Source: Candidatus Planktophila sulfonica (GTDB lineage: Bacteria; Actinomycetota; Actinomycetes; Nanopelagicales; Nanopelagicaceae). From it: a stretch of DNA of 64,000 nt. Location of the stretch: assembly GCF_002288065.1 (NCBI RefSeq), contig NZ_CP016773.1, positions 1 through 64,000 of the forward strand, in the 5' to 3' direction. The notes beneath the pieces were generated by a model. It had not been told where the DNA came from, ran no database searches, and worked only from the letters and a program-made list of their open reading frames with translations. A program made the position numbers and the translations under genes. Below are positions 1 to 64,000 of the stretch, piece by piece; the stretch's first letter is position 1, and the number at the start of each line of letters is the position of its first letter.

Positions 1-28
1 GGCTAAACCCCTACTTTAGACCACAGCC

Positions 29-49
29 TGTGGATAACTTTGTGGATAG
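29..49 (+). promoter_or_regulatory. Two DnaA boxes upstream of dnaA
   Basis: TGTGGATAA at 29-37 is a perfect DnaA box and TGTGGATAG at 41-49 differs in the last base. They lie just before dnaA. They may autoregulate dnaA or form a second half of a bipartite origin together with the cluster after dnaA. Confidence 0.75.
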
Positions 50-64
50 ACCTGGGGGTTTGAA

Positions 65-1468
65 ATGGCAGTAGTTGGCGTTGAGCTAACCGAGCTCTGG
101 GATCGAGTCGTCGAGCATGTCTCGGCTGGCGAACCTCAGCATCGCGCATTTTTAGCGATGACTAAGCCCCTAGGTCTTCTACAAAACGAAGGTGGCGCCA
201 CCAGTCTCTTGGTCGCAGCGCCCAATGCATTCGCAAAAGATGTTCTCGAATCCCGCCTCCGCACAGTTGTAAATGAAGTGCTCACAAAAGAGCTCGGTGA
301 GAAAGCAAATATCGCAGTGATGGTCGATGAAACTATCGAACTCGCAGATCTGCCGGCACCAACTGTTGCGATTGAAACCACAGCACCACGTCCGGGAACA
401 GGACGTGAAGATGAAAGCGTTCGCAAATCTGACGAACCTTCACAACTCAATGCGCGCTACATCTTCGAAACTTTTGTTATTGGTGCATCAAACCGATTCG
501 CGCATGCTGCTGCAGTTGCAGTCGCTGAAGCGCCAGCAAAGGCATACAACCCGCTCTTCATCTACGGCGAATCTGGTTTGGGTAAGACTCACTTGCTCCA
601 CGCAATTGGTGCATATGCAAAAGAGCTATACGGCAATGTCCGCGTGCGTTATGTGTCTTCTGAAGAATTTACCAACGACTTTATTAACTCAATCCGCGAC
701 GATAAGGCAACCGCTTTTCAGCGTCGTTATCGCGACCTCGACATCTTGCTCGTCGATGACATTCAATTCTTAGAGAATAAAGAACGTACACAGGAAGAGT
801 TCTTCCACACTTTCAATACGCTCTATAACGCTAATAAACAAATAGTTATTTCATCAGACCGCCCACCTAAGCAGTTAACAACTCTTGAAGATCGTTTACG
901 TTCACGATTCGAGTGGGGTTTGATTACAGATATTCAGCCGCCTGAACTTGAAACCCGTATTGCAATTCTTCGAAAGAAAGCTGCGCAAGATAAATTAAAC
1001 GCACCCGATGATGTTCTTGAATTTATCGCGTCAAAGATTTCAACCAACATTCGCGAGCTCGAAGGTGCGCTGATTCGCGTTACCGCTTTCGCATCCCTCA
1101 ATCGCCAGGTTGTTGATATGGGCCTTGCTGAAATTGTTTTGAAGGATTTGATTCCAAATGAAGTTAACTCTGAAATCACTGCGCCAACGATCATGGCTCA
1201 GACCGCGGCTTATTACAGCCTGACCATTGATGACCTTTGTGGAACATCTCGTTCACGCGCGCTGGTAAATGCGCGCCAGATTGCGATGTATCTCTGCCGC
1301 GAGCTCACTGAACTTTCACTACCGAAGATCGGCCAGACATTTGGCGGCCGCGATCACACCACTGTGATGCATGCCGACCGAAAGATCCGCGAGCTCATGG
1401 CTGAGCGCCGCTCGATCTATAACCAGGTCAATGAGTTGACCACCCGCATTAAGCAGCAGACTAAATAG
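65..1468 (+). CDS. dnaA: Chromosomal replication initiator protein DnaA
   Basis: DnaA is the AAA+ ATPase that binds DnaA boxes and opens oriC. The 467-residue protein has a short N-terminal interaction domain, a linker near residues 100-125, Walker [10 protein letters not shown] at about 168-176 and Walker [11 protein letters not shown] at about 227-236. The C-terminal DNA-binding domain carries the signature [15 protein letters not shown]. Length is at the short end for actinobacteria, where the linker is often longer. The ATG follows a G-rich stretch (CTGGGGG) that can serve as ribosome-binding site. DnaA boxes lie on both sides of the gene. Confidence 0.98.
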
Positions 1469-1826
1469 CCTTAGAAAGCGGTTTTGTCCGTTTTCACCCT
1501 CTTTACCCCCAGATGGGGATAACCTGTGGATAACTGTGGATATTGGCGCTATTTATGTGGGTAATCGCAGTTGATAAGCACACAAGGAGATCGGAGGGTA
1601 GGGATGGCTACGACGCCACACATCTTTACCCACAGCTCGCTCGGCGTTTCCCACAGCACTGCACAGGTAAATCAAGGCTCTGACCAGCGCTTTTACTCGA
1701 TTTCCACAGCTTTCCGCCGCGGTTACTACTACTACCTTTATATATACAAATCCCGTTTCCAAGCGGACCGCTTCCACATTAGATTTCCACTACTACAAAC
1801 ACCTACATGGATCTGAGGGCTACGGC
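1469..1826. other. oriC: Origin of replication (oriC), dnaA-dnaN intergenic region
   Basis: This 358-bp gap between dnaA and dnaN has no convincing gene. DnaA-box-like 9-mers are TGTGGATAA (1525-1533), TGTGGATAT (1535-1543), TGTGGGTAA (1556-1564), TTACCCACA (1626-1634), TTTCCCACA (1647-1655) and ATTTCCACA (1700-1708). The first three point one way and the last three the other. The last box is followed by a GC-rich block, a trinucleotide repeat and an A+T-rich stretch, the layout of a bacterial unwinding element. A 74-codon and an 81-codon open frame cross the region but look fortuitous. Confidence 0.9.
1700..1751 (+). promoter_or_regulatory. Basal unwinding element: DnaA box, GC block, DnaA-trio, AT-rich DUE
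   Basis: ATTTCCACA (1700-1708) is followed by CCGCCGCGG (1714-1722), then TTACTACTACTACC (1723-1736), then TTTATATATACAAAT (1737-1751). Read on the other strand the repeat is TAG-TAG-TAG-TAA, matching the DnaA-trio consensus 3'-(G/A)AT-5' known from Bacillus subtilis. The order box, GC-rich spacer, trio, AT-rich DUE is the same as in that origin. Strand opening is expected at 1723-1751. Confidence 0.75.
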
Positions 1827-2957
1827 GTGAAATTTACTGTTGATCAAAATTCTCTAACAGATGGAGTGAATTGGGTTTCTCGAAGCCTCTCCACGCGCCC
1901 TATTAAAACTGAGCTCCTCGGAATCAAGATTGATGCAACCGGCGATGAAGTAATCCTTAGCGGTTCAGACCTAGAAACATCTTCTAAAGCAAACTTTAAA
2001 GCAGACATCTTTGAAAAAGGCGCAGTGTTAGTTCCTGGAAAGTTGCTTGCGGAAATCTGTCGCTCCCTTCCAAATAAACCAATCACTATTACTTTAGATG
2101 GCTCGCGAGTATTAGTGACATCAGGTTCTGCAAAATTTACCCTGCCAACACTTTCACTTTCTGAGTACCCAAATCTTCCTGAACTTCCTGAAACAACTGG
2201 AACAGTTGCAAGTGATACTTTCGCAACAGCAGTTGCACAGGTTGCAATCGCTGCAGGGCGCGATGATTCACTACCAACACTTACGGGTGTTCATGTTGAA
2301 ATCACCGAAGAGACAATCACTCTTGCTGCAACAGATCGCTACCGCCTTGCAGTTCGCGAATTTAACTGGAACCCAGCAACACCAGGTTTCTCAACATCAG
2401 CACTCATGCGCGCTCGCACATTAGCGGATGCTGCAAAATCACTTATTGGTTCAAAAAATGTTTCACTTTCTTTTGCACCAACAACATCAAATGATCGCCT
2501 TGCAGGATTTAGTGGCGATGGTAAAACAATGACTTCACGTATGTTGGATGGAACCTTCCCTCCATACCGCCACTTGCTGCCAACTGATTCAGTAACAACT
2601 GCAGTTGTAGAAGTTGCACCATTCCTTGACTCTGTTCGCCGCGTCGCGCTCGTTACAGATAAAACTGTTCCACTACGTCTTGAATTTAAAGATGGAGGAG
2701 TATCACTTGAAGCAGGAGCTGGCGAAGAAGCGCAAGCAACCGAAACTATCGATGTACTACTTAACGGCGAACCAATCTCAATCGCTTTTAACCCTGTCTT
2801 CTTAGCTGACGGACTCCAAGCGGTCGGAACACCATTTGTTCAGATCTCATTTACCGGCTCCAACAAACCAGCGATCCTCACCGGCCGCACCGAACCAAAC
2901 GGCGCATCCATCGAGAACTACCGCTACCTGTTGATGCCTATGCGTTACGCCTCTTAA
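1827..2957 (+). CDS. dnaN: DNA polymerase III beta subunit (sliding clamp)
   Basis: DnaN forms the ring that tethers the replicative polymerase to DNA. The 376-residue length and the whole-protein pattern fit the family: N-terminal MKFTVDQNSLTDGVNWVSRSL, central LTGVHVEI and ATDRYRLAVREF, and C-terminal YLLMPMR. Translation starts at GTG 1827, which gives the standard N-terminus. A GAGGG at 1814-1818 is a plausible ribosome-binding site. The gene sits between oriC and recF, with 12 bp to recF. Confidence 0.97.
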   Translation: MKFTVDQNSLTDGVNWVSRSLSTRPIKTELLGIKIDATGDEVILSGSDLETSSKANFKADIFEKGAVLVPGKLLAEICRSLPNKPITITLDGSRVLVTSGSAKFTLPTLSLSEYPNLPELPETTGTVASDTFATAVAQVAIAAGRDDSLPTLTGVHVEITEETITLAATDRYRLAVREFNWNPATPGFSTSALMRARTLADAAKSLIGSKNVSLSFAPTTSNDRLAGFSGDGKTMTSRMLDGTFPPYRHLLPTDSVTTAVVEVAPFLDSVRRVALVTDKTVPLRLEFKDGGVSLEAGAGEEAQATETIDVLLNGEPISIAFNPVFLADGLQAVGTPFVQISFTGSNKPAILTGRTEPNGASIENYRYLLMPMRYAS

Positions 2958-2969
2958 CAAGGCACCCAT

Positions 2970-4055
2970 ATGCGCGTAACTCGGCTAGCGCTGACCAATT
3001 TCCGCTCCTATAAAAACCTCGAGCTGGAATTTTCTGCCGGCCCCACAACATTTATCGGCAATAACGGCAGCGGCAAAACAAATATCGCCGAGAGCCTTAT
3101 CTATCTCGCCTACCTATCTTCACATCGCGTTTCAAATAACCAACCACTTATCTCGCTAGGTGCAGATCAAGCAATAATCCGCGCAGAAATTGAGAGCCAA
3201 GGTCGCACACTGCAGGTAGATCTTGAGATCAACGCAAATAAAGCTAACCGTGCACGACTTAATAGCAACCCAGTTAAATCACAGCGCGAAATTTTGGGCG
3301 CTCTGCAAATTATCTACTTCTCCCCTGAAGATCTTGATTTAGTTCGCGGCGAACCAACCCACCGCCGCGATTTCTTAGACAAACTTTTGATTACACAATC
3401 ACCACGCCTTGCTGGAGTTATCTCTGATTACGAGCGTGTTGTAAAACAGCGCAACACTTTGCTAAAAACCCGCGCTCCGGAAAACGCTTTAGTTCCATGG
3501 ACAGAACAACTCATTACATACGGCGCACAACTATCGGCCGAACGAATTAAATTAGTTGACGATTTAAACCCTTATGTCACTGCAAACTACAAAAATCTCA
3601 ACGAAGTGAAACCCGCATCCATCTCATATAAATCTTCAACAGAAAACTTATCCGCAGACGTTACACACAATGTGGAAATCTTGACTGCGCGACAAATTGA
3701 AGTTGCGCGACAAGAACAAGAACGTGGTGTTTCATTGATCGGCCCACACCGCGACGACTTACATTTACAACTCGGTGACTTTCCTGCAAAAGGTTATGCC
3801 AGCCACGGAGAATCCTGGTCGATGGCGATCTCATTGCGTATCGGTTCATATAACTTACTTAAATCAGAAGGCGCAGAACCTGTTTTAATTCTCGACGATA
3901 TCTTCGCCGAGCTCGACACTGCGCGCCGCCAACAATTAACTTCGGTTACACAGATGGCCGAACAAACTTTTATTACTGCAGCTGTTGAAAGCGATTTACC
4001 CGCCGAGTTACTATCAACCAAGTTCTATGTGGCTCCAGGGGAGGCGAAGAGATGA
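2970..4055 (+). CDS. recF: DNA replication and repair protein RecF
   Basis: RecF is an SMC-like ATPase that helps load RecA at single-strand gaps. The 361-residue protein has Walker A GNNGSGKTN at about 30-38 and, near the C-terminus, the ABC-type signature region SHGESWSMAISLRIG followed by Walker B VLILDDIFAELD. Length and position after dnaN are typical. The stop codon overlaps the ATG of dciA (ATGA at 4052-4055), so the two are translationally coupled. Confidence 0.96.
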   Translation: MRVTRLALTNFRSYKNLELEFSAGPTTFIGNNGSGKTNIAESLIYLAYLSSHRVSNNQPLISLGADQAIIRAEIESQGRTLQVDLEINANKANRARLNSNPVKSQREILGALQIIYFSPEDLDLVRGEPTHRRDFLDKLLITQSPRLAGVISDYERVVKQRNTLLKTRAPENALVPWTEQLITYGAQLSAERIKLVDDLNPYVTANYKNLNEVKPASISYKSSTENLSADVTHNVEILTARQIEVARQEQERGVSLIGPHRDDLHLQLGDFPAKGYASHGESWSMAISLRIGSYNLLKSEGAEPVLILDDIFAELDTARRQQLTSVTQMAEQTFITAAVESDLPAELLSTKFYVAPGEAKR

Positions 4056-4504
4056 GTAAGCGCGATCTCGCCCACGACCTCTTCCAAAGTTATAAAACCG
4101 GATTCACCAAAAAGAAGAAGGTCATCGAAGAGCGCACCCAAACCCCCGGCGACCCAACCCTGATTGCCAATGTTCTTAGTGACCTGATTCAGCAGCGCGA
4201 TTGGGATTCCGGCCTCGCCGAAGGAACCTTGTTCGCCACCTGGGCTCAAGTCGTCGGCCCTGAAATCAGCCAACACACCACACCTTTATCCATGCTCGAC
4301 GGGCGCCTTCTGGTGCAATGCTCATCAACCGCCTGGGCCACCCAGCTCAACCTCGTCGGTCCATCACTGCTCGAGAAGATCCGCTCAAGCGCACCAGGCG
4401 CCTTGGTTGAATCCCTCGACTTCATCGGCCCCCAGGCTCCATCCTGGAAGCGCGGCTTAAGAACAATCTCCAACGGGCGCGGCCCCAGGGATACATACGG
4501 CTAA
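4052..4504 (+). CDS. dciA: DUF721 / DciA-type helicase-loading factor
   Basis: DUF721 proteins (DciA) recruit or load the replicative helicase DnaB in bacteria lacking DnaC/DnaI. The 150-residue protein has a charged N-terminus rich in K/E, then the DUF721 domain with WAQVVGPEIS, a LDGRLLVQCSSTAWATQL strand-helix and a LLEKIRS helix. It follows recF with an ATGA overlap and a good ribosome-binding site (GGGAGG at 4038-4043). In most actinobacteria gyrB and gyrA follow; here they do not. Confidence 0.88.
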   Translation: MSKRDLAHDLFQSYKTGFTKKKKVIEERTQTPGDPTLIANVLSDLIQQRDWDSGLAEGTLFATWAQVVGPEISQHTTPLSMLDGRLLVQCSSTAWATQLNLVGPSLLEKIRSSAPGALVESLDFIGPQAPSWKRGLRTISNGRGPRDTYG

Positions 4505-4507
4505 AAA

Positions 4508-4590
4508 GGATTTATGTAGCAAGGAAGGCTGAAAGCAAAAGTTGGGCGCGAAGCAACCAGTTTTGCGTAGCCTTCCTGTGGAATAAATCC
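4508..4590. repeat. Nested imperfect inverted repeat / possible structured RNA
   Basis: Four paired blocks nest inside one another: GGATTTAT (4508-4515) with ATAAATCC (4583-4590), AGGAAGGCT (4522-4530) with AGCCTTCCT (4569-4577), GCAAAA (4535-4540) with TTTTGC (4561-4566), and GTTG (4541-4544) with CAAC (4554-4557). All pairs are perfect within blocks and the interruptions are 3-7 nt. There is no T-run, so it is not a classic terminator. It starts 4 bases after the dciA stop and ends about 60 bases before the dnaK -10 box. Confidence 0.7.
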
Positions 4591-4619
4591 GCAGCAGCCA
4601 TAGTTACACCCTATGTAAA

Positions 4620-4663
4620 CCTGAGTCGCCTCGACTCAACTCTTTGCGTAGAATCGACTCAGG
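4620..4663 (+). promoter_or_regulatory. Tandem HAIR operators (HspR sites) over the dnaK promoter
   Basis: The HAIR consensus bound by HspR is CTTGAGT-N7-ACTCAAG. CCTGAGT-N7-ACTCAAC at 4620-4640 matches 12 of 14 arm positions. A second, weaker copy, TTTGCGT-N7-ACTCAGG at 4643-4663, matches 11 of 14. A -10 hexamer TAGAAT (4649-4654) lies inside the second copy, so HspR binding would block RNA polymerase. The HspR gene is the last in this same operon, giving autoregulation. Confidence 0.8.
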
Positions 4664-4724
4664 TTACGAGCCTCAACCCAGATTGGCTTGAGAGAAGAAA
4701 CAGATTCAGCGAAGGAGCAACACA

Positions 4725-6560
4725 ATGGCTAGAGCAGTCGGAATCGACTTAGGAACAACAAATAGCTGCGTATCAGTACTCGAAGGTGGAGAACCAACGG
4801 TTATTGCAAATGCGGAAGGCGCTCGCACAACCCCATCGATCGTCGCATTCGCAAAGAATGGCGAAGTTCTCGTCGGTGAAGTTGCAAAGCGTCAGTCAGT
4901 GACAAACGTCGAACGCACAATTCGTTCCGTTAAACGTCACATGGGTACCAACTGGACGATGGATATCGACGGTAAGAAGTACACACCACAAGAAATTTCA
5001 GCGCGCGTTCTACAAAAGCTAAAGCGCGATGCAGAGGCGTATCTCGGAGAGACAGTAACGGATGCTGTAATTACAGTTCCTGCTTACTTCAACGATGCAC
5101 AGCGCCAAGCAACAAAAGAAGCTGGCGAAATCGCGGGCCTCAACGTTCTTCGTATTATCAACGAGCCAACTGCAGCAGCACTTGCATACGGACTCGATAA
5201 GGCAGATCAAGAACAGACAATTCTCGTATTCGACCTTGGTGGCGGAACATTCGACGTTTCACTCCTTGAAATCGGCGACGGTGTTGTAGAAGTTAAAGCA
5301 ACCAACGGTGATAACAACCTCGGTGGCGATGACTGGGATCAATCACTTGTTGATCACCTCGTAAAGACATTCGGATCTGCAAATGGCATCGACCTTACAA
5401 AAGACAAGATGGCAATGCAGCGTATCCGCGAAGCTGCTGAAAAAGCGAAGATCGAACTTTCATCTTCACAATCAGCAACTATCAACCTTCCATACATCAC
5501 AGTTGATTCAGAGAAGAACCCATTGTTCTTAGATGAAACAATTACTCGCGCACAGTTCCAGTCATTGACTGCAGATCTTCTCGAGCGATGCAAGAAGCCA
5601 TTCCAAGCAGTTCTTAAAGATGCTGGAATTCCAATTGCAAATATTCACTCAGTAGTTCTCGTTGGTGGATCAACTCGTATGCCAGCTGTCGTTGACTTGG
5701 TTCGCGAATTAACTGGCGGAAAAGAGCCAAATAAGGGCGTAAACCCTGATGAAGTAGTTGCAGTTGGCGCATCACTTCAAGCCGGTGTTCTTAAGGGCGA
5801 AGTAAAGGATGTATTGCTTCTCGACGTCACACCACTTTCTCTTGGTATCGAAACCAAGGGTGGAGTTATGACAAAGTTGATCGAGCGCAACACAACTATT
5901 CCTACAAAGCGTTCTGAAATCTTTACAACTGCTGATGACAATCAGCCAGCTGTTCAGATTCAGGCTTACCAAGGTGAGCGCGAGATGGCTGCATATAACA
6001 AGAAGCTCGGAATGTTTGAGCTCACTGGTATCGCACCAGCTCCACGCGGAGTCCCACAAGTTGAAGTTACATTCGATATCGATGCAAACGGAATCGTTCA
6101 TGTATCTGCGAAGGATCTTGCAACAGGTAAAGAGCAGGGAATGACCATCACTGGTGGTTCAGCTCTATCTAAGGATGAGATCGCAAAGATGATGGCTGAT
6201 GCCGAAGCACACGCAAATGAAGATAAGCAGCGTCGTGAAGAAGCAGAAATCCGCAACACAGGTGACTCACTCGTCTACCAGACAGAGAAGTTCCTTACCG
6301 ATAACGCAGATAAGTTCACCGAAGGTGAAGCTGCAACTAAGAAGGCTGAACTCGATGAAGCACTCGCTGCGTTGAAGACAGATCTTGGTGGGGCTAACTT
6401 CGAATCAATTAAGTCAAACACTGAAAAGGTTTCGACAATCTCACAGGCACTTGGTGCACTGATGTATGCGAACGCATCTGCTCAGGCAGAAGGCGCATCA
6501 GCAGGATCTGAAGATCATGTTGAAGATGCAGAAGTTATCGACGCGGAAGAAGCTAATTAA
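4725..6560 (+). CDS. dnaK: Chaperone DnaK (Hsp70)
   Basis: DnaK is the ATP-dependent chaperone that binds exposed hydrophobic stretches. The 611-residue protein has the ATPase phosphate-1 motif [15 protein letters not shown], the [14 protein letters not shown] phosphate-2 motif and the [12 protein letters not shown] adenosine motif. The interdomain linker is [12 protein letters not shown]. The tail ends in an acidic cluster, [14 protein letters not shown], as in typical DnaK. A strong AAGGAG site precedes the ATG. It is the first gene of the dnaK-grpE-dnaJ-hspR operon and should be repressed by HspR until heat shock. Confidence 0.98.
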
Positions 6561-6603
6561 GTGAGACACAAAAGTGTCGAGCATTTGGGATGGGTATAAA
6601 TAG

Positions 6604-7113
6604 GTGACTACAGAAAACTTAGAATCAACCGAAGCAAATGACGCTTTGATTGAGTCTCAAGAGTCTGAAACAACTGCCGACGCTGCACCGGTTCAGGAGA
6701 CTGACCCGGTTGCAGCGCTCACAGCTGATTTACAACGACTTCAGGCTGAATATGCCAACTATCGCAAGCGCGTAGAACGCGACCGCGCAGTTGCTCACGA
6801 GCTCGCTATTGGTTCAGTACTAACTGAACTTCTCGCAACCCTCGATGACATCGACCGCGCGGCTGACCACAACGAACTTACAGGTGGCTTCAAGGCTGTT
6901 GCAGATCAGATCTCAGCAATCACCAACCGTTTCGGACTCGAAAAGTACGGAACTGAAGGCGAAGAGTTTGATCCGCAGATCCACGAAGCGTTGCTCCATG
7001 ACACATCTGCTGATGTAAAGGTTTCAACTGCATCAAAGATCTTGCAGCCTGGATATAAGTACAAAGAACGCATATTGCGCCCAGCGCGAGTTGCAGTGAC
7101 GGATCCAGAATAA
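6604..7113 (+). CDS. grpE: Nucleotide exchange factor GrpE
   Basis: GrpE opens the DnaK nucleotide cleft to release ADP. The 169-residue protein has a disordered acidic N-terminus, the coiled-coil region LQRLQAEYANYRKRVERDR, and the C-terminal beta domain with HEALLHDTS and LQPGYKYKERILRPARVAVT, the family signature. Translation starts at GTG 6604, 43 bp after dnaK, with only a weak GGGATGG upstream. It is cotranscribed with dnaK and dnaJ. Confidence 0.95.
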   Translation: MTTENLESTEANDALIESQESETTADAAPVQETDPVAALTADLQRLQAEYANYRKRVERDRAVAHELAIGSVLTELLATLDDIDRAADHNELTGGFKAVADQISAITNRFGLEKYGTEGEEFDPQIHEALLHDTSADVKVSTASKILQPGYKYKERILRPARVAVTDPE

Positions 7114-7116
7114 AAA

Positions 7117-8046
7117 ATGGCCGCTAAAGACCTGTACGAGAAGGATTTCTACAAAATCTTGGGTGTAACGGCTACGGCGACCCAGTCTGAAATTAAAAGC
7201 GCCTACCGTTTGAAAGCTAAAGATTTACACCCTGATAAAAATCAAGGTGATACCGCTTTGGAAGATAAGTTCAAAGCTGTCTCTGAGGCTTACGACATCT
7301 TGTCTGATTCAAAGAAGCGCGCCGAATACGATGAAGCCCGTTCATACTTTGAACGTGGTGGATTCCGCGCACCACAAGGTGGCGCAGGACAGAACTTCCA
7401 AGGTGGAGATTTCTCCGACATCTTCGGTGGCGGAAACCCACAAGATATCTTCGCTAATTTATTTGGCGGCGGCGGTCGTCGTGGGCCACGTAAAGGCAGC
7501 GACTTACAAACCGAAGCAACAATCACATTTAAAGAAGCTGTCTTCGGTACAACACTGGATTTGAAACTTAATACCGATGGAAACGGATCGCAGACAATTT
7601 CTGCACGTGTTCCTGCTGGTGTTAATGATGGCGCAAAGATTCGCGTTAAAGGAAAAGGTGCACCGGGAGAGGCAGGACCCGGTGATCTCTTCATTGAGCT
7701 AGAAGTAAAGCCCCACGCTACTTTTTCTCGCAAAGGTGAGAACTTGTTATTAACCCTTCCTGTTACATTTGCAGAGGCTGCACTTGGCGCAGACATTAAA
7801 GTCCCGACACTTTCTGGTGATGATGTCACTGTTCGTTTAGCTGCAGGAACACCAACAGGCCGTGTGCTTCGCGTTAAAGGCCGCGGCATTAAGAAAGGCG
7901 CAATTGTTGGCGACCTACTTGTCACCGTTGAAGTACAGGTTCCTCGTCGGGTTGAAGGAAAAGCTATTGATGCAATCAAGGCATTTGCAGCGGCAACTTC
8001 AGATCACGATATCCGTGCAGAGTTTGTTACTAAGGCAAAGTCATGA
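7117..8046 (+). CDS. dnaJ: DnaJ-type co-chaperone without zinc finger (CbpA-like)
   Basis: J-domain protein that stimulates the DnaK ATPase and delivers clients. The 309 residues comprise a J domain (residues about 9-75, with the HPD motif in LHPDKNQ), a Gly/Phe-rich linker with FSDIFGGG and LFGGGGRRG, and two C-terminal beta domains. The four CxxCxGxG zinc-finger repeats of classical DnaJ are absent, so this is a class B protein. It starts 3 bp after grpE stops and overlaps hspR by 4 bp. Confidence 0.93.
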   Translation: MAAKDLYEKDFYKILGVTATATQSEIKSAYRLKAKDLHPDKNQGDTALEDKFKAVSEAYDILSDSKKRAEYDEARSYFERGGFRAPQGGAGQNFQGGDFSDIFGGGNPQDIFANLFGGGGRRGPRKGSDLQTEATITFKEAVFGTTLDLKLNTDGNGSQTISARVPAGVNDGAKIRVKGKGAPGEAGPGDLFIELEVKPHATFSRKGENLLLTLPVTFAEAALGADIKVPTLSGDDVTVRLAAGTPTGRVLRVKGRGIKKGAIVGDLLVTVEVQVPRRVEGKAIDAIKAFAAATSDHDIRAEFVTKAKS

Positions 8047-8435
8047 CAAAGGACTTGCCACACGAAGAGCATCCTGACGACGATGCAGGACTTTATGTAA
8101 TTTCAGTTGCTGCAGAACTTTCTGGTCTGCATCCACAAACTCTTCGCCAATACGACCGCCTAGGTTTAGTTTCACCAGATCGCACAGTCGGCCGTAATCG
8201 TCGTTATTCACTTCGCGACATTGCATCGCTTCGTATGGTGCAGCGATTAGTCGGCGAAGGAATCAACCACGCCGGCATTAAGCGGATCATCGAACTTGAG
8301 ACAGCAATGGCAAACATGGCTGTTGAAGTCGCAAAACTACGCATCGAAGTTGATGCACTGATTGAGCAGAACCCACCAAAGGGATTGCCAACACGTAAGA
8401 AGTCCGATGTCATCATTTACAAAGATGAGAACTAA
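8043..8435 (+). CDS. hspR: Heat-shock repressor HspR (MerR family)
   Basis: HspR represses chaperone operons by binding HAIR sites and senses free DnaK as corepressor. The 130-residue protein has a MerR-type helix-turn-helix and wing: VISVAAELSGLHPQTLRQYDRLGLV at about 19-43, then GRNRRYSLRDIASLRMVQRL. A short helix and a basic tail follow. Its start overlaps the dnaJ stop (ATGA) and its stop overlaps the stop of the convergent DUF1501 gene. Operon position and the HAIR sites at 4620-4663 support the assignment. Confidence 0.95.
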   Translation: MTKDLPHEEHPDDDAGLYVISVAAELSGLHPQTLRQYDRLGLVSPDRTVGRNRRYSLRDIASLRMVQRLVGEGINHAGIKRIIELETAMANMAVEVAKLRIEVDALIEQNPPKGLPTRKKSDVIIYKDEN

Positions 8436-9667
8436 CTCTTTATAAAGTTTGTGCGACCCTTCCAAGTCCCTAAGGTTTGTTCCGCAGGTGATTTCAAAAT
8501 ACTTTCTAATACGGTTGCATAGACATCTCTAAAGTCTGTTGTCACCGCTAGGTCTCCATTAATCAAATTCTTCAGTGATGGTTGATCTCCGTAGAAGCCA
8601 CCATTTACCTTGTCACCAATAACAAACATTGGTCCCGAAGTTCCATGATCTGTTCCTTGTGAGCCATTTCCAATGACGCGGCGGCCAAATTCGCTATAAA
8701 CAACCATCGTGACATCGGCCGCCCTTGAAGTGGATTTCATCTGCCCCATAAAGCGCGCAATCGAATCAGATACAACACCAAGCAACTCAGCCTGCGCATT
8801 GGCCTCATTGGCATGGGTATCGAAACCACCGAGAGAGACAGACCAGACACGAGTAGGCGAACCGGCTGCAATCAGCTTTGCCACAACATCAAGCTGTTGC
8901 GCCAAATTGCTATCACCACCCGCATTTCCACCATTAACAGTTGGAAGATCAGGATTAACTGGCGCAGGTGCTTTCAAGATTGGTTGCACCGTAGTTGAAA
9001 CTGTAAAGAGATTACGCATTGAGGTTGCAGCTGCTGCCATTAACGCTGAATCGTTACGAGAAACCTTTGAAAGCTGCTGGCAATTCACACCAACACTTCC
9101 CTTAGGAATTACCAAACCACCAAGTGGTAATACTGATCCTGAACGCTTCGCACCGGCAAAGAGCGGAGGCAGAACCGAACCTAGAGAGATTGCCAACATT
9201 GAATCTTCTGCCTGCGAATCTATCCAGCGACCCAACCAACCAGTGTTTATGTGTTTTGCAGGAGAAGCTGTCTGCCACTTCGCCATCGATGAAAAGTGTG
9301 AGCGGTCAGGATTTGGATAACCAACACCACGAATGATCGCAACCTTCTTCTGGTCCCACAAAACTTTCAAACTCTTCATTGCGGGATTGAGGGCCAGTTC
9401 AGCATCAAGTGGAAGAACAGTTTCGGGTTTATAAGAAATCTCAGGACGCGATGCAAAATAAATCGGATCCTTATATGGAATAACGGTATTCAAACCATCG
9501 TTACCGCCATACAAGGTGAGCATGACAAGAATTGGAGTGCCGGAAGGAAGTGGGCGACTTACTGCGGCAGCTGCAATTTCATCAACACTTAAAATCGGTG
9601 CAATTGCACCCGCCGCAACAGCACCTGCTGTCATTGTTAAGAATTTACGTCTGGTTACTGTATCCAT
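8432..9667 (-). CDS. DUF1501 family protein with Tat signal
   Basis: A 411-residue exported protein of the DUF1501 family, which has an alkaline-phosphatase/sulfatase-like fold and no firmly assigned function. The N-terminus TRRKFLTMTAGAVAAGAIAP is a twin-arginine signal followed by a hydrophobic stretch. Conserved family blocks visible are LTLYGGNDGLNTVIPY, LGGFDTH, SEFGRRV and GTDHGTSGPMFVIG. It is the second gene of a two-gene operon with the DUF1800 gene, 8 bp downstream of it, a pairing common in many phyla. Confidence 0.85.
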   Translation of the reverse strand: MDTVTRRKFLTMTAGAVAAGAIAPILSVDEIAAAAVSRPLPSGTPILVMLTLYGGNDGLNTVIPYKDPIYFASRPEISYKPETVLPLDAELALNPAMKSLKVLWDQKKVAIIRGVGYPNPDRSHFSSMAKWQTASPAKHINTGWLGRWIDSQAEDSMLAISLGSVLPPLFAGAKRSGSVLPLGGLVIPKGSVGVNCQQLSKVSRNDSALMAAAATSMRNLFTVSTTVQPILKAPAPVNPDLPTVNGGNAGGDSNLAQQLDVVAKLIAAGSPTRVWSVSLGGFDTHANEANAQAELLGVVSDSIARFMGQMKSTSRAADVTMVVYSEFGRRVIGNGSQGTDHGTSGPMFVIGDKVNGGFYGDQPSLKNLINGDLAVTTDFRDVYATVLESILKSPAEQTLGTWKGRTNFIKS

Positions 9668-9675
9668 GGCGGCTC

Positions 9676-10974
9676 CTATGCACTCACTACATATTCAGGG
9701 CTACAGAGTGCAAGCACTGCAAACTCTTGCGGATTAGAAACTGAATTACGCAGCGCTGCCTGTGTGCGGGCGCTCCATTCAGCAACACCTAACCAATCAG
9801 CGCTCTGCATAACGCGGCGATCTTCAGAAATTTCTAGTAGCCCGCGAAGAGAACTCTGTTTAACCAACCATGTGGCAAAAGAGATTCGATACTGAGCGCT
9901 AGCTGATGAAAGCCACGCTTCACCTGCTGGCCAACCACCAACATTGGGGGGCGAGAACGGAATCTGCCCCAATTTATTGAGGAAGCCATTTAACTGCGCA
10001 GGCTTTTCAAGAAGCGATGGGGTTAATTCAAGTGCGCGACATGCAGAGATAAACCATTCGACTGGCGATTTCACTAGTGCAAACCGCGCATCCTTCAGCG
10101 CAGAATCGTTAGTCATAGCAAGGACGCCTTGTGAAATATTCCGTGATGAAAGCGCTTTAACCGCCGAGAAATTAGCTGGCATTGGTTCAGTGCTAGAAAT
10201 AAAGCGATACCAGAAACGCTCTGCAATAAATTTTGGACAATCATCGCGAGCAACCAAATAGTCAACGACGCTTTCGCCTGTAAAAACTCTATTTGTGCCA
10301 AGGAGAGTAACCGCGCTTGAATCGTGGCGCTTCGGATTAAATGTAACTGTGCCATTGCTCTTCACAACCTGGTAACCAGTCAGAACTTTTGCCAGAGCTT
10401 TCACATCATCTTCGGTGTATCGATCAACACCCAGAATAAATAACTCCATCAATTCGCGAGCTAAATTTTCGTTAGGTGCTTTGGCGGTGCTGTCTTGCCC
10501 ATCTAACCAAAATTGCAGAGCGCCATCATTGAGCATGGCACGAGACATCTCATTGAAATTACCAAGCGCATACTTTCGAAGCGTTTGATTCTGCTTAAAC
10601 ATGGTGAGCGGATAATCAACTTTGGTAATGGAAGTCGCCCAGTGCCCATGCCAGAACCAAGTCATCTTCTCTGAAAGTCCATGGTTGCTCAGCGCCATGC
10701 GATCGAGCCACCACAGCGATAACTTTTCGGATTGATTACGCATTCCCAAAGCGAAAGGAACTACATCTGCAGAGTTCGGCTTCGGGCGCGGCCCTAAATC
10801 AGTAAGTACAGGTTCAGCGATTGCATCTGCGCCCGGGTCACTTGCAGGAATAGTGGTCAGAGCGCTGCGAGATTTTTCAACGCCCATCTTGAGTGATGCT
10901 GCGAATTCGCCAGGACGAGGCCCAAAGCCAAAGCGTTGGTGAAGTCGAGCAATCTCCATCCGCTTCGTGTTCAT
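9676..10974 (-). CDS. DUF1800 family protein
   Basis: A 432-residue DUF1800 protein, the usual genomic partner of DUF1501. Family features are LHQRFGFGPRPGEF at the N-terminus, WWLDRM, MTWFWHGHWATS, the block NENLARELMELFILGVDRYTE followed by DVKALAKVLTGY, and PPNVGGWPAGEAWLS. I see no signal peptide of its own, so it may be exported with its partner or stay inside. A TACTGT hexamer exactly 6 nt before the ATG suggests a leaderless transcript. Biochemical role is unknown. Confidence 0.82.
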   Translation of the reverse strand: MNTKRMEIARLHQRFGFGPRPGEFAASLKMGVEKSRSALTTIPASDPGADAIAEPVLTDLGPRPKPNSADVVPFALGMRNQSEKLSLWWLDRMALSNHGLSEKMTWFWHGHWATSITKVDYPLTMFKQNQTLRKYALGNFNEMSRAMLNDGALQFWLDGQDSTAKAPNENLARELMELFILGVDRYTEDDVKALAKVLTGYQVVKSNGTVTFNPKRHDSSAVTLLGTNRVFTGESVVDYLVARDDCPKFIAERFWYRFISSTEPMPANFSAVKALSSRNISQGVLAMTNDSALKDARFALVKSPVEWFISACRALELTPSLLEKPAQLNGFLNKLGQIPFSPPNVGGWPAGEAWLSSASAQYRISFATWLVKQSSLRGLLEISEDRRVMQSADWLGVAEWSARTQAALRNSVSNPQEFAVLALCSPEYVVSA

Positions 10975-10980
10975 GTCTCG

Positions 10981-10986
10981 ACAGTA
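10981..10986 (-). promoter_or_regulatory. -10 box (TACTGT), leaderless DUF1800 mRNA
   Basis: On the minus strand TACTGT lies six bases before the ATG of the DUF1800 gene. There is no ribosome-binding site in that gap, so transcription probably starts at or next to the start codon. Confidence 0.5.
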
Positions 10987-11006
10987 GCCCCACTAGTTGA
11001 GCGAGG

Positions 11007-11012
11007 TAAGGT
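11007..11012 (+). promoter_or_regulatory. -10 box (TAAGGT), leaderless pyrE mRNA
   Basis: TAAGGT is followed by exactly six bases and then the pyrE ATG at 11019. The spacing places the transcript start at the start codon. Confidence 0.5.
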
Positions 11013-11018
11013 TCGGGC

Positions 11019-11552
11019 ATGAATTCAAAGGAACTTCTCCGAGAACAAATTCTTAACAAGGCTGTTGTCCACGGCAAAGTCATCTTGTCTTCAGGCAAGG
11101 AAGCCGATTACTACGTCGATCTTCGCCGCGTAACTCTTGACCACGTCGCAGCGCCCCTTGTTGGCGAAGTAATGCTCGATCTGACCAAGGGCCTTGATTA
11201 CGACGCAGTGGGCGGACTTACCTTGGGCGCAGACCCTGTTGCCACAGCGATGATGCATGTGGCTGCCCGCAACGGCAAAAAGATTGATTCTTTTGTAGTT
11301 CGTAAGGCTGAAAAGGCACACGGACTTCAGCGCCGCATCGAAGGTCCAGATGTAAAAGGCAAGAGAGTCTTAGCTGTTGAAGATACTTCTACAACAGGTG
11401 GATCAGTTCTTACCGCTGTCGAAGCACTTCTTGAAGCAGGCGCAATTGTTGTTGGCGTTGCAGTTATAGTCGAACGCGGTGCAAAGCAGGCAATTCTTGA
11501 TGCAGGCTACAAGTACTACGCCGCTTACTCGCTCGAAGATTTAGGTCTGTAA
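11019..11552 (+). CDS. pyrE: Orotate phosphoribosyltransferase
   Basis: PyrE joins orotate and PRPP to make OMP in pyrimidine synthesis. The 177-residue protein has FILSSG-type N-terminal motif (VILSSGKEADYYVDLRRV), the TLGADPVATAM loop, FVVRKAEKAHG, and the PRPP-binding signature VLAVEDTSTTGGS. The gene stands alone between the DUF1800 gene and the convergent dedA, with only 3 bp to the latter. The ATG is preceded by a -10 hexamer six bases away and no ribosome-binding site. Confidence 0.95.
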   Translation: MNSKELLREQILNKAVVHGKVILSSGKEADYYVDLRRVTLDHVAAPLVGEVMLDLTKGLDYDAVGGLTLGADPVATAMMHVAARNGKKIDSFVVRKAEKAHGLQRRIEGPDVKGKRVLAVEDTSTTGGSVLTAVEALLEAGAIVVGVAVIVERGAKQAILDAGYKYYAAYSLEDLGL

Positions 11553-11555
11553 GAC

Positions 11556-12206
11556 TTACGAGTGATGCTTGCGAGTACTCCACTCGCGGAAGAATTCGAT
11601 TGCAACAGGTACGACGCTCACAATAATAATGAGCCCCACAACCGGCAGAAGATACTTATCTACTGAACCTTCCAGCTTTTCACCGAGCAAATAACCCAGA
11701 CCAATAATTCCTTGCGTCCAGATAATTGCGCCCAGAACATTCCAGAACATAAATTTCTTTGCAGGAACACCAACAATGCCAGCAAGTGGATTAATCAGCG
11801 TGCGAACAAATGGAATAAAACGAGCTAACACCAACGCTTTTCCAGTGCCGTACTTGTTCAGCCACTTCTCAGTTGCTTCAACCTTTGATTGCGTGAAGAA
11901 GCGACCATCAGGACGGCTAAATAACTTGCGCCCGTATTTTGCACCGAACCAATAACCAACCTGCGAACCAATAACGGCAACGATAGGAGCACCAATAAAG
12001 AGTGCAACTGGATCAAGGGAAGCTCCACCCAAGATGGCAGCGCCCGAACCAGAGGCTGCAACACCTGCGATAAAGAGAAGTGAATCGCCAGGAAATGCTA
12101 GGCCTACCAACAAACCAGTTTCTGCAAAGATGATTGCCAAGACACCGATAAGCCCAAGGTCGCCAACGATCGAATGGGCATCAAAGAGGTTTGCAGCAAT
12201 GTTCAT
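11556..12206 (-). CDS. DedA family membrane protein
   Basis: DedA (SNARE-associated/VTT) proteins are inner-membrane proteins; some members flip undecaprenyl phosphate or other lipids. The 216-residue product has the family motifs FPGDSLLFIAG, FGAKYGRKLF, a KWLNKYGTGKALVLARFIPFVRTLINPLAG block with the conserved Arg and Pro residues, and four to five hydrophobic segments. I start at ATG 12206 rather than the upstream GTG at 12278. The shorter start has a TATCCT hexamer six bases upstream, and the longer one would run across the divergent GH32 gene. Confidence 0.88.
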   Translation of the reverse strand: MNIAANLFDAHSIVGDLGLIGVLAIIFAETGLLVGLAFPGDSLLFIAGVAASGSGAAILGGASLDPVALFIGAPIVAVIGSQVGYWFGAKYGRKLFSRPDGRFFTQSKVEATEKWLNKYGTGKALVLARFIPFVRTLINPLAGIVGVPAKKFMFWNVLGAIIWTQGIIGLGYLLGEKLEGSVDKYLLPVVGLIIIVSVVPVAIEFFREWSTRKHHS

Positions 12207-12212
12207 GACTCG

Positions 12213-12222
12213 AGGATAAGGT
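12213..12222. promoter_or_regulatory. Overlapping divergent -10 boxes between dedA and the GH32 gene
   Basis: AGGATAAGGT holds TATCCT on the minus strand (complement of 12213-12218), six bases before the dedA ATG, and TAAGGT on the plus strand (12217-12222), seven bases before the GH32 GTG. Two polymerases could not bind both at once. Confidence 0.5.
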
Positions 12223-12229
12223 AACGGCC

Positions 12230-13531
12230 GTGAATATTCATCCCAATGGCGAGCTAATGAATGAAAAATATCGCCCACAGTTTCACTTCACACCTGCGCG
12301 CAATTGGATGAATGACCCCAATGGGTTGCTCTATTACAAAGGCAAATATCACCTCTTTTTCCAACATAACCCGCAGGCAAATGTCTGGGGAAATATGTCG
12401 TGGGGACATGCAGTCAGTACTGATCTTTACTCATGGCAAGAGTTACCTGTTGCAATTAATTGCACACCAACATCTGGAATCTTTTCTGGAAGTGCTGTTG
12501 TTGATTACAACAACACTTCAGGTCTTGGAACTACAGAGAATCCACCGATTGTTGCTATTTATACAGAACATCAAAACGATGAAAGCAATCAATCACAATG
12601 TTTGGCATATAGCGTCGATGAAGGTCTGACATTTACCAAGTACGAAGGTAATCCTGTTCTTGATATCAACCTTCCTAACTTCCGCGATCCGAAAGTGAGC
12701 TGGATTGATGGCCAATGGATTATGACTCTGGCGCTGCCGCAAGAATTTAAAATCTCTTTCTATGCATCCCCTAACTTAAAAGAGTGGACACACTTAAGTG
12801 ACTTTGGCCCTGCAGCTGAAGTCGGCGGAATCTGGGAATGCCCCGATCTATTTCAACTCGGCGATAAATGGGTATTGATTGTTTCGCTCAACCCAGGTGG
12901 ATTCCAGATCGGTTCAGGAACACAGTATTTTGTCGGTCAGTGGAACAGTAAAGAATTTATCGCAGATGATGTGCAGACTCGCTGGATTGATTACGGCCGC
13001 GATAACTATGCGGGTGTCACATTCTCAAACGCACCAGATAACAAACGAATCTTTCTGGGATGGATGAGCAACTGGGATTACGCAGTGAAGGTTCCAACAG
13101 ACCCATGGCGAAGTGCGATGACAATTCCGCGAGAACTTTCTTTGCAGGCAAATACATTGGTGCAGATACCTATCGAAAAACCAGGCGGGTTCCCAGAAGT
13201 TTCATTCACAACAAGCGGTGGCGCGATCCGTATTCATGAAACACCTGAACGTTTTGCCGAAATCGGCGTTCGCAACGGAAAGATTTATGCCGATACATCC
13301 AATGCCTGGAATGAAATAGCAGCGCCACTGGTGCAAGAAGTCCCCGCACCAGCGAGCGAGGTCGACTTCAGAGTCATTGTGGATCGGGGCTCAATCGAGG
13401 TTTTTGCCGCTGGTTCTACCGTCTGTTTCACAAACCTTGTGCTTGTTGATACTTCGCTGCACTATGTCGAAACAATTGGCGAAGTGAATAACCTTAAATT
13501 GCAGCAGTTGTATCGCGAACAACAAGGCTAA
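12230..13531 (+). CDS. Glycoside hydrolase family 32 (beta-fructosidase/levanase-like)
   Basis: GH32 enzymes cleave terminal fructose from sucrose or fructans. The 433-residue protein has the nucleophile motif WMNDPNG (Asp29), the FRDP motif (Asp153) and the acid/base motif WECPDLF (Glu203), in a five-bladed propeller, followed by a C-terminal beta-sandwich ending in DRGSIEVFAAG. No signal peptide is visible, so it acts in the cytoplasm on imported sugar. Start is GTG 12230, with a TAAGGT hexamer seven bases upstream; ATG 12257 is the alternative. The last 38 bp overlap the convergent LacI-type gene. Confidence 0.92.
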   Translation: MNIHPNGELMNEKYRPQFHFTPARNWMNDPNGLLYYKGKYHLFFQHNPQANVWGNMSWGHAVSTDLYSWQELPVAINCTPTSGIFSGSAVVDYNNTSGLGTTENPPIVAIYTEHQNDESNQSQCLAYSVDEGLTFTKYEGNPVLDINLPNFRDPKVSWIDGQWIMTLALPQEFKISFYASPNLKEWTHLSDFGPAAEVGGIWECPDLFQLGDKWVLIVSLNPGGFQIGSGTQYFVGQWNSKEFIADDVQTRWIDYGRDNYAGVTFSNAPDNKRIFLGWMSNWDYAVKVPTDPWRSAMTIPRELSLQANTLVQIPIEKPGGFPEVSFTTSGGAIRIHETPERFAEIGVRNGKIYADTSNAWNEIAAPLVQEVPAPASEVDFRVIVDRGSIEVFAAGSTVCFTNLVLVDTSLHYVETIGEVNNLKLQQLYREQQG

Positions 13532-14495
13532 GCGGAACCAAAATATTCTTATGCTCACTTACTGGGTGAGCGATTTCAGAGATAGCTGCAGCTGCAGCAA
13601 CCTGTCCTTCAAATTGAGGCGGCTGCGCAACAGTTGTTAAACCCACATACTGTGCAATCAAGTGATCATCAAAGCCAATCACTGACATATCTTCAGGAAC
13701 GCGCAAGCCTTTCTTGCGAATAGCTTTTAGCGCACCGAACGCCATTTCATCTGAATGACAGAAGAGCGCAGTCGGCAACTTCTTCCTCTGCAAGAAAGCT
13801 TCCATAGCAATCTCTGCGGTGTAGATATTAAAGTCGCCACGGATTTCAAAATCAGGATTCCATTCAGCGCCAACTTCATTGAGCACTTCAATAAAACCTT
13901 TGGTGCGATTATCTGAGACATCAAAGTTATAAGCAGTTTCGCGCTGGCCAGATAGAACCGCAATCTCGCGATGACCCAAATCAATTAAGTGTTTTGTTGC
14001 AACGCGCCCACCCATCACGTCGTCGATTGCAACACTTGTACAACCTTCGTGAATGAAACCAATTGTTGTGATTGGGATTCCTAAACTAAGTAGCGATTCA
14101 AACTCTTCATCTGTCGGAGGCATGCTGATTACAATGAGCGCATCAACTTTTCCGCGCAACTGCTTATGTTGGAAAATTCTTTGACGCGCTTCAACTTGAG
14201 AAAAGTTATAGAGAAGCAAATCCATTCCAGCTTCGCGTAAACTTTGTTCAATTCCATTAATCGCTTCAGCAAAATACCAACGTGATAAATACGGAGCGAT
14301 GACACCGATTCGATTTGTGCGCTGAATTAATTCGCGCGGAATTAAATCTGAACGCAATGGATAATTAAGTTCCATCGCAGCTGCAACAATCTTTGATCGC
14401 GTTGCTTCATTAACGTGGTGCAGCCCTCGAAGTGCGCGAGAAACCGTGGCCGGTGAAACCCCAGCCTTTTCGGCGATTTCGACGACTCCAGCCAT
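13494..14495 (-). CDS. LacI-family transcriptional regulator
   Basis: A 333-residue LacI/GalR-type regulator. The N-terminal helix-turn-helix reads VVEIAEKAGVSPATVSRALRG, with the hinge helix near SKIVAAAMELNYPL. The rest is a periplasmic-binding-like effector domain, including FDVSDNRTKGF and ALFCHSDEMAFGALKAIRK. A purine-rich AAAGGGTGGG precedes the ATG. It lies between GH32 and a sugar importer, so it probably controls the 12-19.5 kb sugar locus. The effector sugar cannot be read from sequence. Confidence 0.93.
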   Translation of the reverse strand: MAGVVEIAEKAGVSPATVSRALRGLHHVNEATRSKIVAAAMELNYPLRSDLIPRELIQRTNRIGVIAPYLSRWYFAEAINGIEQSLREAGMDLLLYNFSQVEARQRIFQHKQLRGKVDALIVISMPPTDEEFESLLSLGIPITTIGFIHEGCTSVAIDDVMGGRVATKHLIDLGHREIAVLSGQRETAYNFDVSDNRTKGFIEVLNEVGAEWNPDFEIRGDFNIYTAEIAMEAFLQRKKLPTALFCHSDEMAFGALKAIRKKGLRVPEDMSVIGFDDHLIAQYVGLTTVAQPPQFEGQVAAAAAISEIAHPVSEHKNILVPLSLVVRDTTAAI

Positions 14496-14751
14496 CTACC
14501 CACCCTTTCGCTAGCCGACTGCAAATTTCTGCAAAACCTCTGCAAAAGATACCCCCGAGACCCCCTTTTTAGATAGCCCACCCCCGCACTTTGAGCGTGG
14601 AAACCAGCGCCCCGTACCGTTTATAACGCTTTTATTACCTTCCGCCCCGCGCGCTAGCGACCTGCAAGCCATTAGCAATAACGTTGCCCCACGTTCGCGG
14701 CTCAAGGCCTGTCCCCAAAGCCGCTACACCCTCAATAGAAAAGGTATCCAC
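14496..14751. promoter_or_regulatory. Divergent control region between LacI gene and sugar importer
   Basis: The 256-bp gap has no gene. Three direct copies of CTGCAAA start at 14519, 14529 and 14540, one helical turn apart. A short inverted repeat GCAA-N5-TTGC lies at 14675-14687 around AACG, and TTATAACGC occurs near 14620-14630. These are candidate sites for the adjacent regulator. The importer ATG at 14752 has AAAAGG as ribosome-binding site. Confidence 0.4.
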
Positions 14752-16050
14752 ATGCTAAAGAAAAAGGGTCTACTTGTTGGAGCTGCTGTTGCAGTTCTTT
14801 CACTCGTAGCAACTACTTTCACAGCAACATCAGCATCAGCTGCTGGCTGTGACGAATATTCAAAGTGGAAGGGAACAGGAACAGTAAAGATTTTCGCTGG
14901 TATCCGTGACCCTGAAGCTTCAGTAATGGAAAAGATCTTCGCTGAGTTCACAAAGTGCACAGGCATCAAGATTGCTTACGAAGGCACAGACCAGTTCGAA
15001 ACTCTTCTCCCAGTACGTGTTAAGGGCGGAAACGCACCTGACCTCGCAATCATTCCTCAGCCAGGTTTGGTATCAACAATGGTCGCAACAGGTAAGGCTG
15101 TCCCAATTTCAGCTGCAACTCGCGCAAACCTTTCTAACTACTACAACCCAGCTTGGGCATCATTTACAACAATCAACGGACGTATCTACGGTGCACCATT
15201 CGGCGCATCTTCAAAGTCACTCGTTTGGTACTCACCAGCACAGTTCAAGAAGCTTGGCGTTTCAATTCCAGATACATGGAAGGAAATGGAAGCTGTTGCA
15301 GCTAAGTTCGAAAAGGCTGGAGCAAACCCATGGTGTGCAGGAATCGAATCAGGTGCAGCTACAGGTTGGCCAGCAACTGACTGGATCGAGCAGATGGTTC
15401 TTCGCGAACAGGGTCCAAAGAAGTACAACCAGTGGTGGCAAGGCAAGCTCAAGTTCTCATCACCAGAAATTCTTGGTGCAATGAACAAGGTAGCTGCTTG
15501 GCTCGGAACAAAGTCACAGGTTGGCGATCTCAAGTCTGTAGCAACACGTAAGTTCCAGGATGCAGGCGTTCCAGGACTTAAGAACGGTACTTGCGGCATG
15601 TTGCAGCAGGCATCTTTCTACTCATCAATGTTCCCAGCAGGAACAACATTCGGTCCTGCAGGTGACGCAGATGCGTTCTACCTCCCAGCTACAAACTCTA
15701 AGTTTGGTAAGCCAATCATGGGTGGCGGAGAGTTCCCAGTCGCATTCTCAAAGAAGAAGGAAGTTGGATTCGTCCAGGATTACCTATCTTCACCTGTATA
15801 CGGCATTGAGCGCGCGAAGGCAGGCGGATGGACATCAGCTAACACTGGTATCCCACTATCTTCATACTCAGATCCAGTTCTTAAGGTTGTCGCAGCACAG
15901 CTTCAGAACAAGTCTGGCGCAATCGTGTTCGACGCATCTGACTTGATGCCAACTGCAGTAAACGGTGCTTTCTGGAAGGAAATGACCAAGTTCTACGCAG
16001 AAGGTAAGTCAATGAAGGAAGTTGCATCTTCAATCGACGCTAACTGGTAA
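14752..16050 (+). CDS. Sugar ABC transporter substrate-binding protein
   Basis: An extracellular solute-binding protein (family 1) of a carbohydrate importer. The 432-residue protein starts with a Sec signal peptide (MLKKK, hydrophobic core, cleavage near ASA-AGC at about 30-33). The mature part shows NAPDLAIIPQPG, YGAPFGASSKSLVWYSP and PDTWKEMEAVAAKFEKAGANPWC, a pattern seen in alpha-glucoside-type (AglE-like) binding proteins. Whether a lipid is attached at Cys33 is uncertain, since no clear lipobox is present. A hairpin follows, then two permease genes. Confidence 0.88.
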   Translation: MLKKKGLLVGAAVAVLSLVATTFTATSASAAGCDEYSKWKGTGTVKIFAGIRDPEASVMEKIFAEFTKCTGIKIAYEGTDQFETLLPVRVKGGNAPDLAIIPQPGLVSTMVATGKAVPISAATRANLSNYYNPAWASFTTINGRIYGAPFGASSKSLVWYSPAQFKKLGVSIPDTWKEMEAVAAKFEKAGANPWCAGIESGAATGWPATDWIEQMVLREQGPKKYNQWWQGKLKFSSPEILGAMNKVAAWLGTKSQVGDLKSVATRKFQDAGVPGLKNGTCGMLQQASFYSSMFPAGTTFGPAGDADAFYLPATNSKFGKPIMGGGEFPVAFSKKKEVGFVQDYLSSPVYGIERAKAGGWTSANTGIPLSSYSDPVLKVVAAQLQNKSGAIVFDASDLMPTAVNGAFWKEMTKFYAEGKSMKEVASSIDANW

Positions 16051-16097
16051 TTAATTACCAATAGCTCATTGCAGTTAAGCAATAAGAAGTAAAGATG

Positions 16098-16124
16098 CCG
16101 GGGTCCACACCTTGTGGGCCCCGG
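16098..16124 (+). terminator. Intra-operon hairpin after the binding-protein gene
   Basis: CCGGGGTCCACA (16098-16109), a 3-nt loop and TGTGGGCCCCGG (16113-16124) form a 12-bp stem with one G-T wobble. It is followed by TCTCTTCTT, a weak T-tract. Such hairpins often protect the 3' end of the abundant binding-protein mRNA and reduce read-through into the permeases. Confidence 0.75.
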
Positions 16125-16185
16125 TCTCTTCTTAGATAATCACCACCTAATTAATCTTTACCGAGCTGAAAGGATGTAAACGAAA

Positions 16186-17169
16186 ATGACATGGTCAAGT
16201 TTGCTCAACAGCTCTGGTCCGAAAATTCTTCAGATCCTCGCAGTGCTCGCTATCTTCTTCGGTTTCTACGGGGTCGCATTCGCAGCTGGAGCACGCGTTC
16301 AAGGCAAGAAACAAAACATTCTTGCACTCTCACTCTTCTTAGTACCTGCACTAATCCTCGCCGCTATCGGTCTTGGAATTCCTGCAATTCAAACTTTTAT
16401 CGAATCATTTAAGAACGCTGACTCTTCACAATGGGTTGGCTTTGCAAACTACACACGCGCTTTCCAAGATCCAGACATTCTCCTTGCATTCCGTAACACA
16501 ATGCTTTGGATCATCATCTCGCCAATTGTCGTAACAGCACTTGGCTTGGGTCTTGCAACAATGCTCAACAAGATGAAGCGCGAAGCACTCGCTAAGTCAC
16601 TGATCTTTATGCCGATGGCAATCTCATTCGTTGGGGGTTCACTTATCTGGAACTTGATGTACCAATATCAAGAGCCTGAGGTAAATCAGACAGGTCTCGT
16701 CGGCCAGATCATGAAGTCACTTGGAATTCCTCTGCAGCACCTTCTGTTGTGGTCACCATGGAACAACTTGTTCCTTATGGCCGTTTACATCTGGGGAACA
16801 ACCGGCTTCGGCATGGTGATCTTGTCTGCGGCTATTAAGAACATTCCTTCAGATATCGAAGAAGCAGCCCAGCTCGATGGCGCTTCAGGATTCACGCTTT
16901 TCCGCACAGTTACTGTGCCAATGGTTAAAACCACCATCATCGTTGTTCTTACAACCGCCATGGTCGGCACGCTCAAGCTCTTCGACGTCATCCACACGAT
17001 GACCGGCGGAAACTTCAAGACCGATGTGCTCTCAAACCGTATGTTCGATGAGCACTTCGTCTATCTCAACAACGGCCGCGGATCTACGCTCGCAATCCTG
17101 ATTTTCTTGGGCGTTCTACCTATTACTTATTACAACATCCGCTCTATTCGCGCAGAACGGAAGCACTAA
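16186..17169 (+). CDS. Sugar ABC transporter permease (MalF/AglF-like)
   Basis: A 327-residue inner-membrane permease of the MalF type. It has an N-terminal hydrophobic segment, several further membrane spans and the EAA loop AAIKNIPSDIEEAAQLDGASGFTLFRTVTVP, where the ATPase docks. It follows the binding-protein gene and precedes the second permease by 2 bp. No ATPase gene is in the cluster, so a shared MsmK-like ATPase encoded elsewhere is expected. Confidence 0.93.
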   Translation: MTWSSLLNSSGPKILQILAVLAIFFGFYGVAFAAGARVQGKKQNILALSLFLVPALILAAIGLGIPAIQTFIESFKNADSSQWVGFANYTRAFQDPDILLAFRNTMLWIIISPIVVTALGLGLATMLNKMKREALAKSLIFMPMAISFVGGSLIWNLMYQYQEPEVNQTGLVGQIMKSLGIPLQHLLLWSPWNNLFLMAVYIWGTTGFGMVILSAAIKNIPSDIEEAAQLDGASGFTLFRTVTVPMVKTTIIVVLTTAMVGTLKLFDVIHTMTGGNFKTDVLSNRMFDEHFVYLNNGRGSTLAILIFLGVLPITYYNIRSIRAERKH

Positions 17170-17171
17170 CC

Positions 17172-18113
17172 ATGGCCAAAGTATCTTTGAAGCGAAATAA
17201 GCCGCTCCTAGCCGAGCACGGCACCAAGCCATTCACCTCACCGATCGCATCAGCGGTCGTGACTGTGATCGCGCTTTTGTGGACAGTTCCAACTCTTGGA
17301 CTTGTCGTTACATCTTTCCGCACCAAGGAAGACATTCTCTCTTCTGGTTGGTGGACATCATTTAGCAATCCAACATTTACTCTCGATAACTTCCGCGCAG
17401 TTCTGCTTACAGGTGGCGGCTCGCTCGGTTCAGAAGGAATGATTCCTTTTGCAGTGAACTCACTAGCAATCACAATTCCTGCAGTTGTTCTCTCTGTTGG
17501 ATTCGGACTCATGGCTGCATATGCACTTGCCTGGATTCCATTCCGCTTTAGCAACCAGGTCTTCTACTCACTCTTTGCACTGCAAGGTGTTCCACTACAG
17601 CTTTCACTCTTGCCACTTCTTACATTCTTCGCAACAGGTGTTCAAATCGGTGGAACACAAATCATTCCACCACTTGGAATCGTCGGAACTTTGGCTGCTG
17701 TCTGGTTCCCACACGTGATGTTCGGTCTTCCACTTGTTACATACTTACTTCACAACTTCGTTTCAGCACTTCCTCGCGAGCTTCTTGAAGCAGCGCGCGT
17801 CGACGGAGCGAATCACTTCGAAGTCTTCCGCAAGATTGTTCTTCCACTTTCACTTCCTGCAGTTGCATCGATTGCAATCTTCCAGTTCCTATGGATCTGG
17901 AATGACTTGCTTGTAGCTCTCGTATTCGCAGGCGGAACAGATGACGTTGCACCACTGACTCTTCACCTTGCAAACCTCGGTGGTTCACTTGGTTCTAAGT
18001 GGGAGAACGTTGCGCCTGCAGCGTTGTTCTCGATCATCATTCCGTTGATCGTCTTCTTCTCGCTACAGCGCTACTTCGTCCGCGGACTCCTTGCAGGTTC
18101 TGTTAAAAGCTGA
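17172..18113 (+). CDS. Sugar ABC transporter permease (MalG/AglG-like)
   Basis: The second permease, 313 residues, MalG type. It has about six membrane segments and the EAA loop ALPRELLEAARVDGANHFEVFRKIVLPLSLPA. The C-terminus YFVRGLLAGSVKS is typical of this subfamily. Start is the ATG two bases after the first permease stops. It converges with the GH1 gene, with one base between the stops. Confidence 0.94.
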   Translation: MAKVSLKRNKPLLAEHGTKPFTSPIASAVVTVIALLWTVPTLGLVVTSFRTKEDILSSGWWTSFSNPTFTLDNFRAVLLTGGGSLGSEGMIPFAVNSLAITIPAVVLSVGFGLMAAYALAWIPFRFSNQVFYSLFALQGVPLQLSLLPLLTFFATGVQIGGTQIIPPLGIVGTLAAVWFPHVMFGLPLVTYLLHNFVSALPRELLEAARVDGANHFEVFRKIVLPLSLPAVASIAIFQFLWIWNDLLVALVFAGGTDDVAPLTLHLANLGGSLGSKWENVAPAALFSIIIPLIVFFSLQRYFVRGLLAGSVKS

Positions 18114-18114
18114 T

Positions 18115-19488
18115 TTAAACGTCAGCGCCGTTATTGGCGATGACATCCTTGTACCAGTAACCAGAATCCTTAATGGTGCGCTTCTGCGTATCGAAATCAA
18201 CGTGCACGATCCCAAAACGCTTCTCGTATCCGAGCGCCCATTCGAAGTTATCCATCAGTGACCACTCGTAATAACCCTTAAGTGGCGCACCTTCTGCGAT
18301 TGCTTCGGCAAGTGCTGCAAGGTGAGCTTGTAAGTAATTCACACGTCGCTGATCGTGGCACTTTCCATCTTCACTAATTCCTTCATCAAATGCTGCGCCG
18401 TTTTCGGTGATGTAAAGATCAGGAAGAGCGCTTCCATATTCTTTATGCCAACGCATCAAGAGATCCCTAATACCTTCTGGAGTTTGTGGCCAACCCATAT
18501 CCGTTAGATCACCTGGTGCTGCTTCATCAATATCGAGTTCAAAGAGACCGGCGATTGAATGCCACTGCATCGGCTCACCCTTTGATGCATGAATGAAGTT
18601 ATCGAAGTAATAGTTAATTCCAATAAAGTCATTCTTCACTGTTGCTGATTCAAGATCGCCTGGCTTGATAACTTCACCGAGTTCGTCACCAAATTCATCG
18701 AGCAAGATCTGTGGATATTTACCCTTCATAAATGCATCCATCCAGAATGTATTCAAGTGGGCATCACTTACTTCATATGCATGGCGCTGAACTGGATCGT
18801 TCATATCATCAGCACGGAAGTTAGTCTGGTTTAGTACCGGACCAGTCAAAATATCGCTACGCACAGCACGCATCGCATTCGTTGATGCAACATGTGCCAA
18901 GACAGTGTGGTGCGCTGCCGCAAATGCGGACTTGCGATCCTTCACACCTGGTGCGTGAATTCCAATTCCATAGCCAAGCCATGAAACTACCCACGGTTCG
19001 TTAATCGGTGTCCACTTCTTTACGCGATCACCAAAGTGTTCAACGACTGCAGTTGAGTAATCTGCAAAAGCTTTCACGATTTCGCGGTTTGTCCAGCCAC
19101 CCTTATCTTGCAGAGTCTGTGGCAAATCCCAGTGATACAAAGTTGCAAGCGGTTCGATTCCTGCTTCAAGCAACGCATCGATTAAACGATCGTAGAAAGC
19201 GAAACCACGTTCTTCGCGGACGCCATCGCCGTTTGGAAACATACGAGGCCATGCGAATGAGAATCGGTATGACTTAAGACCAAGTTCCTTCATCAGCGCG
19301 ATATCTTCGAGATAGCGGTGATAGTGATCATTGGCGACATCGCCTGTATCGCCGTTGGCTACCTTGCCCGGCGTCTTACAGAATGTGTCCCAGATCGAAA
19401 GCCCGCGGCCATCTTCATAAGCTGCGCCCTCGATTTGATAGCTGGAGGTCGCAGCGCCCCAGATAAAGTCCTTTGGAAAAGTGGCCAT
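18115..19488 (-). CDS. Beta-glucosidase, glycoside hydrolase family 1
   Basis: A retaining GH1 enzyme that would hydrolyse beta-glucosides. The 457-residue TIM barrel begins FPKDFIWGAATSSYQIEGA, carries the acid/base Glu164 in TPINEPWV and the nucleophile Glu362 in YITENGAAF, and ends with the SLMDNFEWALGYEKRFGIVHVD block. It has no signal peptide and is cytoplasmic. Its neighbours suggest it splits a disaccharide brought in by the adjacent importer. A TACGCT hexamer six bases before the ATG suggests a leaderless mRNA. Confidence 0.95.
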   Translation of the reverse strand: MATFPKDFIWGAATSSYQIEGAAYEDGRGLSIWDTFCKTPGKVANGDTGDVANDHYHRYLEDIALMKELGLKSYRFSFAWPRMFPNGDGVREERGFAFYDRLIDALLEAGIEPLATLYHWDLPQTLQDKGGWTNREIVKAFADYSTAVVEHFGDRVKKWTPINEPWVVSWLGYGIGIHAPGVKDRKSAFAAAHHTVLAHVASTNAMRAVRSDILTGPVLNQTNFRADDMNDPVQRHAYEVSDAHLNTFWMDAFMKGKYPQILLDEFGDELGEVIKPGDLESATVKNDFIGINYYFDNFIHASKGEPMQWHSIAGLFELDIDEAAPGDLTDMGWPQTPEGIRDLLMRWHKEYGSALPDLYITENGAAFDEGISEDGKCHDQRRVNYLQAHLAALAEAIAEGAPLKGYYEWSLMDNFEWALGYEKRFGIVHVDFDTQKRTIKDSGYWYKDVIANNGADV

Positions 19489-19494
19489 GGAGTG

Positions 19495-19500
19495 AGCGTA
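19495..19500 (-). promoter_or_regulatory. -10 box (TACGCT), leaderless GH1 mRNA
   Basis: On the minus strand TACGCT is followed by six bases and the ATG of the beta-glucosidase gene. No ribosome-binding site fits in between. Confidence 0.45.
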
Positions 19501-19623
19501 CTTTCACATGTAATAAATATGTATAGATTTGCTAAAAAGCCCCCTCCAGACCCTAAACTTCGCAGAGCCTGCGCGCCTCTCCCTCAACTTGGGGCGCCCT
19601 GACTCTCCAATGGAGGAGAAAAC

Positions 19624-21909
19624 ATGACAGCTTCTGCTGCCCTATCGACCGTGCAAGTAACCGGTTCAAATCTCAACATCACCTATGTGGTTCTCGCAGT
19701 CGCCCTCGGCGCACTCGGAATCGCCTTCGCTCTTCGCCAGCAAGTCTTGGCTGCAAGCGACGGAACAGACAAGATGCGCGAGATCGCTGAAGCTGTCCAA
19801 GAAGGCGCTGCGGCATACCTTGCCCGCCAGTTCCGCACACTTTCATATTTCGTAGGAATCGTCTTCTTCCTCCTACTCGCACTCCCAGCTGACACCACCG
19901 CACTTCGCGTTGGTCGCTCTGTCTTCTTCCTCCTTGGCGCAGGTTTCTCTGCACTCGTTGGATATAACGGCATGTGGCTCGCAGTACGCGCAAACGTTCG
20001 CGTCGCAGAAGCTGCTCGTCAGAAGGATGGCAGCAAGGCAGTTCAGATCGCATTCCGCACAGGCGGCGTTGTCGGTATGACAACTGTTGGTCTCGGACTT
20101 GTTGGTGCATCCCTCGTTGTAATTCTCTTCCGCGAGAACGCACCAGTTGTTCTCGAAGGTTTCGGTTTCGGTGCTGCAATGCTCGCGATGTTTATGCGCG
20201 TCGGCGGCGGTATCTTCACAAAGGCAGCTGACGTCGGAGCAGACCTTGTCGGTAAAGTTGAAAAAGGTATTCCAGAAGATGACCCACGTAACCCTGCAAC
20301 AATTGCAGATAACGTTGGCGATAACGTCGGTGACTGCGCTGGTATGGCTGCAGACCTCTTCGAGTCATATGCAGTAACACTCGTTGCAGCACTCATTTTG
20401 GGTAAGGCTGCATTCGGTAACGAAGGTCTTATCTACCCACTGATCGTTCCTGCAATCGGAATCATCACAGCTGTTATCGGAATCTTCGCAACTCGTTTGC
20501 GTTCAACAGATAAGTCAGCAATGAGCGCAATTAACCGCTCATTCTTTATGTCAGCAATTATCTCTGCAGGTCTTACAGGCCTAGCAACATTTACCTACCT
20601 TCCAGGTAAGTTCAACTTGCTTACAAACTACTCACCAACAGTTCTTGAAGAAGCTGGCAATATCAACCCACGCGTTCTCGCATTCGGTGCAGTAATCATC
20701 GGAATCGTTCTTGCCGCAGCAATTCAGGTACTTACAGGCTTCTTTACTGAAACCGGCAAGCGCCCAGTAAACGATGTAGCAGCCTCATCTCAGACAGGTG
20801 CGGCAACAGTAATTCTCGCTGGTATCTCAGTCGGTTTCGAATCAGCTGTGTACTCAGCACTTCTTATCGCAGCAGCAGTATTCGGTGCATTCTTGCTCGG
20901 TGGCGGATCAGTTGTCTTGTCACTCTTCGCAATCGCACTCGCAGGAACTGGCTTGCTTACAACAGTAGGCGTCATCGTTGCGATGGATACATTCGGCCCA
21001 ATCTCAGATAACGCACAAGGCATTGCAGAAATGTCAGGCGACGTTAAGGGCGAAGGCGCACAGATTCTTACTTCACTTGATGCAGTTGGTAATACAACTA
21101 AGGCAATCACTAAGGGAATCGCAATCGCGACAGCTGTTCTTGCAGCAACTGCGTTGTTCGGCGCATTCACCGATGCAATCAAGGAAGCAGTTATCAAGGC
21201 AGTTGGCGAAGGCACAACAGTTGCTCTCGAATACCAAGGCGTTCTTGATATCGCATCTCCTCGCAACCTCGTCGGTTTGATTATCGGTGCAGCAGTTGTA
21301 TTCCTCTTCTCAGGACTTGCAATCAACGCAGTATCACGCGCAGCGGGTGCAGTTGTTGTTGAAGTTCGTAACCAGTTCAAGCTTCACCCAGGAATCATGA
21401 AGGGCACAGAAAAGCCTGAGTACGGCCGCGTTGTCGATATCTGTACTCGCGACTCACTACGTGAACTCGTAACTCCAGGACTTCTTGCAGTGATGGCACC
21501 AATCGCAGTTGGCTTCGGTCTCGGCGTTGGCGCACTCGGTGCATACCTTGCAGGTGCAATCGGTACAGGTACTTTGATGGCTGTCTTCCTTTCAAACTCA
21601 GGCGGAGCTTGGGATAACGCAAAGAAGATGGTTGAAGATGGACAACACGGCGGCAAGGGCACAGATGCCCACGCAGCAACAGTTGTTGGTGACACTGTCG
21701 GAGATCCATTTAAGGACACAGCAGGCCCTGCAATCAACCCACTTATCAAGGTGATGAACCTTGTTGGTCTCTTGATTACACCTGCGATTGTTAGCTTCGC
21801 ACTTCCAACACAATCAACGAAGTCACTGCTTATTGCAGCAGTTGCAGTTGTTGTGATTATCGGAGCTCTTATTCGCAACCGTCGTCAATCGACAACTATC
21901 GACTACTAA
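19624..21909 (+). CDS. hppA: Membrane-bound proton-pumping pyrophosphatase
   Basis: HppA couples PPi hydrolysis to H+ pumping and recovers energy from biosynthesis. The 761-residue protein has about 16 membrane segments, the PPi-binding block KAADVGADLVGKVE near residue 200, DNVGDNVGDCAGMAADLFESY, and the C-terminal DTVGDPFKDTAGPAINPLIK. The motif GNTTKA at about residue 489 has Lys, where K+-dependent enzymes have Ala, so this should be the K+-independent H+-pumping type. GGAGGAG precedes the ATG. Confidence 0.96.
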   Translation: MTASAALSTVQVTGSNLNITYVVLAVALGALGIAFALRQQVLAASDGTDKMREIAEAVQEGAAAYLARQFRTLSYFVGIVFFLLLALPADTTALRVGRSVFFLLGAGFSALVGYNGMWLAVRANVRVAEAARQKDGSKAVQIAFRTGGVVGMTTVGLGLVGASLVVILFRENAPVVLEGFGFGAAMLAMFMRVGGGIFTKAADVGADLVGKVEKGIPEDDPRNPATIADNVGDNVGDCAGMAADLFESYAVTLVAALILGKAAFGNEGLIYPLIVPAIGIITAVIGIFATRLRSTDKSAMSAINRSFFMSAIISAGLTGLATFTYLPGKFNLLTNYSPTVLEEAGNINPRVLAFGAVIIGIVLAAAIQVLTGFFTETGKRPVNDVAASSQTGAATVILAGISVGFESAVYSALLIAAAVFGAFLLGGGSVVLSLFAIALAGTGLLTTVGVIVAMDTFGPISDNAQGIAEMSGDVKGEGAQILTSLDAVGNTTKAITKGIAIATAVLAATALFGAFTDAIKEAVIKAVGEGTTVALEYQGVLDIASPRNLVGLIIGAAVVFLFSGLAINAVSRAAGAVVVEVRNQFKLHPGIMKGTEKPEYGRVVDICTRDSLRELVTPGLLAVMAPIAVGFGLGVGALGAYLAGAIGTGTLMAVFLSNSGGAWDNAKKMVEDGQHGGKGTDAHAATVVGDTVGDPFKDTAGPAINPLIKVMNLVGLLITPAIVSFALPTQSTKSLLIAAVAVVVIIGALIRNRRQSTTIDY

Positions 21910-21930
21910 GCCAAGGCACTTCCCCAACCA

Positions 21931-24693
21931 ATGGCAAAAGATCTCAAGAAGCTGGTGATCGTTGAATCACCAGCGAAGGCACGCAAAATTGGCGGCTACC
22001 TCGGCGATGGTTTCATCGTCGAGGCTAGCGTCGGTCATATTCGCGATCTGCCGCAGCGCGCAGCTGATATCCCTAAAGAGGTAAAGAAGCTCGCTTGGTC
22101 CAAAGAAGGCGTCGATATCGAAAATGATTTCGCACCTTTATATGTCATTAACCCCGACAAGAAGGCGAAAGTTGCCGAGCTTAAGGAGTTGATGAAGGAC
22201 GCTGAAGAGATCCTTCTTGCAACTGACGAAGACCGCGAAGGCGAAGCAATCGCCTGGCACCTCGTTGAAGTACTACAGCCAAAGATTCCCATTAAGCGCA
22301 TGGTCTTTAACGAGATCACCGAAGAGGCAATCAAGGCAGCTGTCGAAAACACTCGCGACCTTGATTACAACCTCATTGATGCACAAGAAACACGTCGTGT
22401 ACTAGACCGTCTCTATGGTTACCGACTTTCACCAGTATTGTGGAAGAAAGTTATGCCACGCATTTCAGCAGGGCGCGTTCAATCTGTTGCCACACGCCTC
22501 ATCGTTGAAAAAGAACGCGAACGCATGGCCTTCATCTCATCTTCTTGGTGGGATCTCAATGCAAAGACAGAGCTTGGCTTTACTGCACGACTGCTTTCAG
22601 TAGATGGCAAGAAAGTAGCCTCCACCGCTGACTTCGGCGCAGATGGCGCAGTTAAAGAGAAGTCACTTAAAGACATTCTCTTGCTTGATGAAAAGCAAGC
22701 AACAGCTCTTACTGAAAGCTTAAAGAACACACCACTGACCGTTAAGTCGATGGAAGAAAGCCCACGCACCGAACGTCCTAAGCCACCATTTACTACATCA
22801 ACAATGCAACAGGACGCGGGTTCACGACTTGGTTGGGGCGCACAAATCACTATGCGTATTGCACAACGTTTGTACGAAAACGGTTACATCACCTACATGC
22901 GTACAGACTCAATCAACTTATCTGATCAAGCAATCAAAGCTGCACGCGCGGCCGCAACTTCGCTCTACGGAAAAGATCACGTCTACGAAACCGCGCGCCT
23001 TTACCAAGGTAAATCTAAGAACGCACAAGAAGCGCACGAAGCAATTCGCCCAGCAGGAGATGTCTTCAAGACCCCTGGTGAATTAGCACCCGAACTTTCA
23101 CGTGATGAATTCGCACTATATGACCTCATCTGGAAGCGCACCGTTGCTTCCCAAATGGCTGATGCCAAGAAGATGCAGATGCGCGTCGACTTCGATGCAC
23201 AAACCGCAGATAAGAAAGAGACAATCTTCCGTGCCAACGGTTCAGTCATTACCTTCCCAGGTTTTTTAGCTGCATACGATGACATCGCAACTGATGAAAA
23301 CAAGGATGAAGAATCAGAAGACCGTCGCTTGCCTGCAATGACTGTTGGTCAATCAGTAAAGGTCGATGAATACTCTTGCGAAGGCCACGACACCAAGCCA
23401 CCTGCGCGTTACACCGAACCAACTCTCGTTAAAAAGTTAGAAGAACTCGGTATCGGTCGCCCTTCAACATTCGCATCCATCATTCAAACCATTCAAGATC
23501 GCGGCTATGTCTATAAACGCGGCCGCGCACTTGTTCCAACCTTCCTCGCATTCTCAGTGACAGGCTTGCTTGAAACCCACTTCACCAAGCTTGTGGATTA
23601 CGACTTCACAGCCTCAATGGAAGAAGATCTCGACAAGATTGCATCCGGTGAAGCAGGCCGCGTCGATTGGCTGCGCGATTTCTACTACGGCGTCGATGGC
23701 CAACCAGGACTTAACGAACTCGCACTCGACCTAGGCGTTATTGATGCGCGCGCCACCAACACAATGAATTTATCTGACACCATCGAAATCCGCGTTGGTC
23801 GCTACGGTGCGTATCTACAAGAGAACATCCCTGATCAAGATCGCAAGCTCGCCAACATTCCTGAAAACCTTGCACCCGATGAACTCACTCTTGAGAAAGC
23901 AATCGAACTTCTTGCAGCTCCATCAGGTGAACGCGAACTCGGCGTAGACCCAAAGACAAACTTTGAAGTCGTTGCAAAGTCAGGACGCTTCGGCCCATAC
24001 ATCACTGAAATCTTCCCTGAAGAACCTGTCGAACTTAACGATAAGGGCGAACCAAAGAAGAAGCGCAAGAAAGCCGATGCACCAAAACCAAAGACAGCAT
24101 CCCTGCTTTCCACCATGAACCTCGACACCATCACACTCGATGATGCACTCAAACTCTTATCTCTTCCGCGCGTACTTGGCACCAACAGCGCAGGAGATGA
24201 AATCACCGTGCAGAACGGCCGCTACGGTCCGTATCTCAAGGCCGGCGCAGATTCACGCACACTCACATCTGAAGACCAACTCTTTTCTATTAACCTCGAT
24301 GAGGCACTTGAGATTTACTCAAAGCCAAAGGAACGCCGCCGCGGTGTTGCAAAGCCTCCACTGAAAGAACTCGGCGTGGATCCAGGCAGTGAAAAACAAG
24401 TCATCATTAAAGATGGTCGCTTCGGTATGTATGTCACCGATAGTGAAACCAATGCAACGCTTCGTCGCGGTGACACGTTAGAGGCTATGACTCTCGAACG
24501 CGGACTCGAACTCCTTGCAGGCCGCCGCGCATGGGAAGCAGAAAACGGCCCAACACCTAAAAAGTCACGCAAAAAGGCAGCCAAGGTAAAGCCAGGAGAT
24601 GCTGCCCCAACTCTTACAAAGAACACCGTAAAGAAAGCAGCAACAAAGAAGAAAGCCGCCAAGAAAGCCACAGGAAAAGCGAAGAAGGCTTAA
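21931..24693 (+). CDS. topA: DNA topoisomerase I
   Basis: TopA relaxes negative supercoils through a 5'-phosphotyrosine intermediate. The 920-residue protein begins LVIVESPAKARKIGGYLG (Toprim), with ATDEDREGEAIAWHL for Mg2+, and has the active-site region YITYMRTDSINLS. The C-terminus has repeated LGVDPxTxxxVxxxxGRFGPY-type modules instead of Cys4 zinc fingers, and a lysine/alanine-rich tail, as in other actinobacterial TopA. It starts 21 bp after hppA. Confidence 0.97.
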   Translation: MAKDLKKLVIVESPAKARKIGGYLGDGFIVEASVGHIRDLPQRAADIPKEVKKLAWSKEGVDIENDFAPLYVINPDKKAKVAELKELMKDAEEILLATDEDREGEAIAWHLVEVLQPKIPIKRMVFNEITEEAIKAAVENTRDLDYNLIDAQETRRVLDRLYGYRLSPVLWKKVMPRISAGRVQSVATRLIVEKERERMAFISSSWWDLNAKTELGFTARLLSVDGKKVASTADFGADGAVKEKSLKDILLLDEKQATALTESLKNTPLTVKSMEESPRTERPKPPFTTSTMQQDAGSRLGWGAQITMRIAQRLYENGYITYMRTDSINLSDQAIKAARAAATSLYGKDHVYETARLYQGKSKNAQEAHEAIRPAGDVFKTPGELAPELSRDEFALYDLIWKRTVASQMADAKKMQMRVDFDAQTADKKETIFRANGSVITFPGFLAAYDDIATDENKDEESEDRRLPAMTVGQSVKVDEYSCEGHDTKPPARYTEPTLVKKLEELGIGRPSTFASIIQTIQDRGYVYKRGRALVPTFLAFSVTGLLETHFTKLVDYDFTASMEEDLDKIASGEAGRVDWLRDFYYGVDGQPGLNELALDLGVIDARATNTMNLSDTIEIRVGRYGAYLQENIPDQDRKLANIPENLAPDELTLEKAIELLAAPSGERELGVDPKTNFEVVAKSGRFGPYITEIFPEEPVELNDKGEPKKKRKKADAPKPKTASLLSTMNLDTITLDDALKLLSLPRVLGTNSAGDEITVQNGRYGPYLKAGADSRTLTSEDQLFSINLDEALEIYSKPKERRRGVAKPPLKELGVDPGSEKQVIIKDGRFGMYVTDSETNATLRRGDTLEAMTLERGLELLAGRRAWEAENGPTPKKSRKKAAKVKPGDAAPTLTKNTVKKAATKKKAAKKATGKAKKA

Positions 24694-24709
24694 CTACTTC
24701 GCCAAGTAG
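24694..24709 (+). terminator. Short hairpin after topA
   Basis: CTACTT (24694-24699), loop CGCC and AAGTAG (24704-24709) form a 6-bp stem just after the topA stop. There is no T-run. The right arm runs into the galE -10 box TAGACT, so the stem may matter for both genes. Confidence 0.35.
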
Positions 24710-24712
24710 ACT
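24707..24712 (+). promoter_or_regulatory. -10 box (TAGACT), leaderless galE mRNA
   Basis: TAGACT is followed by exactly six bases and the galE ATG at 24719, leaving no room for a ribosome-binding site. Confidence 0.5.
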
Positions 24713-24718
24713 CCACTC

Positions 24719-25687
24719 ATGACTCAAGAGACGTGGTTACTTACCGGAGGCGCTGGATACATCGGCACACATATCGCTGATGAATTCATCCGCAACGGCA
24801 AGAACGTCGTCATCTATGACTCGCTCTACCAGGGCCTTGAATCCCGCATCGTCTACCTGCGCGCAAAGCACAACGTCGAAATCCCACTGATCAAAGCCGA
24901 TATACGCGATTACAACGAGATCGAAAGCGTAATCCGCACCCACAAGATTGATGGCATCGTCCACACCGCAGCACTCAAAGCAGTCGGTGAATCTATGGAA
25001 AAGCCAGATGAGTACTTCGAAGTAAACCTCGATGCCACAACAGAACTCCTTGAAATCGCAAAGCGCAACGGTGTTAAGAAATTTATCTTCTCATCCACTG
25101 CAGCTGTCTACGGCAGCCCAGATTCAATGGATCCCTGCAAAGAAGATGGCGACAAGAAACCAATCTCTCCTTACGGTGATTCTAAGTACCAAGCAGAGTC
25201 AAAAGTCACCGACTTCATCAACCTAGAGGGAAATCACGGAACATCACTTCGCTTCTTCAACGTCGTAGGAGCTGCTGCCCCAGAACTTCTCGATAACTCA
25301 GTAGAAAACCTTGTCCCAATCGTTCTTGGCAAACTCAACAAAGGTGAAGCACCAACAATCTTCGGAACCGATTACCCAACTCCCGATGGCACATGTATCC
25401 GCGACTACGTCGATGTCCGCGATATCGCCCGCGCACATTTAGCTGCAGCCAATGCCACAACCAAACTTCCACCCGCAATGAATATCGGCACCGGCCGCGG
25501 CGCATCAGTGCGCGAGATCATCAAGCTCGTACTTGAAGCCACCAACAAGGGCGACACCAAGGTCAACGAAGTCGAACGTCGCGCAGGCGACCCAGCTTTC
25601 CTCTGTGCAGATATCAACCTCGCCAAGTTAGCGATGGGCTTTACCTCGCAATACTCACTTGAGGAGAGCGTCCGCAGCCTCTTTTAG
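24719..25687 (+). CDS. galE: UDP-glucose 4-epimerase (GalE-like)
   Basis: An extended short-chain dehydrogenase that interconverts UDP-Glc and UDP-Gal (or their GlcNAc/GalNAc forms). The 322-residue protein has the NAD motif TGGAGYIGTH, the HTAALKAVGES block, and catalytic Ser in SSTAAVYG with YxxxK in SPYGDSKY. The ending HLAAANATTKLPPAMNIGTGRG matches GalE. Its G+C and codon style resemble topA, not the island that follows. It is the last core-style gene before the first glycan island. Confidence 0.88.
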   Translation: MTQETWLLTGGAGYIGTHIADEFIRNGKNVVIYDSLYQGLESRIVYLRAKHNVEIPLIKADIRDYNEIESVIRTHKIDGIVHTAALKAVGESMEKPDEYFEVNLDATTELLEIAKRNGVKKFIFSSTAAVYGSPDSMDPCKEDGDKKPISPYGDSKYQAESKVTDFINLEGNHGTSLRFFNVVGAAAPELLDNSVENLVPIVLGKLNKGEAPTIFGTDYPTPDGTCIRDYVDVRDIARAHLAAANATTKLPPAMNIGTGRGASVREIIKLVLEATNKGDTKVNEVERRAGDPAFLCADINLAKLAMGFTSQYSLEESVRSLF

Positions 25688-25704
25688 AGCAGGATAATAT
25701 CTAA

Positions 25705-26391
25705 ATGAAAATCATTGCCCTGATTCCTGCGAGAGCTGGTTCCAAATCCATAAAAGATAAGAATTTACAGAGAATTTCAGGTGAGAGTCTGCTCGAAAAA
25801 ACTATCTTGCACTCTCAGAAAGTAATCCAGATATCGGATGTTTATGTATCGTCTGATTCAGACGAAATACTCCAATTCTCGCGATCTCTGGGATGTAAAC
25901 CAATAAAGCGACCAGATTTATTCTCAAATGATTCTGCAACCGCGGACGACGTCGTGAGAGATTTCTTGCTGCAGACTCGATTTATCGAAGTACCCGAAGT
26001 ATTGATAGTTTACCTTCAGCCAACTTCTCCTTTTCGAGAAATTGGAATGATCGAAAAAGGAATTGAAGATTATTTACGGAATAGTAATCCGGTTATTGCG
26101 GTAACTGATGTGTACCAACATCCATTTAAGACATTAAAGCTTGACAAGTCTGGAAAAGTAGAAAAGTACTTAGAAAATTCAGATCCCACCGCGAATCGAC
26201 AGTCACTCCCAAGAGCGATCATTGCTTCCGGCTCCCTCTATATATTCTCAGTGCAAGACTTTGAGACGAATGGAGGAATTCCAGTAAGTGGAGCCACACC
26301 TATTTTTGTTACAGGGGTCTATGCTTTGGATATCGATACTGAGTTCGATTTAATAATCGCGCAAAAGATAGGGAATGATTATGAAGTTTGA
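25705..26391 (+). CDS. neuA: CMP-nonulosonate cytidylyltransferase (NeuA/LegF-like)
   Basis: Activates a nonulosonic (sialic-type) acid with CTP. The 228-residue protein begins ALIPARAGSKSIKDKNLQRISG, the nucleotide-binding signature of CMP-sugar synthetases, followed by VYVSSDSDEIL, YLQPTSPFRE and GSLYIF. Which acid it uses (Neu5Ac, legionaminate, pseudaminate) cannot be told. GATAAT six bases before the ATG may be a -10 box. It opens the neuA-neuB-neuC run and marks a drop in G+C relative to galE. Confidence 0.85.
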   Translation: MKIIALIPARAGSKSIKDKNLQRISGESLLEKTILHSQKVIQISDVYVSSDSDEILQFSRSLGCKPIKRPDLFSNDSATADDVVRDFLLQTRFIEVPEVLIVYLQPTSPFREIGMIEKGIEDYLRNSNPVIAVTDVYQHPFKTLKLDKSGKVEKYLENSDPTANRQSLPRAIIASGSLYIFSVQDFETNGGIPVSGATPIFVTGVYALDIDTEFDLIIAQKIGNDYEV

Positions 26392-27424
26392 TATTGCAGG
26401 CCGAACCGTGGGCGACGAGTTCGCACCTCTGGTAGTGGCTGAGATTGGCATCAACCACAATGGATCACTCGCGGAAGCGATTAAGTTAGTCAATGCTGCG
26501 AAAAAAGCCGGCGCGGAAATTATAAAGCACCAAACTCACATTCCTGACGCTGAGATGTCTCAGGAGGCGAGAACTGTTATTCCAGGAAATGCCGAAATCT
26601 CGATTTATGAAGTGATCGCCAACTGTTCGCTTTCGCTGGACGAAGAAAAAGAGCTGGCTCAGTATGTTCGAGATTTAGGGTTAATCTATATGAGCACCCC
26701 ATTCTCATTCGAGGCTTTAGAATTCTTGGACTCTCTGGACGTCCCTGCATTCAAAATTGGATCTGGGGAATGCAATAACTACCCTTTAGTACGCGCAATT
26801 GCAGAAAAAAGAAAGCCAGTAATCATGAGTACTGGGATGAATTCAATTGAATCAATTCAGCCATCTGTCGAAATTTTCAGAGAACTTGGTGTTCCATTCG
26901 CGCTTATGCATTGCACAAATCTTTATCCAACTCCAGACAAACTGATTCGCCTCAACGCCCTTAATGAACTTAGACAAAATTTCCCAGATGCTGTGCTTGG
27001 ATTGTCTGACCATTCCTTAACTAATTACCCATGTTTAGCTTCGGTTGCTCTTGGGGCATCGATATTAGAACGCCACTTCACTGACTCCAAAGATCGGCCC
27101 GGCCCGGACATTGTATGCTCCATGACTCCAGCCGAATTGACTGAACTGATTGAGGGATCAAGAATTATTTATGAGGCAACCAAAGGAGCGAAGTTCCCGG
27201 TGTCCGAAGAAGATGTGACAATTGCCTTTGCATTTTCCTCTGCTGTAGCGACGAAAAAACTAGCCAAAGGGCATGTCATCCTCAGAGAAGATATAACATT
27301 GAAAAGGCCTAATGGAGGCGCTTTTGGGCCTAAAGAATTTGATGCTCTCGTTGGATCAACAGTTGTGACAGACATTGAACCCAATTTGCAAATACGTTCA
27401 GACCAGGTCCTGCTTCGTCCATGA
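26381..27424 (+). CDS. neuB: Nonulosonic acid synthase (NeuB/LegI-like)
   Basis: Condenses phosphoenolpyruvate with a hexosamine to form a nonulosonic acid. The product (347 residues from ATG 26381) has the TIM-barrel motifs VVAEIGINHNGS, GAEIIKHQTH, KIGSGECNNYPL, IMSTGMNS, MHCTNLYPTP, GLSDHS and ERHFTDSKDRPGPD. A C-terminal antifreeze-like SAF domain follows. It overlaps neuA by 11 bp. ATG 26381 has AGGGA at a good distance; ATG 26375 is an in-frame alternative. The last 4 bp overlap neuC. Confidence 0.9.
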   Translation: MKFDIAGRTVGDEFAPLVVAEIGINHNGSLAEAIKLVNAAKKAGAEIIKHQTHIPDAEMSQEARTVIPGNAEISIYEVIANCSLSLDEEKELAQYVRDLGLIYMSTPFSFEALEFLDSLDVPAFKIGSGECNNYPLVRAIAEKRKPVIMSTGMNSIESIQPSVEIFRELGVPFALMHCTNLYPTPDKLIRLNALNELRQNFPDAVLGLSDHSLTNYPCLASVALGASILERHFTDSKDRPGPDIVCSMTPAELTELIEGSRIIYEATKGAKFPVSEEDVTIAFAFSSAVATKKLAKGHVILREDITLKRPNGGAFGPKEFDALVGSTVVTDIEPNLQIRSDQVLLRP

Positions 27425-28545
27425 AAAAAATAGGCTTTCTTACCGGCACTCGCGCCGATTACGGCAAACTGAAACCGCTCATCAAAGCTATAAAACCTGA
27501 TGGGAATTTTGAAATTCATCTCCTTGTGACAGGTATGCATCTTTTGGACCAGTATGGATCAACAGTGGCTCACGTGATAGATGACCACCTTGGCATTATT
27601 CATTTACTGCCGAATCAGCATCCTAGACAAAACATGGAAACCTGCCTTGCCCGGACCATTGAGCAAATATCTGAAACGTGCTCAGACAATGACTTTGATT
27701 TGCTTGTGGTGCATGGAGATCGAATTGAGGCTCTTGCGGGTGCAATTGTGGGTGTATTGCGGAATATTCCGGTTGCGCATATAGAAGGAGGCGAAGTTTC
27801 AGGAACAGTTGATGGTCTCATTAGACATTCCGTGAGTAAGTTGTCGCATTTGCACTTTGTGTCTAATAAAAAAGCCCAAAAACGATTGGAGCAATTGGGA
27901 GAGAAAACATCATCGATTTATGAGATCGGCTCTCCAGATATTGATGCAATGCTGTTCAGTCAACTCCCTAGCGTCTCTGAGGTGAAGACAAGATATAATA
28001 TTGATTTTGAGGAATATGCAGTATTGATTTTTCACCCAGTTACCAATGAAATTGAATTCTTAAATCAAATTATGGAAGAAATCACGAAAAGTCTTGAACA
28101 TTCAGGTCATAAGTTCATTATAATTAAGCCAAATAACGACCTTGGTACTCATATTGTCCAAAAAGCACTTTCAACGCTTAGTGATCGAAATAGGTATCTT
28201 CATATCCCATCTATGAGGTTTGAGTTTTTTCTCCAACTTTTAAAAAACGCAAAGTATATAATTGGAAATTCCAGTGCCGGCGTAAGAGAAGCGGCGTACT
28301 TTGGTGTACCAGCAATAAACATAGGTACTCGCCAGTTAAACCGAAATGAGAACGAATTAATTTTAAACACAGGCTATGACAAAGAAGAAATTCTGGAGTC
28401 CATTCTCGCGACTGAAAATATTGAGCGAATGCCAAAGCAAGACTTTGGAGATGGGAAATCTGGAATTAAATTCGCCCAAATCTTAAACAGCGAGAGTTTC
28501 TGGCCAGTCGACACAAACAAAGTTTTTGTCGATGTCTCAAAATAA
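27421..28545 (+). CDS. neuC: UDP-N-acetylglucosamine 2-epimerase, hydrolysing (NeuC/LegG-like)
   Basis: Releases the 2-epimerised hexosamine from UDP, giving the substrate of NeuB. The 374-residue GT-B-fold protein shows FLTGTRADYGKLKPLI, VVHGDRIEALAGA, HIEGGEVSGTVDGLIRHSVSKLSHLHFVSN and GNSSAGVREAAYFGVPAINIG, all family signatures. It overlaps neuB by ATGA. NeuC (UDP-GlcNAc) and LegG (UDP-diNAcBac) are not separable by eye. No genes for the diNAcBac branch (dehydratase, aminotransferase, acetyltransferase) lie next to it. Confidence 0.87.
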   Translation: MKKIGFLTGTRADYGKLKPLIKAIKPDGNFEIHLLVTGMHLLDQYGSTVAHVIDDHLGIIHLLPNQHPRQNMETCLARTIEQISETCSDNDFDLLVVHGDRIEALAGAIVGVLRNIPVAHIEGGEVSGTVDGLIRHSVSKLSHLHFVSNKKAQKRLEQLGEKTSSIYEIGSPDIDAMLFSQLPSVSEVKTRYNIDFEEYAVLIFHPVTNEIEFLNQIMEEITKSLEHSGHKFIIIKPNNDLGTHIVQKALSTLSDRNRYLHIPSMRFEFFLQLLKNAKYIIGNSSAGVREAAYFGVPAINIGTRQLNRNENELILNTGYDKEEILESILATENIERMPKQDFGDGKSGIKFAQILNSESFWPVDTNKVFVDVSK

Positions 28546-28559
28546 TCAAAGGAGTAGAT

Positions 28560-29753
28560 GTGAACACGTTATTTGGACTACCTGAAGAAGTAGTTTTCTG
28601 TAAGAAATGCGTAATATCTAATCAGCGACCACGATCTACGGTTGAGTTTCTAAATTCACCAGATGATGCAAAATCAACAATTGCATTCGGTGACGACGGC
28701 GTCTGTGAGGCATGCCGATTCGGAGACCAAAAGGACCTTACAATTGATTGGGAGGATCGCGAGACAAAGCTCATGGAACTACTTGATAGGCATCGGCGGT
28801 CACAGGGTTATGACGTCGTAGTTCCTGGAAGCGGTGGGAAGGATAGCGCTTACACAGCACATGTCCTTAAGGAAAAATACGGAATGAATCCATTGACCGT
28901 AACCTGGGCCCCACACTTATATACGCAAATCGGGTGGGAAAACTTTATCAATTGGTCACACGTAGGAGGCCTGGATAATCTTTTGTTTACCCCGAATGGA
29001 AACTTGCACAGAGTCTTGACCCGCGAGGCCTTTATTAATCTCCTACACCCATTTCAACCGTTCATCGTAGGACAAAGAATTATTGGTCCTAAAATCGCGG
29101 AGAAGTTCGGCATCCCGCTTATTATGTATGGTGAAAATCAAGCGGAGTATGGAAACCCCATCAGCGAGAATTCTACCCCGTTGATGCAAGAGCGTTTTTA
29201 CAAGTCCAGTTCAATAGATTCTATAAAATTAGGTGGCCGATACATAAAGGAGCTCGTAAAAGACCACAATATTAAACCGAAGGAGTTCGAACCGTACTTA
29301 CCAATGGAATCCTCTGATTTTAAATCAGAGGTTCATTACCTCGGCTACTATCATAAATGGGATCCCCAAGAATGTTTCTATTACGCAGTTGAACATACTG
29401 GATTCATACCCGCACCCGAGAGAACCGAAGGATCTTATTCCAAGTACAGCAGTTTGGATGACAAGATTGATCCTTTTCATTACTTCACCACATTGATTAA
29501 ATTCGGCCTTGGACGTGCATCGTACGATGCAGCACAGGAAATACGAACTGGAAAAATAAGTAGAGAAGAGGGTGTATCTCTTGTTAAGCAATTTGACCAA
29601 GAATTCCCTGAAAAGTATTTTAAAGAATTCTGCAACTATATTTCCCTATCAAAGTCCGAATTCTTTGAAGTAGTAGATAGAAACAGGTCTCCTCACCTCT
29701 GGGAGCAGCAATCAGGTGAGTGGGTACTGCGCAGAACTGTTTGGAAAGAGTGA
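28560..29753 (+). CDS. N-acetyl sugar amidotransferase (WbpG/PseA family)
   Basis: Members convert an N-acetyl group of a sugar to acetamidino, using ammonia from a partner glutaminase. The 397-residue protein has an N-terminal zinc site (Cys14, Cys17, Cys49, Cys52), the PP-loop VPGSGGKDSAYTAH (SGGKDS at 91-96) for ATP, then GENQAEYGNP. AAGGAG precedes the GTG start. The next two genes encode HisF-like and HisH-like proteins with overlaps, matching the known WbpG-HisH2-HisF2 arrangement of Pseudomonas O-antigen loci. Position after neuC suggests a nonulosonic acid as target. Confidence 0.88.
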   Translation: MNTLFGLPEEVVFCKKCVISNQRPRSTVEFLNSPDDAKSTIAFGDDGVCEACRFGDQKDLTIDWEDRETKLMELLDRHRRSQGYDVVVPGSGGKDSAYTAHVLKEKYGMNPLTVTWAPHLYTQIGWENFINWSHVGGLDNLLFTPNGNLHRVLTREAFINLLHPFQPFIVGQRIIGPKIAEKFGIPLIMYGENQAEYGNPISENSTPLMQERFYKSSSIDSIKLGGRYIKELVKDHNIKPKEFEPYLPMESSDFKSEVHYLGYYHKWDPQECFYYAVEHTGFIPAPERTEGSYSKYSSLDDKIDPFHYFTTLIKFGLGRASYDAAQEIRTGKISREEGVSLVKQFDQEFPEKYFKEFCNYISLSKSEFFEVVDRNRSPHLWEQQSGEWVLRRTVWKE

Positions 29754-30523
29754 TGATCCCGAAAAGGATAATTGCACGGCTTGATGTCAAGGGCGAGTTC
29801 CTTGTAAAGGGCATTCAACTAGAAGGTATTAGGAAAATTGGCGACCCCCTCCAATTTGCCCAAACGTACTATGACGCAGGAGTTGATGAAGTAGTCATTG
29901 TCGACGTAGTGGCATCGCTTTATTCTAGAGAGCATTTATACAACCTGATTTCCTACATCACAAACAAATTGCGAGTGCCAGTTACTGTTATAGGTGGAAT
30001 CAAGACGCTTCAGGAAGCCAATGCGGTCTTCCGATCTGGTGCAGATAAAATAGGGATTAATTCAGAAGCAACACGAAACATAGATTTACTAACTAAAATA
30101 TCAGAAATCTATGGGGCGCAAGCGGTAGTTAGTTCTATAGAGGCCAAGTACGATAAAGAAAAGAGTAATTGGTTTCTATTCACGGAATCTGGGAGAAATA
30201 ATTCCAAGATTTCAATTAATGAGTGGTTTTCAAAGATTGAAGATATAGAGATTGGAGAGGTGTTTGTTACCTCTGTAGACAGCGACGGACTTAAAAAAGG
30301 GCCTGATGTTTCACTCATGCAGACTGCTAGAAATTTAACTCCGCTGCCAATGATTTATTCCGGTGGGATTTCGTCACTCCTAGATGCTGAAGAAGCACTT
30401 AAAACTGGTATTGACGGCTTGGCCATAGGAAGCGCACTTCACTATAAAACGATTGAAATCTCATCTCTCAAGAAACATCTTAGCGACCAGGGATTTTCAA
30501 TTCGAATAGAGGAGAATAAATGA
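29753..30523 (+). CDS. HisF-like amidotransferase subunit
   Basis: A 256-residue TIM-barrel paralogue of imidazole glycerol phosphate synthase subunit HisF. It begins IPKRIIARLDVKGEFLVKG, has DAGVDEVVIVDV, TVIGGIKTL and YSGGISSLLDAEEAL. The first catalytic Asp (in RLDVKG) is kept; the usual second Asp of IDAKR reads IEAKY. That and the context argue for ammonia channelling to the sugar amidotransferase rather than histidine synthesis. Start at ATG 29753 overlaps the upstream TGA; an upstream GTG at 29720 is less likely. Confidence 0.85.
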   Translation: MIPKRIIARLDVKGEFLVKGIQLEGIRKIGDPLQFAQTYYDAGVDEVVIVDVVASLYSREHLYNLISYITNKLRVPVTVIGGIKTLQEANAVFRSGADKIGINSEATRNIDLLTKISEIYGAQAVVSSIEAKYDKEKSNWFLFTESGRNNSKISINEWFSKIEDIEIGEVFVTSVDSDGLKKGPDVSLMQTARNLTPLPMIYSGGISSLLDAEEALKTGIDGLAIGSALHYKTIEISSLKKHLSDQGFSIRIEENK

Positions 30524-31125
30524 AGATAGGAATCGCTGACTATCAGGCAAGTAATCTAGGAAGCCTGAGTTCCGCGTTAGGCGAGATTAAAGTCGACCAC
30601 TTCATAAGCTCAAACTCTAAAGATTTAGAAATGGCCGATTTAATTTTACTCCCAGGTGTTGGATCATTTGCGGCTGGAATTCAGAATCTCAAAGAAACGG
30701 GGTTAGCCGAGACGATTTGCGAACATGCTCAAAAGGGTAAGCCTGTACTTGGAATCTGCTTGGGAATGCATTTACTTGCCTCTCTCGGATTTGAAGGAGG
30801 TTCAACCGCTGGACTAAATTTGATTCCTGGTGAGGTTTTAAGATTGAATCCAAGTATCGATTATCGTATTCCTCACATGGGTTGGGATATAGTGCACTAT
30901 AAAGAGCACACAAGTTTCGTGTATTTTGCACATTCTTATTATTTTCAACCTTCAAGCAATTCGGAAGTCGAAATAAGAAGCGAATATGAGCTTGGAGGTC
31001 AGCGCTATCCGGCTCATATTCAATTAGGGAACGTTGCAGGAATACAATTTCATCCTGAGAAAAGCGGTCCTAATGGACTAAATATCCTCGTAAATTCCAT
31101 CGATACATTGGCAGGGAACCATTAG
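30520..31125 (+). CDS. HisH-like glutaminase subunit
   Basis: A class I glutamine amidotransferase that frees ammonia from glutamine. The 201-residue protein has the oxyanion motif PGVGSF, nucleophile Cys80 in GICLGMH, FAHSYYF and the His178/Glu180 pair in QFHPEKSG. It overlaps the HisF-like gene by ATGA, so the two should form a bienzyme complex. It is dedicated to the surface-sugar amidotransferase, judged by position; no other his genes are nearby. Confidence 0.88.
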   Translation: MKIGIADYQASNLGSLSSALGEIKVDHFISSNSKDLEMADLILLPGVGSFAAGIQNLKETGLAETICEHAQKGKPVLGICLGMHLLASLGFEGGSTAGLNLIPGEVLRLNPSIDYRIPHMGWDIVHYKEHTSFVYFAHSYYFQPSSNSEVEIRSEYELGGQRYPAHIQLGNVAGIQFHPEKSGPNGLNILVNSIDTLAGNH

Positions 31126-31126
31126 T

Positions 31127-32287
31127 ATGCCGCTCTCGAGTTCAAAAACGAACATTACCGTTGCACATCTGGCAAGTTTTCAAGGCAATTTTGGAGATGT
31201 GGCCAACCATCTTGGTTTCAGGAAGTGGTTTTCGGGATTAATCCAAAGTGATATTCATTGGGCTAATATAGAAATTAGAGACTTCTATAGAGGGAATCGG
31301 GAATTCGATGCGAATTTAGTCGCAGAATTAAATGCGTTCGACTTGGTTGTAATTGGCGGCGGAAATTATTTTGAGCTTTGGCCTGAAAATACCCGAACCG
31401 GTTGTTCAATCGACCTCCCAGAAGAGCTACTCAAAGATATCCACCCCCCAATCTTCTTCAACGCTTTGGGGGTGGACGACGGTCAAGGTGTCGGAGAGAA
31501 AGCAAGGCGCTATTTCGCCGATTTTGTAAAATATCTGTACAACTCGGACAAATATTTATTGTCACTTCGAAATGATGGAGCCCTGCAAAACATTAGGAAA
31601 AACTTTCCAGAGCTTTCTAATTTTAACTTTAATGTCATTCCGGATCATGGATTTTTCGTCCTATCTGATTCCAACCTTAGGCATAACCACAAAAAAGATA
31701 TTTCAGAAGTTGTAATCGGATTAAACCTTGCACAGGATATGACTAATTTAAGATTTAAGAACGGCAAAGAGCAATTTCTGTCTCAAATCAGGCATGTTCT
31801 ACTGAAAATTGAATTTGATCGCCTCATCCTGTTCCCTCACATTTATAGTGATGTAGAAATACTCTACGAATTGATCAGCTCTCTGCCTGATGCCATAAAG
31901 CGAGAAAAAATCTCCCTTTCCCCACTCGGTAGTCATAATTTGGATATACGCACAACGCTTGAAAATTATTTGAGTGTGGATTTGATGATTGCAATGAGAT
32001 TCCACGCAAATGTCATACCATTATCGTTGGGAACTCCCACCATTGGGATTTCGAGCTATCCTCAAATTTCCAATCTTTACGCCGATTTGGATATTCAAAG
32101 TTGGAGTCTGGATGTTGACCAGCAGGCTGATTTCCCACGAGATTTGACAATAAATCTAGAAGAAATATTGAGTGGAAGCGAAATAGTTAGGGGAACGTTC
32201 CAACAGATTCCAATTAAGCTCTGGGCACAGAGGACAAGTTTTGAACCAACCATAAAAACCTGGCTTGGAAGTCACGGTTTTTCATAG
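31127..32287 (+). CDS. Polysaccharide pyruvyltransferase family protein
   Basis: A 386-residue protein of the polysaccharide pyruvyl transferase (CsaB-like) family, which puts ketal pyruvate on surface sugars or acts as a related glycan transferase. Visible features are QGNFGDVANHLGFRKWF at the N-terminus, VVIGGGNYFELW, FFNALGVDDGQG, a SLRNDGALQN block, and the C-terminal AMRFHANVIPLSLGTPTIGISSYPQISNLYADL. It starts one base after the HisH-like stop and ends the first island. Confidence 0.78.
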   Translation: MPLSSSKTNITVAHLASFQGNFGDVANHLGFRKWFSGLIQSDIHWANIEIRDFYRGNREFDANLVAELNAFDLVVIGGGNYFELWPENTRTGCSIDLPEELLKDIHPPIFFNALGVDDGQGVGEKARRYFADFVKYLYNSDKYLLSLRNDGALQNIRKNFPELSNFNFNVIPDHGFFVLSDSNLRHNHKKDISEVVIGLNLAQDMTNLRFKNGKEQFLSQIRHVLLKIEFDRLILFPHIYSDVEILYELISSLPDAIKREKISLSPLGSHNLDIRTTLENYLSVDLMIAMRFHANVIPLSLGTPTIGISSYPQISNLYADLDIQSWSLDVDQQADFPRDLTINLEEILSGSEIVRGTFQQIPIKLWAQRTSFEPTIKTWLGSHGFS

Positions 32288-32348
32288 AGGATATGAATCC
32301 ACCTAAGAGTCTCCAACAGTCCTTTCTAGCCGTATCAGCTGCGCCCGA

Positions 32349-32354
32349 TAGACT
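32349..32354 (+). promoter_or_regulatory. -10 box (TAGACT), leaderless MFS-tmk mRNA
   Basis: TAGACT is followed by six bases and the ATG at 32361, the same hexamer and spacing as at galE. Confidence 0.5.
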
Positions 32355-32360
32355 CACTCC

Positions 32361-34409
32361 ATGCCTGCAAGCCTGCCAACCCCCGCTGCTCCAGCGCCGG
32401 ATGCACGCCGCAGCGTCTTAGCAATCCCAGCCTTTCGCAAGCTCTGGAACTCGATGGTCTTCTCATCCCTTGGTGATTGGCTCGGCCTTCTTGCAACTAC
32501 GGCGCTCGCACAACAACTCTCGGGCGGCTCATACGCAACAGCAAACTTCGCAATCGCCGGTGTCTTTATCGCTCGCTTACTTCCTGCAGTATTTCTTGGC
32601 CCCATCGCCGGAGTAATCGCCGATCGATTCGATCGCCGCCGCCTCATGGTCTCAGTCGACATCATGCGCGCAGCTCTCTACATATCTATTCCAATCGTTC
32701 ACACATACTTCTGGCTCTACACCGCAATGATTCTCGTCGAGTGCCTGACTCTCTTCTGGTCACCTGCAAAGGAAGCATCCGTTCCAAACCTTGTTCCTCG
32801 CGACAAACTCGAGAACGCAAATCAAGTTTCACTCTTAGCTGCATACGGAACCGCACCCATTGCTGCAATTCTCTTCTCGCTCCTCACACTACTTTCAGGT
32901 GCAATCGCCGCAATCAGCCCACTAATTCCAAGCAACTCCATCGACATCGCACTTTATGTCAACGCACTCTCATTCTTATTCGCCGCATGGACAATCCGCG
33001 GCCTCAAAGAGATTCCAAAAGGTTCGGCATCTAAATCAAATAAGGATGAGAACGTCGGACAGTCACTCATTCAAGGATGGAAAGCTGTCTCCGAATCTAA
33101 AATCATCCGCGGCCTCATCATCGGAATGGTCGGCGCATTCTCAGCAGCTGGCGCTGTTATCGGCCTTGCCCGCACATTCGTAGGCGATCTCGGTGGTGGA
33201 GATGCCGCATACGGTGTTCTCTTCGGCTCTGTCTTCACTGGTCTTGCAATTGGAATCGCAGTCGGGCCTAAGGTATTTGCACAGTTCTCACGCCGCCGTT
33301 TATTCGGTGCAGCCCTCACAACATCTGGTGTATTCCTTGTTCTTCTAGCTCTTATCTCAAACCTTGTTCTTTCTGTCTTTATCGTTGCGATCCTCGGAGC
33401 CTTCAGCGGAATCGCTTGGGTTACCGGCTTCACCATGCTCGGCATGGAGGTCGGCGATGATGTTCGCGGCCGTACCTTCGCCTTCGTACAGTCATTGATC
33501 CGCATTACATTGGTAGCAGTTCTAGCAATCGCCCCAATCATCGCCGCCACAATCGGTGAGCACCGCTATGAATTCCAAACAATCGTCCTTAACTACAACG
33601 GCGCACAGATCACCATGCTCATCGCCGGAATCATTGCTGCGCTCATTGGTTCAGTTTCTTATCACCAGATGAAAGATCGCCCAACAGTCTCTCTCTGGTC
33701 AGACATCCTCGCAGCCCTTCAAGGTGAACTCGGTGCAATTACCGGCACACAATCAAAGGGAATCTTCATCGCATTCGAAGGTGGCGAAGGCACCGGTAAA
33801 TCAACACAATCACAACTTCTTGCTAAGTGGCTTGAACAAGAAGGCGAAACAGTTGTTCTCTCCCGTGAACCCGGTGGCACTGATCTTGGAAAAGATCTTC
33901 GCAAGATTCTTCTCGGACATGAAACTGGCATCATCAGCCCACGTGCAGAAGCTCTTCTTTATGCAGCAGACCGCGCACACCACGTCTTCTCTGTAATCCG
34001 CCCAGGTCTTGACCGCGGAGATGTTGTCATCACCGACCGATACTTCGATTCATCTGCTGCCTACCAAGGCGCAGGTCGCGTTCTCAATCCATCAGAAGTA
34101 GCGCGCATCTCTCGCTGGGCTACAGAAAGTTTGTATCCAACACTCACAATCCTTATCGATGTCCCTGCAGAAATCGGACTCGGTCGCCTTCAATCACGCG
34201 ATCGCCTCGAAGCAGAACCAACCGAATTCCACGAACGAGTGCGACAAGAGTTCTTACAAATCGCCATGATGGATCCTGAACGCTACTTCGTTGTCGATGG
34301 CACACAAACGGTTGAAGAGATTCACGCACAAATCATCGCTCGAGTTGCAGAACTTCCTGCACTTAAGCGCAACGCAGAAGAACCCAAGAAGAAAAGATTT
34401 AGAAAGTAA
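32361..34409 (+). CDS. tmk: MFS transporter - thymidylate kinase fusion
   Basis: The 682-residue protein joins an N-terminal major facilitator domain (about residues 15-445, roughly 12 hydrophobic segments, with IAGVIADRFDRRRLM between early helices) to a complete dTMP kinase (about 465-665). The kinase has P-loop FEGGEGTGKST, the SREPGGT motif, TDRYFDSSAAYQGAGR and a lid with SRDRLEAEPTEFHERVR. It ends in a basic KKKRFRK tail. dTMP kinase makes dTDP for DNA synthesis. Similar fusions occur in other actinobacteria; the reason for the transporter half is unknown. Confidence 0.93.
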   Translation: MPASLPTPAAPAPDARRSVLAIPAFRKLWNSMVFSSLGDWLGLLATTALAQQLSGGSYATANFAIAGVFIARLLPAVFLGPIAGVIADRFDRRRLMVSVDIMRAALYISIPIVHTYFWLYTAMILVECLTLFWSPAKEASVPNLVPRDKLENANQVSLLAAYGTAPIAAILFSLLTLLSGAIAAISPLIPSNSIDIALYVNALSFLFAAWTIRGLKEIPKGSASKSNKDENVGQSLIQGWKAVSESKIIRGLIIGMVGAFSAAGAVIGLARTFVGDLGGGDAAYGVLFGSVFTGLAIGIAVGPKVFAQFSRRRLFGAALTTSGVFLVLLALISNLVLSVFIVAILGAFSGIAWVTGFTMLGMEVGDDVRGRTFAFVQSLIRITLVAVLAIAPIIAATIGEHRYEFQTIVLNYNGAQITMLIAGIIAALIGSVSYHQMKDRPTVSLWSDILAALQGELGAITGTQSKGIFIAFEGGEGTGKSTQSQLLAKWLEQEGETVVLSREPGGTDLGKDLRKILLGHETGIISPRAEALLYAADRAHHVFSVIRPGLDRGDVVITDRYFDSSAAYQGAGRVLNPSEVARISRWATESLYPTLTILIDVPAEIGLGRLQSRDRLEAEPTEFHERVRQEFLQIAMMDPERYFVVDGTQTVEEIHAQIIARVAELPALKRNAEEPKKKRFRK

Positions 34410-35408
34410 ATGATCTCTGTCAAGAAGATTGTAATTACCGGTGCGGCGGGTCAAGATGGATTGATTCTTGGGTTGAAGTTGGTGGCTGCAGGGCACAAAG
34501 TTGTTGGCATCGTAAGAAGCGCAGACCAAAAAGCTTTCTTGGAGAGCTACAACCCAGCGGTTAAATCCGAAATCTTAGATTCATCCACTCTAACGTCTGT
34601 ACGGGAATTCTTGGAAAAAAACCAGCCAGATCAGATCTATCACTTGAGCGCCAAGAGCTCAGTTGCAAACTCCTGGAGTGATTCAGAAAACACGCTCCAA
34701 ACCAATATTTTCCACACGCTTAATTGGCTAAATGCGCTTAATGAGCTCAAGATGCATTCAACGCGTTTCTATCACGCCTCAAGCAGTGAAATGTTTGGAC
34801 TCCCCAAAAGCCATCCCCAAACAGAGGAAACCTTGCTTCACCCAAGATCCCCTTACGGAGTAAGTAAGGTTGCAGCACACCATCTCGTGGTTAACTACCG
34901 AGAGTCATTTGGTCAATTTGCATCTACCGGAATTCTCTTCAACCACGAGTCACCTCTTCGGGACATTAAGTTTGTTACTCGAAAAATCTCACAAGCAGTT
35001 GCAGAGATAGCTCGAGGAAAAAGAGATTCGTTAACCTTGGGAAATATTGAGATTTCGCGCGACTGGGGGTGGGCACCGGACTATGTGGATGGAATGATTT
35101 CGATTCTTGAGCATGATTCTCCGGATGATTTCATTTTGGCTACAGGCGAATCACGTACTTTAAAGGAATTTGCAGCAACGGCCTTCCAATCAGTCGGAAT
35201 AGAAGACTGGGAAAAGTATTTGACAATAGATTCTGCACTTGTGCGGCCTGCAGACGTTATCTCAGTGGTTGGCAATTCACACAAGGCTAGACAAATGCTC
35301 AAATGGTCACCCGCTGTTTCTTTTGAATCAATGGTAAAGAGAATGGTTGACTTCGATTTAGAATTAATTGACACCGGAGAAATGAATAGAAGCTGGAAGC
35401 CTGAATAA
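34410..35408 (+). CDS. gmd: GDP-mannose 4,6-dehydratase-like epimerase
   Basis: An extended SDR closest in pattern to GDP-mannose 4,6-dehydratase, which makes GDP-4-keto-6-deoxymannose for GDP-fucose, rhamnose and related sugars. The 332 residues show VITGAAGQDG, YHLSAKSSVANSW, FYHASSSEMFG with SPYGVSKVAAH (catalytic Ser/Glu and YxxxK), LFNHESPLR, and LGNIEISRDWGWAPDYVDGM. It starts on the base after the tmk stop and ends on the base before holB. Base use is more A+T-rich than both neighbours, suggesting insertion by transfer. Confidence 0.8.
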   Translation: MISVKKIVITGAAGQDGLILGLKLVAAGHKVVGIVRSADQKAFLESYNPAVKSEILDSSTLTSVREFLEKNQPDQIYHLSAKSSVANSWSDSENTLQTNIFHTLNWLNALNELKMHSTRFYHASSSEMFGLPKSHPQTEETLLHPRSPYGVSKVAAHHLVVNYRESFGQFASTGILFNHESPLRDIKFVTRKISQAVAEIARGKRDSLTLGNIEISRDWGWAPDYVDGMISILEHDSPDDFILATGESRTLKEFAATAFQSVGIEDWEKYLTIDSALVRPADVISVVGNSHKARQMLKWSPAVSFESMVKRMVDFDLELIDTGEMNRSWKPE

Positions 35409-36584
35409 ATGACATCCGTCTTTGATGTTCTCGTGGGTCAAGAACACATCATTGAAATTCTTCAGGGCGCCGTAGCTGCTTCTCGCACAGGCGAAGAATC
35501 ACAAGAAATGACGCATGCCTGGGTCTTCACCGGCCCTCCAGGGTCAGGCCGTTCATCAGCCGCTGTTGCATTCGCTCAAGCGCTTATCTGCCCCAACAAT
35601 GGATGTGGCAACTGCAAAGACTGTAATTCAACGAAAACTCACGGCCATCCTGATGTTGAAATTATTCGCACCGAAGGTTTATCAATCAAAGTAGAAGAAG
35701 TCCGCGAACTTCTTAGTCGCGTCGCATGGGCTCCATCAATGGGTGGATGGCGTGTAGTCGTGATGGAAGATGCTGATCGACTTACTGAATCGGCAGCTAA
35801 CGCACTTCTTAAAGCAATCGAAGAACCAGGAACTCGCACAGTCTGGTTGCTCTGCGCACCCACACTTCACGATGTACTACCAACTATTCGTTCACGTTGC
35901 CGCCACCTACAACTGCGCACACCAAGTCTTGAAGCAGTCACCAACGTTCTCATTAACCGTGACCATATTGCTCCAGGCATGGCAGATTTTGCAGCGCGAG
36001 TAAGCCAAGGACATATTGGTCGTGCCAAGTATTTAGCAACGAATGAATCAGTTCGCAGTAACCGCAAAACAATCCTGCGGCTTCCACTTCAACTTGGTTC
36101 ACTCGCGGCAGCATTCCAAGCAGCACAAACGCTCGTTGATCTAGCAACTACCGAAGCAAATGCATCATCAGATGAGCGAGACGAAAAAGAAGTTGAGAAA
36201 CTTCAGGAAGCCTACGGAAAAGGCGCAACCGGTCGCGGCATGGCTACAGGCGGAGCCAAAGCAGTCAAAGAACTTGAGAAAGAACAGAAGTTACGCTCCA
36301 CTCGCATGGTCCGTGACTCCATTGACGGCGCTCTCCTTGACATCGCCACTTTCTACCGCGATGTCATGATGGTGCAATCGGGCAATACAGATTCAATAAT
36401 CAATACCGACATGCACGAACAAATAGAAAGCTACGCATTTAACTCCCCATCGCACTCAACCGTCAACAAAATCAACGCCATCATGGAAGCGCGAGAAAAC
36501 CTGGCACGCAATTCAGCTCCGCTTGTGACCTGCGAAGCGCTGATGTGCCAATTAGCGCGTAAATACCTCTCAACCAACCCTTGA
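35409..36584 (+). CDS. holB: DNA polymerase III subunit delta prime
   Basis: A clamp-loader subunit. The 391-residue protein begins VFDVLVGQEHIIEILQGAV, carries a P-loop-like GPPGSGRSS (42-50, Lys replaced by Arg, as expected for a non-hydrolysing subunit), a zinc site at Cys61, Cys66, Cys69 and Cys72, EDADRLTESAANALLKAIEEP, and the IRSRCRH sensor-like motif. A charged insertion (about residues 255-300) is typical of actinobacteria. tmk-holB is a common pair; here gmd separates them. Confidence 0.93.
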   Translation: MTSVFDVLVGQEHIIEILQGAVAASRTGEESQEMTHAWVFTGPPGSGRSSAAVAFAQALICPNNGCGNCKDCNSTKTHGHPDVEIIRTEGLSIKVEEVRELLSRVAWAPSMGGWRVVVMEDADRLTESAANALLKAIEEPGTRTVWLLCAPTLHDVLPTIRSRCRHLQLRTPSLEAVTNVLINRDHIAPGMADFAARVSQGHIGRAKYLATNESVRSNRKTILRLPLQLGSLAAAFQAAQTLVDLATTEANASSDERDEKEVEKLQEAYGKGATGRGMATGGAKAVKELEKEQKLRSTRMVRDSIDGALLDIATFYRDVMMVQSGNTDSIINTDMHEQIESYAFNSPSHSTVNKINAIMEARENLARNSAPLVTCEALMCQLARKYLSTNP

Positions 36585-36626
36585 GGGTGGTCATCGGCAC
36601 CCCTTGCTATACGGCAGAATTCCACC

Positions 36627-37271
36627 ATGCGTCTAGACCATGTTTCTTATGTTACGTCCCATGATCAACTTGCCGACACAGTTCAACGCTTAGGTTCGCG
36701 CCTTGGTAGCACCTTCGTTGATGGTGGGATTCACCCACGTTTCGGAACACGTAACTTCACTGCTTCACTAAAGAACGGCCAGTACATCGAAGTAGTTTGT
36801 CCGCTTGATCATCCAGCTACAGAGCAAACTCCATGGGGTAAGGCTGTTTCAAAGAAAGCCAATGAAGGCGGCGGTTGGTTCACTTGGGTATTTAGCACCA
36901 AGGACATCGCACCAATAGAAGCTAAGTTTGGCCGCGATGCAATCGAAGGTCATCGCACACGCCCAAACGGAACTGATTTAAAGTGGAAGCAAATTGGCGT
37001 AAAGGAAATCGCAGATACTCGCGAATTTCCATTCTTTATTCAATGGTTATCTACGGACCACCCTTCTCAAGACGGAACTCCACTGGCAGAGATTGAGAAG
37101 ATTGTCATTGCCGATAAAGATCAGCTTGCGGATTCATGGTTTAAAGAAGACATCCTTGCCTCACTCGGAGATGTCAATATCGAGTGGGTTGATCCCTCAG
37201 CAAATGATGATCAATCAGGAATTGTTGCAGTGCATCTTTCAACGCCATCAGGTGTCGTAATCCTCGACTGA
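36627..37271 (+). CDS. VOC (glyoxalase-like) family protein
   Basis: A 214-residue protein with the vicinal oxygen chelate fold: RLDHVSYVTS at the start, GGIHPRFGTRNFTASLKNGQYIEVVCPLDHP in the first half, and a second beta-alpha-beta unit ending STPSGVVILD. It resembles the glyoxalase-like domain family without a known substrate. CAGAAT six bases before the ATG is a possible -10 box for a leaderless mRNA. It is the last core-style gene before the second glycan island. Confidence 0.75.
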   Translation: MRLDHVSYVTSHDQLADTVQRLGSRLGSTFVDGGIHPRFGTRNFTASLKNGQYIEVVCPLDHPATEQTPWGKAVSKKANEGGGWFTWVFSTKDIAPIEAKFGRDAIEGHRTRPNGTDLKWKQIGVKEIADTREFPFFIQWLSTDHPSQDGTPLAEIEKIVIADKDQLADSWFKEDILASLGDVNIEWVDPSANDDQSGIVAVHLSTPSGVVILD

Positions 37272-37355
37272 GTCAACCACTCACAGGGTTTCATCGAACT
37301 CGCGAGACTTGGTAACAATCTGGGTTAAATTTCATCATGCAGGTCCATTTTGGTT

Positions 37356-37361
37356 TACTAT
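37356..37361 (+). promoter_or_regulatory. -10 box (TACTAT), leaderless methyltransferase mRNA
   Basis: TACTAT is followed by six bases and GTG 37368. It supports GTG 37368 over the upstream TTG 37350 as start. Confidence 0.45.
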
Positions 37362-37367
37362 CCTGAT

Positions 37368-38174
37368 GTGAAACTCTGCAACCGAATTCTCTTGAAGTTC
37401 TATTATTTTGCACCGCGTAACCTCTGGAATTGGGTTGCAACTTTGCTTGGAATTGGGAAAACGGGCTACGATTCAGAAACGATTACGCAAATGATTGTCG
37501 AGAAGAATATTAATTGGGAATATGCTTATGAGAAAGATGTTACTTCTTACGAGAATCAGAAAATTGTTACAGCAATTGCCCACCATCAATCCCGACACAA
37601 CTCTTCATTTGTAACTGTCCTGGATTTTGGGGGTGGCGGGGGCCACTCATTCGAAATCGCGCAACAAACCTTTAAGAAGATCTCGATGAAATGGGTGGTT
37701 GTCGAACGGGAGAAAATAGTGAAAATGCTTACAAATCGAATTTCTCGGGATGGACTTTCCTTTGCTTCCAGCATCGAAGAAGCAAAGAAAATGACAGGGA
37801 ACGTAGATTTGATTTTTTGCAATAGTGCACTTCAGTACACCGACGCCCCACTTGATTCACTGGAAAATCTTCTGAGACAAAACGCAAAGACAGTCTTCTT
37901 AACCAGAAGCCCTTTTGCTAAGGGTAAAGATGCTATTTCATATATACAGCCTTCGCTTTCTGAATCAAATGGTCCTGGGCACCCACCAAGAAATCTCCAC
38001 AGTGTTCTAGAAGGATATAAATGCAAGTCAGTCCCAATAGAAGAAGTACTGTCTTTGATCCAAAAATACTACCGAGAGGTGAAGGTATTTGACGAAGGTA
38101 GATGGGAAGGTGCAAGGAGTGCGAAATTAATAAACTCATATACCATTTTGGCGACCAACCCGATTTTAATTTGA
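37368..38174 (+). CDS. Putative class I SAM methyltransferase (TIGR04325-like)
   Basis: A 268-residue protein resembling the methyltransferase family found in O-antigen and capsule loci (TIGR04325/LIC12133 type). It has the SAM motif VLDFGGGGGHSFEIA, a second strand WVVVEREKIVK, and VDLIFCNSALQYTDAPLDSLENLL. The tail includes YIQPSLSESNGPGHPPRNLHS. I chose GTG 37368 because a TACTAT hexamer lies six bases upstream; TTG 37350 would add six residues. It is the first gene of the A+T-rich second island. Target is unknown, likely a surface sugar. Confidence 0.72.
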   Translation: MKLCNRILLKFYYFAPRNLWNWVATLLGIGKTGYDSETITQMIVEKNINWEYAYEKDVTSYENQKIVTAIAHHQSRHNSSFVTVLDFGGGGGHSFEIAQQTFKKISMKWVVVEREKIVKMLTNRISRDGLSFASSIEEAKKMTGNVDLIFCNSALQYTDAPLDSLENLLRQNAKTVFLTRSPFAKGKDAISYIQPSLSESNGPGHPPRNLHSVLEGYKCKSVPIEEVLSLIQKYYREVKVFDEGRWEGARSAKLINSYTILATNPILI

Positions 38175-39866
38175 GTATTTCAACAGTTTCTTGATTTTCT
38201 GAATCACATCTGACTCACTTAAAAGTTTGCTGTCAATTGTTGGCGTCTCGGCCAATACATGTAATCCGGGAAGATTCCTCTCGACAACTAAATTAAACTC
38301 AGAATTGTCCTTAAAATTTAGACTCCAAAATAAAATTCTATAAATGAATCGAATCCACGACTTAGGAACCTTGGCATCATATTTAACAGCTGGCCTTCGG
38401 AGTGAAGATTCCACCAAGAGCAAGAAACTTTCCTTAGACAATCGTGTCGGCCGAGCAACTCTTGAACTTTTAAAACTAATCCAGCGAGTAGCCAATATTG
38501 CTTGTTTTGGGGCTTTCTCTAAAATTAGTAATTTAGGAATTAATTCGAAATACTCTTGCTTCGTTGTTGCCCAAAAAGCCAAATCTTCAGGGAATGCTGT
38601 CAGATTTCTACGTTCGTGGCAGAGGATTGGGATTTCAAGTACCGCAAGTTCGGCTCCCGCAGAAGAGTTGCCAGTCAGAAGAAGGTTTGTTGTCTTCGCC
38701 AGATCGTATAGCGAAATATTATCACCAGGCAGGTTCACATAAATATTCGGTCCTGAAATTTTCTCTAACAAATCGAGAATCTTTTTACCATTGCTAGATT
38801 CAATCGACTCTCGCTTATTTGGGAATTCGCGTGGGTGAATTCTTACAATGACAGACAAATCATCCCGGCTTGAGACATACTTGCAAACAGATTCAATCCA
38901 GTCAAGTTGAGATTTGAAAATCACCGGCAGGTTAGTCCTAATTGGGTCTATTCCAATGAGTTTGATTGCAAAGATCTCATCCGCGCTTGACGTTGTGAGT
39001 AAAAGAACCTTGTTGTTTATCGGAATCTTCATTCTCTCCCGTAACTCCAAAGAAGGAGATCCCTTGAATTTGCTGGAATATACCCATGGACTAGTTGCGC
39101 TCAATAGGCCACGGAAATGATTAACAACTAATTTCGACTCTTGTTTATTCAAGGCAATTTGTTTAGTAACCGCCCATTCGGCGGAATTGTTAATTGTGAG
39201 AGCTTGTAAATCATCCCGATAAAGGGAAAACTTCGAATAATGATTGTCGCTTGAACCGGCAGCGTGCAAAGTATACGTTGGGATCCCTAAGCTCTCTGCA
39301 ACTCGGCAGAAAACATTATTCACTGAGTAAATACGATTGTATACAATGACAGTATCGAAAGCATGCTCTGCGAGGTAAACTTGAGAAAAGAATAGAATTC
39401 CCATGGAATACCTTAATGAAGAGAGGTATGCTGGGAATAGTTTCTCAGGAATTTCTAATGACGCAATTTTATTATTTAGTAGAAATTCATAGGCGGCCAT
39501 TTTTCCTATGGGCATACCAGCAAATTCAAATTGATGCCAATTTGTTGAATTGACTTCAGAAATTGCCAAGAAAATTTCTTGATCATATGCGCTAAGATCT
39601 GGCATTGAAACATTTTCAAAAAAAGGAATTTCATTTATATATTTCGAGGTCCTTATGCATCTATCGCAGACCTTTGCTTTTTCCTCGCTAGATGAATCAA
39701 AAGTCAATCCGAATGCTGACATAGAAACACAGAATTCGGAAAAGTTTCTATCGCAACTCAAGAAAGTGACTTCGTGGTTATTTGCAACTAACTCTAACGA
39801 TATCTGAATCTCAGCGGATAAATGTCGCCAGATTGCAGAGTTCGGCGAGAAGAATAGTATTTTCAA
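38166..39866 (-). CDS. Putative capsule-type glycosyltransferase (GT-B-like)
   Basis: A 566-residue protein not firmly recognised. It begins LFFSPNSAIWRHLSAEIQISLELVANNHEVTFLSCD, a GT-B N-terminal pattern, has an early Cys pair (KVCDRCIR), and later VIVRIHPREFPNKRE and TGNSSAGAELAVLEIPILC, like capsule polysaccharide synthases and CDP-glycerol-type transferases. It starts at TTG 39866 with GGGGAGC upstream, and a TACTAT hexamer further upstream. It converges with the preceding methyltransferase, overlapping by 9 bp. Role as a capsule or surface glycan transferase is inferred. Confidence 0.55.
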   Translation of the reverse strand: MKILFFSPNSAIWRHLSAEIQISLELVANNHEVTFLSCDRNFSEFCVSMSAFGLTFDSSSEEKAKVCDRCIRTSKYINEIPFFENVSMPDLSAYDQEIFLAISEVNSTNWHQFEFAGMPIGKMAAYEFLLNNKIASLEIPEKLFPAYLSSLRYSMGILFFSQVYLAEHAFDTVIVYNRIYSVNNVFCRVAESLGIPTYTLHAAGSSDNHYSKFSLYRDDLQALTINNSAEWAVTKQIALNKQESKLVVNHFRGLLSATSPWVYSSKFKGSPSLELRERMKIPINNKVLLLTTSSADEIFAIKLIGIDPIRTNLPVIFKSQLDWIESVCKYVSSRDDLSVIVRIHPREFPNKRESIESSNGKKILDLLEKISGPNIYVNLPGDNISLYDLAKTTNLLLTGNSSAGAELAVLEIPILCHERRNLTAFPEDLAFWATTKQEYFELIPKLLILEKAPKQAILATRWISFKSSRVARPTRLSKESFLLLVESSLRRPAVKYDAKVPKSWIRFIYRILFWSLNFKDNSEFNLVVERNLPGLHVLAETPTIDSKLLSESDVIQKIKKLLKYSN

Positions 39867-39984
39867 CGTAGCTCCCCATTTTCGGTATAGTAGCGAAGGG
39901 AAGTAAGGGAAGGCTTCATGAGATGAATTCTATAGTTATTGCTGCTTCCCACGGGGCACTCTACAAATTTATGCTCAACAGGTC

Positions 39985-41079
39985 GTGTCAATTAATCAAG
40001 GCCCAGAAATGGACAACGTGCGACTGATGACCAAATCACCTTCGGCATATTTTGTATTCGTCCACTTAGGTGATAATCCTGCGCCAATTTTAATTGACAT
40101 GGCAAATTCGGCTCTCTCCGGTTTACACGGTTCTGAAGCAGTATTGATTACAGACTCCCCAGAAAATTGGAAAGATTTCCCAGGTAATAGGATTCAATAC
40201 TCTACTTCTGACCGTTCGAGCACATTTCTCAGATTTATTGGCCGAAATCGTGAGCTATTGAGGATTTCAGGAGGTTATTGGTTGTTCACACTCGAGCGGA
40301 TTCTTTCCCTGCAGGTAGCCTCGAGATTACTGCGTGCAGGTGTGCCAATCATCCATCTGGAGTCAGATGTTTTTTCTATGATTGACGGAGATGTATTAAA
40401 ATATTTAGTAAATGAACACAAATGTTCAGCGGTACCCAGATATTCGGAATCGCAAGGAATAGCAAGCATATTTTTTTCGCCTTCAATTTCACAGCTGTGC
40501 TCAGATGTGAACAAACTTGAGGAATTACTAGCGCTAAACCATTTTATTGACAACGACATGACGCTACTAGGAGAGGCTCTAAACACTGGAGTCTTGGGTC
40601 AACTCCCAAGTAGTCCAATTGAAACCTCAAGAGACAAAGGCATTCTTTTCGATGGAGCGGCATATGGACAATTGGTATTTGGTCAAGACCCACTCCATAA
40701 TGGCGGTATTAGAAAATCTGGATACATGAATCCGAGTTTCAATATCAATTTAAAAGAAGTGAAGTTTGAACTGACCGAAAATAGTGACAATCGATCAACA
40801 CTTTCAGTCCGATGGAGAGGGAACTCCTATCGATTGGCAAATCTGCATATACACTCAAAGGAAAATATCCCAGTTATTGAACGACATGAACACTACTGGC
40901 ACAGAGTATTGGGAGATGTAAATACAGGAATATCTAGGACCAATGAGACCAAAATAGTAGATGTGATACATTCTAGACCAATCAAAATCACCGATAGATT
41001 TAGGCGTGCCCGAAAAGTTGGTTTCATACGACAAGCCTGTCGAAGTTTAAGGTACAGAATTAGTACGCTTATTAAATGA
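39985..41079 (+). CDS. Hypothetical glycosyltransferase-like protein
   Basis: A 364-residue protein of no family I can name. It has an N-terminal alpha/beta region (YFVFVHLGDNPAPILIDMANSAL, ALLITDS-like VLITDSP), and IIHLESDVFSM, which may be a DxD-type metal site (ESD). The later part has HNGGIRKSGYMNPSFNINL. This fits a GT-A nucleotide-sugar transferase. The GTG 39985 start lacks a ribosome-binding site; ATG 40009 is an alternative. Its stop overlaps the ATG of the frameshifted methyltransferase (ATGA at 41076-41079). Confidence 0.5.
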   Translation: MSINQGPEMDNVRLMTKSPSAYFVFVHLGDNPAPILIDMANSALSGLHGSEAVLITDSPENWKDFPGNRIQYSTSDRSSTFLRFIGRNRELLRISGGYWLFTLERILSLQVASRLLRAGVPIIHLESDVFSMIDGDVLKYLVNEHKCSAVPRYSESQGIASIFFSPSISQLCSDVNKLEELLALNHFIDNDMTLLGEALNTGVLGQLPSSPIETSRDKGILFDGAAYGQLVFGQDPLHNGGIRKSGYMNPSFNINLKEVKFELTENSDNRSTLSVRWRGNSYRLANLHIHSKENIPVIERHEHYWHRVLGDVNTGISRTNETKIVDVIHSRPIKITDRFRRARKVGFIRQACRSLRYRISTLIK

Positions 41080-41680
41080 AATACAGTCAAATCAGGAAAC
41101 TAATCACTTTGCCCGTCAAGCACCTTGATTTCGGTGCAGGTTTCCAAAGACGAAACCCCTTCATGTCGAAGGAGGTTTTCTCAGGGATTTGCTGGATTCT
41201 CCAAATCTAACGAACCATTCCAGAATAACTAGAATGAGTCGACTCCCGTTCCCCAACGAATACTTCGATAGTGCTAGTAGTTATGACGTGCTTGAACACC
41301 TATCTCGGGATTTGAATGGCGAGAACGAATTCATTTACTACATGAATGAGATATCAAGAGTTCTTAAAAAAGGAGGATTAGCGGTATTTGTCCTCCCAGA
41401 TTACCCAAATACAGATGCATTCTCTGACCCGACACACATAAATTTTATAACCAACGAAACTGTCAATTTCTTTATTGGATCTAATGAAATGGGTGGCTAC
41501 TCGGGAATCACGACTAATTACCAACTAATTTTAAATCAACGACTTAGGTATTGGAAAAATTGGGTAAATTCAAGTTCAGAATTTCAAGATAGAACTCAAC
41601 TAACCACCAGACGAAGACTAAGTTTAGCCAGAAGGAACTTGGCTAGGTTCTTTTTCCCACAGCATAGGATTTGGGTATAA
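41076..41680 (+). pseudogene. SAM-dependent methyltransferase, frameshifted
   Basis: Two frames together make one class I methyltransferase. ATG 41076 opens a 44-codon frame containing the SAM motif HLDFGAGFQRRNPFMSKEVF and stops at 41208-41210. A second frame, readable from about 41186, gives DLLDSPNLTNHS, the acidic-loop region that should follow motif I, then YDVLEHLSRD, ISRVLKKGGLAVFVLPD and runs to 41680. The shift falls around 41178-41188. It could be a true mutation, an assembly error or, less likely, recoding. The ATG overlaps the preceding stop, so the gene was once coupled. Confidence 0.75.
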
Positions 41681-41703
41681 CAGAAAATTTAAGAAACAGA
41701 GTG

Positions 41704-43323
41704 TTATTCATTTAGCAAACTCACTATAGAGCCCAATTGGATTTTATACGGTCCACGAGAGATCCCAAATCTACTAATTAATCGATTTCTTCCCATCACA
41801 AACGAATGATCTAAACCGAGCGCCTGTGCAAGAACTTGATATTCCCGCGCGCCAGATTCCAGCTCGCCCCTCAGTTCCAAAATCTTACAGCCAGGTGCAC
41901 AAAAAATTATATTCGCCAACCCTGCACCATATTCCCCTACTACAATTTCTGCAGCAGAAAAAATTGAAGAAATTTCTTGAAGACTTAGGTCGGACAAATA
42001 GTAACTTTCAAAGCCGAAACTAGTTTCTAAGGTTTGTTGTACCTGTGAGGCATTTATAAGTGGCCGAAACAACCCCGCTTCCCGACGAATCAAAACCCTA
42101 GAGGGGTATCGACGCGACCTCTCACTTTGTATTGATAACAAGCCTCGGGCCTGGTGCAATAATTCAGCGTTAAACAGAACTAATCCGGCTTCTTGGTCAC
42201 CTGCCATCGTGGAGAATAGTGGATTGTTGAACTGAAGAACATGAAGCTTCTTTACCTTAAGATAACTATTTGGTTCAAGCAGAATAATCGGTCGGGACGT
42301 TAGTGCCTTTATTGATTCCAAGATTTGTAGTCCCAATTCCGAAGAAACAAGCAGTGGAATCTCGTTGCTGAGGTCAAGAGAATCGAAAATAAACAATCGA
42401 GAAAGATCCTCAATCACAAAGTGCATCCAATTTTTCGTCCCCCCTAACATGAATGCTTCCCCAAGCCCTGGCTCAACCGGATACTTAGCTTCTGTCACGT
42501 AGGTATTATCAATTCTCTGATAAAGAAATCCGGGCCAAGAATTAAAGGAAGAGCCAAAAGAAGGAACTTTTGTATCATCTCCGGTATAAAACTTTCCATC
42601 CGAGAAAGCGATTTTTCCATGGATGACAGTGGATTCAAATAATTCTAGAAAACTCCAATTCTCAAAGTAGTTCTCTTTCAACCGTTTTTCAGAATTTAGA
42701 TGCACGGAACCACAGAACTTCACTCGTTCGAAACTCGTTACAGTCTCTTTTTTCGGAACACCAAGGAAACCTGTTAAATAATTCCCGGGCAAGTATTTAT
42801 CTATAAGGTCTGGAATTTCTGGAATGTGAACAAGCGGTTTAGATTTTGGGGACGGAATTTCTATTGATTGCAGTTTTAGTCGTCCGCGCGTGAACAGCAG
42901 ATTATATTTTTTCCAGTTTCTGCTCAGCTCGTATTCAAGCGTATTTCCTATTTCATTCGTTGGAAATCCAAAACGGGCAACCTCCCTTGAAACATATGCA
43001 CAGTTAAAATCAGAAATGTTCAACTCCAATGATTCGTTATTTCGCAAATCGAGAGGCAGCCCATAACGAAGCGTGAATTTTGCCCATTTTCTAGAAAAAA
43101 TCAATTCAGTTATTTTTGTAACTGCCAACATATTTCGCTTGAGGCGTCGCGTACGTGGTAACTTCTCATAAAAATTCACGGAATCGGCAAATGGTGTCAA
43201 GACTGAAAATATTGAACTTGAATGTACTTTTACTGAAACCAATTTCTCATCGAATGGCCATTTAACCTGGGACAGATGCTGACGTAGGCCAAAGCCTTGA
43301 ATTTCTAAATATTCTCGATCCAT
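41704..43323 (-). CDS. GT61-family glycosyltransferase (DUF563)
   Basis: A 539-residue protein. The C-terminal half has the GT61 pattern: FMLGGTKNWMHFVIEDLSRLFIFD, PLLVSSELGLQILES, RVLIRREAG, and VVGEYGAGLANIIFCAPGCKILELRG, where the Gly-Ala-Gly-Leu motif is diagnostic. The N-terminal half is unassigned. It is the second gene of a minus-strand pair with rmlA, 4 bp apart. It probably transfers a sugar in the surface glycan. Confidence 0.72.
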   Translation of the reverse strand: MDREYLEIQGFGLRQHLSQVKWPFDEKLVSVKVHSSSIFSVLTPFADSVNFYEKLPRTRRLKRNMLAVTKITELIFSRKWAKFTLRYGLPLDLRNNESLELNISDFNCAYVSREVARFGFPTNEIGNTLEYELSRNWKKYNLLFTRGRLKLQSIEIPSPKSKPLVHIPEIPDLIDKYLPGNYLTGFLGVPKKETVTSFERVKFCGSVHLNSEKRLKENYFENWSFLELFESTVIHGKIAFSDGKFYTGDDTKVPSFGSSFNSWPGFLYQRIDNTYVTEAKYPVEPGLGEAFMLGGTKNWMHFVIEDLSRLFIFDSLDLSNEIPLLVSSELGLQILESIKALTSRPIILLEPNSYLKVKKLHVLQFNNPLFSTMAGDQEAGLVLFNAELLHQARGLLSIQSERSRRYPSRVLIRREAGLFRPLINASQVQQTLETSFGFESYYLSDLSLQEISSIFSAAEIVVGEYGAGLANIIFCAPGCKILELRGELESGAREYQVLAQALGLDHSFVMGRNRLISRFGISRGPYKIQLGSIVSLLNE

Positions 43324-43327
43324 ACAC

Positions 43328-44200
43328 TTAATTGGTCACTTCACGTGAGATTTCCATCAACGCCTTTCCATAAAGACTCCCCTCAAAGGATTTAGCTAAG
43401 TTACGTAATTCCTCTGTAGAAATCAAATTCTTCCGAAAAGCAACTTCGTCAGGTGAACCTACCAACATTCCTTGACGCGACTGAACCACCCTTACTAATT
43501 CAGAGGCCATAGCAAGGTCGTCAATCGTTCCAGTATCAAGCCACGCAGTTCCTCGATCGAGTATCGAATAGTTAAGTAGGTCGTCAGCGAGGTAAGATTT
43601 TAAGAGATCGATTATCTCAAGTTCCCCTCGCTCAGACTTAGAAAGAGAACGTGTTCTAGAAGTAACGCTCGAATCAAAATGATAAATTCCTGGAATCGCG
43701 TACCCTTGTCCACCATCGGCAGGTTTTTCTCTGAGTGTTGTAATTTGTCCTTGTAGATTAATCTCAAAAGCTCCGAATGAGGATATATCCTTCACGAGAT
43801 AACCAAAAATGGAAGCCCCATCACCAGTTCTGTTCTCGGAAAGCTTTTTCCCAACCTGACTTCCATATATGATGTTGTCCCCAAGCATAAGAGTCACGGA
43901 TTGATTTTTGATTTTATCTTCGCAAAGTAAAAAAGCCTCTGGTAGCCCATTCGGATGCATTTGCTCAACGTATTGAATTGATATCCCCCACTGACTTCCA
44001 TCTTGGAGCAATTCTTGATATCTAGCTGAATCTCTTGGCGATGTAATCACGATAATCTGATCTATCCCCGAGGCCATCAAAAGGGAAATAGGGTAATAAA
44101 TCATAGGTTTGTCATAAATAGGAAGAAGTTGCTTTGAAGTCACTCTTGTGACCGGACCTAACCTAGTACCAAACCCACCAGCCAAAAGTATTCCAAGCAT
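43328..44200 (-). CDS. rmlA: Glucose-1-phosphate thymidylyltransferase
   Basis: RmlA makes dTDP-glucose, the entry to dTDP-deoxysugars. The 290-residue protein begins GILLAGGFGTRLGPVTRVTSKQLLPIYDKPMIYYP, the nucleotide-binding signature, and has MLGDNIIYG, SFGAFEI, LREKPAD and LDRGTAWLDTGT. It is divergent from the rmlC-like gene with only 18 bp between the start codons. TAGTAT lies six bases before its ATG, suggesting a leaderless mRNA. It feeds rmlB at 48.2 kb. Confidence 0.95.
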   Translation of the reverse strand: MLGILLAGGFGTRLGPVTRVTSKQLLPIYDKPMIYYPISLLMASGIDQIIVITSPRDSARYQELLQDGSQWGISIQYVEQMHPNGLPEAFLLCEDKIKNQSVTLMLGDNIIYGSQVGKKLSENRTGDGASIFGYLVKDISSFGAFEINLQGQITTLREKPADGGQGYAIPGIYHFDSSVTSRTRSLSKSERGELEIIDLLKSYLADDLLNYSILDRGTAWLDTGTIDDLAMASELVRVVQSRQGMLVGSPDEVAFRKNLISTEELRNLAKSFEGSLYGKALMEISREVTN

Positions 44201-44206
44201 GGTTGA

Positions 44207-44213
44207 ATACTAT
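44207..44213. promoter_or_regulatory. Overlapping divergent -10 boxes between rmlA and rmlC
   Basis: ATACTAT contains TAGTAT on the minus strand (44207-44212), six bases before the rmlA ATG, and TACTAT on the plus strand (44208-44213), five bases before the rmlC ATG. The whole divergent promoter region is 18 bp, so both transcripts must use nearly the same bases. Confidence 0.6.
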
Positions 44214-44218
44214 TCCTT

Positions 44219-44779
44219 ATGTCCCTAATAAATCTAAATGACTTCTCAAATGGACCCTTCTCTTTTCCAATCCCCCCACACGAAGATGACAGGGGGACCT
44301 TTCGGATGATCTTCCGACAATCCGAACTTAAATCAAGATTTCCAACAATTCCCCCAATGACTCAACTTAATTACATTGAAAATAGACAGTCATCGTTGCG
44401 CGGGTTCCATGGAGCTTTGGAGAAAGCGAATCATTGGAAGCTGGTTACTTGCATTTCCGGTGCTGTTACAGATGCAGTTCTTGACATCAGACCGAATTCA
44501 CAAACTTTTGGAATGATTGGCATGTTACAAATTACTGCAAATAAGCCGGAGCTTCTGGTTATCCCTCCAGGCTTTGCTCATGCATTCCAAGCACTCGAAA
44601 CCAAGACCATTGCAATTTATGCAACAAATATCGAGTATCCAAATCAGGATGAAATCGACATCAACCCTTTGATTCCATCTTGTAAAGAGATCTGGGGTAA
44701 GTCCCCAATTGTTAGCGCGCGCGATGAAAATGCCTTGCGATTCGACGAACTACTAGCTGCCGGAAAATTCTATGCCTGA
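44219..44779 (+). CDS. rmlC: dTDP-4-dehydrorhamnose 3,5-epimerase-like protein
   Basis: A 186-residue cupin of the RmlC family. It has DDRGTFRMIFRQSE, SSLRGFHGALEKANHWKLVTC with the active-site His, AVLDIRPNSQTFG, and LLVIPPGFAHAFQAL. Those are the hallmarks of sugar 3,5-epimerases. rmlD is not in the window, so the end product (dTDP-L-rhamnose or another 6-deoxysugar) is open. It overlaps the next gene by 8 bp. Confidence 0.85.
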   Translation: MSLINLNDFSNGPFSFPIPPHEDDRGTFRMIFRQSELKSRFPTIPPMTQLNYIENRQSSLRGFHGALEKANHWKLVTCISGAVTDAVLDIRPNSQTFGMIGMLQITANKPELLVIPPGFAHAFQALETKTIAIYATNIEYPNQDEIDINPLIPSCKEIWGKSPIVSARDENALRFDELLAAGKFYA

Positions 44780-45653
44780 AAAAGTGGTTTATGTTTCGGG
44801 AAGTGGGGGGCTTGGAAATCAAATCCACAGTCTGCATGCTGCTTATTGTGCTGCTATACACGGTCAATCGAGGATCATCTTTTTACTTCCAAGGAAGAAG
44901 CGTCGCTCATTAAGACTTCGCGAAGAGTCTCTAAGTACATTTGACTTAGGAAATTCAATTGACTGCCCAATAGTAATGATTTCCCCAAAAGGGTTGAATC
45001 TAATCCGGTGGGCCGGAATAAAACTTCGACTTCGATTAATGATTAAATTTAATTTTGTTATAGATGTGCCAACCACATCGGAACTTATACCCTTTATGAG
45101 CGCTCATTGCGCGCTCAACAAGTCGATACACCTTGGTGGCCATTATGAGAATTCCAAAATACCAGTTAAGGCACGACTTCTCGGATTCCCCCAAGAATTC
45201 TCTTTACGAAGCCCGGGTGCTTCTTTTGAGCAACTCAAGTCAGCATTTCGAAGCCCTGAGAGAAAGCCCATTATTGGTCTGCATGTTCGTTTAGGAGACT
45301 TTCGGGATTGGCAAAACGGAAGTTTTTTACTTGATGCCTCGTACTACAAAGAAAGATTGATAAGGGCTTTAGGGAAATATCCTAATGCAGATGTTTGGAT
45401 TTTTTCAGATGAACCGAATGTAGCCGCGTCTTTTGTTGGAGATATATCGCCCGTTAAGGTAATAAGCGAAGACTTTGAACTCACAAACGCAGAAGAATTG
45501 AGCTTATTGGCAAACTCGGATTTGATTATTGCATCACATGGAACTTTTAGTTGGTGGAGCTGCTTCTGGAAGGAGAGGCAGGAAAATATCTATTATCCCG
45601 ATCCGGCCCTTTGTTTATCTGAATGGGTCGACGTCAATCTAGTTAAACACTAA
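44772..45653 (+). CDS. GT11-like glycosyltransferase (alpha-1,2-fucosyltransferase family)
   Basis: A 293-residue protein with the three GT11 signatures: GSGGLGNQIHSLHAAYCAA at the N-terminus, GLHVRLGDFRDW in the middle (HxRxGD), and SLLANSDLIIASHGTFSWWSCFW near the end. GT11 enzymes usually transfer L-fucose from GDP-fucose in alpha-1,2 or alpha-1,3 linkage. It overlaps the rmlC-like gene and converges with the next gene by 4 bp. A second GT11 gene lies at 51,995. Confidence 0.75.
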   Translation: MPEKVVYVSGSGGLGNQIHSLHAAYCAAIHGQSRIIFLLPRKKRRSLRLREESLSTFDLGNSIDCPIVMISPKGLNLIRWAGIKLRLRLMIKFNFVIDVPTTSELIPFMSAHCALNKSIHLGGHYENSKIPVKARLLGFPQEFSLRSPGASFEQLKSAFRSPERKPIIGLHVRLGDFRDWQNGSFLLDASYYKERLIRALGKYPNADVWIFSDEPNVAASFVGDISPVKVISEDFELTNAEELSLLANSDLIIASHGTFSWWSCFWKERQENIYYPDPALCLSEWVDVNLVKH

Positions 45654-46603
45654 TCGCTCAAAATGCTTGCTAAGGACTTTTTTCTATTCTTTTTGGGAAA
45701 TTTCAACCAATCAAAAAGTTTCATCGCACAATAAGAGAAGTTATTTTTCCAAGATATTTTGTATATGAATTCTTCAAGAAAAATATCTGTCTCCTCTGAA
45801 ATCTCTTTGCGATGCAGAAAAGAAAATTGGTGCGAAATTTTTTTGTTCGGAATCAGCAAGTTCATGTGTGCGCTCCCCTCCGATGTGTGGCTTGCCGATT
45901 CATCATTGCCGATGTTGCTAACCAAATTAAATTGAGGCACCACAGTAAATTTCAAGTTTGCACGCTGAACCGCAGCAAGGGGTGCTGCCCACGAATCAGT
46001 TCTCCCAGTTGTGGCACGTTGATATGCGGTTCTCCAAAAACTCTTCACTCTTCTAGAAGCAGACATCCTGCTTAAACTTTCTCCAGAGAGCAATTCTGCG
46101 CGCATCACTTCCCATCTAGATTTCCAAGTGGCCCAGCCCCAAATTAGTGGGTAGGTACTCCAAGAATTAGTTGCGACCTTGGAAATCTTTGGGTTGAAGT
46201 TATTACCTGAGATTAGCCAAGTATCGTGATCCTCTCGGAAATGATCTAGAGCCTGGCTTGCAAAGTCTATAAAATTTTTATTGAAATAAAGATCGTCTTC
46301 AAGAATGATTCCCTCATTGACTTCAGAAAAAAACCAATCTATTGCCGTAATTACAGATACGGCCAAACCGCGATTTTGATTACGTTGCCAGATGCGAAGA
46401 TCTACTCCGGAGTTTGATGCAATCCTCTTCGCGCTCTTAACCATCTCAGTCTGCAATGACGCTTGGTCTAGATTCTTAGGCCCATCTATGGCCAGATAGA
46501 TATCCATGGAACCGGCTTGGACTAACGAATAAAGAGTTCGCTCCAAGCCTTCTTTGCGTACGAACCCAATTATCAAAACAGGTTTTTTGGGACCTGGAGC
46601 CAT
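45650..46603 (-). CDS. Glycosyltransferase (GT2/GnT-I-like, HlpA-type)
   Basis: A 317-residue GT-A transferase. It begins PVLIIGFVRKEGLERTLYSLVQAG, has LRIWQRNQNRGLAVSVITAIDWFF and the metal motif GIILEDDLYFNKNFIDFA, then LIWGWATWKSRWEV, a block typical of transferases annotated as HlpA-like in surface loci. I start at ATG 46603: TATGAT lies six bases upstream, and the longer frame to 46849 would cross the divergent aminotransferase gene. Confidence 0.72.
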   Translation of the reverse strand: MAPGPKKPVLIIGFVRKEGLERTLYSLVQAGSMDIYLAIDGPKNLDQASLQTEMVKSAKRIASNSGVDLRIWQRNQNRGLAVSVITAIDWFFSEVNEGIILEDDLYFNKNFIDFASQALDHFREDHDTWLISGNNFNPKISKVATNSWSTYPLIWGWATWKSRWEVMRAELLSGESLSRMSASRRVKSFWRTAYQRATTGRTDSWAAPLAAVQRANLKFTVVPQFNLVSNIGNDESASHTSEGSAHMNLLIPNKKISHQFSFLHRKEISEETDIFLEEFIYKISWKNNFSYCAMKLFDWLKFPKKNRKKSLASILSD

Positions 46604-46609
46604 GCCCCA

Positions 46610-46615
46610 ATCATA
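46610..46615 (-). promoter_or_regulatory. -10 box (TATGAT), leaderless glycosyltransferase mRNA
   Basis: On the minus strand TATGAT is followed by six bases and the ATG at 46603. It is the closest match to TATAAT among the leaderless-type boxes and it fixes the start choice. Confidence 0.5.
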
Positions 46616-46701
46616 GATGCAAAGATATATCTCATTAACGGTAGAGCTACTTTTTGCGGTTACTATTCGCGTATACTTGCATGAAAAGGTCGGGAGTCGA
46701 G

Positions 46702-47814
46702 TTGAGCAAAACCTTGCGCAATTTTGTTGTACCGGCCGGGAATTTAGCTGGCCAGAATACTGAGTATCTAGGCGCGATCTCCGAGCAGTTGAAAAGTGGT
46801 TCGCTGATTGGCGGCAATGCAGTCTCAAAGTTTGAAGAGAATTTAGCAACTTATGTAGGCGCTAATCATGTCCTGAGTCTCGCATCCGGCATGGATGCGC
46901 TGATTATTGGCCTCACGGCACTCAACCTTCCACCGATGTCAAACGTGCTTGTGGCAGATAACGCTGGCGGGTACGCGAGCTTGGCAGTTCTAAGCACCGG
47001 GCACCGTCCGATTTTTTGCGATGTCAACCCATCCGATTTTGAGATGGATCTAGATTTTGCAACTGATTTCTCAGATGAAATCCAAGCTGTGGTTGTTACA
47101 CATCTATACGGCCGCATGGCAGACATGAATTCAATTATGGCCTGGGCGAAGAAAAATGATATTAAGGTGATTGAAGACTGCGCGCAATCCATTGGAGCGA
47201 TACAGGATCAAAAGCAGGCAGGTACTTTTGGCGATATAGGAACCTTTTCCTTTTACCCGACAAAGAATTTAGGTGGAGTCGGAGATGGTGGTGCCATTTG
47301 TACGGATAATGATTTATATGCAGAACGTATTAACAAATTACGACAATATGGATGGAAACACCGCTACAACATCTCGGAGAAATTCGCTCGAAACTCACGC
47401 CTAGATTCAATAAACGCGGCTGTGCTTGATGAGAAACTGAAAACATTGAATCAATCAAATATGCGCCGCAGGGAGATTCTTACTCAGTATATTTCCTCAT
47501 TTTCAAGCGGCATTTTTTTCCAAGATCGAAGTGTTGCCTTAGATAATGTTGCACATTTAGCGGTAGGAGTTTGTGAAAATCCAACTGAAATGATTAATTT
47601 CTTTGGTGCTGAAGGAGTGGAATTGACGCGACATTACCCGATCCCAGATTCGCTTCAAGAAGGATTAAATTACCTTGGAGTTGATAAGGCCACACCTACA
47701 AGTCATAGATTATGCAAACAAGTTGTATCTCTGCCGATTTATCCTTGGTTGACGGATGAACAGGTAAATTTGGTGTGCATTGTTGCGCAGAAGTGGTCTG
47801 GCTCCAATGCCTAA
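46702..47814 (+). CDS. Sugar aminotransferase, DegT/DnrJ/EryC1/StrS family
   Basis: A PLP enzyme that aminates a keto-deoxysugar nucleotide. The protein (370 residues from TTG 46702) has SLIGGNAVSKFEENLATYVGANHVLSLASGMDAL, VVTHLYGRMADM, VIEDCAQSIGA and the PLP-lysine motif FSFYPTKNLGGVGDGGAI. TTG 46702 has GGGAG five bases upstream and lies after a TATACT hexamer (46672-46677); ATG 46681 is so close to that box that it may not be transcribed. The next gene is a 3,4-ketoisomerase, so a 3-amino-3,6-dideoxyhexose (FdtB/QdtB type) is likely. Confidence 0.87.
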   Translation: MSKTLRNFVVPAGNLAGQNTEYLGAISEQLKSGSLIGGNAVSKFEENLATYVGANHVLSLASGMDALIIGLTALNLPPMSNVLVADNAGGYASLAVLSTGHRPIFCDVNPSDFEMDLDFATDFSDEIQAVVVTHLYGRMADMNSIMAWAKKNDIKVIEDCAQSIGAIQDQKQAGTFGDIGTFSFYPTKNLGGVGDGGAICTDNDLYAERINKLRQYGWKHRYNISEKFARNSRLDSINAAVLDEKLKTLNQSNMRRREILTQYISSFSSGIFFQDRSVALDNVAHLAVGVCENPTEMINFFGAEGVELTRHYPIPDSLQEGLNYLGVDKATPTSHRLCKQVVSLPIYPWLTDEQVNLVCIVAQKWSGSNA

Positions 47815-48214
47815 TTTGGAACAAGTAGATTCGAATCCTTTTAAGATTGCATCCTTCTTAGACGAAAGAGGCAACCTCTCCGTTCTTGAGTTTGGGGAAA
47901 TCTCCTTACAACCAAAAAGAATTTTCTGGATAAACAGTGTTCCGATTGGTGTTAAACGAGCCTCACATTTTCATCGGAAATGTAATCAAATTCTAATCTG
48001 CACGCAAGGCAGCGTGAAAATTTATATCACAAATTCAAAATTGGTTTCTCGCGAGTTTGTTTTAGAGGCAGGTTCTGCCTTCTTATTGCAAGTGAATAAC
48101 CTGATTCAATATTCCTTTCTCTCGGCAGAGACTCAACTATTAGTACTCGCGGACCAGGCATATGACTCAACTGATGTATTCACAATTGATGAATGGAATG
48201 GGGATACTCCATGA
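47807..48214 (+). CDS. Sugar 3,4-ketoisomerase-like cupin (FdtA/QdtA, WxcM-like)
   Basis: A 135-residue cupin. It shows SFLDERGNLSVLEFGEI, KRIFWINSVPIGVKRASHFHRKCNQILICTQGSVKI and FLLQVNNLIQYSFLS, the pattern of FdtA/QdtA isomerases that move the keto group of dTDP-4-keto-6-deoxyglucose from C4 to C3. The usual RGxHAH motif reads KRASHFHR here. Start at ATG 47807 overlaps the end of the aminotransferase gene; it overlaps rmlB by ATGA. Confidence 0.8.
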   Translation: MPNLEQVDSNPFKIASFLDERGNLSVLEFGEISLQPKRIFWINSVPIGVKRASHFHRKCNQILICTQGSVKIYITNSKLVSREFVLEAGSAFLLQVNNLIQYSFLSAETQLLVLADQAYDSTDVFTIDEWNGDTP

Positions 48215-49155
48215 AGAAATATCTTGTGACGGGTGGAGCAGGATTTATTGGGTCCAATTTTGTAAATCGACTTTTCAATGAGCTATCTTCCAAAGAGTCA
48301 GATTTTGAAATACATTGCATTGATAAATTAACCTACGCTGGCAATTTGGCTAATATAAGTAAGGAAGCTCGAGAATCGAAAAGCTTTGTATTCCACGAGG
48401 TAGATATCAATTCAACCGAAGTTGATGTGATTTTGGGTTCAAATCAGTTCGAGTATGGAATCAATTTTGCAGCTGAGAGCCACGTAGACCGAAGCATTGA
48501 CGGTCCTGCAATATTTGTCACAACAAATGTGCTTGGAACGACAAATCTACTGAATGCCTGGCGCTCTTTTCAGAATAACCGTTTTATTCAAATTGGAACA
48601 GATGAGGTCTATGGCTCCCTTCAGGTCGGATTTGCAAATGAGCAATTTCGATTGATGCCTTCCTCGCCGTATTCAGCTTCGAAGGCAAGCGCAGACTTGA
48701 TTGCACTTTCCTATAGACATACCTATGGGATGGATGTGATTGTTACGCGCTGCTCGAACAATTATGGTCCGAATCAAAATTCAGAGAAACTAATTCCTAA
48801 AATGATTGAAGCAATCCAAGCCAATCACGACTTGCAAGTTTATGGAGATGGATCGAATGTTCGCGAATGGATCCATGTGGGGGATCATGTTTCGGCAATA
48901 ATGCAAATTGCTACTGCAATTAAACCTCAATCAAGTGTCTATAATATCGGTACAGGTGTAGAACTGACTAACTTGCAAATAATTAAATTACTTCAAGACA
49001 AAATAAAATATTCTGAATCTAAAGTTAAATTCATTGCAGATAGACCGGGACACGATTTTCGTTACGCGATTGATAGTCGTTTGCTTCGCGAGGAATTTGG
49101 GTGGAAGCCTGCGATTGACTTGAATGAGGGACTAGACGGATTAATTAGCCTTTAG
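48211..49155 (+). CDS. rmlB: dTDP-glucose 4,6-dehydratase
   Basis: Converts dTDP-glucose to dTDP-4-keto-6-deoxyglucose. The 314-residue SDR has VTGGAGFIGSNFVNRL, DKLTYAGNLANI, FAAESHVDRSID, TDEVYG with the catalytic Thr-Asp-Glu, and SPYSASKASADLI with YxxxK, then TRCSNNYGPNQ and KLIPKMI. ATG 48211 overlaps the cupin stop codon (ATGA). With rmlA it supplies the substrate for the cupin, aminotransferase and rmlC-like enzymes. Confidence 0.95.
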   Translation: MKKYLVTGGAGFIGSNFVNRLFNELSSKESDFEIHCIDKLTYAGNLANISKEARESKSFVFHEVDINSTEVDVILGSNQFEYGINFAAESHVDRSIDGPAIFVTTNVLGTTNLLNAWRSFQNNRFIQIGTDEVYGSLQVGFANEQFRLMPSSPYSASKASADLIALSYRHTYGMDVIVTRCSNNYGPNQNSEKLIPKMIEAIQANHDLQVYGDGSNVREWIHVGDHVSAIMQIATAIKPQSSVYNIGTGVELTNLQIIKLLQDKIKYSESKVKFIADRPGHDFRYAIDSRLLREEFGWKPAIDLNEGLDGLISL

Positions 49156-50114
49156 CGAGATTCAAATAAACGCTGGAAATACTTTTTAGCCCGCTTAGGT
49201 AAAGGTTCATAGCGTGATTTCCATCTAGCTAATCCAAGCTGGCGAGCCTTTTCCTTAAGGATTTTTTCGTAGGGTACATAAATCTCATCGGGTGCGCTTT
49301 GCACTTTTGAGTACTCTGTACCCATCTTCCTAGCGAGAGGAAATCCAAATTGGTGTGACGAGAAATGGTAGAAAATGACATTCTGGCCGTCAATGCTGAC
49401 TGGGTGACTCGCGAAGTTGTAGTTCTCGAAATTCCACGGCGCTACTCCAGCCCCTGGATTTTGAATAACATGGATTAAATCACCAAAATCTGACTGCCAG
49501 TAATCGAGATACTTTTGATCACCGTAGACAATCCGCCCATTATGAAGTGTTGGTTTATCTGGACAAAGATCAAGGCAATTTGCCGTCCAGTCTTGACTTA
49601 ACTTAATCCCGTTTGGGGTATTTGGAATCGAAACCCAACTTACGTTGAATTCGCCAGAGTCAAGAAAAATTCTTGCTAATCGCTCAGAAAAGTTATGTCT
49701 CACAATGCTTGCTCGACCCAACCCTACTTCATCCCAAATCGGCTTCGGAGATGAAAAGAAGAAAATATCCGCATCCAGGTACACAACATCCGAAAATGAA
49801 CCACCCGCCTCAAGAATTCTGCTCAGTATCAAAGAAGGCAAGTTCCAAACAAACTCCATAAAACTACGAGTTGAGCGAAGGATTTCTAGAGTTTCTGAAT
49901 CCAAAACAGAACTTAATGCTCTAACTTCCACTCCAATTATATCGAATTGGAGGGCCTCATGTTTCGTCAATTCCTCTAGGGCAATGAAAAGAAAATCGCT
50001 ATTCTGGTCAAAAACTCGCAGTGATTCACACATTGCTAACGTACGAGGAAGAAAATTTCTATCACTAAGAGTGAAATATAGGGGTCGTCTTTGTCCCAGG
50101 ATATTTGCTGCCAC
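49152..50114 (-). CDS. GT8-like glycosyltransferase
   Basis: A 320-residue GT-A protein. It begins YFTLSDRNFLPRTLAMCESLRVFD, as in sugar-nucleotide transferases that count a first strand then a helix, and has the DxD motif VVYLDADIFFFSSP. Later features are WNFENYNFASHP and FYHFSSHQFG, a histidine-rich C-terminal site typical of GT8-like enzymes. Start is GTG 50114 with GAGGGG nine bases upstream. It converges with rmlB, overlapping by 4 bp. Confidence 0.7.
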   Translation of the reverse strand: MAANILGQRRPLYFTLSDRNFLPRTLAMCESLRVFDQNSDFLFIALEELTKHEALQFDIIGVEVRALSSVLDSETLEILRSTRSFMEFVWNLPSLILSRILEAGGSFSDVVYLDADIFFFSSPKPIWDEVGLGRASIVRHNFSERLARIFLDSGEFNVSWVSIPNTPNGIKLSQDWTANCLDLCPDKPTLHNGRIVYGDQKYLDYWQSDFGDLIHVIQNPGAGVAPWNFENYNFASHPVSIDGQNVIFYHFSSHQFGFPLARKMGTEYSKVQSAPDEIYVPYEKILKEKARQLGLARWKSRYEPLPKRAKKYFQRLFESR

Positions 50115-50186
50115 CTAAATCGACCCCTCAACAATCTACTTGTCCGACAGACCGAGAATGTAAATTATTTAACTACTTGCGCGCAA

Positions 50187-50192
50187 TACACT
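50187..50192 (+). promoter_or_regulatory. -10 box (TACACT), leaderless O-methyltransferase mRNA
   Basis: TACACT is followed by six bases and ATG 50199. The open frame extends upstream to 50091 across the divergent gene, and this box argues for the shorter start. Confidence 0.45.
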
Positions 50193-50198
50193 TACACC

Positions 50199-51110
50199 AT
50201 GAAAAACCTGCTAAGAATTCTGCGAAATAATATCATCGACTTAGCATTTAGGTTCAGAAATAGGGCAATTCGGGCTTTATCAAGTAAAACTGTTATTAGC
50301 GCCGACGATTCGAAGAGTGATAGCGAAGTGAGTTTTTACGTGTCCAGCGTTGACGCCATCAATTCGAATCCTAAAAAATTTAATCGCTTTCGACGAATTT
50401 ATAATTATCGAGAAATTCTTGAGCATGTCACTTATTGGCAAGGTATCAAATACTTGAAGAAAATCGAAAATCAGAATCCAGATCTTTATCTCAATTTCCC
50501 AAAAAGGCACACCAGCGATTTAATTGGTAAACCTCGCAGATATATTTATCTTCAAGATGTGGAAATCAGCCCAACAACAATTCGGTATCTATCTGTTGCA
50601 TCTGAGATTCAAAGTATTTTTGGAACTAATATGTCGGGGAATGTGGTTGAAATTGGCGGAGGGTACGGAGGCCAGTGCGCGGTCTTTCAAGATTTTTTCA
50701 AAGTTAATGAATACGAAATCTACGATCTTCCAAACGTACAACACCTAATCAAGAAATTCTTGGTAGCGATTGGCCGTTCACAAAATGTAAGGTTCCCAGA
50801 ATTCGGACAAACTCACGACACTCCTATAAATTTTGCAGTAAGTAACTACGCATTTTCTGAGTTGCCACGACAAATTCAAACTTGGTACCTGGAGAATATT
50901 CTCAAGAAATCAGAAGCTGGATATATGATCATGAATAGTGGCCGGGCAGATTTTACGGGCCGGAACAAGGGAAAGCTTTCGATTCAAGAAATTCAAGCAG
51001 TTATAACAGGCTCAAGATTAGTTGAAGAGGTTCCAAGGACTAATCCAGACAATTATGTCTTAGTCTGGGGAAAGCATTTGAACTTAGAGCATTGTTCTGA
51101 AATTAGGTAA
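50199..51110 (+). CDS. Putative sugar O-methyltransferase
   Basis: A 303-residue SAM methyltransferase of the putative sugar O-methyltransferase family (TIGR04371-like). It has a basic N-terminus, FGTNMSGNVVEIGGGYGGQCAVFQDF as SAM motif I, YEIYDLPNVQHLIKKFL as the acidic loop, and NFAVSNYAFSELPRQIQ. I start at ATG 50199 because of the TACACT box; the frame is open from 50091. It probably methylates a hexose of the surface glycan. The next gene starts 1 bp after its stop. Confidence 0.78.
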   Translation: MKNLLRILRNNIIDLAFRFRNRAIRALSSKTVISADDSKSDSEVSFYVSSVDAINSNPKKFNRFRRIYNYREILEHVTYWQGIKYLKKIENQNPDLYLNFPKRHTSDLIGKPRRYIYLQDVEISPTTIRYLSVASEIQSIFGTNMSGNVVEIGGGYGGQCAVFQDFFKVNEYEIYDLPNVQHLIKKFLVAIGRSQNVRFPEFGQTHDTPINFAVSNYAFSELPRQIQTWYLENILKKSEAGYMIMNSGRADFTGRNKGKLSIQEIQAVITGSRLVEEVPRTNPDNYVLVWGKHLNLEHCSEIR

Positions 51111-51111
51111 T

Positions 51112-52008
51112 ATGTCGCAAGAAAATTCTATGCCACTCCTTACGGCCATCGTTCCTGTAACAAGAATGGCTGGTCGATTAGAGAGAATGAAATCTTGGCT
51201 TGAGGATGTAAGTCAATTGGATTTGGAAGTAATAATAGTTCATGACAAGCAAGACGAGGTCACGGGGATAGAAATTATCGCGCTGTGCAATTCTTTGAAT
51301 AATCCAAACGTACATCTGATTGAGAAATACTCTGGTTCACCAGGACTTGCCCGAAATGTAGGACTTTCGATGTCTTCCGGCGCCTGGATTTGTTTTTGGG
51401 ATTGCGACGATTTGCCACTTCCAGAAAAAATCTTAGGTGTAGTAAGTGAGTTGGATAAGCAAACCGAAATAGTCATTGGTCAGTTTGAACTAGTAGATAA
51501 CTTAAGCGAGAAGTCAAAATACCTTTCGCGAAGTAAGACTCTTTCAGATCTAGTCTTGAACCCAGGAATTTGGCGCATGGTGTTCAAGTCGGGACTTATC
51601 CGAAATTCGGAATTTACTAAATTCCATTTAGGAGAAGATCAACTTTTCTTGCTACAACATGGTCCGGAAAATCGAAGGATTTTGTTTACGGATGAAGTCT
51701 TCTATAAGTATTTTCAAGGAGTCCCGGATCAACTTACTAGTCAAAAGAACAAAATAGGAGACTTATTCGAAGTATGCAAGATCACCAGCGCCAACCTTAT
51801 TGACCGAAAAAATGAAGATCAAGATTTTGCCATTCTTGTTTTAAGCAAGAACGCCTTGACCTGCATTAAAGAAGGATTGCCAGGGCTCAAGGTTCTAACT
51901 ATGCGCCTATTCTTCGCGACGATTGCAAGATCTTCATGGAAGACAAAGTTGCTCCTGACGGTAGCCCCAATTCGAATAGTGGGGAGAATTCTTCATGAAA
52001 GGACATGA
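51112..52008 (+). CDS. Family 2 glycosyltransferase
   Basis: A 298-residue GT2 protein: LLTAIVPVTRMAGRLERMKSWLEDV at the start, VIIVHDKQDE, SGSPGLARNVGLSMSSGAWICFWDCDDLPLPEKI with the DxDD metal site, and a helix-rich C-terminus near GEDQLFLLQHG. It uses a nucleotide sugar, unknown. Its end overlaps the next gene (GT11) by 14 bp. Confidence 0.85.
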   Translation: MSQENSMPLLTAIVPVTRMAGRLERMKSWLEDVSQLDLEVIIVHDKQDEVTGIEIIALCNSLNNPNVHLIEKYSGSPGLARNVGLSMSSGAWICFWDCDDLPLPEKILGVVSELDKQTEIVIGQFELVDNLSEKSKYLSRSKTLSDLVLNPGIWRMVFKSGLIRNSEFTKFHLGEDQLFLLQHGPENRRILFTDEVFYKYFQGVPDQLTSQKNKIGDLFEVCKITSANLIDRKNEDQDFAILVLSKNALTCIKEGLPGLKVLTMRLFFATIARSSWKTKLLLTVAPIRIVGRILHERT

Positions 52009-52945
52009 CTCAAATAAAGTTGTCCTAAATGGTGGATTAGGCAACCAACTATTTCAAATTGCATGTGGACTTTATTATTCAGTAGACAAAAAAGTGTTGG
52101 CAGATGGGAATAAGGGACTCCCCAACTTGAATTCAGAGAATCGAGTCATATTGGAATCGCTTGACTTCCCTGGTAAGGAAATCGCATTCACTGAACGTCA
52201 AGAAATGCCCCTCCAGAGGCAATTGTTTAGAATTCTCTTGGTCGCTGGAATTAAATCCACTGCAAGTCGAAATCTAGATTTCATTGTTAAGCACTTTACC
52301 CGACTAACAAGATTTCTTGGCTTGATTGGTGTCAGTCAAGTTATCGTCGGTCGAGGCGTCGGCTACACGCCAGGGATAAAAGGCACTCATCGTTCAATCG
52401 CTATTGGGTATTTTCAAACTTTTAGGTATGCATCGGACCATGCCGTCTTCAAAATTCTAAAGGCTTCGAGACCGAAGCGAGTTGGAGTAGAGCTCCAGAA
52501 GAATCTTAAATTAGCTGAACAGTCTCTTCCGATTATTGTTCACATTCGTTTGGGAGATTACTTATTGGAGCCAAATTTCGGAATTCTCCCCCCAAGTTAT
52601 TTTCTGGAAGGCATATCTCTTCTACGGGAAAAGCTTCCAAACAATCCAATTTGGGTTTTTTCGGATGATGTGGGTCAGGCAAAGAAATATTTTCAGGGTG
52701 AGGCGCTAGGTGAAATTATCTGGATTCCGAACGTAGATGGCGACCCAGTAAGCACGTTGGAGCTAATGAAACACGGAAGTGGCTATGTAATTTCTAATTC
52801 AACTTACAGCTGGTGGGCTGCTTTCTTAAGATCTGACCCTAAAGCTAAGGTTGTTGCTCCAAGTCCTTGGTTCAAAGTTGGAGGTACGCCCGATTCACTG
52901 CTTCCGGATTCCTGGGTTTTGTTAAACCCTTGGCCGCGCAATTAA
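51995..52945 (+). CDS. GT11-like glycosyltransferase (second copy)
   Basis: A 316-residue GT11 protein: VVLNGGLGNQLFQIACGLYYS at the N-terminus, IIVHIRLGDYLLEPNFG (HxRxGD), WVFSDD and YVISNSTYSWWAAFLRSD near the C-terminus. It is closer to canonical alpha-1,2-fucosyltransferases than the copy at 44,772. GGGGAG at 51,981-51,986 is a good ribosome-binding site. It links to the Gmd-like enzyme at 34.4 kb if that leads to GDP-fucose; no GDP-fucose synthase is in the window. Confidence 0.82.
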   Translation: MKGHDSNKVVLNGGLGNQLFQIACGLYYSVDKKVLADGNKGLPNLNSENRVILESLDFPGKEIAFTERQEMPLQRQLFRILLVAGIKSTASRNLDFIVKHFTRLTRFLGLIGVSQVIVGRGVGYTPGIKGTHRSIAIGYFQTFRYASDHAVFKILKASRPKRVGVELQKNLKLAEQSLPIIVHIRLGDYLLEPNFGILPPSYFLEGISLLREKLPNNPIWVFSDDVGQAKKYFQGEALGEIIWIPNVDGDPVSTLELMKHGSGYVISNSTYSWWAAFLRSDPKAKVVAPSPWFKVGGTPDSLLPDSWVLLNPWPRN

Positions 52946-52971
52946 GTTTATATCTTGCTGTATGAGACGAT

Positions 52972-54828
52972 GTGTCCGTGATTGAATTTTTATCAAAGCC
53001 TAAATTTTCTATATTAACGAAGAGCCCAATTTACAGAGCTTCTCGCGTATTGAGCGTCAAAGACCGAAGAAAAATCTCATTAGTTATTGTTGTTCAAGTC
53101 TGCCTAGGACTTTTCGATCTCGCAGGAGTGGCAGTTTTCGGCGTAATGGGATCTTTGGCAGTATCAGGGGTTCAATCACAATCTCCAAATAGTCGAGTGG
53201 GTCAAGTCCTGGATGCAATTGGGATAGCTAATCTTCCATTTCAGAAACAAGCTGCAATTCTTGCAATTCTTGCCACGTGCTTTCTAATGGCTCGAACATT
53301 TCTAACGGTGGTTGTAACCAAGCGAACGATGTTATTTCTTAGCAGAAGAGGCGCTGCGATTTCATCCGATTTGGTGGCCAGACTTCTTTCTAAATCCCTC
53401 CTGTTTATTCAAGAGAGAACTACGCAGCAAACCTTATTTGCGCTTACTCAAGGTGTTTCAACCTTAACGATAGGCGTACTAGCCACAGTTGTGACCATGA
53501 TTTCAGATACCTCTTTACTGATCCTCTTAACTGCAGGCTTATTTGTAGTTGATCCGGCAATAGCCATAAGCACTTTGGTTGTGTTTGGATCAATCATTCT
53601 TTTTATGTATAAGAATTTACATAATAAGGCGAAGACTCTTGGATTTGCAGAATCAACGCTGCACATAAAAAGCAATGAAAAAGTCTTAGAGGTTTTGAAT
53701 TCCTATCGAGAATCAGTGGTCAGAAACCGCAGGAATTACTACTCTGAGCAGATTGGCATGCTCAGATTTGATCTGGCCAAAACACAAGCACAACTCAGCT
53801 TCATGCCGTATATTGGCAAATACGTATTGGAGACTTCAGTAGTACTCGGCTCGTTATTGATTGCAGCAATTCAATTTGCATTGCATGATGCCGTCACAGC
53901 TGTTGCTACTCTGTCGATATTCTTAGTTGCGGGAACTCGCATTTCACCTGCGGCGCTCAGGCTTCAGCAAGCATTAATTCAAATCAAATCTAGTCTTGGC
54001 GGCAGTGAACCAACGCTAGATTTGATTGATGCTTTACGTGACACATTACCTGCAACTAGCGTCAACCAAGAGCTTGACTTAACTCACGAACAATTTGTAC
54101 CGAGAATTCAAATTCAAGATATATCGTTCACCTATCCCAATAGTGATAGACAAGCTTTGTCAGGGGTCAATCTGGATATCCAAAGCGGAAGCGTTGTCGC
54201 TCTTGTAGGTCCTTCCGGCGGAGGCAAAACCACTTTAGTTGATGTAATTCTCGGAATCATTGAACCCAATTCAGGCAAGGTATTGATTTCGAACCTGACA
54301 CCGATTGATGCGATTCAAATTTCCCCAGGTGCAATTTCGTATGTTCCCCAGGATGTTTCGATTATCGATGGCACTGTGAGAGAAAATATCGCAATGGGAT
54401 TTCCGGTTGAGGTTGCGACAGATGAGTTAGTTCATAACGCCATTGAATTGGCCGGGTTGAAGGAATTTGTCGCCACTCTTCCAAACGGACTAGACACTTA
54501 TGTGGGCGAAAAGGGTGCCCGAATCAGTGGTGGTCAGAGACAACGCCTTGGGATTGCCAGGGCACTCTTTACTAATCCAAAGTTGCTTGTACTTGATGAA
54601 GCCACGAGCGCTTTGGATGGCGAAACTGAGTCAAGAATTACCGATTCAATACTTAGCCTCAAAGGTAAGGTCACCGTGCTCATGGTCGCCCATAGGCTTA
54701 GCACCGTGCGCAATGCTGATCAGGTCGTTTACATGTCCGAAGGCTCAATTAAGGCCGTAGGCACGTTTGAGTCTGTTCGGAATACCGTTCCAGATTTTGA
54801 TACTCAAGCTCAGCTAATGGGGCTCTAG
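52972..54828 (+). CDS. ABC exporter, fused permease and ATPase (flippase/PglK-like)
   Basis: A 618-residue half-transporter, with six membrane segments in the first 330 residues and one nucleotide-binding domain. That domain has Walker A GPSGGGKTT at about 413, Q-loop VPQDVSIIDGTVREN, signature ISGGQRQRLGIARAL at about 517, Walker B LLVLDEATSALD and the H-loop MVAHRLST. It fits lipid-linked oligosaccharide flippases or MsbA-type exporters. It starts at GTG 52972 and is the last gene of the glycan run, so glycan export is the natural role. Confidence 0.83.
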   Translation: MSVIEFLSKPKFSILTKSPIYRASRVLSVKDRRKISLVIVVQVCLGLFDLAGVAVFGVMGSLAVSGVQSQSPNSRVGQVLDAIGIANLPFQKQAAILAILATCFLMARTFLTVVVTKRTMLFLSRRGAAISSDLVARLLSKSLLFIQERTTQQTLFALTQGVSTLTIGVLATVVTMISDTSLLILLTAGLFVVDPAIAISTLVVFGSIILFMYKNLHNKAKTLGFAESTLHIKSNEKVLEVLNSYRESVVRNRRNYYSEQIGMLRFDLAKTQAQLSFMPYIGKYVLETSVVLGSLLIAAIQFALHDAVTAVATLSIFLVAGTRISPAALRLQQALIQIKSSLGGSEPTLDLIDALRDTLPATSVNQELDLTHEQFVPRIQIQDISFTYPNSDRQALSGVNLDIQSGSVVALVGPSGGGKTTLVDVILGIIEPNSGKVLISNLTPIDAIQISPGAISYVPQDVSIIDGTVRENIAMGFPVEVATDELVHNAIELAGLKEFVATLPNGLDTYVGEKGARISGGQRQRLGIARALFTNPKLLVLDEATSALDGETESRITDSILSLKGKVTVLMVAHRLSTVRNADQVVYMSEGSIKAVGTFESVRNTVPDFDTQAQLMGL

Positions 54829-54842
54829 GCAATTTGTCCGTT

Positions 54843-54910
54843 TTGTCCCCTTCCCGCGACAATCTAGACTGGGATTCGTAGTAGGGGATAGAACCTCTGT
54901 TCTGAGGTTC
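54843..54910 (+). promoter_or_regulatory. Promoter and hairpin before the sigma-factor gene
   Basis: TTGTCC (54843-54848), 16 bases, then TAGACT (54865-54870) make a sigma70-type promoter. Downstream, GAACCTC (54891-54897), loop TGTTCT and GAGGTTC (54904-54910) form a perfect 7-bp inverted repeat in the leader. The sigma gene starts at 54938 with AAGGA upstream. Confidence 0.55.
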
Positions 54911-54937
54911 AAAACCGGTTAATGAAGGATCAATAAA

Positions 54938-56254
54938 GTGGCACTTAGCGTATGGACAGTTGCTGAACTGGGGGCTTTTTACACTGAGCACCGTTCAGAG
55001 CTACTTGTGCATGCCAATCGCGTATTGAAGGATTCAGCTAAGGCTGAAGAAATCACCCAAGACTCTCTTATTAAGTTCATGCTCGCTGCCCCTGAGCTTG
55101 AATCACAAGAGCACGCACTCTCTTATCTTCACCGCACTATTGAAAACCTCTGCATCGACTACTTCCGCATGGAAGGGCGCCGTCCAAACCTTGTGGTTAT
55201 CGATGATGCCCAGGCTGAAGTTGAAGCTGCATGGCAGGTTTCAGGTGATCACTCAGAAGTTCTTACTCAGGCTGAAGATGCGGCGATTATTCGCCAGGCT
55301 TTGGCTCTTCTCTCACCTGCTGAGCGCGCAGCGCTTGTGATGTGGGAGATGGAAGGCCGTTCAACTGAAGAAATCGCTGCAGAGCTTGGAATCAAGGAAT
55401 CTGCAGTGCGTCACACAGTTTCACGCGCTCGCACATCCCTTCGCCGCGTGCTTTCAGAGCTTGTTATTGATCAAGAGCGTGGCCTTACAGCTCTTGACAT
55501 GCTTTCAACCACCTATAAGAAGGCATCTGAGCTCGCAGCTAAGTCTTCAAAAGTTGCCTTGTCCTTACTATTAGTAGTTACAGCATTCCTTGGCTTTAAC
55601 TCAATGACTGGCCGCGAAGGAGTTCTTCCAACAGTCAGCTCAAAAGATTCAACAGGAGCCGTAGCTGGATCTGCCTCAACAGATTCACCATCACCTGCCC
55701 CATCTATCTCGATGCCAGCAAAGAAGTCATCAACGATGGTTTCTGGAGTATACGTCAAGAGCGCAAAGGCTTACTGGCCTGGCCTTGATAACGAGGGCGT
55801 CCCAACAGGATTCACCGTCGCAGGTGAAAATGGTCCAATCGGAAAGATCCGCGTAAACCGCAATACTCCGATTGCGACCGAAGAAGGCACAATTTTGGCC
55901 ACCCAGGCCATCACATCTGGGGGTGGACCAAATGTGATGATCGATCAGACCATCACAGTCGATGGCAACGGCACAAAGTATGAGGTCAGTTACGTAGCAC
56001 TCGGAATCAAGGGCAATTGGGCGGTAGCTGAGGCTGACGCCACGAGCGTGGATTTTGAGCGTATGTCCAATGGCCAGTACCTTATGACCGTTACAATTTC
56101 CCTACTCTCGACCCCAACTTCAGAGTTCGTAATCCCCGTGGGCGACCGCGGCTACGACCTTGTTGGCGCACCTAAGACGATCACGTCTCGTCTCTTGCTC
56201 AATGCGAGCAAGACCCAAATTTTGGCTCAGGCGGTATTAGTACCCGGAGCATAA
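54938..56254 (+). CDS. ECF sigma factor fused to a membrane anchor and outside domain
   Basis: The 438-residue protein begins with ECF sigma region 2 (about 10-85, with EEITQDSLIKFMLA and NLCIDYFRMEGR). Region 4 follows (about 115-172), with ALLSPAERAALVMWEMEGRS and a helix-turn-helix EEIAAELGIKESAVRHTVSRARTSLRRVL. A single hydrophobic segment (206-221, VALSLLLVVTAFLGF) precedes a Ser/Pro-rich linker (222-266). The last 170 residues form a soluble domain that should lie outside. No separate anti-sigma gene is next to it. Release by cleavage or conformational change would allow envelope sensing. It lies directly upstream of the S-layer-like gene. Confidence 0.82.
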   Translation: MALSVWTVAELGAFYTEHRSELLVHANRVLKDSAKAEEITQDSLIKFMLAAPELESQEHALSYLHRTIENLCIDYFRMEGRRPNLVVIDDAQAEVEAAWQVSGDHSEVLTQAEDAAIIRQALALLSPAERAALVMWEMEGRSTEEIAAELGIKESAVRHTVSRARTSLRRVLSELVIDQERGLTALDMLSTTYKKASELAAKSSKVALSLLLVVTAFLGFNSMTGREGVLPTVSSKDSTGAVAGSASTDSPSPAPSISMPAKKSSTMVSGVYVKSAKAYWPGLDNEGVPTGFTVAGENGPIGKIRVNRNTPIATEEGTILATQAITSGGGPNVMIDQTITVDGNGTKYEVSYVALGIKGNWAVAEADATSVDFERMSNGQYLMTVTISLLSTPTSEFVIPVGDRGYDLVGAPKTITSRLLLNASKTQILAQAVLVPGA

Positions 56255-56264
56255 TTAAATAAGT

Positions 56265-56373
56265 TTCTTCACCGCGTCCGGATACACGGTGGAGAATTTG
56301 ATTCATCAGCACGTGCGATGAATCGAGAGGAATTGAGAAATCAATTCCAAGCCGACCTACGGAAATTCCGTAG
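56265..56373 (+). ncRNA. Four-hairpin leader upstream of the S-layer-like gene
   Basis: Stem 1 pairs TTCTTCACCG (56265-56274) with CGGTGGAGAA (56287-56296), one G-U wobble. Stem 2 pairs GATTCATC (56300-56307) with GATGAATC (56317-56324), its loop holding GCACGTGC. Stem 3 pairs GGAATTGA (56329-56336) with TCAATTCC (56341-56348) around a GAAA tetraloop. Stem 4 pairs CTACGGAA (56357-56364) with TTCCGTAG (56366-56373). AAAGGA at 56385-56390 remains free before the ATG at 56396. A stabilising or regulatory 5' leader is likely; stem 1 could instead end the sigma-gene transcript. Confidence 0.7.
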
Positions 56374-56395
56374 ATCGACTATCGAAAGGAAACAA

Positions 56396-58300
56396 ATGTC
56401 TACAAAGACAACATTCAAGCGCGTAGCGCTTGTAGCAGTTGCAGCTTTGGGTCTCGGTGTTCTTTCAGTTGCGCCTTCAAACGCAGCTGCAATTTCAGTA
56501 ACCGTTACACCATCAGCTACAACTTCAACAATCAAGACTGGTGAAACAGCAACGATTTCACTTACAGTTTCAGGAATCCTCGGCGGAGCCGGCGAATCTC
56601 TAACTGTTGTTGGTGTTCGCACAAAGGGTGCATCTGGAACTGTTAACTTCAACGGAACAACAGATTCAACAACTACACAACTTCGCGCAGGATCATCATC
56701 AGGAGCTGGAGCAGTTCTTGCTTCTGGCGCATACTCTGCAGATGGAATTGCACTTGATACAACTACTGCAAGCGCATCAGGTACACCTGTTCGTGCAGTA
56801 GTCAAGGCTAACTTGGTAAACCCAACAACAGCCGGTACATACGAAGTTACAATCTACACAGCAGCAGCTAACGGTTCTGTTGGTACAACAGATATCAAGC
56901 CATTCGTATGGACAGTCACAGTTACAGCTGATTCGAAGATTGCAGATACTTCATCTACTTCAACAATTTCAGCTGGAACTTCTAACCCAGGAACTGCAGA
57001 TGCAACAGTTGTTGCAACTTCAGCTACAACAGGTACAGCAGCAGCAGCAACAATTAAGTTCGTTGCTAGCAACGCAACAGCATCAACAGCTGATCCAATC
57101 AACGTAACAGTTGCTGGTCCAGGATTCTTGGTTACTGGTACTGATACAACTACATCGATGGCTCGCGCTAACGCAACAGCTCGTTTTGTAACAACAGGTA
57201 CAGGTGCAACTAACTACGTACTCGTCTACTCAGATGGAACAGCTGGAAAGTCAACAATTACTTTCACAAGCTCACTTTCTGGCGCAGTACTTGCTACAGA
57301 ATCACTTACATTCGCTGACAAGAAGCCTTCAACAATCACTGTTGCAGTGAAGAAGGCATACATTGCTGCTGGTAAGACAACACCTAAGGTATTCTCTGTT
57401 TCTGTAAAGGATTCAGCAGGTAACTTGGTTACTGATTCAACAATCACAGGTACACGTACCGACACAACTACAGCTGGTAAGGCAATTGCTACAGCAGATT
57501 TAACATGTGGTTCTTTCGATACCAAAGACTTGGTCTACTACTGTTCAGCAACTGGTACTTCATCAGTAGCGTTCGGTGCAGCTGAGTACAAGATCACAGC
57601 AACAGGAACAGACGCAGATGCAACAGCAGTTTCAGCAATGGGTTCAACCTATTACTCAGACATCGTTGCAGCTTCTGTATCTATCACTGCTCCTGCTACA
57701 GCATCTGTTGGTGACAAGGTCACATACACACTTACACTCACAGACAAGAACGGTAAGCCAGTAGCTGACTCAACATACGAAGGTGCAGCTGCGAACCAGT
57801 CTGCAGCTCTCGGTCAGTTCGGTGGAATCCTTTGGAACACAACAACAGTTCCTACATACACATCAGCAGTTAAGCCATTCAACGCTGGTGAAACAGTAAC
57901 TACAGTTTCTGGTGTTGCTACTGTTGACGTTTACGTTCCAGCAGTATCAGGAACAATCACAAACACCTGGGTACTTGCAGGTAAGTCTGGTGCGGCTGTT
58001 GGAGCAATTGCAGATGCAATCGCTGGAACAACAATCACAACAACCACTGTTGTAACTAACCCAGGCGTAGATGCAGCTACAGATGCAGCTAACGAAGCGA
58101 CAGATGCAGCTAACGCAGCTACAGATGCAGCTCTTGCAGCAGCAGATGCAGCAGATGCAGCAACAGCTGCAGCTCAGGATGCATCAGATGCAGTTGCAGC
58201 ACTTTCAGCAACTGTTGCTAAGTTGGTCGCAAGCCTCAAGGCTCAGATCACATCATTGACTAACCTAGTCATCAAGATCCAGAAGAAGGTCAAGGCTTAA
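56396..58300 (+). CDS. S-layer-like secreted surface protein
   Basis: A 634-residue exported protein. It has a Sec signal (FKRVALVAVAALGLGVLSVAPSNA, cleaved near 30-32), then a Thr/Ser/Ala-rich body of repeated immunoglobulin-like beta units (for example SVTVTPSATTSTIKTGETATISLTVSG and SITAPATASVGDKVTYTLTLTDKNGKPVADSTYEG). An Ala/Asp-rich tail (about 558-600, DAATDAANEATDAAN repeats) follows, and the C-terminus is LTNLVIKIQKKVKA. Low Cys and Trp, biased composition and strong codon uniformity suggest high expression. ATG 56396 has AAAGGA; a longer frame from 56318 would run through the hairpin leader. A strong terminator follows. Confidence 0.75.
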   Translation: MSTKTTFKRVALVAVAALGLGVLSVAPSNAAAISVTVTPSATTSTIKTGETATISLTVSGILGGAGESLTVVGVRTKGASGTVNFNGTTDSTTTQLRAGSSSGAGAVLASGAYSADGIALDTTTASASGTPVRAVVKANLVNPTTAGTYEVTIYTAAANGSVGTTDIKPFVWTVTVTADSKIADTSSTSTISAGTSNPGTADATVVATSATTGTAAAATIKFVASNATASTADPINVTVAGPGFLVTGTDTTTSMARANATARFVTTGTGATNYVLVYSDGTAGKSTITFTSSLSGAVLATESLTFADKKPSTITVAVKKAYIAAGKTTPKVFSVSVKDSAGNLVTDSTITGTRTDTTTAGKAIATADLTCGSFDTKDLVYYCSATGTSSVAFGAAEYKITATGTDADATAVSAMGSTYYSDIVAASVSITAPATASVGDKVTYTLTLTDKNGKPVADSTYEGAAANQSAALGQFGGILWNTTTVPTYTSAVKPFNAGETVTTVSGVATVDVYVPAVSGTITNTWVLAGKSGAAVGAIADAIAGTTITTTTVVTNPGVDAATDAANEATDAANAATDAALAAADAADAATAAAQDASDAVAALSATVAKLVASLKAQITSLTNLVIKIQKKVKA

Positions 58301-58330
58301 TTAGCCCCCTTTGACTGAAAAGATCACAAG

Positions 58331-58374
58331 CCGTAGCCCGGCTCTCTTCGCGGAGAGTCGGGCTACGGCCTTTC
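58331..58374 (+). terminator. Strong rho-independent terminator
   Basis: CCGTAGCCCGGCTCTC (58331-58346), loop TTCGCG and GAGAGTCGGGCTACGG (58353-58368) make a 16-bp stem with one G-T wobble, followed by CCTTTCT. It ends the S-layer-like gene transcript. Confidence 0.92.
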
Positions 58375-58396
58375 TATGGATATGAATTTCATTAGT

Positions 58397-58402
58397 TAGG
58401 AT
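58397..58402 (+). promoter_or_regulatory. -10 box (TAGGAT), leaderless O-antigen ligase-like mRNA
   Basis: TAGGAT is followed by six bases and the ATG at 58409. Confidence 0.45.
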
Positions 58403-58408
58403 TAGGGC

Positions 58409-60118
58409 ATGTTGAAGAGCCAATACGAAAGCACGATGGCAAAACTCCTTTTTACTGGAGTGCCATTCACGTCTATGTTCTTGATAACTGGCTCTGTCAC
58501 AGATCCTGTGAATGTAACGAAATTCTTTGCTCTGGGCGGTGTTGGATTTTCCGCTCTTTCCTTATTCCTAATTCGCGGATTTAAGAGTGGGTTTTCGGTA
58601 AGTCGCCCAGTTGTGATTCTGGCTGGTTTGTTCGTTTCATTATCTTTCATATCAATTCTTACGAGTGATTCACCACTTCCCCAAAATTTATACGGAGTAT
58701 TTGGAAGAAACACCGGTTTTCTTACTTACCTTTTCCTTTCAGGCTTACTTCTCGGCGCGCTAACCTTGCAAAAAACAGAAAGTTTCAAAAAGTTGTATTT
58801 AGGGCTCTTCTTTACCGGCGTGATTAATGTTTTGTACTGTGGATGGGCCGCTTTCTTTGGTGATTTTATTGGTTGGGATAACCCATATGGAAACATTCTT
58901 GGCCTATTCGGTAACCCAAACTTTATTGGGGCATTCTTAGGGATTTGGATTTCAGCAACTATTGGATACTTGCTGGGAGCGGGTTTGCCGTTGTGGCAGC
59001 GAATTTCCGTAGTGGCGCTTTTGATATTGAGTCTTTATGCGGTCTACGAAACTCATGCAGTTCAAGGGGTCGTAGTTACCGCAGCCGGTACGGCAACCGT
59101 CGGATTCTTTTTCATCAGAAGCAAGACAAAAGGATGGCTGCCAGTCAGTCTTTACTCTGGCGCGGTCCTCAGCTTTGGATTTGTCGCACTTGCTGGCGCA
59201 CTTCAAAAAGGGCCACTCGCGGAGATTGTTTACAAGACTTCGGTTTCTCTTCGTGGAGCGTATTGGAATGCAGGATTGCAATCAGCACTCAGCCACCCCT
59301 TTACTGGTGTTGGTATGGACGGATACGGCGATTGGTACCGTAGATCTCGCTCAGTGAATGCTGCGACTGTTTTGCCAGGTCCAAGTACGGTCACAAACTC
59401 GGCACACAATGTTGTTTTAGATATTTTTTCATACGGCGGATTCCCGCTAGTAATGAGCTACTTGGGGTTGCTTCTCCTCGGTGCGCTAGCGATTCTTCGT
59501 GGAATAAAGCGCACTCGAAATTATGATCCAATTTTCGTTGGATTGTCCGTTGCATGGATTGGTTATCAACTCCAATCTCTGATCAGCATCAATCAAATCG
59601 GCTTAGCAGTGTGGGGCTGGGTACTAACAGGCGCCCTCGTTGCTTACGAAGCAAGTCAAAGACGCGCTTCTTCTTCAACAAATAGTGAAGAAGGCTTTAA
59701 GCAGAGCGGACGAGCAGTTAAGACCAAGCAGGGTGAGGTAATTTCGAGCCCACTTATTGCAGGCCTAGGTTTGGTAGTTGGCTTAATTCTTGCTGCTCCG
59801 CCAATCAGCGCTGATATGGCATGGTTTAAAGCAACTAATTCAGGGAATTTGGTAGAAGTTGAAAAGGTGTTAAAGCCGTCTTATCTTCATCCTCCAAGTT
59901 CCGAGAGGCTCGTCAACGTTGTGGCCATTCTAGAAAACAGCAAATTATTTGATAAAGCCCGTGAATATGCTCTTAAAGCTACTGAATACAACCCTGAGAA
60001 TTTTGACTCATGGAATGCGCTGTACTCAGTAAAGAATTCAACCCCTGTTGAAAAAGAGCTTGCACTCAAGAATATGAAGCGCTTGGATCCCAATAACCCT
60101 GAAATAAACAAAAGATAA
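58409..60118 (+). CDS. O-antigen ligase/polymerase-like membrane protein (Wzy_C) with TPR tail
   Basis: A 569-residue polytopic protein with about 12 hydrophobic segments. It has the Wzy_C/WaaL-type outside loop: GAYWNAGLQSALSHPFTGVGMDGYGDWY, with the conserved Arg/His-rich continuation TNSAHNVVLDIFSYGGFPLV. After the last membrane segment a short TPR-like region (about 485-565, KLFDKAREYALKATEYNPENFDSWNAL) follows. Ligases of this type attach a lipid-linked glycan to a protein or lipid, or polymerise it. It is just downstream of the S-layer-like gene, and its stop abuts the dehydrogenase ATG. Confidence 0.78.
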   Translation: MLKSQYESTMAKLLFTGVPFTSMFLITGSVTDPVNVTKFFALGGVGFSALSLFLIRGFKSGFSVSRPVVILAGLFVSLSFISILTSDSPLPQNLYGVFGRNTGFLTYLFLSGLLLGALTLQKTESFKKLYLGLFFTGVINVLYCGWAAFFGDFIGWDNPYGNILGLFGNPNFIGAFLGIWISATIGYLLGAGLPLWQRISVVALLILSLYAVYETHAVQGVVVTAAGTATVGFFFIRSKTKGWLPVSLYSGAVLSFGFVALAGALQKGPLAEIVYKTSVSLRGAYWNAGLQSALSHPFTGVGMDGYGDWYRRSRSVNAATVLPGPSTVTNSAHNVVLDIFSYGGFPLVMSYLGLLLLGALAILRGIKRTRNYDPIFVGLSVAWIGYQLQSLISINQIGLAVWGWVLTGALVAYEASQRRASSSTNSEEGFKQSGRAVKTKQGEVISSPLIAGLGLVVGLILAAPPISADMAWFKATNSGNLVEVEKVLKPSYLHPPSSERLVNVVAILENSKLFDKAREYALKATEYNPENFDSWNALYSVKNSTPVEKELALKNMKRLDPNNPEINKR

Positions 60119-61324
60119 ATGAAAGTTGCAGTAATTGGGCAGGGCTATGTGGGTCTCACGATTTCCGCATTTGCCGGTAAATATTTCGAAGTCATCGGCT
60201 TCGACAATAATCAGAGAATCGTCGACCAACTCAATTTGGGAATTTCGCACATTGAGGGAGTAGACAGCGATTTATTAAGTAAATGGATTAAGGCTGGCCG
60301 ATATCGCGCGACCACCAAGGGCTCTGACATTGAAGATGCAGCGATAGTAGTGATTGCAGTTCCAACACCGCTGACTAAAGACCGTCAACCCGATTTAGCT
60401 TTTATCGATGCTGCATGTAAGTCAATTGGCGAAAATGTCAAAAAACCAGTCCTTGTAATTAATGAATCCACGTCATTCCCTGGCACACTTCGCAATTACA
60501 TTAAGCCTGCAATTCAGAAGTATTCCAAGAGTCCAGTTGAGCATTTATATGCCATTTCTCCAGAGCGAGTAGACCCAGGTCGTGGCGATTACAATCAAAA
60601 GAACACTCCACGTCTTTATGCAGGATTAACGCCTGAAGCATCCGAGAAGACCCGAAGCTTCTATTCAAAGTTCTGTGATGAGTTAGTTGAAGTCTCTTCA
60701 CCAGAGGTAGCAGAAGCTGCAAAGCTCTTTGAAAATACATTCCGCCAGGTAAACATTGCACTAGTTAATGAATTTGCCCAAATTGCGCACTCTTTAGGGA
60801 TAAGTGTCTATGAGACTTTGGAAGCAGCAAACACGAAGCCATACGGCTTTATGAAGTTCACCCCAAGTGCTGGTGTTGGTGGGCACTGTATTCCCGTGGA
60901 TCCAACTTACTTAGCAGCAGTAGCTGAGAAGCACGGCGCACCGGCAACATTTATTCGTCGAGCTAATGAAGTCAACCTTGAAATGTCTAAGTATGTAGTA
61001 GACCGCGTTCAGGCCGATAACGGTGGATCTCTCCAAGGCAAGAGTGTTCTTGTTGTTGGTGTTGCCTATAAGCCAAACGTCGCTGATGTCCGAGAAACAG
61101 CCGCAGAACTTGTCATTGAGCACTTGCGTGAACGGGGTGCCGTAGTTTCTTGGCATGATGATGTTGTCGGAAGTTGGAATGGCGAGAAATCATCGCCGTT
61201 ATCGGGGGCTGATATTGCTGTGGTGATTACGAAGCATGAGGAAGTTCAAGTCAGAGATATTTTGGCAAGTGCACCGTACGTCTTCGATACGACTGGAAAA
61301 GTTGTAGGAGCGCATGGCCTCTAG
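60119..61324 (+). CDS. UDP-N-acetylhexosamine 6-dehydrogenase-like (WecC/WbpA type)
   Basis: A 401-residue nucleotide-sugar dehydrogenase that oxidises C6 of a UDP-sugar to a uronic acid. It has NAD motif VIGQGYVGLT, VPTPLTKDRQPDL, NESTSFPGTLRNYI, the active-site Cys in GVGGHCIPVDPTYL, and GVAYKPNVADVRETAAE. The GHCIPVDP form is typical of enzymes acting on UDP-GlcNAc or UDP-ManNAc rather than UDP-glucose. It is coupled to the ligase-like gene with no gap. Confidence 0.88.
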   Translation: MKVAVIGQGYVGLTISAFAGKYFEVIGFDNNQRIVDQLNLGISHIEGVDSDLLSKWIKAGRYRATTKGSDIEDAAIVVIAVPTPLTKDRQPDLAFIDAACKSIGENVKKPVLVINESTSFPGTLRNYIKPAIQKYSKSPVEHLYAISPERVDPGRGDYNQKNTPRLYAGLTPEASEKTRSFYSKFCDELVEVSSPEVAEAAKLFENTFRQVNIALVNEFAQIAHSLGISVYETLEAANTKPYGFMKFTPSAGVGGHCIPVDPTYLAAVAEKHGAPATFIRRANEVNLEMSKYVVDRVQADNGGSLQGKSVLVVGVAYKPNVADVRETAAELVIEHLRERGAVVSWHDDVVGSWNGEKSSPLSGADIAVVITKHEEVQVRDILASAPYVFDTTGKVVGAHGL

Positions 61325-61350
61325 CCCTATTCAAGGATTCTGGCCTAGCG

Positions 61351-61356
61351 TAATCT
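61351..61356 (+). promoter_or_regulatory. -10 box (TAATCT), leaderless secreted-protein mRNA
   Basis: TAATCT is followed by six bases and the ATG at 61363. Confidence 0.45.
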
Positions 61357-61362
61357 GAAACC

Positions 61363-63168
61363 ATGAGGCGAATGGTTGCTCGAGCATTAATCACTTGCCT
61401 GGCTGGAGTTTTAACTGCTTTTCCTGCACAAGCTGCCGTGAAGGCAGGAGCGGTCTGCTCTAAAGCTGGCACAACCGCAACTTTGGGTGGGTATAAATAC
61501 ACATGTGCAAAGACCGGCAAGAAACTCATTTGGAAAAAGGGTTCAAAAGTCACGGTACCGAAACCTTCACCTAGCCCAAGTCCTGTTAACTTGCCATCAA
61601 GTACTCCGTCTCCAATTCTCTCTCCGGCACCAACAGTTTCAATAAGTGCTCTTCCGAGCCCGATTGCAAGCGTAAGCATTGCTCCTCCCTTTGCAGATCC
61701 AACCCCTACACAACTGATACCCAAACTTATTTTGGTAGCATCTACTTTTAATAGCTACACATTCACGATCAGTAACTACAGCTCACAATTCTCTTGGAGA
61801 GTCTCCACAACTGCTGGCTATCATTCGATTTCAAATTTAGGGAAAGTGGTCATTTCGGGTCTAAAACCTGGAGAGATATCTGCAGCGACAGTTATTGCAT
61901 CAAGGCCACAGTACAAAGATGGGTCAGCGACTATTTATGGTGAGGCAACACTCCTAAGTGAAGGTTTCTTACCCAAGTTAAAACTTGAAAACGAACAGTC
62001 CAATGAATTCTATGTAAGAGTTGAAAACTATGACGCAAGCTTTATCTGGACACCCGAGGTAACCAGAGGCTTCGTCACGCAGCCAATGCCAGGGCTCTTC
62101 CGCGTCTATGGGTTCTCATGGTCAGAAGGATCCATATTCTTAAAAGTTACCTCAACCAAGCTAGGTTTTAAGCCAGGTTTTAGTACATTCATAAAAACAC
62201 CACCCGCACCATCACCAAGCCCATCACCAAGCCCATCACCAAGCCCATCACCGGCATATTTCGTCTCTATAATCGCGGTTGATAAAGCTGCAATCACAAC
62301 AGGACAATCTGTAACCGTAAATTTCAGTCTTACAACAACTAGTATCTCTAGGTTTGATCAACCGCTCACAGTGCTTTTTGGCATTGAATATGATGAGTAT
62401 TTTCCTGGCACTCCAGCGAGATTAGTCTCTGGCAATATCTCAAGTGGAAGCTATACGGCTACCGTCAGCCTTCCAAAGCTTGCCCCCGGTGGTATCTATC
62501 CAGTCTATATTTTTAGCCAAGGCTTTATAAGCGTCAAGGGACCATCGGTGAACTTCACACCAAGCCCAACACCAAGCCCAACACCAAGCCCAACACCAAG
62601 CCCAACACCAAGCCCAACACCAAGCCCAACACCAAGCCCAACACCAAGCCCAACACCAAGCCCAACACCAAGCCCAACACCAACAGTTTCGACACCGCCA
62701 GTTGCTCCGATAACTGTCGTTGACTATGCAAAACCAGTCATACGAGAGAACTCAGGCTATTTCACTCCATACTCAGACGGCGTGATCAATCCACAAAATC
62801 CAAGCATAGTTAAATACATAACCTGGCCAGGTTTCCAAATAACCGCATCAGCTCAATCGGATGATGGACTTTCCGCTATGTACCTTCGTATGTTTTATCC
62901 AGATTCCACATCGAATTTGGTCCCCATAACTGTTGATATGAGCTCAACTTTGCCTTGTGGTCCTTGGCCTGCCTCGGAATCCTCAAAAAAAGGTTGTGGA
63001 AATTTCTTCAACTACGGTCAAGCCACTCGAACAATTAGCATTGACGCAGGAGTCCTAAAGGCGCTCCCTAATGGTAAATATAGGTTTCAAGCTCAAGTTA
63101 GAGGATGGGTTTCGAATAAGTATTCAGAATGGACAGACATCGCAGTCCTTACAATTCAAAATAACTAA
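61363..63168 (+). CDS. Secreted proline-rich repeat protein
   Basis: A 601-residue exported protein. It has a signal peptide ([18 protein letters not shown]), then a small two-Cys module (residues 26-66, [33 protein letters not shown]), a Pro/Ser linker, beta-rich domains, a PSPS spacer near 283-297 and a long TPSP repeat near 399-440, then a C-terminal beta domain with two Cys. The repeats look like stiff spacers separating folded parts. I do not recognise the C-terminal domain. It may be a cell-wall or surface-associated protein. Confidence 0.72.
62209..62252 (+). repeat. 12-bp tandem repeat, 3.7 copies
   Basis: The unit CCATCACCAAGC occurs three full times (62209-62244) plus eight bases. 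It encodes Pro-Ser repeats in the secreted protein. Confidence 0.9.
62557..62676 (+). repeat. 12-bp tandem repeat, 10 perfect copies
   Basis: The unit ACACCAAGCCCA is repeated ten times without a change, followed by a partial copy (ACACCAACAG). It encodes TPSP repeats in the secreted protein. Its length may vary between strains by slippage, always in frame. Confidence 0.95.
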
Positions 63169-63187
63169 TGATTTTATCCGTTTTTCC

Positions 63188-64000
63188 TTAGAAATCCCTA
63201 GAGATTGAACACTTGATTATTGATTCAAGATTATGCACAGGCGCCCAACCAATAGCATTCCTAATCTTTGAAATATCAGGCACGCGGCGTTGCATATCCT
63301 CAAAGCCTTCAGGGTAGGCGTCTGCATAGGGAACGTACTTAATCTCCGACTTAGATTCGGTGAGATTGATTATCTTCTCTGCTAGCTGCTTGATGGTCGT
63401 TTCACCTGTACCACCGACGTTGAAGTAATCGCCAATGGTGGCTTCTGTGTCGACTAGGGTCAAAACAGCTCTTACTGCGTCCTCAACGTGGCAGAAGACG
63501 CGAGACTGACTACCGTCGTCATAGATGACAATGTCTTCATTTTTGAGGGCGGCTTGAATAAAACGGGGAACAACCATGCCGTATTGACCGGTTTGCCGTG
63601 GGCCGACGGTATTAAAGAAGCGAACTGTGGTGACTCTGAGGCCATGGGTCTTGTGAAGTGTATGTGCCACAGCTTCCTCAAGCGCTTTTGCGTCAGAGTA
63701 TGTCCAGCGAATCTTCTGCGGCGCGCCAACGACACGATCTGATTCCTCGTGAAGTGGTTGGTTGGGATTCTTGCCGTAGATCTCTGAGGTAGATGCGATG
63801 AGAAGGCGCTTGTTATGTTTTGTGGCTGCGTTGAGAACTACTTCAGAACCAGAGAAGTTGCGGTCAATGGATTCAATGGTGTGTTCCATGATGTTCTTAA
63901 CGCCTAGGGCTGCGGCCATGTGAAAGACAAGGTCTGATTCAGCGACTAGTTTGTCGACGAGTTCTTTATCGCGGATGTCGCCCTCGTGAACGATGATCTT
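63188..64000 (-). CDS. NAD-dependent sugar-nucleotide epimerase/decarboxylase, 5' end outside window
   Basis: The open frame runs off the window edge on the minus strand; the upstream codons read KIIVHEGDIRDKELVDKLV before HMAAALGVKNI, so ATG 63919 is internal. The visible 270 residues have IASTSEIYGKN, a YSDAKALEEA catalytic YxxxK, VRFFNTVGPRQTGQYGMVVPRFIQAAL, YDDGSQSRVFCHVEDAV and VGGTGETTIKQLAEKI. This fits UDP-glucuronate decarboxylase or UDP-glucose 4-epimerase families. It converges with the secreted-protein gene. Confidence 0.82.
   Translation of the reverse strand, partial: KIIVHEGDIRDKELVDKLVAESDLVFHMAAALGVKNIMEHTIESIDRNFSGSEVVLNAATKHNKRLLIASTSEIYGKNPNQPLHEESDRVVGAPQKIRWTYSDAKALEEAVAHTLHKTHGLRVTTVRFFNTVGPRQTGQYGMVVPRFIQAALKNEDIVIYDDGSQSRVFCHVEDAVRAVLTLVDTEATIGDYFNVGGTGETTIKQLAEKIINLTESKSEIKYVPYADAYPEGFEDMQRRVPDISKIRNAIGWAPVHNLESIIKCSISRDF

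Follow-up and report, generated by a model that had tools for sequence, protein, structure and literature searches.

The leader of slp, a gene for a surface-layer-like protein in Candidatus Planktophila sulfonica, contains hairpins that are RNA structure under selection (HP1, HP2, and HP4). HP1 and HP2 form a fixed module in which a CCGGA loop is followed at a constant distance by a hairpin with a bulged A and an ACGU loop, and HP4, together with a fifth hairpin in the coding sequence (HP5), flanks the slp ribosome-binding site and start codon. On balance, we think that this element is probably a dedicated, family-specific, post-transcriptional leader that acts in cis on slp and is read in trans through HP1 and HP2. 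The sequence analyzed, here called the window, covers the first 64 kb of a genome assembled as a single contig of 1,344,614 bases (G000), and belongs to a family that we take to be the acI lake actinobacteria, which include 'Ca. Planktophila'.

Predicted Fold and Genetic Context of the Leader

All features described here lie on the + strand. The leader is bounded by an ORF for an ECF-type sigma factor (54938-56254; sigma-70 regions 2 and 4, Pfam PF04542 and PF08281, with a C-terminal extension) and by the slp ATG at 56396 behind the sequence GAAAGGA, which are the flanks given in an initial annotation of this DNA. That annotation had also placed four consecutive hairpins in the gap, and folding predicts them almost exactly so: the minimum free energy (MFE) of 56240-56400 is -54.9 kcal/mol, compared with a mean of -33.5 (sd 3.7) for shuffled sequences (z -5.78; 0/200 shuffles as low). 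Including the first slp codons (56257-56440) adds HP5 and gives a z of -7.18, again with 0/200 shuffles as low, and the MFE and centroid structures of the leader are nearly identical. Among 6388 segments of 120 nt covering the 64 kb on both strands at a step of 20, the segment of the leader ranks 5th as read on the + strand and 1st if read on the - strand; the single + strand segment that folds better, at 58261, contains the terminator of slp itself.

HP1 (56265-56296) has a 13-position stem with one C.A mismatch (10+2 bp in the predicted fold) and the loop CCGGAU at 56278-56283. HP2 (56298-56326; 12 bp in the predicted fold) has a single bulged A at 56308, followed by 2 bp and the tetraloop ACGU at 56311-56314, and both hairpins are supported by fold and covariation. 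HP3 (56329-56348) is an optional module, present here in a short form of 8 bp closed by the GAAA tetraloop that had been noticed earlier. HP4 (56350-56380; 7+3+2 bp with two mismatches and an invariant AGCC...GAC base) lies just 5' of the ribosome-binding site GAAAGGA (56384-56390), recognized by sequence, which is invariant across an alignment of 27 leaders except for its first G context. HP5 (CAAGCGC-GUA-GCGCUUG, 56416-56432) lies inside slp, and a terminator-like hairpin of 18 bp follows the gene at 58330-58369. The positions first assigned to the hairpins thus stand, with stems slightly longer than described and an end of the element at about 56380 rather than 56373; the count of four holds for the leader and leaves out HP5 in the coding sequence. 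The treatment of the four as structures of one kind does not hold, since HP1 and HP2 make up a fixed module, HP3 is an optional one, and HP4 goes with the ribosome-binding site.

The slp gene (56396-58300) encodes 634 residues with a signal-peptide-like start, a beta-sandwich region, and a long C-terminal helix. The protein has no match to Pfam families. Its predicted structure (mean pLDDT 64.7, pTM 0.38) combines beta-sandwich domains with a helix of about 78 residues at the C terminus, and resembles many PDB entries with Ig-like domains, including invasin and FdeC, at TM-scores up to about 0.3, so that the model names a fold class with low confidence. The label "S-layer-like" is therefore plausible on this model but unproven.

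Further features of the locus concern the cell surface. After regions 2 and 4, the sigma-factor ORF continues with a hydrophobic stretch and then about 200 residues, as if membrane-tethered, and its product could be a cell-surface sensor; a homologue of this gene lies just 5' of the leader in most of the mapped loci that reach that far. Directly 3' of slp is a gene for an O-antigen-ligase-like (Wzy_C) membrane protein (58409-60118). The ORF at 61363-63168, with a signal-peptide-like start and long Pro-Ser/Thr repeats of the types PSPSP and PTPSP, encodes a further surface protein near the locus, and a gene similar to it adjoins a second slp copy at locus L067.

Covariation and Anatomy of the Conserved Module

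Compensatory base changes in homologous leaders, which the initial annotation had proposed to look for, are frequent and the covariation is strong. In the 27 leaders, which were gathered by two loop motifs upstream of a matching slp start and then aligned, 21 of 36 pairs have changed on both sides and 98.1% of alignment cells pair; none of 500 shuffles reached a value as high, and no slid register came close. A covariance model based on this alignment yields 105 distinct matches which, in an alignment fitted to the model, show two-sided changes in 33/36 pairs with 96.1% of cells pairing. We obtained a similar picture from 54 HP1+HP2 modules chosen for CCGGA plus one variant, whose alignment is almost gap-free: 20 of 25 pairs have changed on both sides, while the HP1 pair 17-28 is unpaired in 24/54 modules.

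The loops and their spacing are nearly constant. The HP2 core reads AG[CT]ACGT[AG][CT] in 79 leaders, of which 78 could be checked for HP1 and 74 have the CCGGA loop; it is missing in one leader cut by a contig end and in G088, G050, and the second G092 copy, in which the HP1 loop and architecture deviate. CCGGA and the HP2 core are 25 nt apart in 71/74 leaders and 24 nt apart in 3/74; the distance from HP2 to the ATG varies from 64 to 139 nt. The inner pairs of HP2 compensate (CAGCACGUGCG to UAGUACGUACA or CAGUACGUACG) around a preserved ACGU loop. The same loop is kept where the loop-closing C-G has become U-A (genomes G259, G260, G278, G219, and G228), one more HP2 pair, outside the bulge, having also changed in the first three of these. 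In G066, G084, and G129, HP1 and HP2 are seemingly fused into one hairpin with a ACACGUGU tip. The stems tolerate G.U pairs and one-sided G-C/G-U exchanges, which point to RNA rather than DNA palindromes; because loops are also kept while their closing pairs covary, the module is probably recognized as RNA.

HP4 and HP5 surround the translation start. HP4 is invariant at its base in the 27-leader set and has a loop of three bases flanked by GA and UC; it is also found in second slp copies. HP5 covers the codons for K-R-x-A-L and has six of six arm pairs in 81/98 cassettes; pairing is incomplete in the other 17, nine of which encode K-R-I-A-A. Its alanine codon is GCG in 80/91 cases, compared with 36/238 alanine codons in five neighboring ORFs of the window and 6/122 in the slp gene of the window. 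Compensatory codon pairs also occur in HP5 (CGA..TCG in 3 cassettes and AGC..GCT in 1 cassette).

Several loci carry additional copies or repeats. At L066 (G092) and L309, a second leader copy with a degenerate HP1 and an intact HP2 core lies upstream of the main one, and at L292 (G209) the sigma gene, leader, and surface-protein gene are tandemly duplicated. An extra inverted repeat lies about 20-40 bases 5' of HP1, near the end of the sigma gene, at L003, L006, L010, L011, and L013; its core, CACGTG or GCACGTG, echoes that of HP2.

Distribution and Association with slp

In the genomes searched, the element was found only within the family, and wherever the sequence behind it is readable it precedes slp. 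The covariance model matches 91/296 family genomes, 61/108 near-complete genomes, and 9/17 genera; since it also matches second slp copies that lack HP1 and HP2, 91 is not a count of full leaders, and a model of HP1 and HP2 alone matches 80/296 family genomes. In a class-level sample of 394 genomes, all 33 with a match come from the family of the window, and an order-level search with the model returned nothing beyond the same 91 family genomes. The sequence downstream could be read for 101 of 106 model matches, and all 101 lead into a start of the slp family (99 recognized by pattern and two KRITL variants by eye). Likewise, each of the 82 strong HP1+HP2 matches within the family is an slp leader, so no other target gene for the module appears among the strong matches in family genomes. 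Of the 19 weaker matches, 15 are these leaders read in antisense and two are leaders truncated by contig ends; the others are the second G092 copy and a match in G047 (E 0.016).

A protein search finds slp homologues in 78/296 family genomes. Across these 296, leader and slp occur together in 65, slp alone in 13, the leader alone in 26, and neither in 192. The protein search misses diverged slp copies, as the slp-like starts in leader-only genomes show. Because 205/296 genomes (including 47/108 near-complete ones) and 13/78 genomes with an slp match lack a match to the model, the element is not universal in the family. A looser genome-wide pattern scan returned at least 119 stretches, apparently chance hits for the most part, the pattern being too loose; a viral scan gave 11 stretches.

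The element is absent from the reference collections that we searched. Rfam 15 gives no match above the gathering threshold across 55900-56700 (two sub-threshold chance matches, E > 0.8), and tRNAs only at seven loci from relatives. In a search of the literature on acI S-layers, surface-layer recombinases, and S-layer leaders, by title and the start of the abstract and with most subscription journals outside its coverage, no description of the element or of acI S-layer inversion was found. Structured leaders and surface-gene inversion are known kinds of system; the element itself, and the placement of a putative crossover inside the leader, appear to be new.

Variable HP3 and a Putative Inversion Site in Relatives

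HP3 is a variable insert between HP1+HP2 and HP4, and differs widely in length and sequence between relatives. Across 74 genomes it is short in 32, long in 26, and absent in 16; G238 carries the leader with the short form. In several genomes slp is present twice, the leader of the second copy having neither HP1 nor HP2, and at seven loci (in G036, G154, G166, G196, G102, G120, and G088) two slp copies converge. One or two tyrosine recombinase genes lie between the copies at six of these loci and beside them in G088, and all four recombinases scanned match PF00589. At the six loci with visible sequence 5' of HP4 (G154 is cut by contig ends), the tract common to the facing copies starts at the palindromic HP3 core or as much as 14 bases ahead of it, and reaches 63 to 93 bases into the coding sequence. 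The G154 copies are identical over 149/149 bases. In G036 both copies have the same core TCTCATGGTTCATGAGA but different HP4 sequences, which is what exchange at the core would produce.

We searched 12 genomes for the 17-base core TCTCAT-N5-ATGAGA, from which the G102 and G120 cores deviate slightly. It occurs exactly twice, in opposite orientation and at both slp copies, in G036 and G166; once, at the leader, in G127, G128, G132, G198, G234, and G006; and once, away from the leader, in G102. It is absent from G009, G120, and the genome of the window. Recombinase genes adjoin the leader in 6/26 long-HP3 genomes and in 0/48 others (Fisher p = 0.0012, the genomes not being independent), and strong recombinase matches anywhere in the genome occur in 8/26 and 4/48, respectively (p = 0.02). 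The association is not a simple one: an adjacent recombinase is missing from 20/26 long-HP3 genomes, in some through contig ends; G127 and G128, which are single-contig genomes with a long HP3, each have one slp match and no recombinase match.

These relatives show marks of a putative S-layer inversion system: an inverted second copy that shares its 5' part, a recombinase, and, in G036 and G166, matching inverted sites. With one genome per species, these comparisons suggest that long-HP3 leaders in relatives serve as the expression site for a gene-swapping inversion. The G196 protein closest to the expressed protein of G232 is a G196 second copy (39% identity), a weak hint of inversion at the level of strains. 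The switch is absent in the window, where the leader works without it; the genome has one slp match, no match to the L067 recombinase, and no TCTCAT-N5-ATGAGA site.

At L018, L019, L030, L066, L090, and L095 the long HP3 is of another type, its arms being TTCG/CGAA in place of CTCAT/ATGAG, which perhaps reflects a different recombinase specificity. Related tyrosine recombinases are also found off the surface-protein locus or on other contigs in G129, G131, G066, and G173.

Alternative Explanations

The initial annotation suggested a leader that stabilizes the mRNA, with which the data are compatible. Such hairpins might merely shield the 5' end and the ribosome-binding site from nucleases, with no specific reader. 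The very stable consecutive stems beside a free ribosome-binding site fit this well, as do the free change of stem sequence under preserved pairing and the wide differences in HP3 length and sequence. A passive shield, however, needs neither the CCGGA loop (74/78) nor the constant HP1-HP2 spacing (71/74), nor does it call for an ACGU tetraloop that is kept though its closing pairs covary. Inert stabilization explains the stems; because it does not explain near-invariant apical loops at a fixed loop-to-loop distance, more than inert stabilization is needed and a trans factor is favored. We regard a purely passive role as rather unlikely, though one to be taken seriously.

The leader might instead be translated in much of the family, with ribosomes reading from a start near the sigma stop in frame into slp, and the structure would then regulate, or be part of, an N-terminal extension or leader peptide. 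Of 79 leaders, whose relatedness makes the counts interdependent, 56 keep the slp frame open all the way from HP1 to the ATG (the other two frames are open in 10 and 16), an in-frame start codon lies upstream of HP1 in 46, often beside the sigma stop, and the HP2-to-ATG distance equals 1 modulo 3 in 64. But 15/79 are off frame and 23/79 are not open, the strong ribosome-binding site sits at the slp ATG, and the window, in which the frame is open, offers no start codon 5' of HP1. HP3 contains an in-frame stop in close relatives such as G124, G131, G134, and G256, and in G259, G260, and G278 the HP2 core changes pair-wise while the encoded amino acids change. A conserved N-terminal coding extension was rejected since the frame is not kept in all relatives, and translation of the leader is improbable as a general explanation, though a leader ORF may be ancestral.

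Two readings are more improbable still. If HP1 and HP2 were binding or accessory recombination sites in DNA, with incidental RNA structure, their palindromic cores (UCCGGA and GCACGUGC) and the resemblance of the relatives' HP3 to a DNA recombination site would be accounted for; the tolerated G.U pairs and G-C/G-U exchanges would not. Nor would the equal conservation of the module in the 48/74 genomes with a short or absent HP3, none of which has a leader-adjacent recombinase, or the restriction of strong-scoring matches to the sense orientation toward slp. We give such a DNA element very little weight. A small-molecule riboswitch or attenuator, which would suit a location between a gene end and a ribosome-binding site as well as the conserved unpaired bases, seems just as remote: the hairpins are simple and independent, with no junction, the MFE and centroid structures nearly coincide, the + strand of the leader has no terminator-like stem with a T run, and Rfam gives no match. 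The conserved unpaired positions of the leader are apical loops and a bulge only. An intrinsic terminator or attenuator was rejected for the leader in its own right, as no GC-rich stem with a T run is found there on the + strand; one lies after slp (58330-58369). The GGA in the HP1 loop also led us to consider regulation by CsrA/RsmA, a candidate set aside because the genome of the window has no PF02599 match, in a search that recovered csrA from E. coli, B. subtilis, and T. maritima.

Proposed Mechanism

We favor a leader of slp that is read in trans. The slp mRNA would have HP1 and HP2 close to its 5' end, or these would mark a point of processing that lies between the sigma gene and slp. 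A trans factor, most plausibly an RNA-binding protein, would recognize them and so control or protect the mRNA of an abundant surface protein. HP4 and HP5 would hold the ribosome-binding site open. A search for a sigma-70-type promoter near the leader gave no match, and no common promoter upstream of HP1 is visible by eye. In relatives with a long HP3, a tyrosine recombinase appears to swap slp copies by inversion at the HP3 core. Since HP3 follows HP1 and HP2, whichever slp copy stands behind HP3 would come under the same HP1+HP2 control.

A broader version of this model, which we put forward tentatively and hold to be possible rather than probable, takes HP1+HP2 as the mark of a single site of S-layer expression in acI. 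Its reader would be a dedicated factor or an mRNA-mRNA contact through the self-complementary loops, slp genes would be switched behind the module by a tyrosine recombinase at a palindrome that doubles as HP3, and in the lineage of the window the site would be fixed to a single gene.

Relation to Known Systems

In lactobacilli, leaders of S-layer mRNAs carry one or more stable stems in the untranslated region of an abundant surface-layer gene. The slp leader resembles these, as likened by description, in having a stable structure ahead of a (here putative) surface-layer gene, and differs in its several separately conserved hairpins, its near-invariant loops, and its occurrence in actinobacteria. 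HP2 is also reminiscent of the operator hairpin bound by the MS2 coat protein, in which a bulged purine, two base pairs, and a four-base loop follow one another and the loop obeys an ANYA rule; HP2 has the same order of elements and an ACGU loop that breaks the rule. We know of no protein related to an MS2-type coat protein that would read HP2.

The arrangement in relatives can be compared with known surface-gene inversions. Boot et al. reportedly described in 1996 the exchange of S-layer genes by inversion at slpA/slpB of Lactobacillus acidophilus. The slp segment there is given as about 6 kb with one expressed and one silent S-layer gene (slpA/slpB), the silent copy lacking a promoter, in the part of the source available to us (PMC6015585). 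In the putative system of the acI relatives, what the second copy lacks is HP1 and HP2, the copies share sequence from the HP3 core or a short way ahead of it, and a gene for a tyrosine recombinase is situated between them or to one side. For the surface-layer genes of Campylobacter fetus and for shufflons, the consulted portion of a further source describes variants chosen by DNA inversion, and sfx sites with arms around a 7-bp core (PMC11852207); the putative core in the relatives differs in being a palindrome inside a structured mRNA leader. For cwpV of Clostridioides difficile, the sections seen describe a 195-bp invertible segment between the promoter and the gene of a cell-wall protein and a model with RNA structure, in which a terminator forms in the OFF state (PMC2784873). 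In the acI relatives, whole genes would flip and the structured module would stay in place.

acI actinobacteria are described as being among the most abundant lake bacteria in the portions consulted of two sources (PMC10202952, PMC5301498), the first of which also introduces LanE-43, a cultured 'Ca. Planktophila' strain with isolated phages. Little is known of how acI bacteria control and vary their surface, and a dedicated structured leader offers a concrete starting point for studying how genes are controlled in these reduced genomes. Inversion at the loci of the relatives, if real, would provide a means of changing the coat under pressure from phages or grazers, and one and the same sequence would then serve as a DNA crossover site and as a link in a structured mRNA leader.
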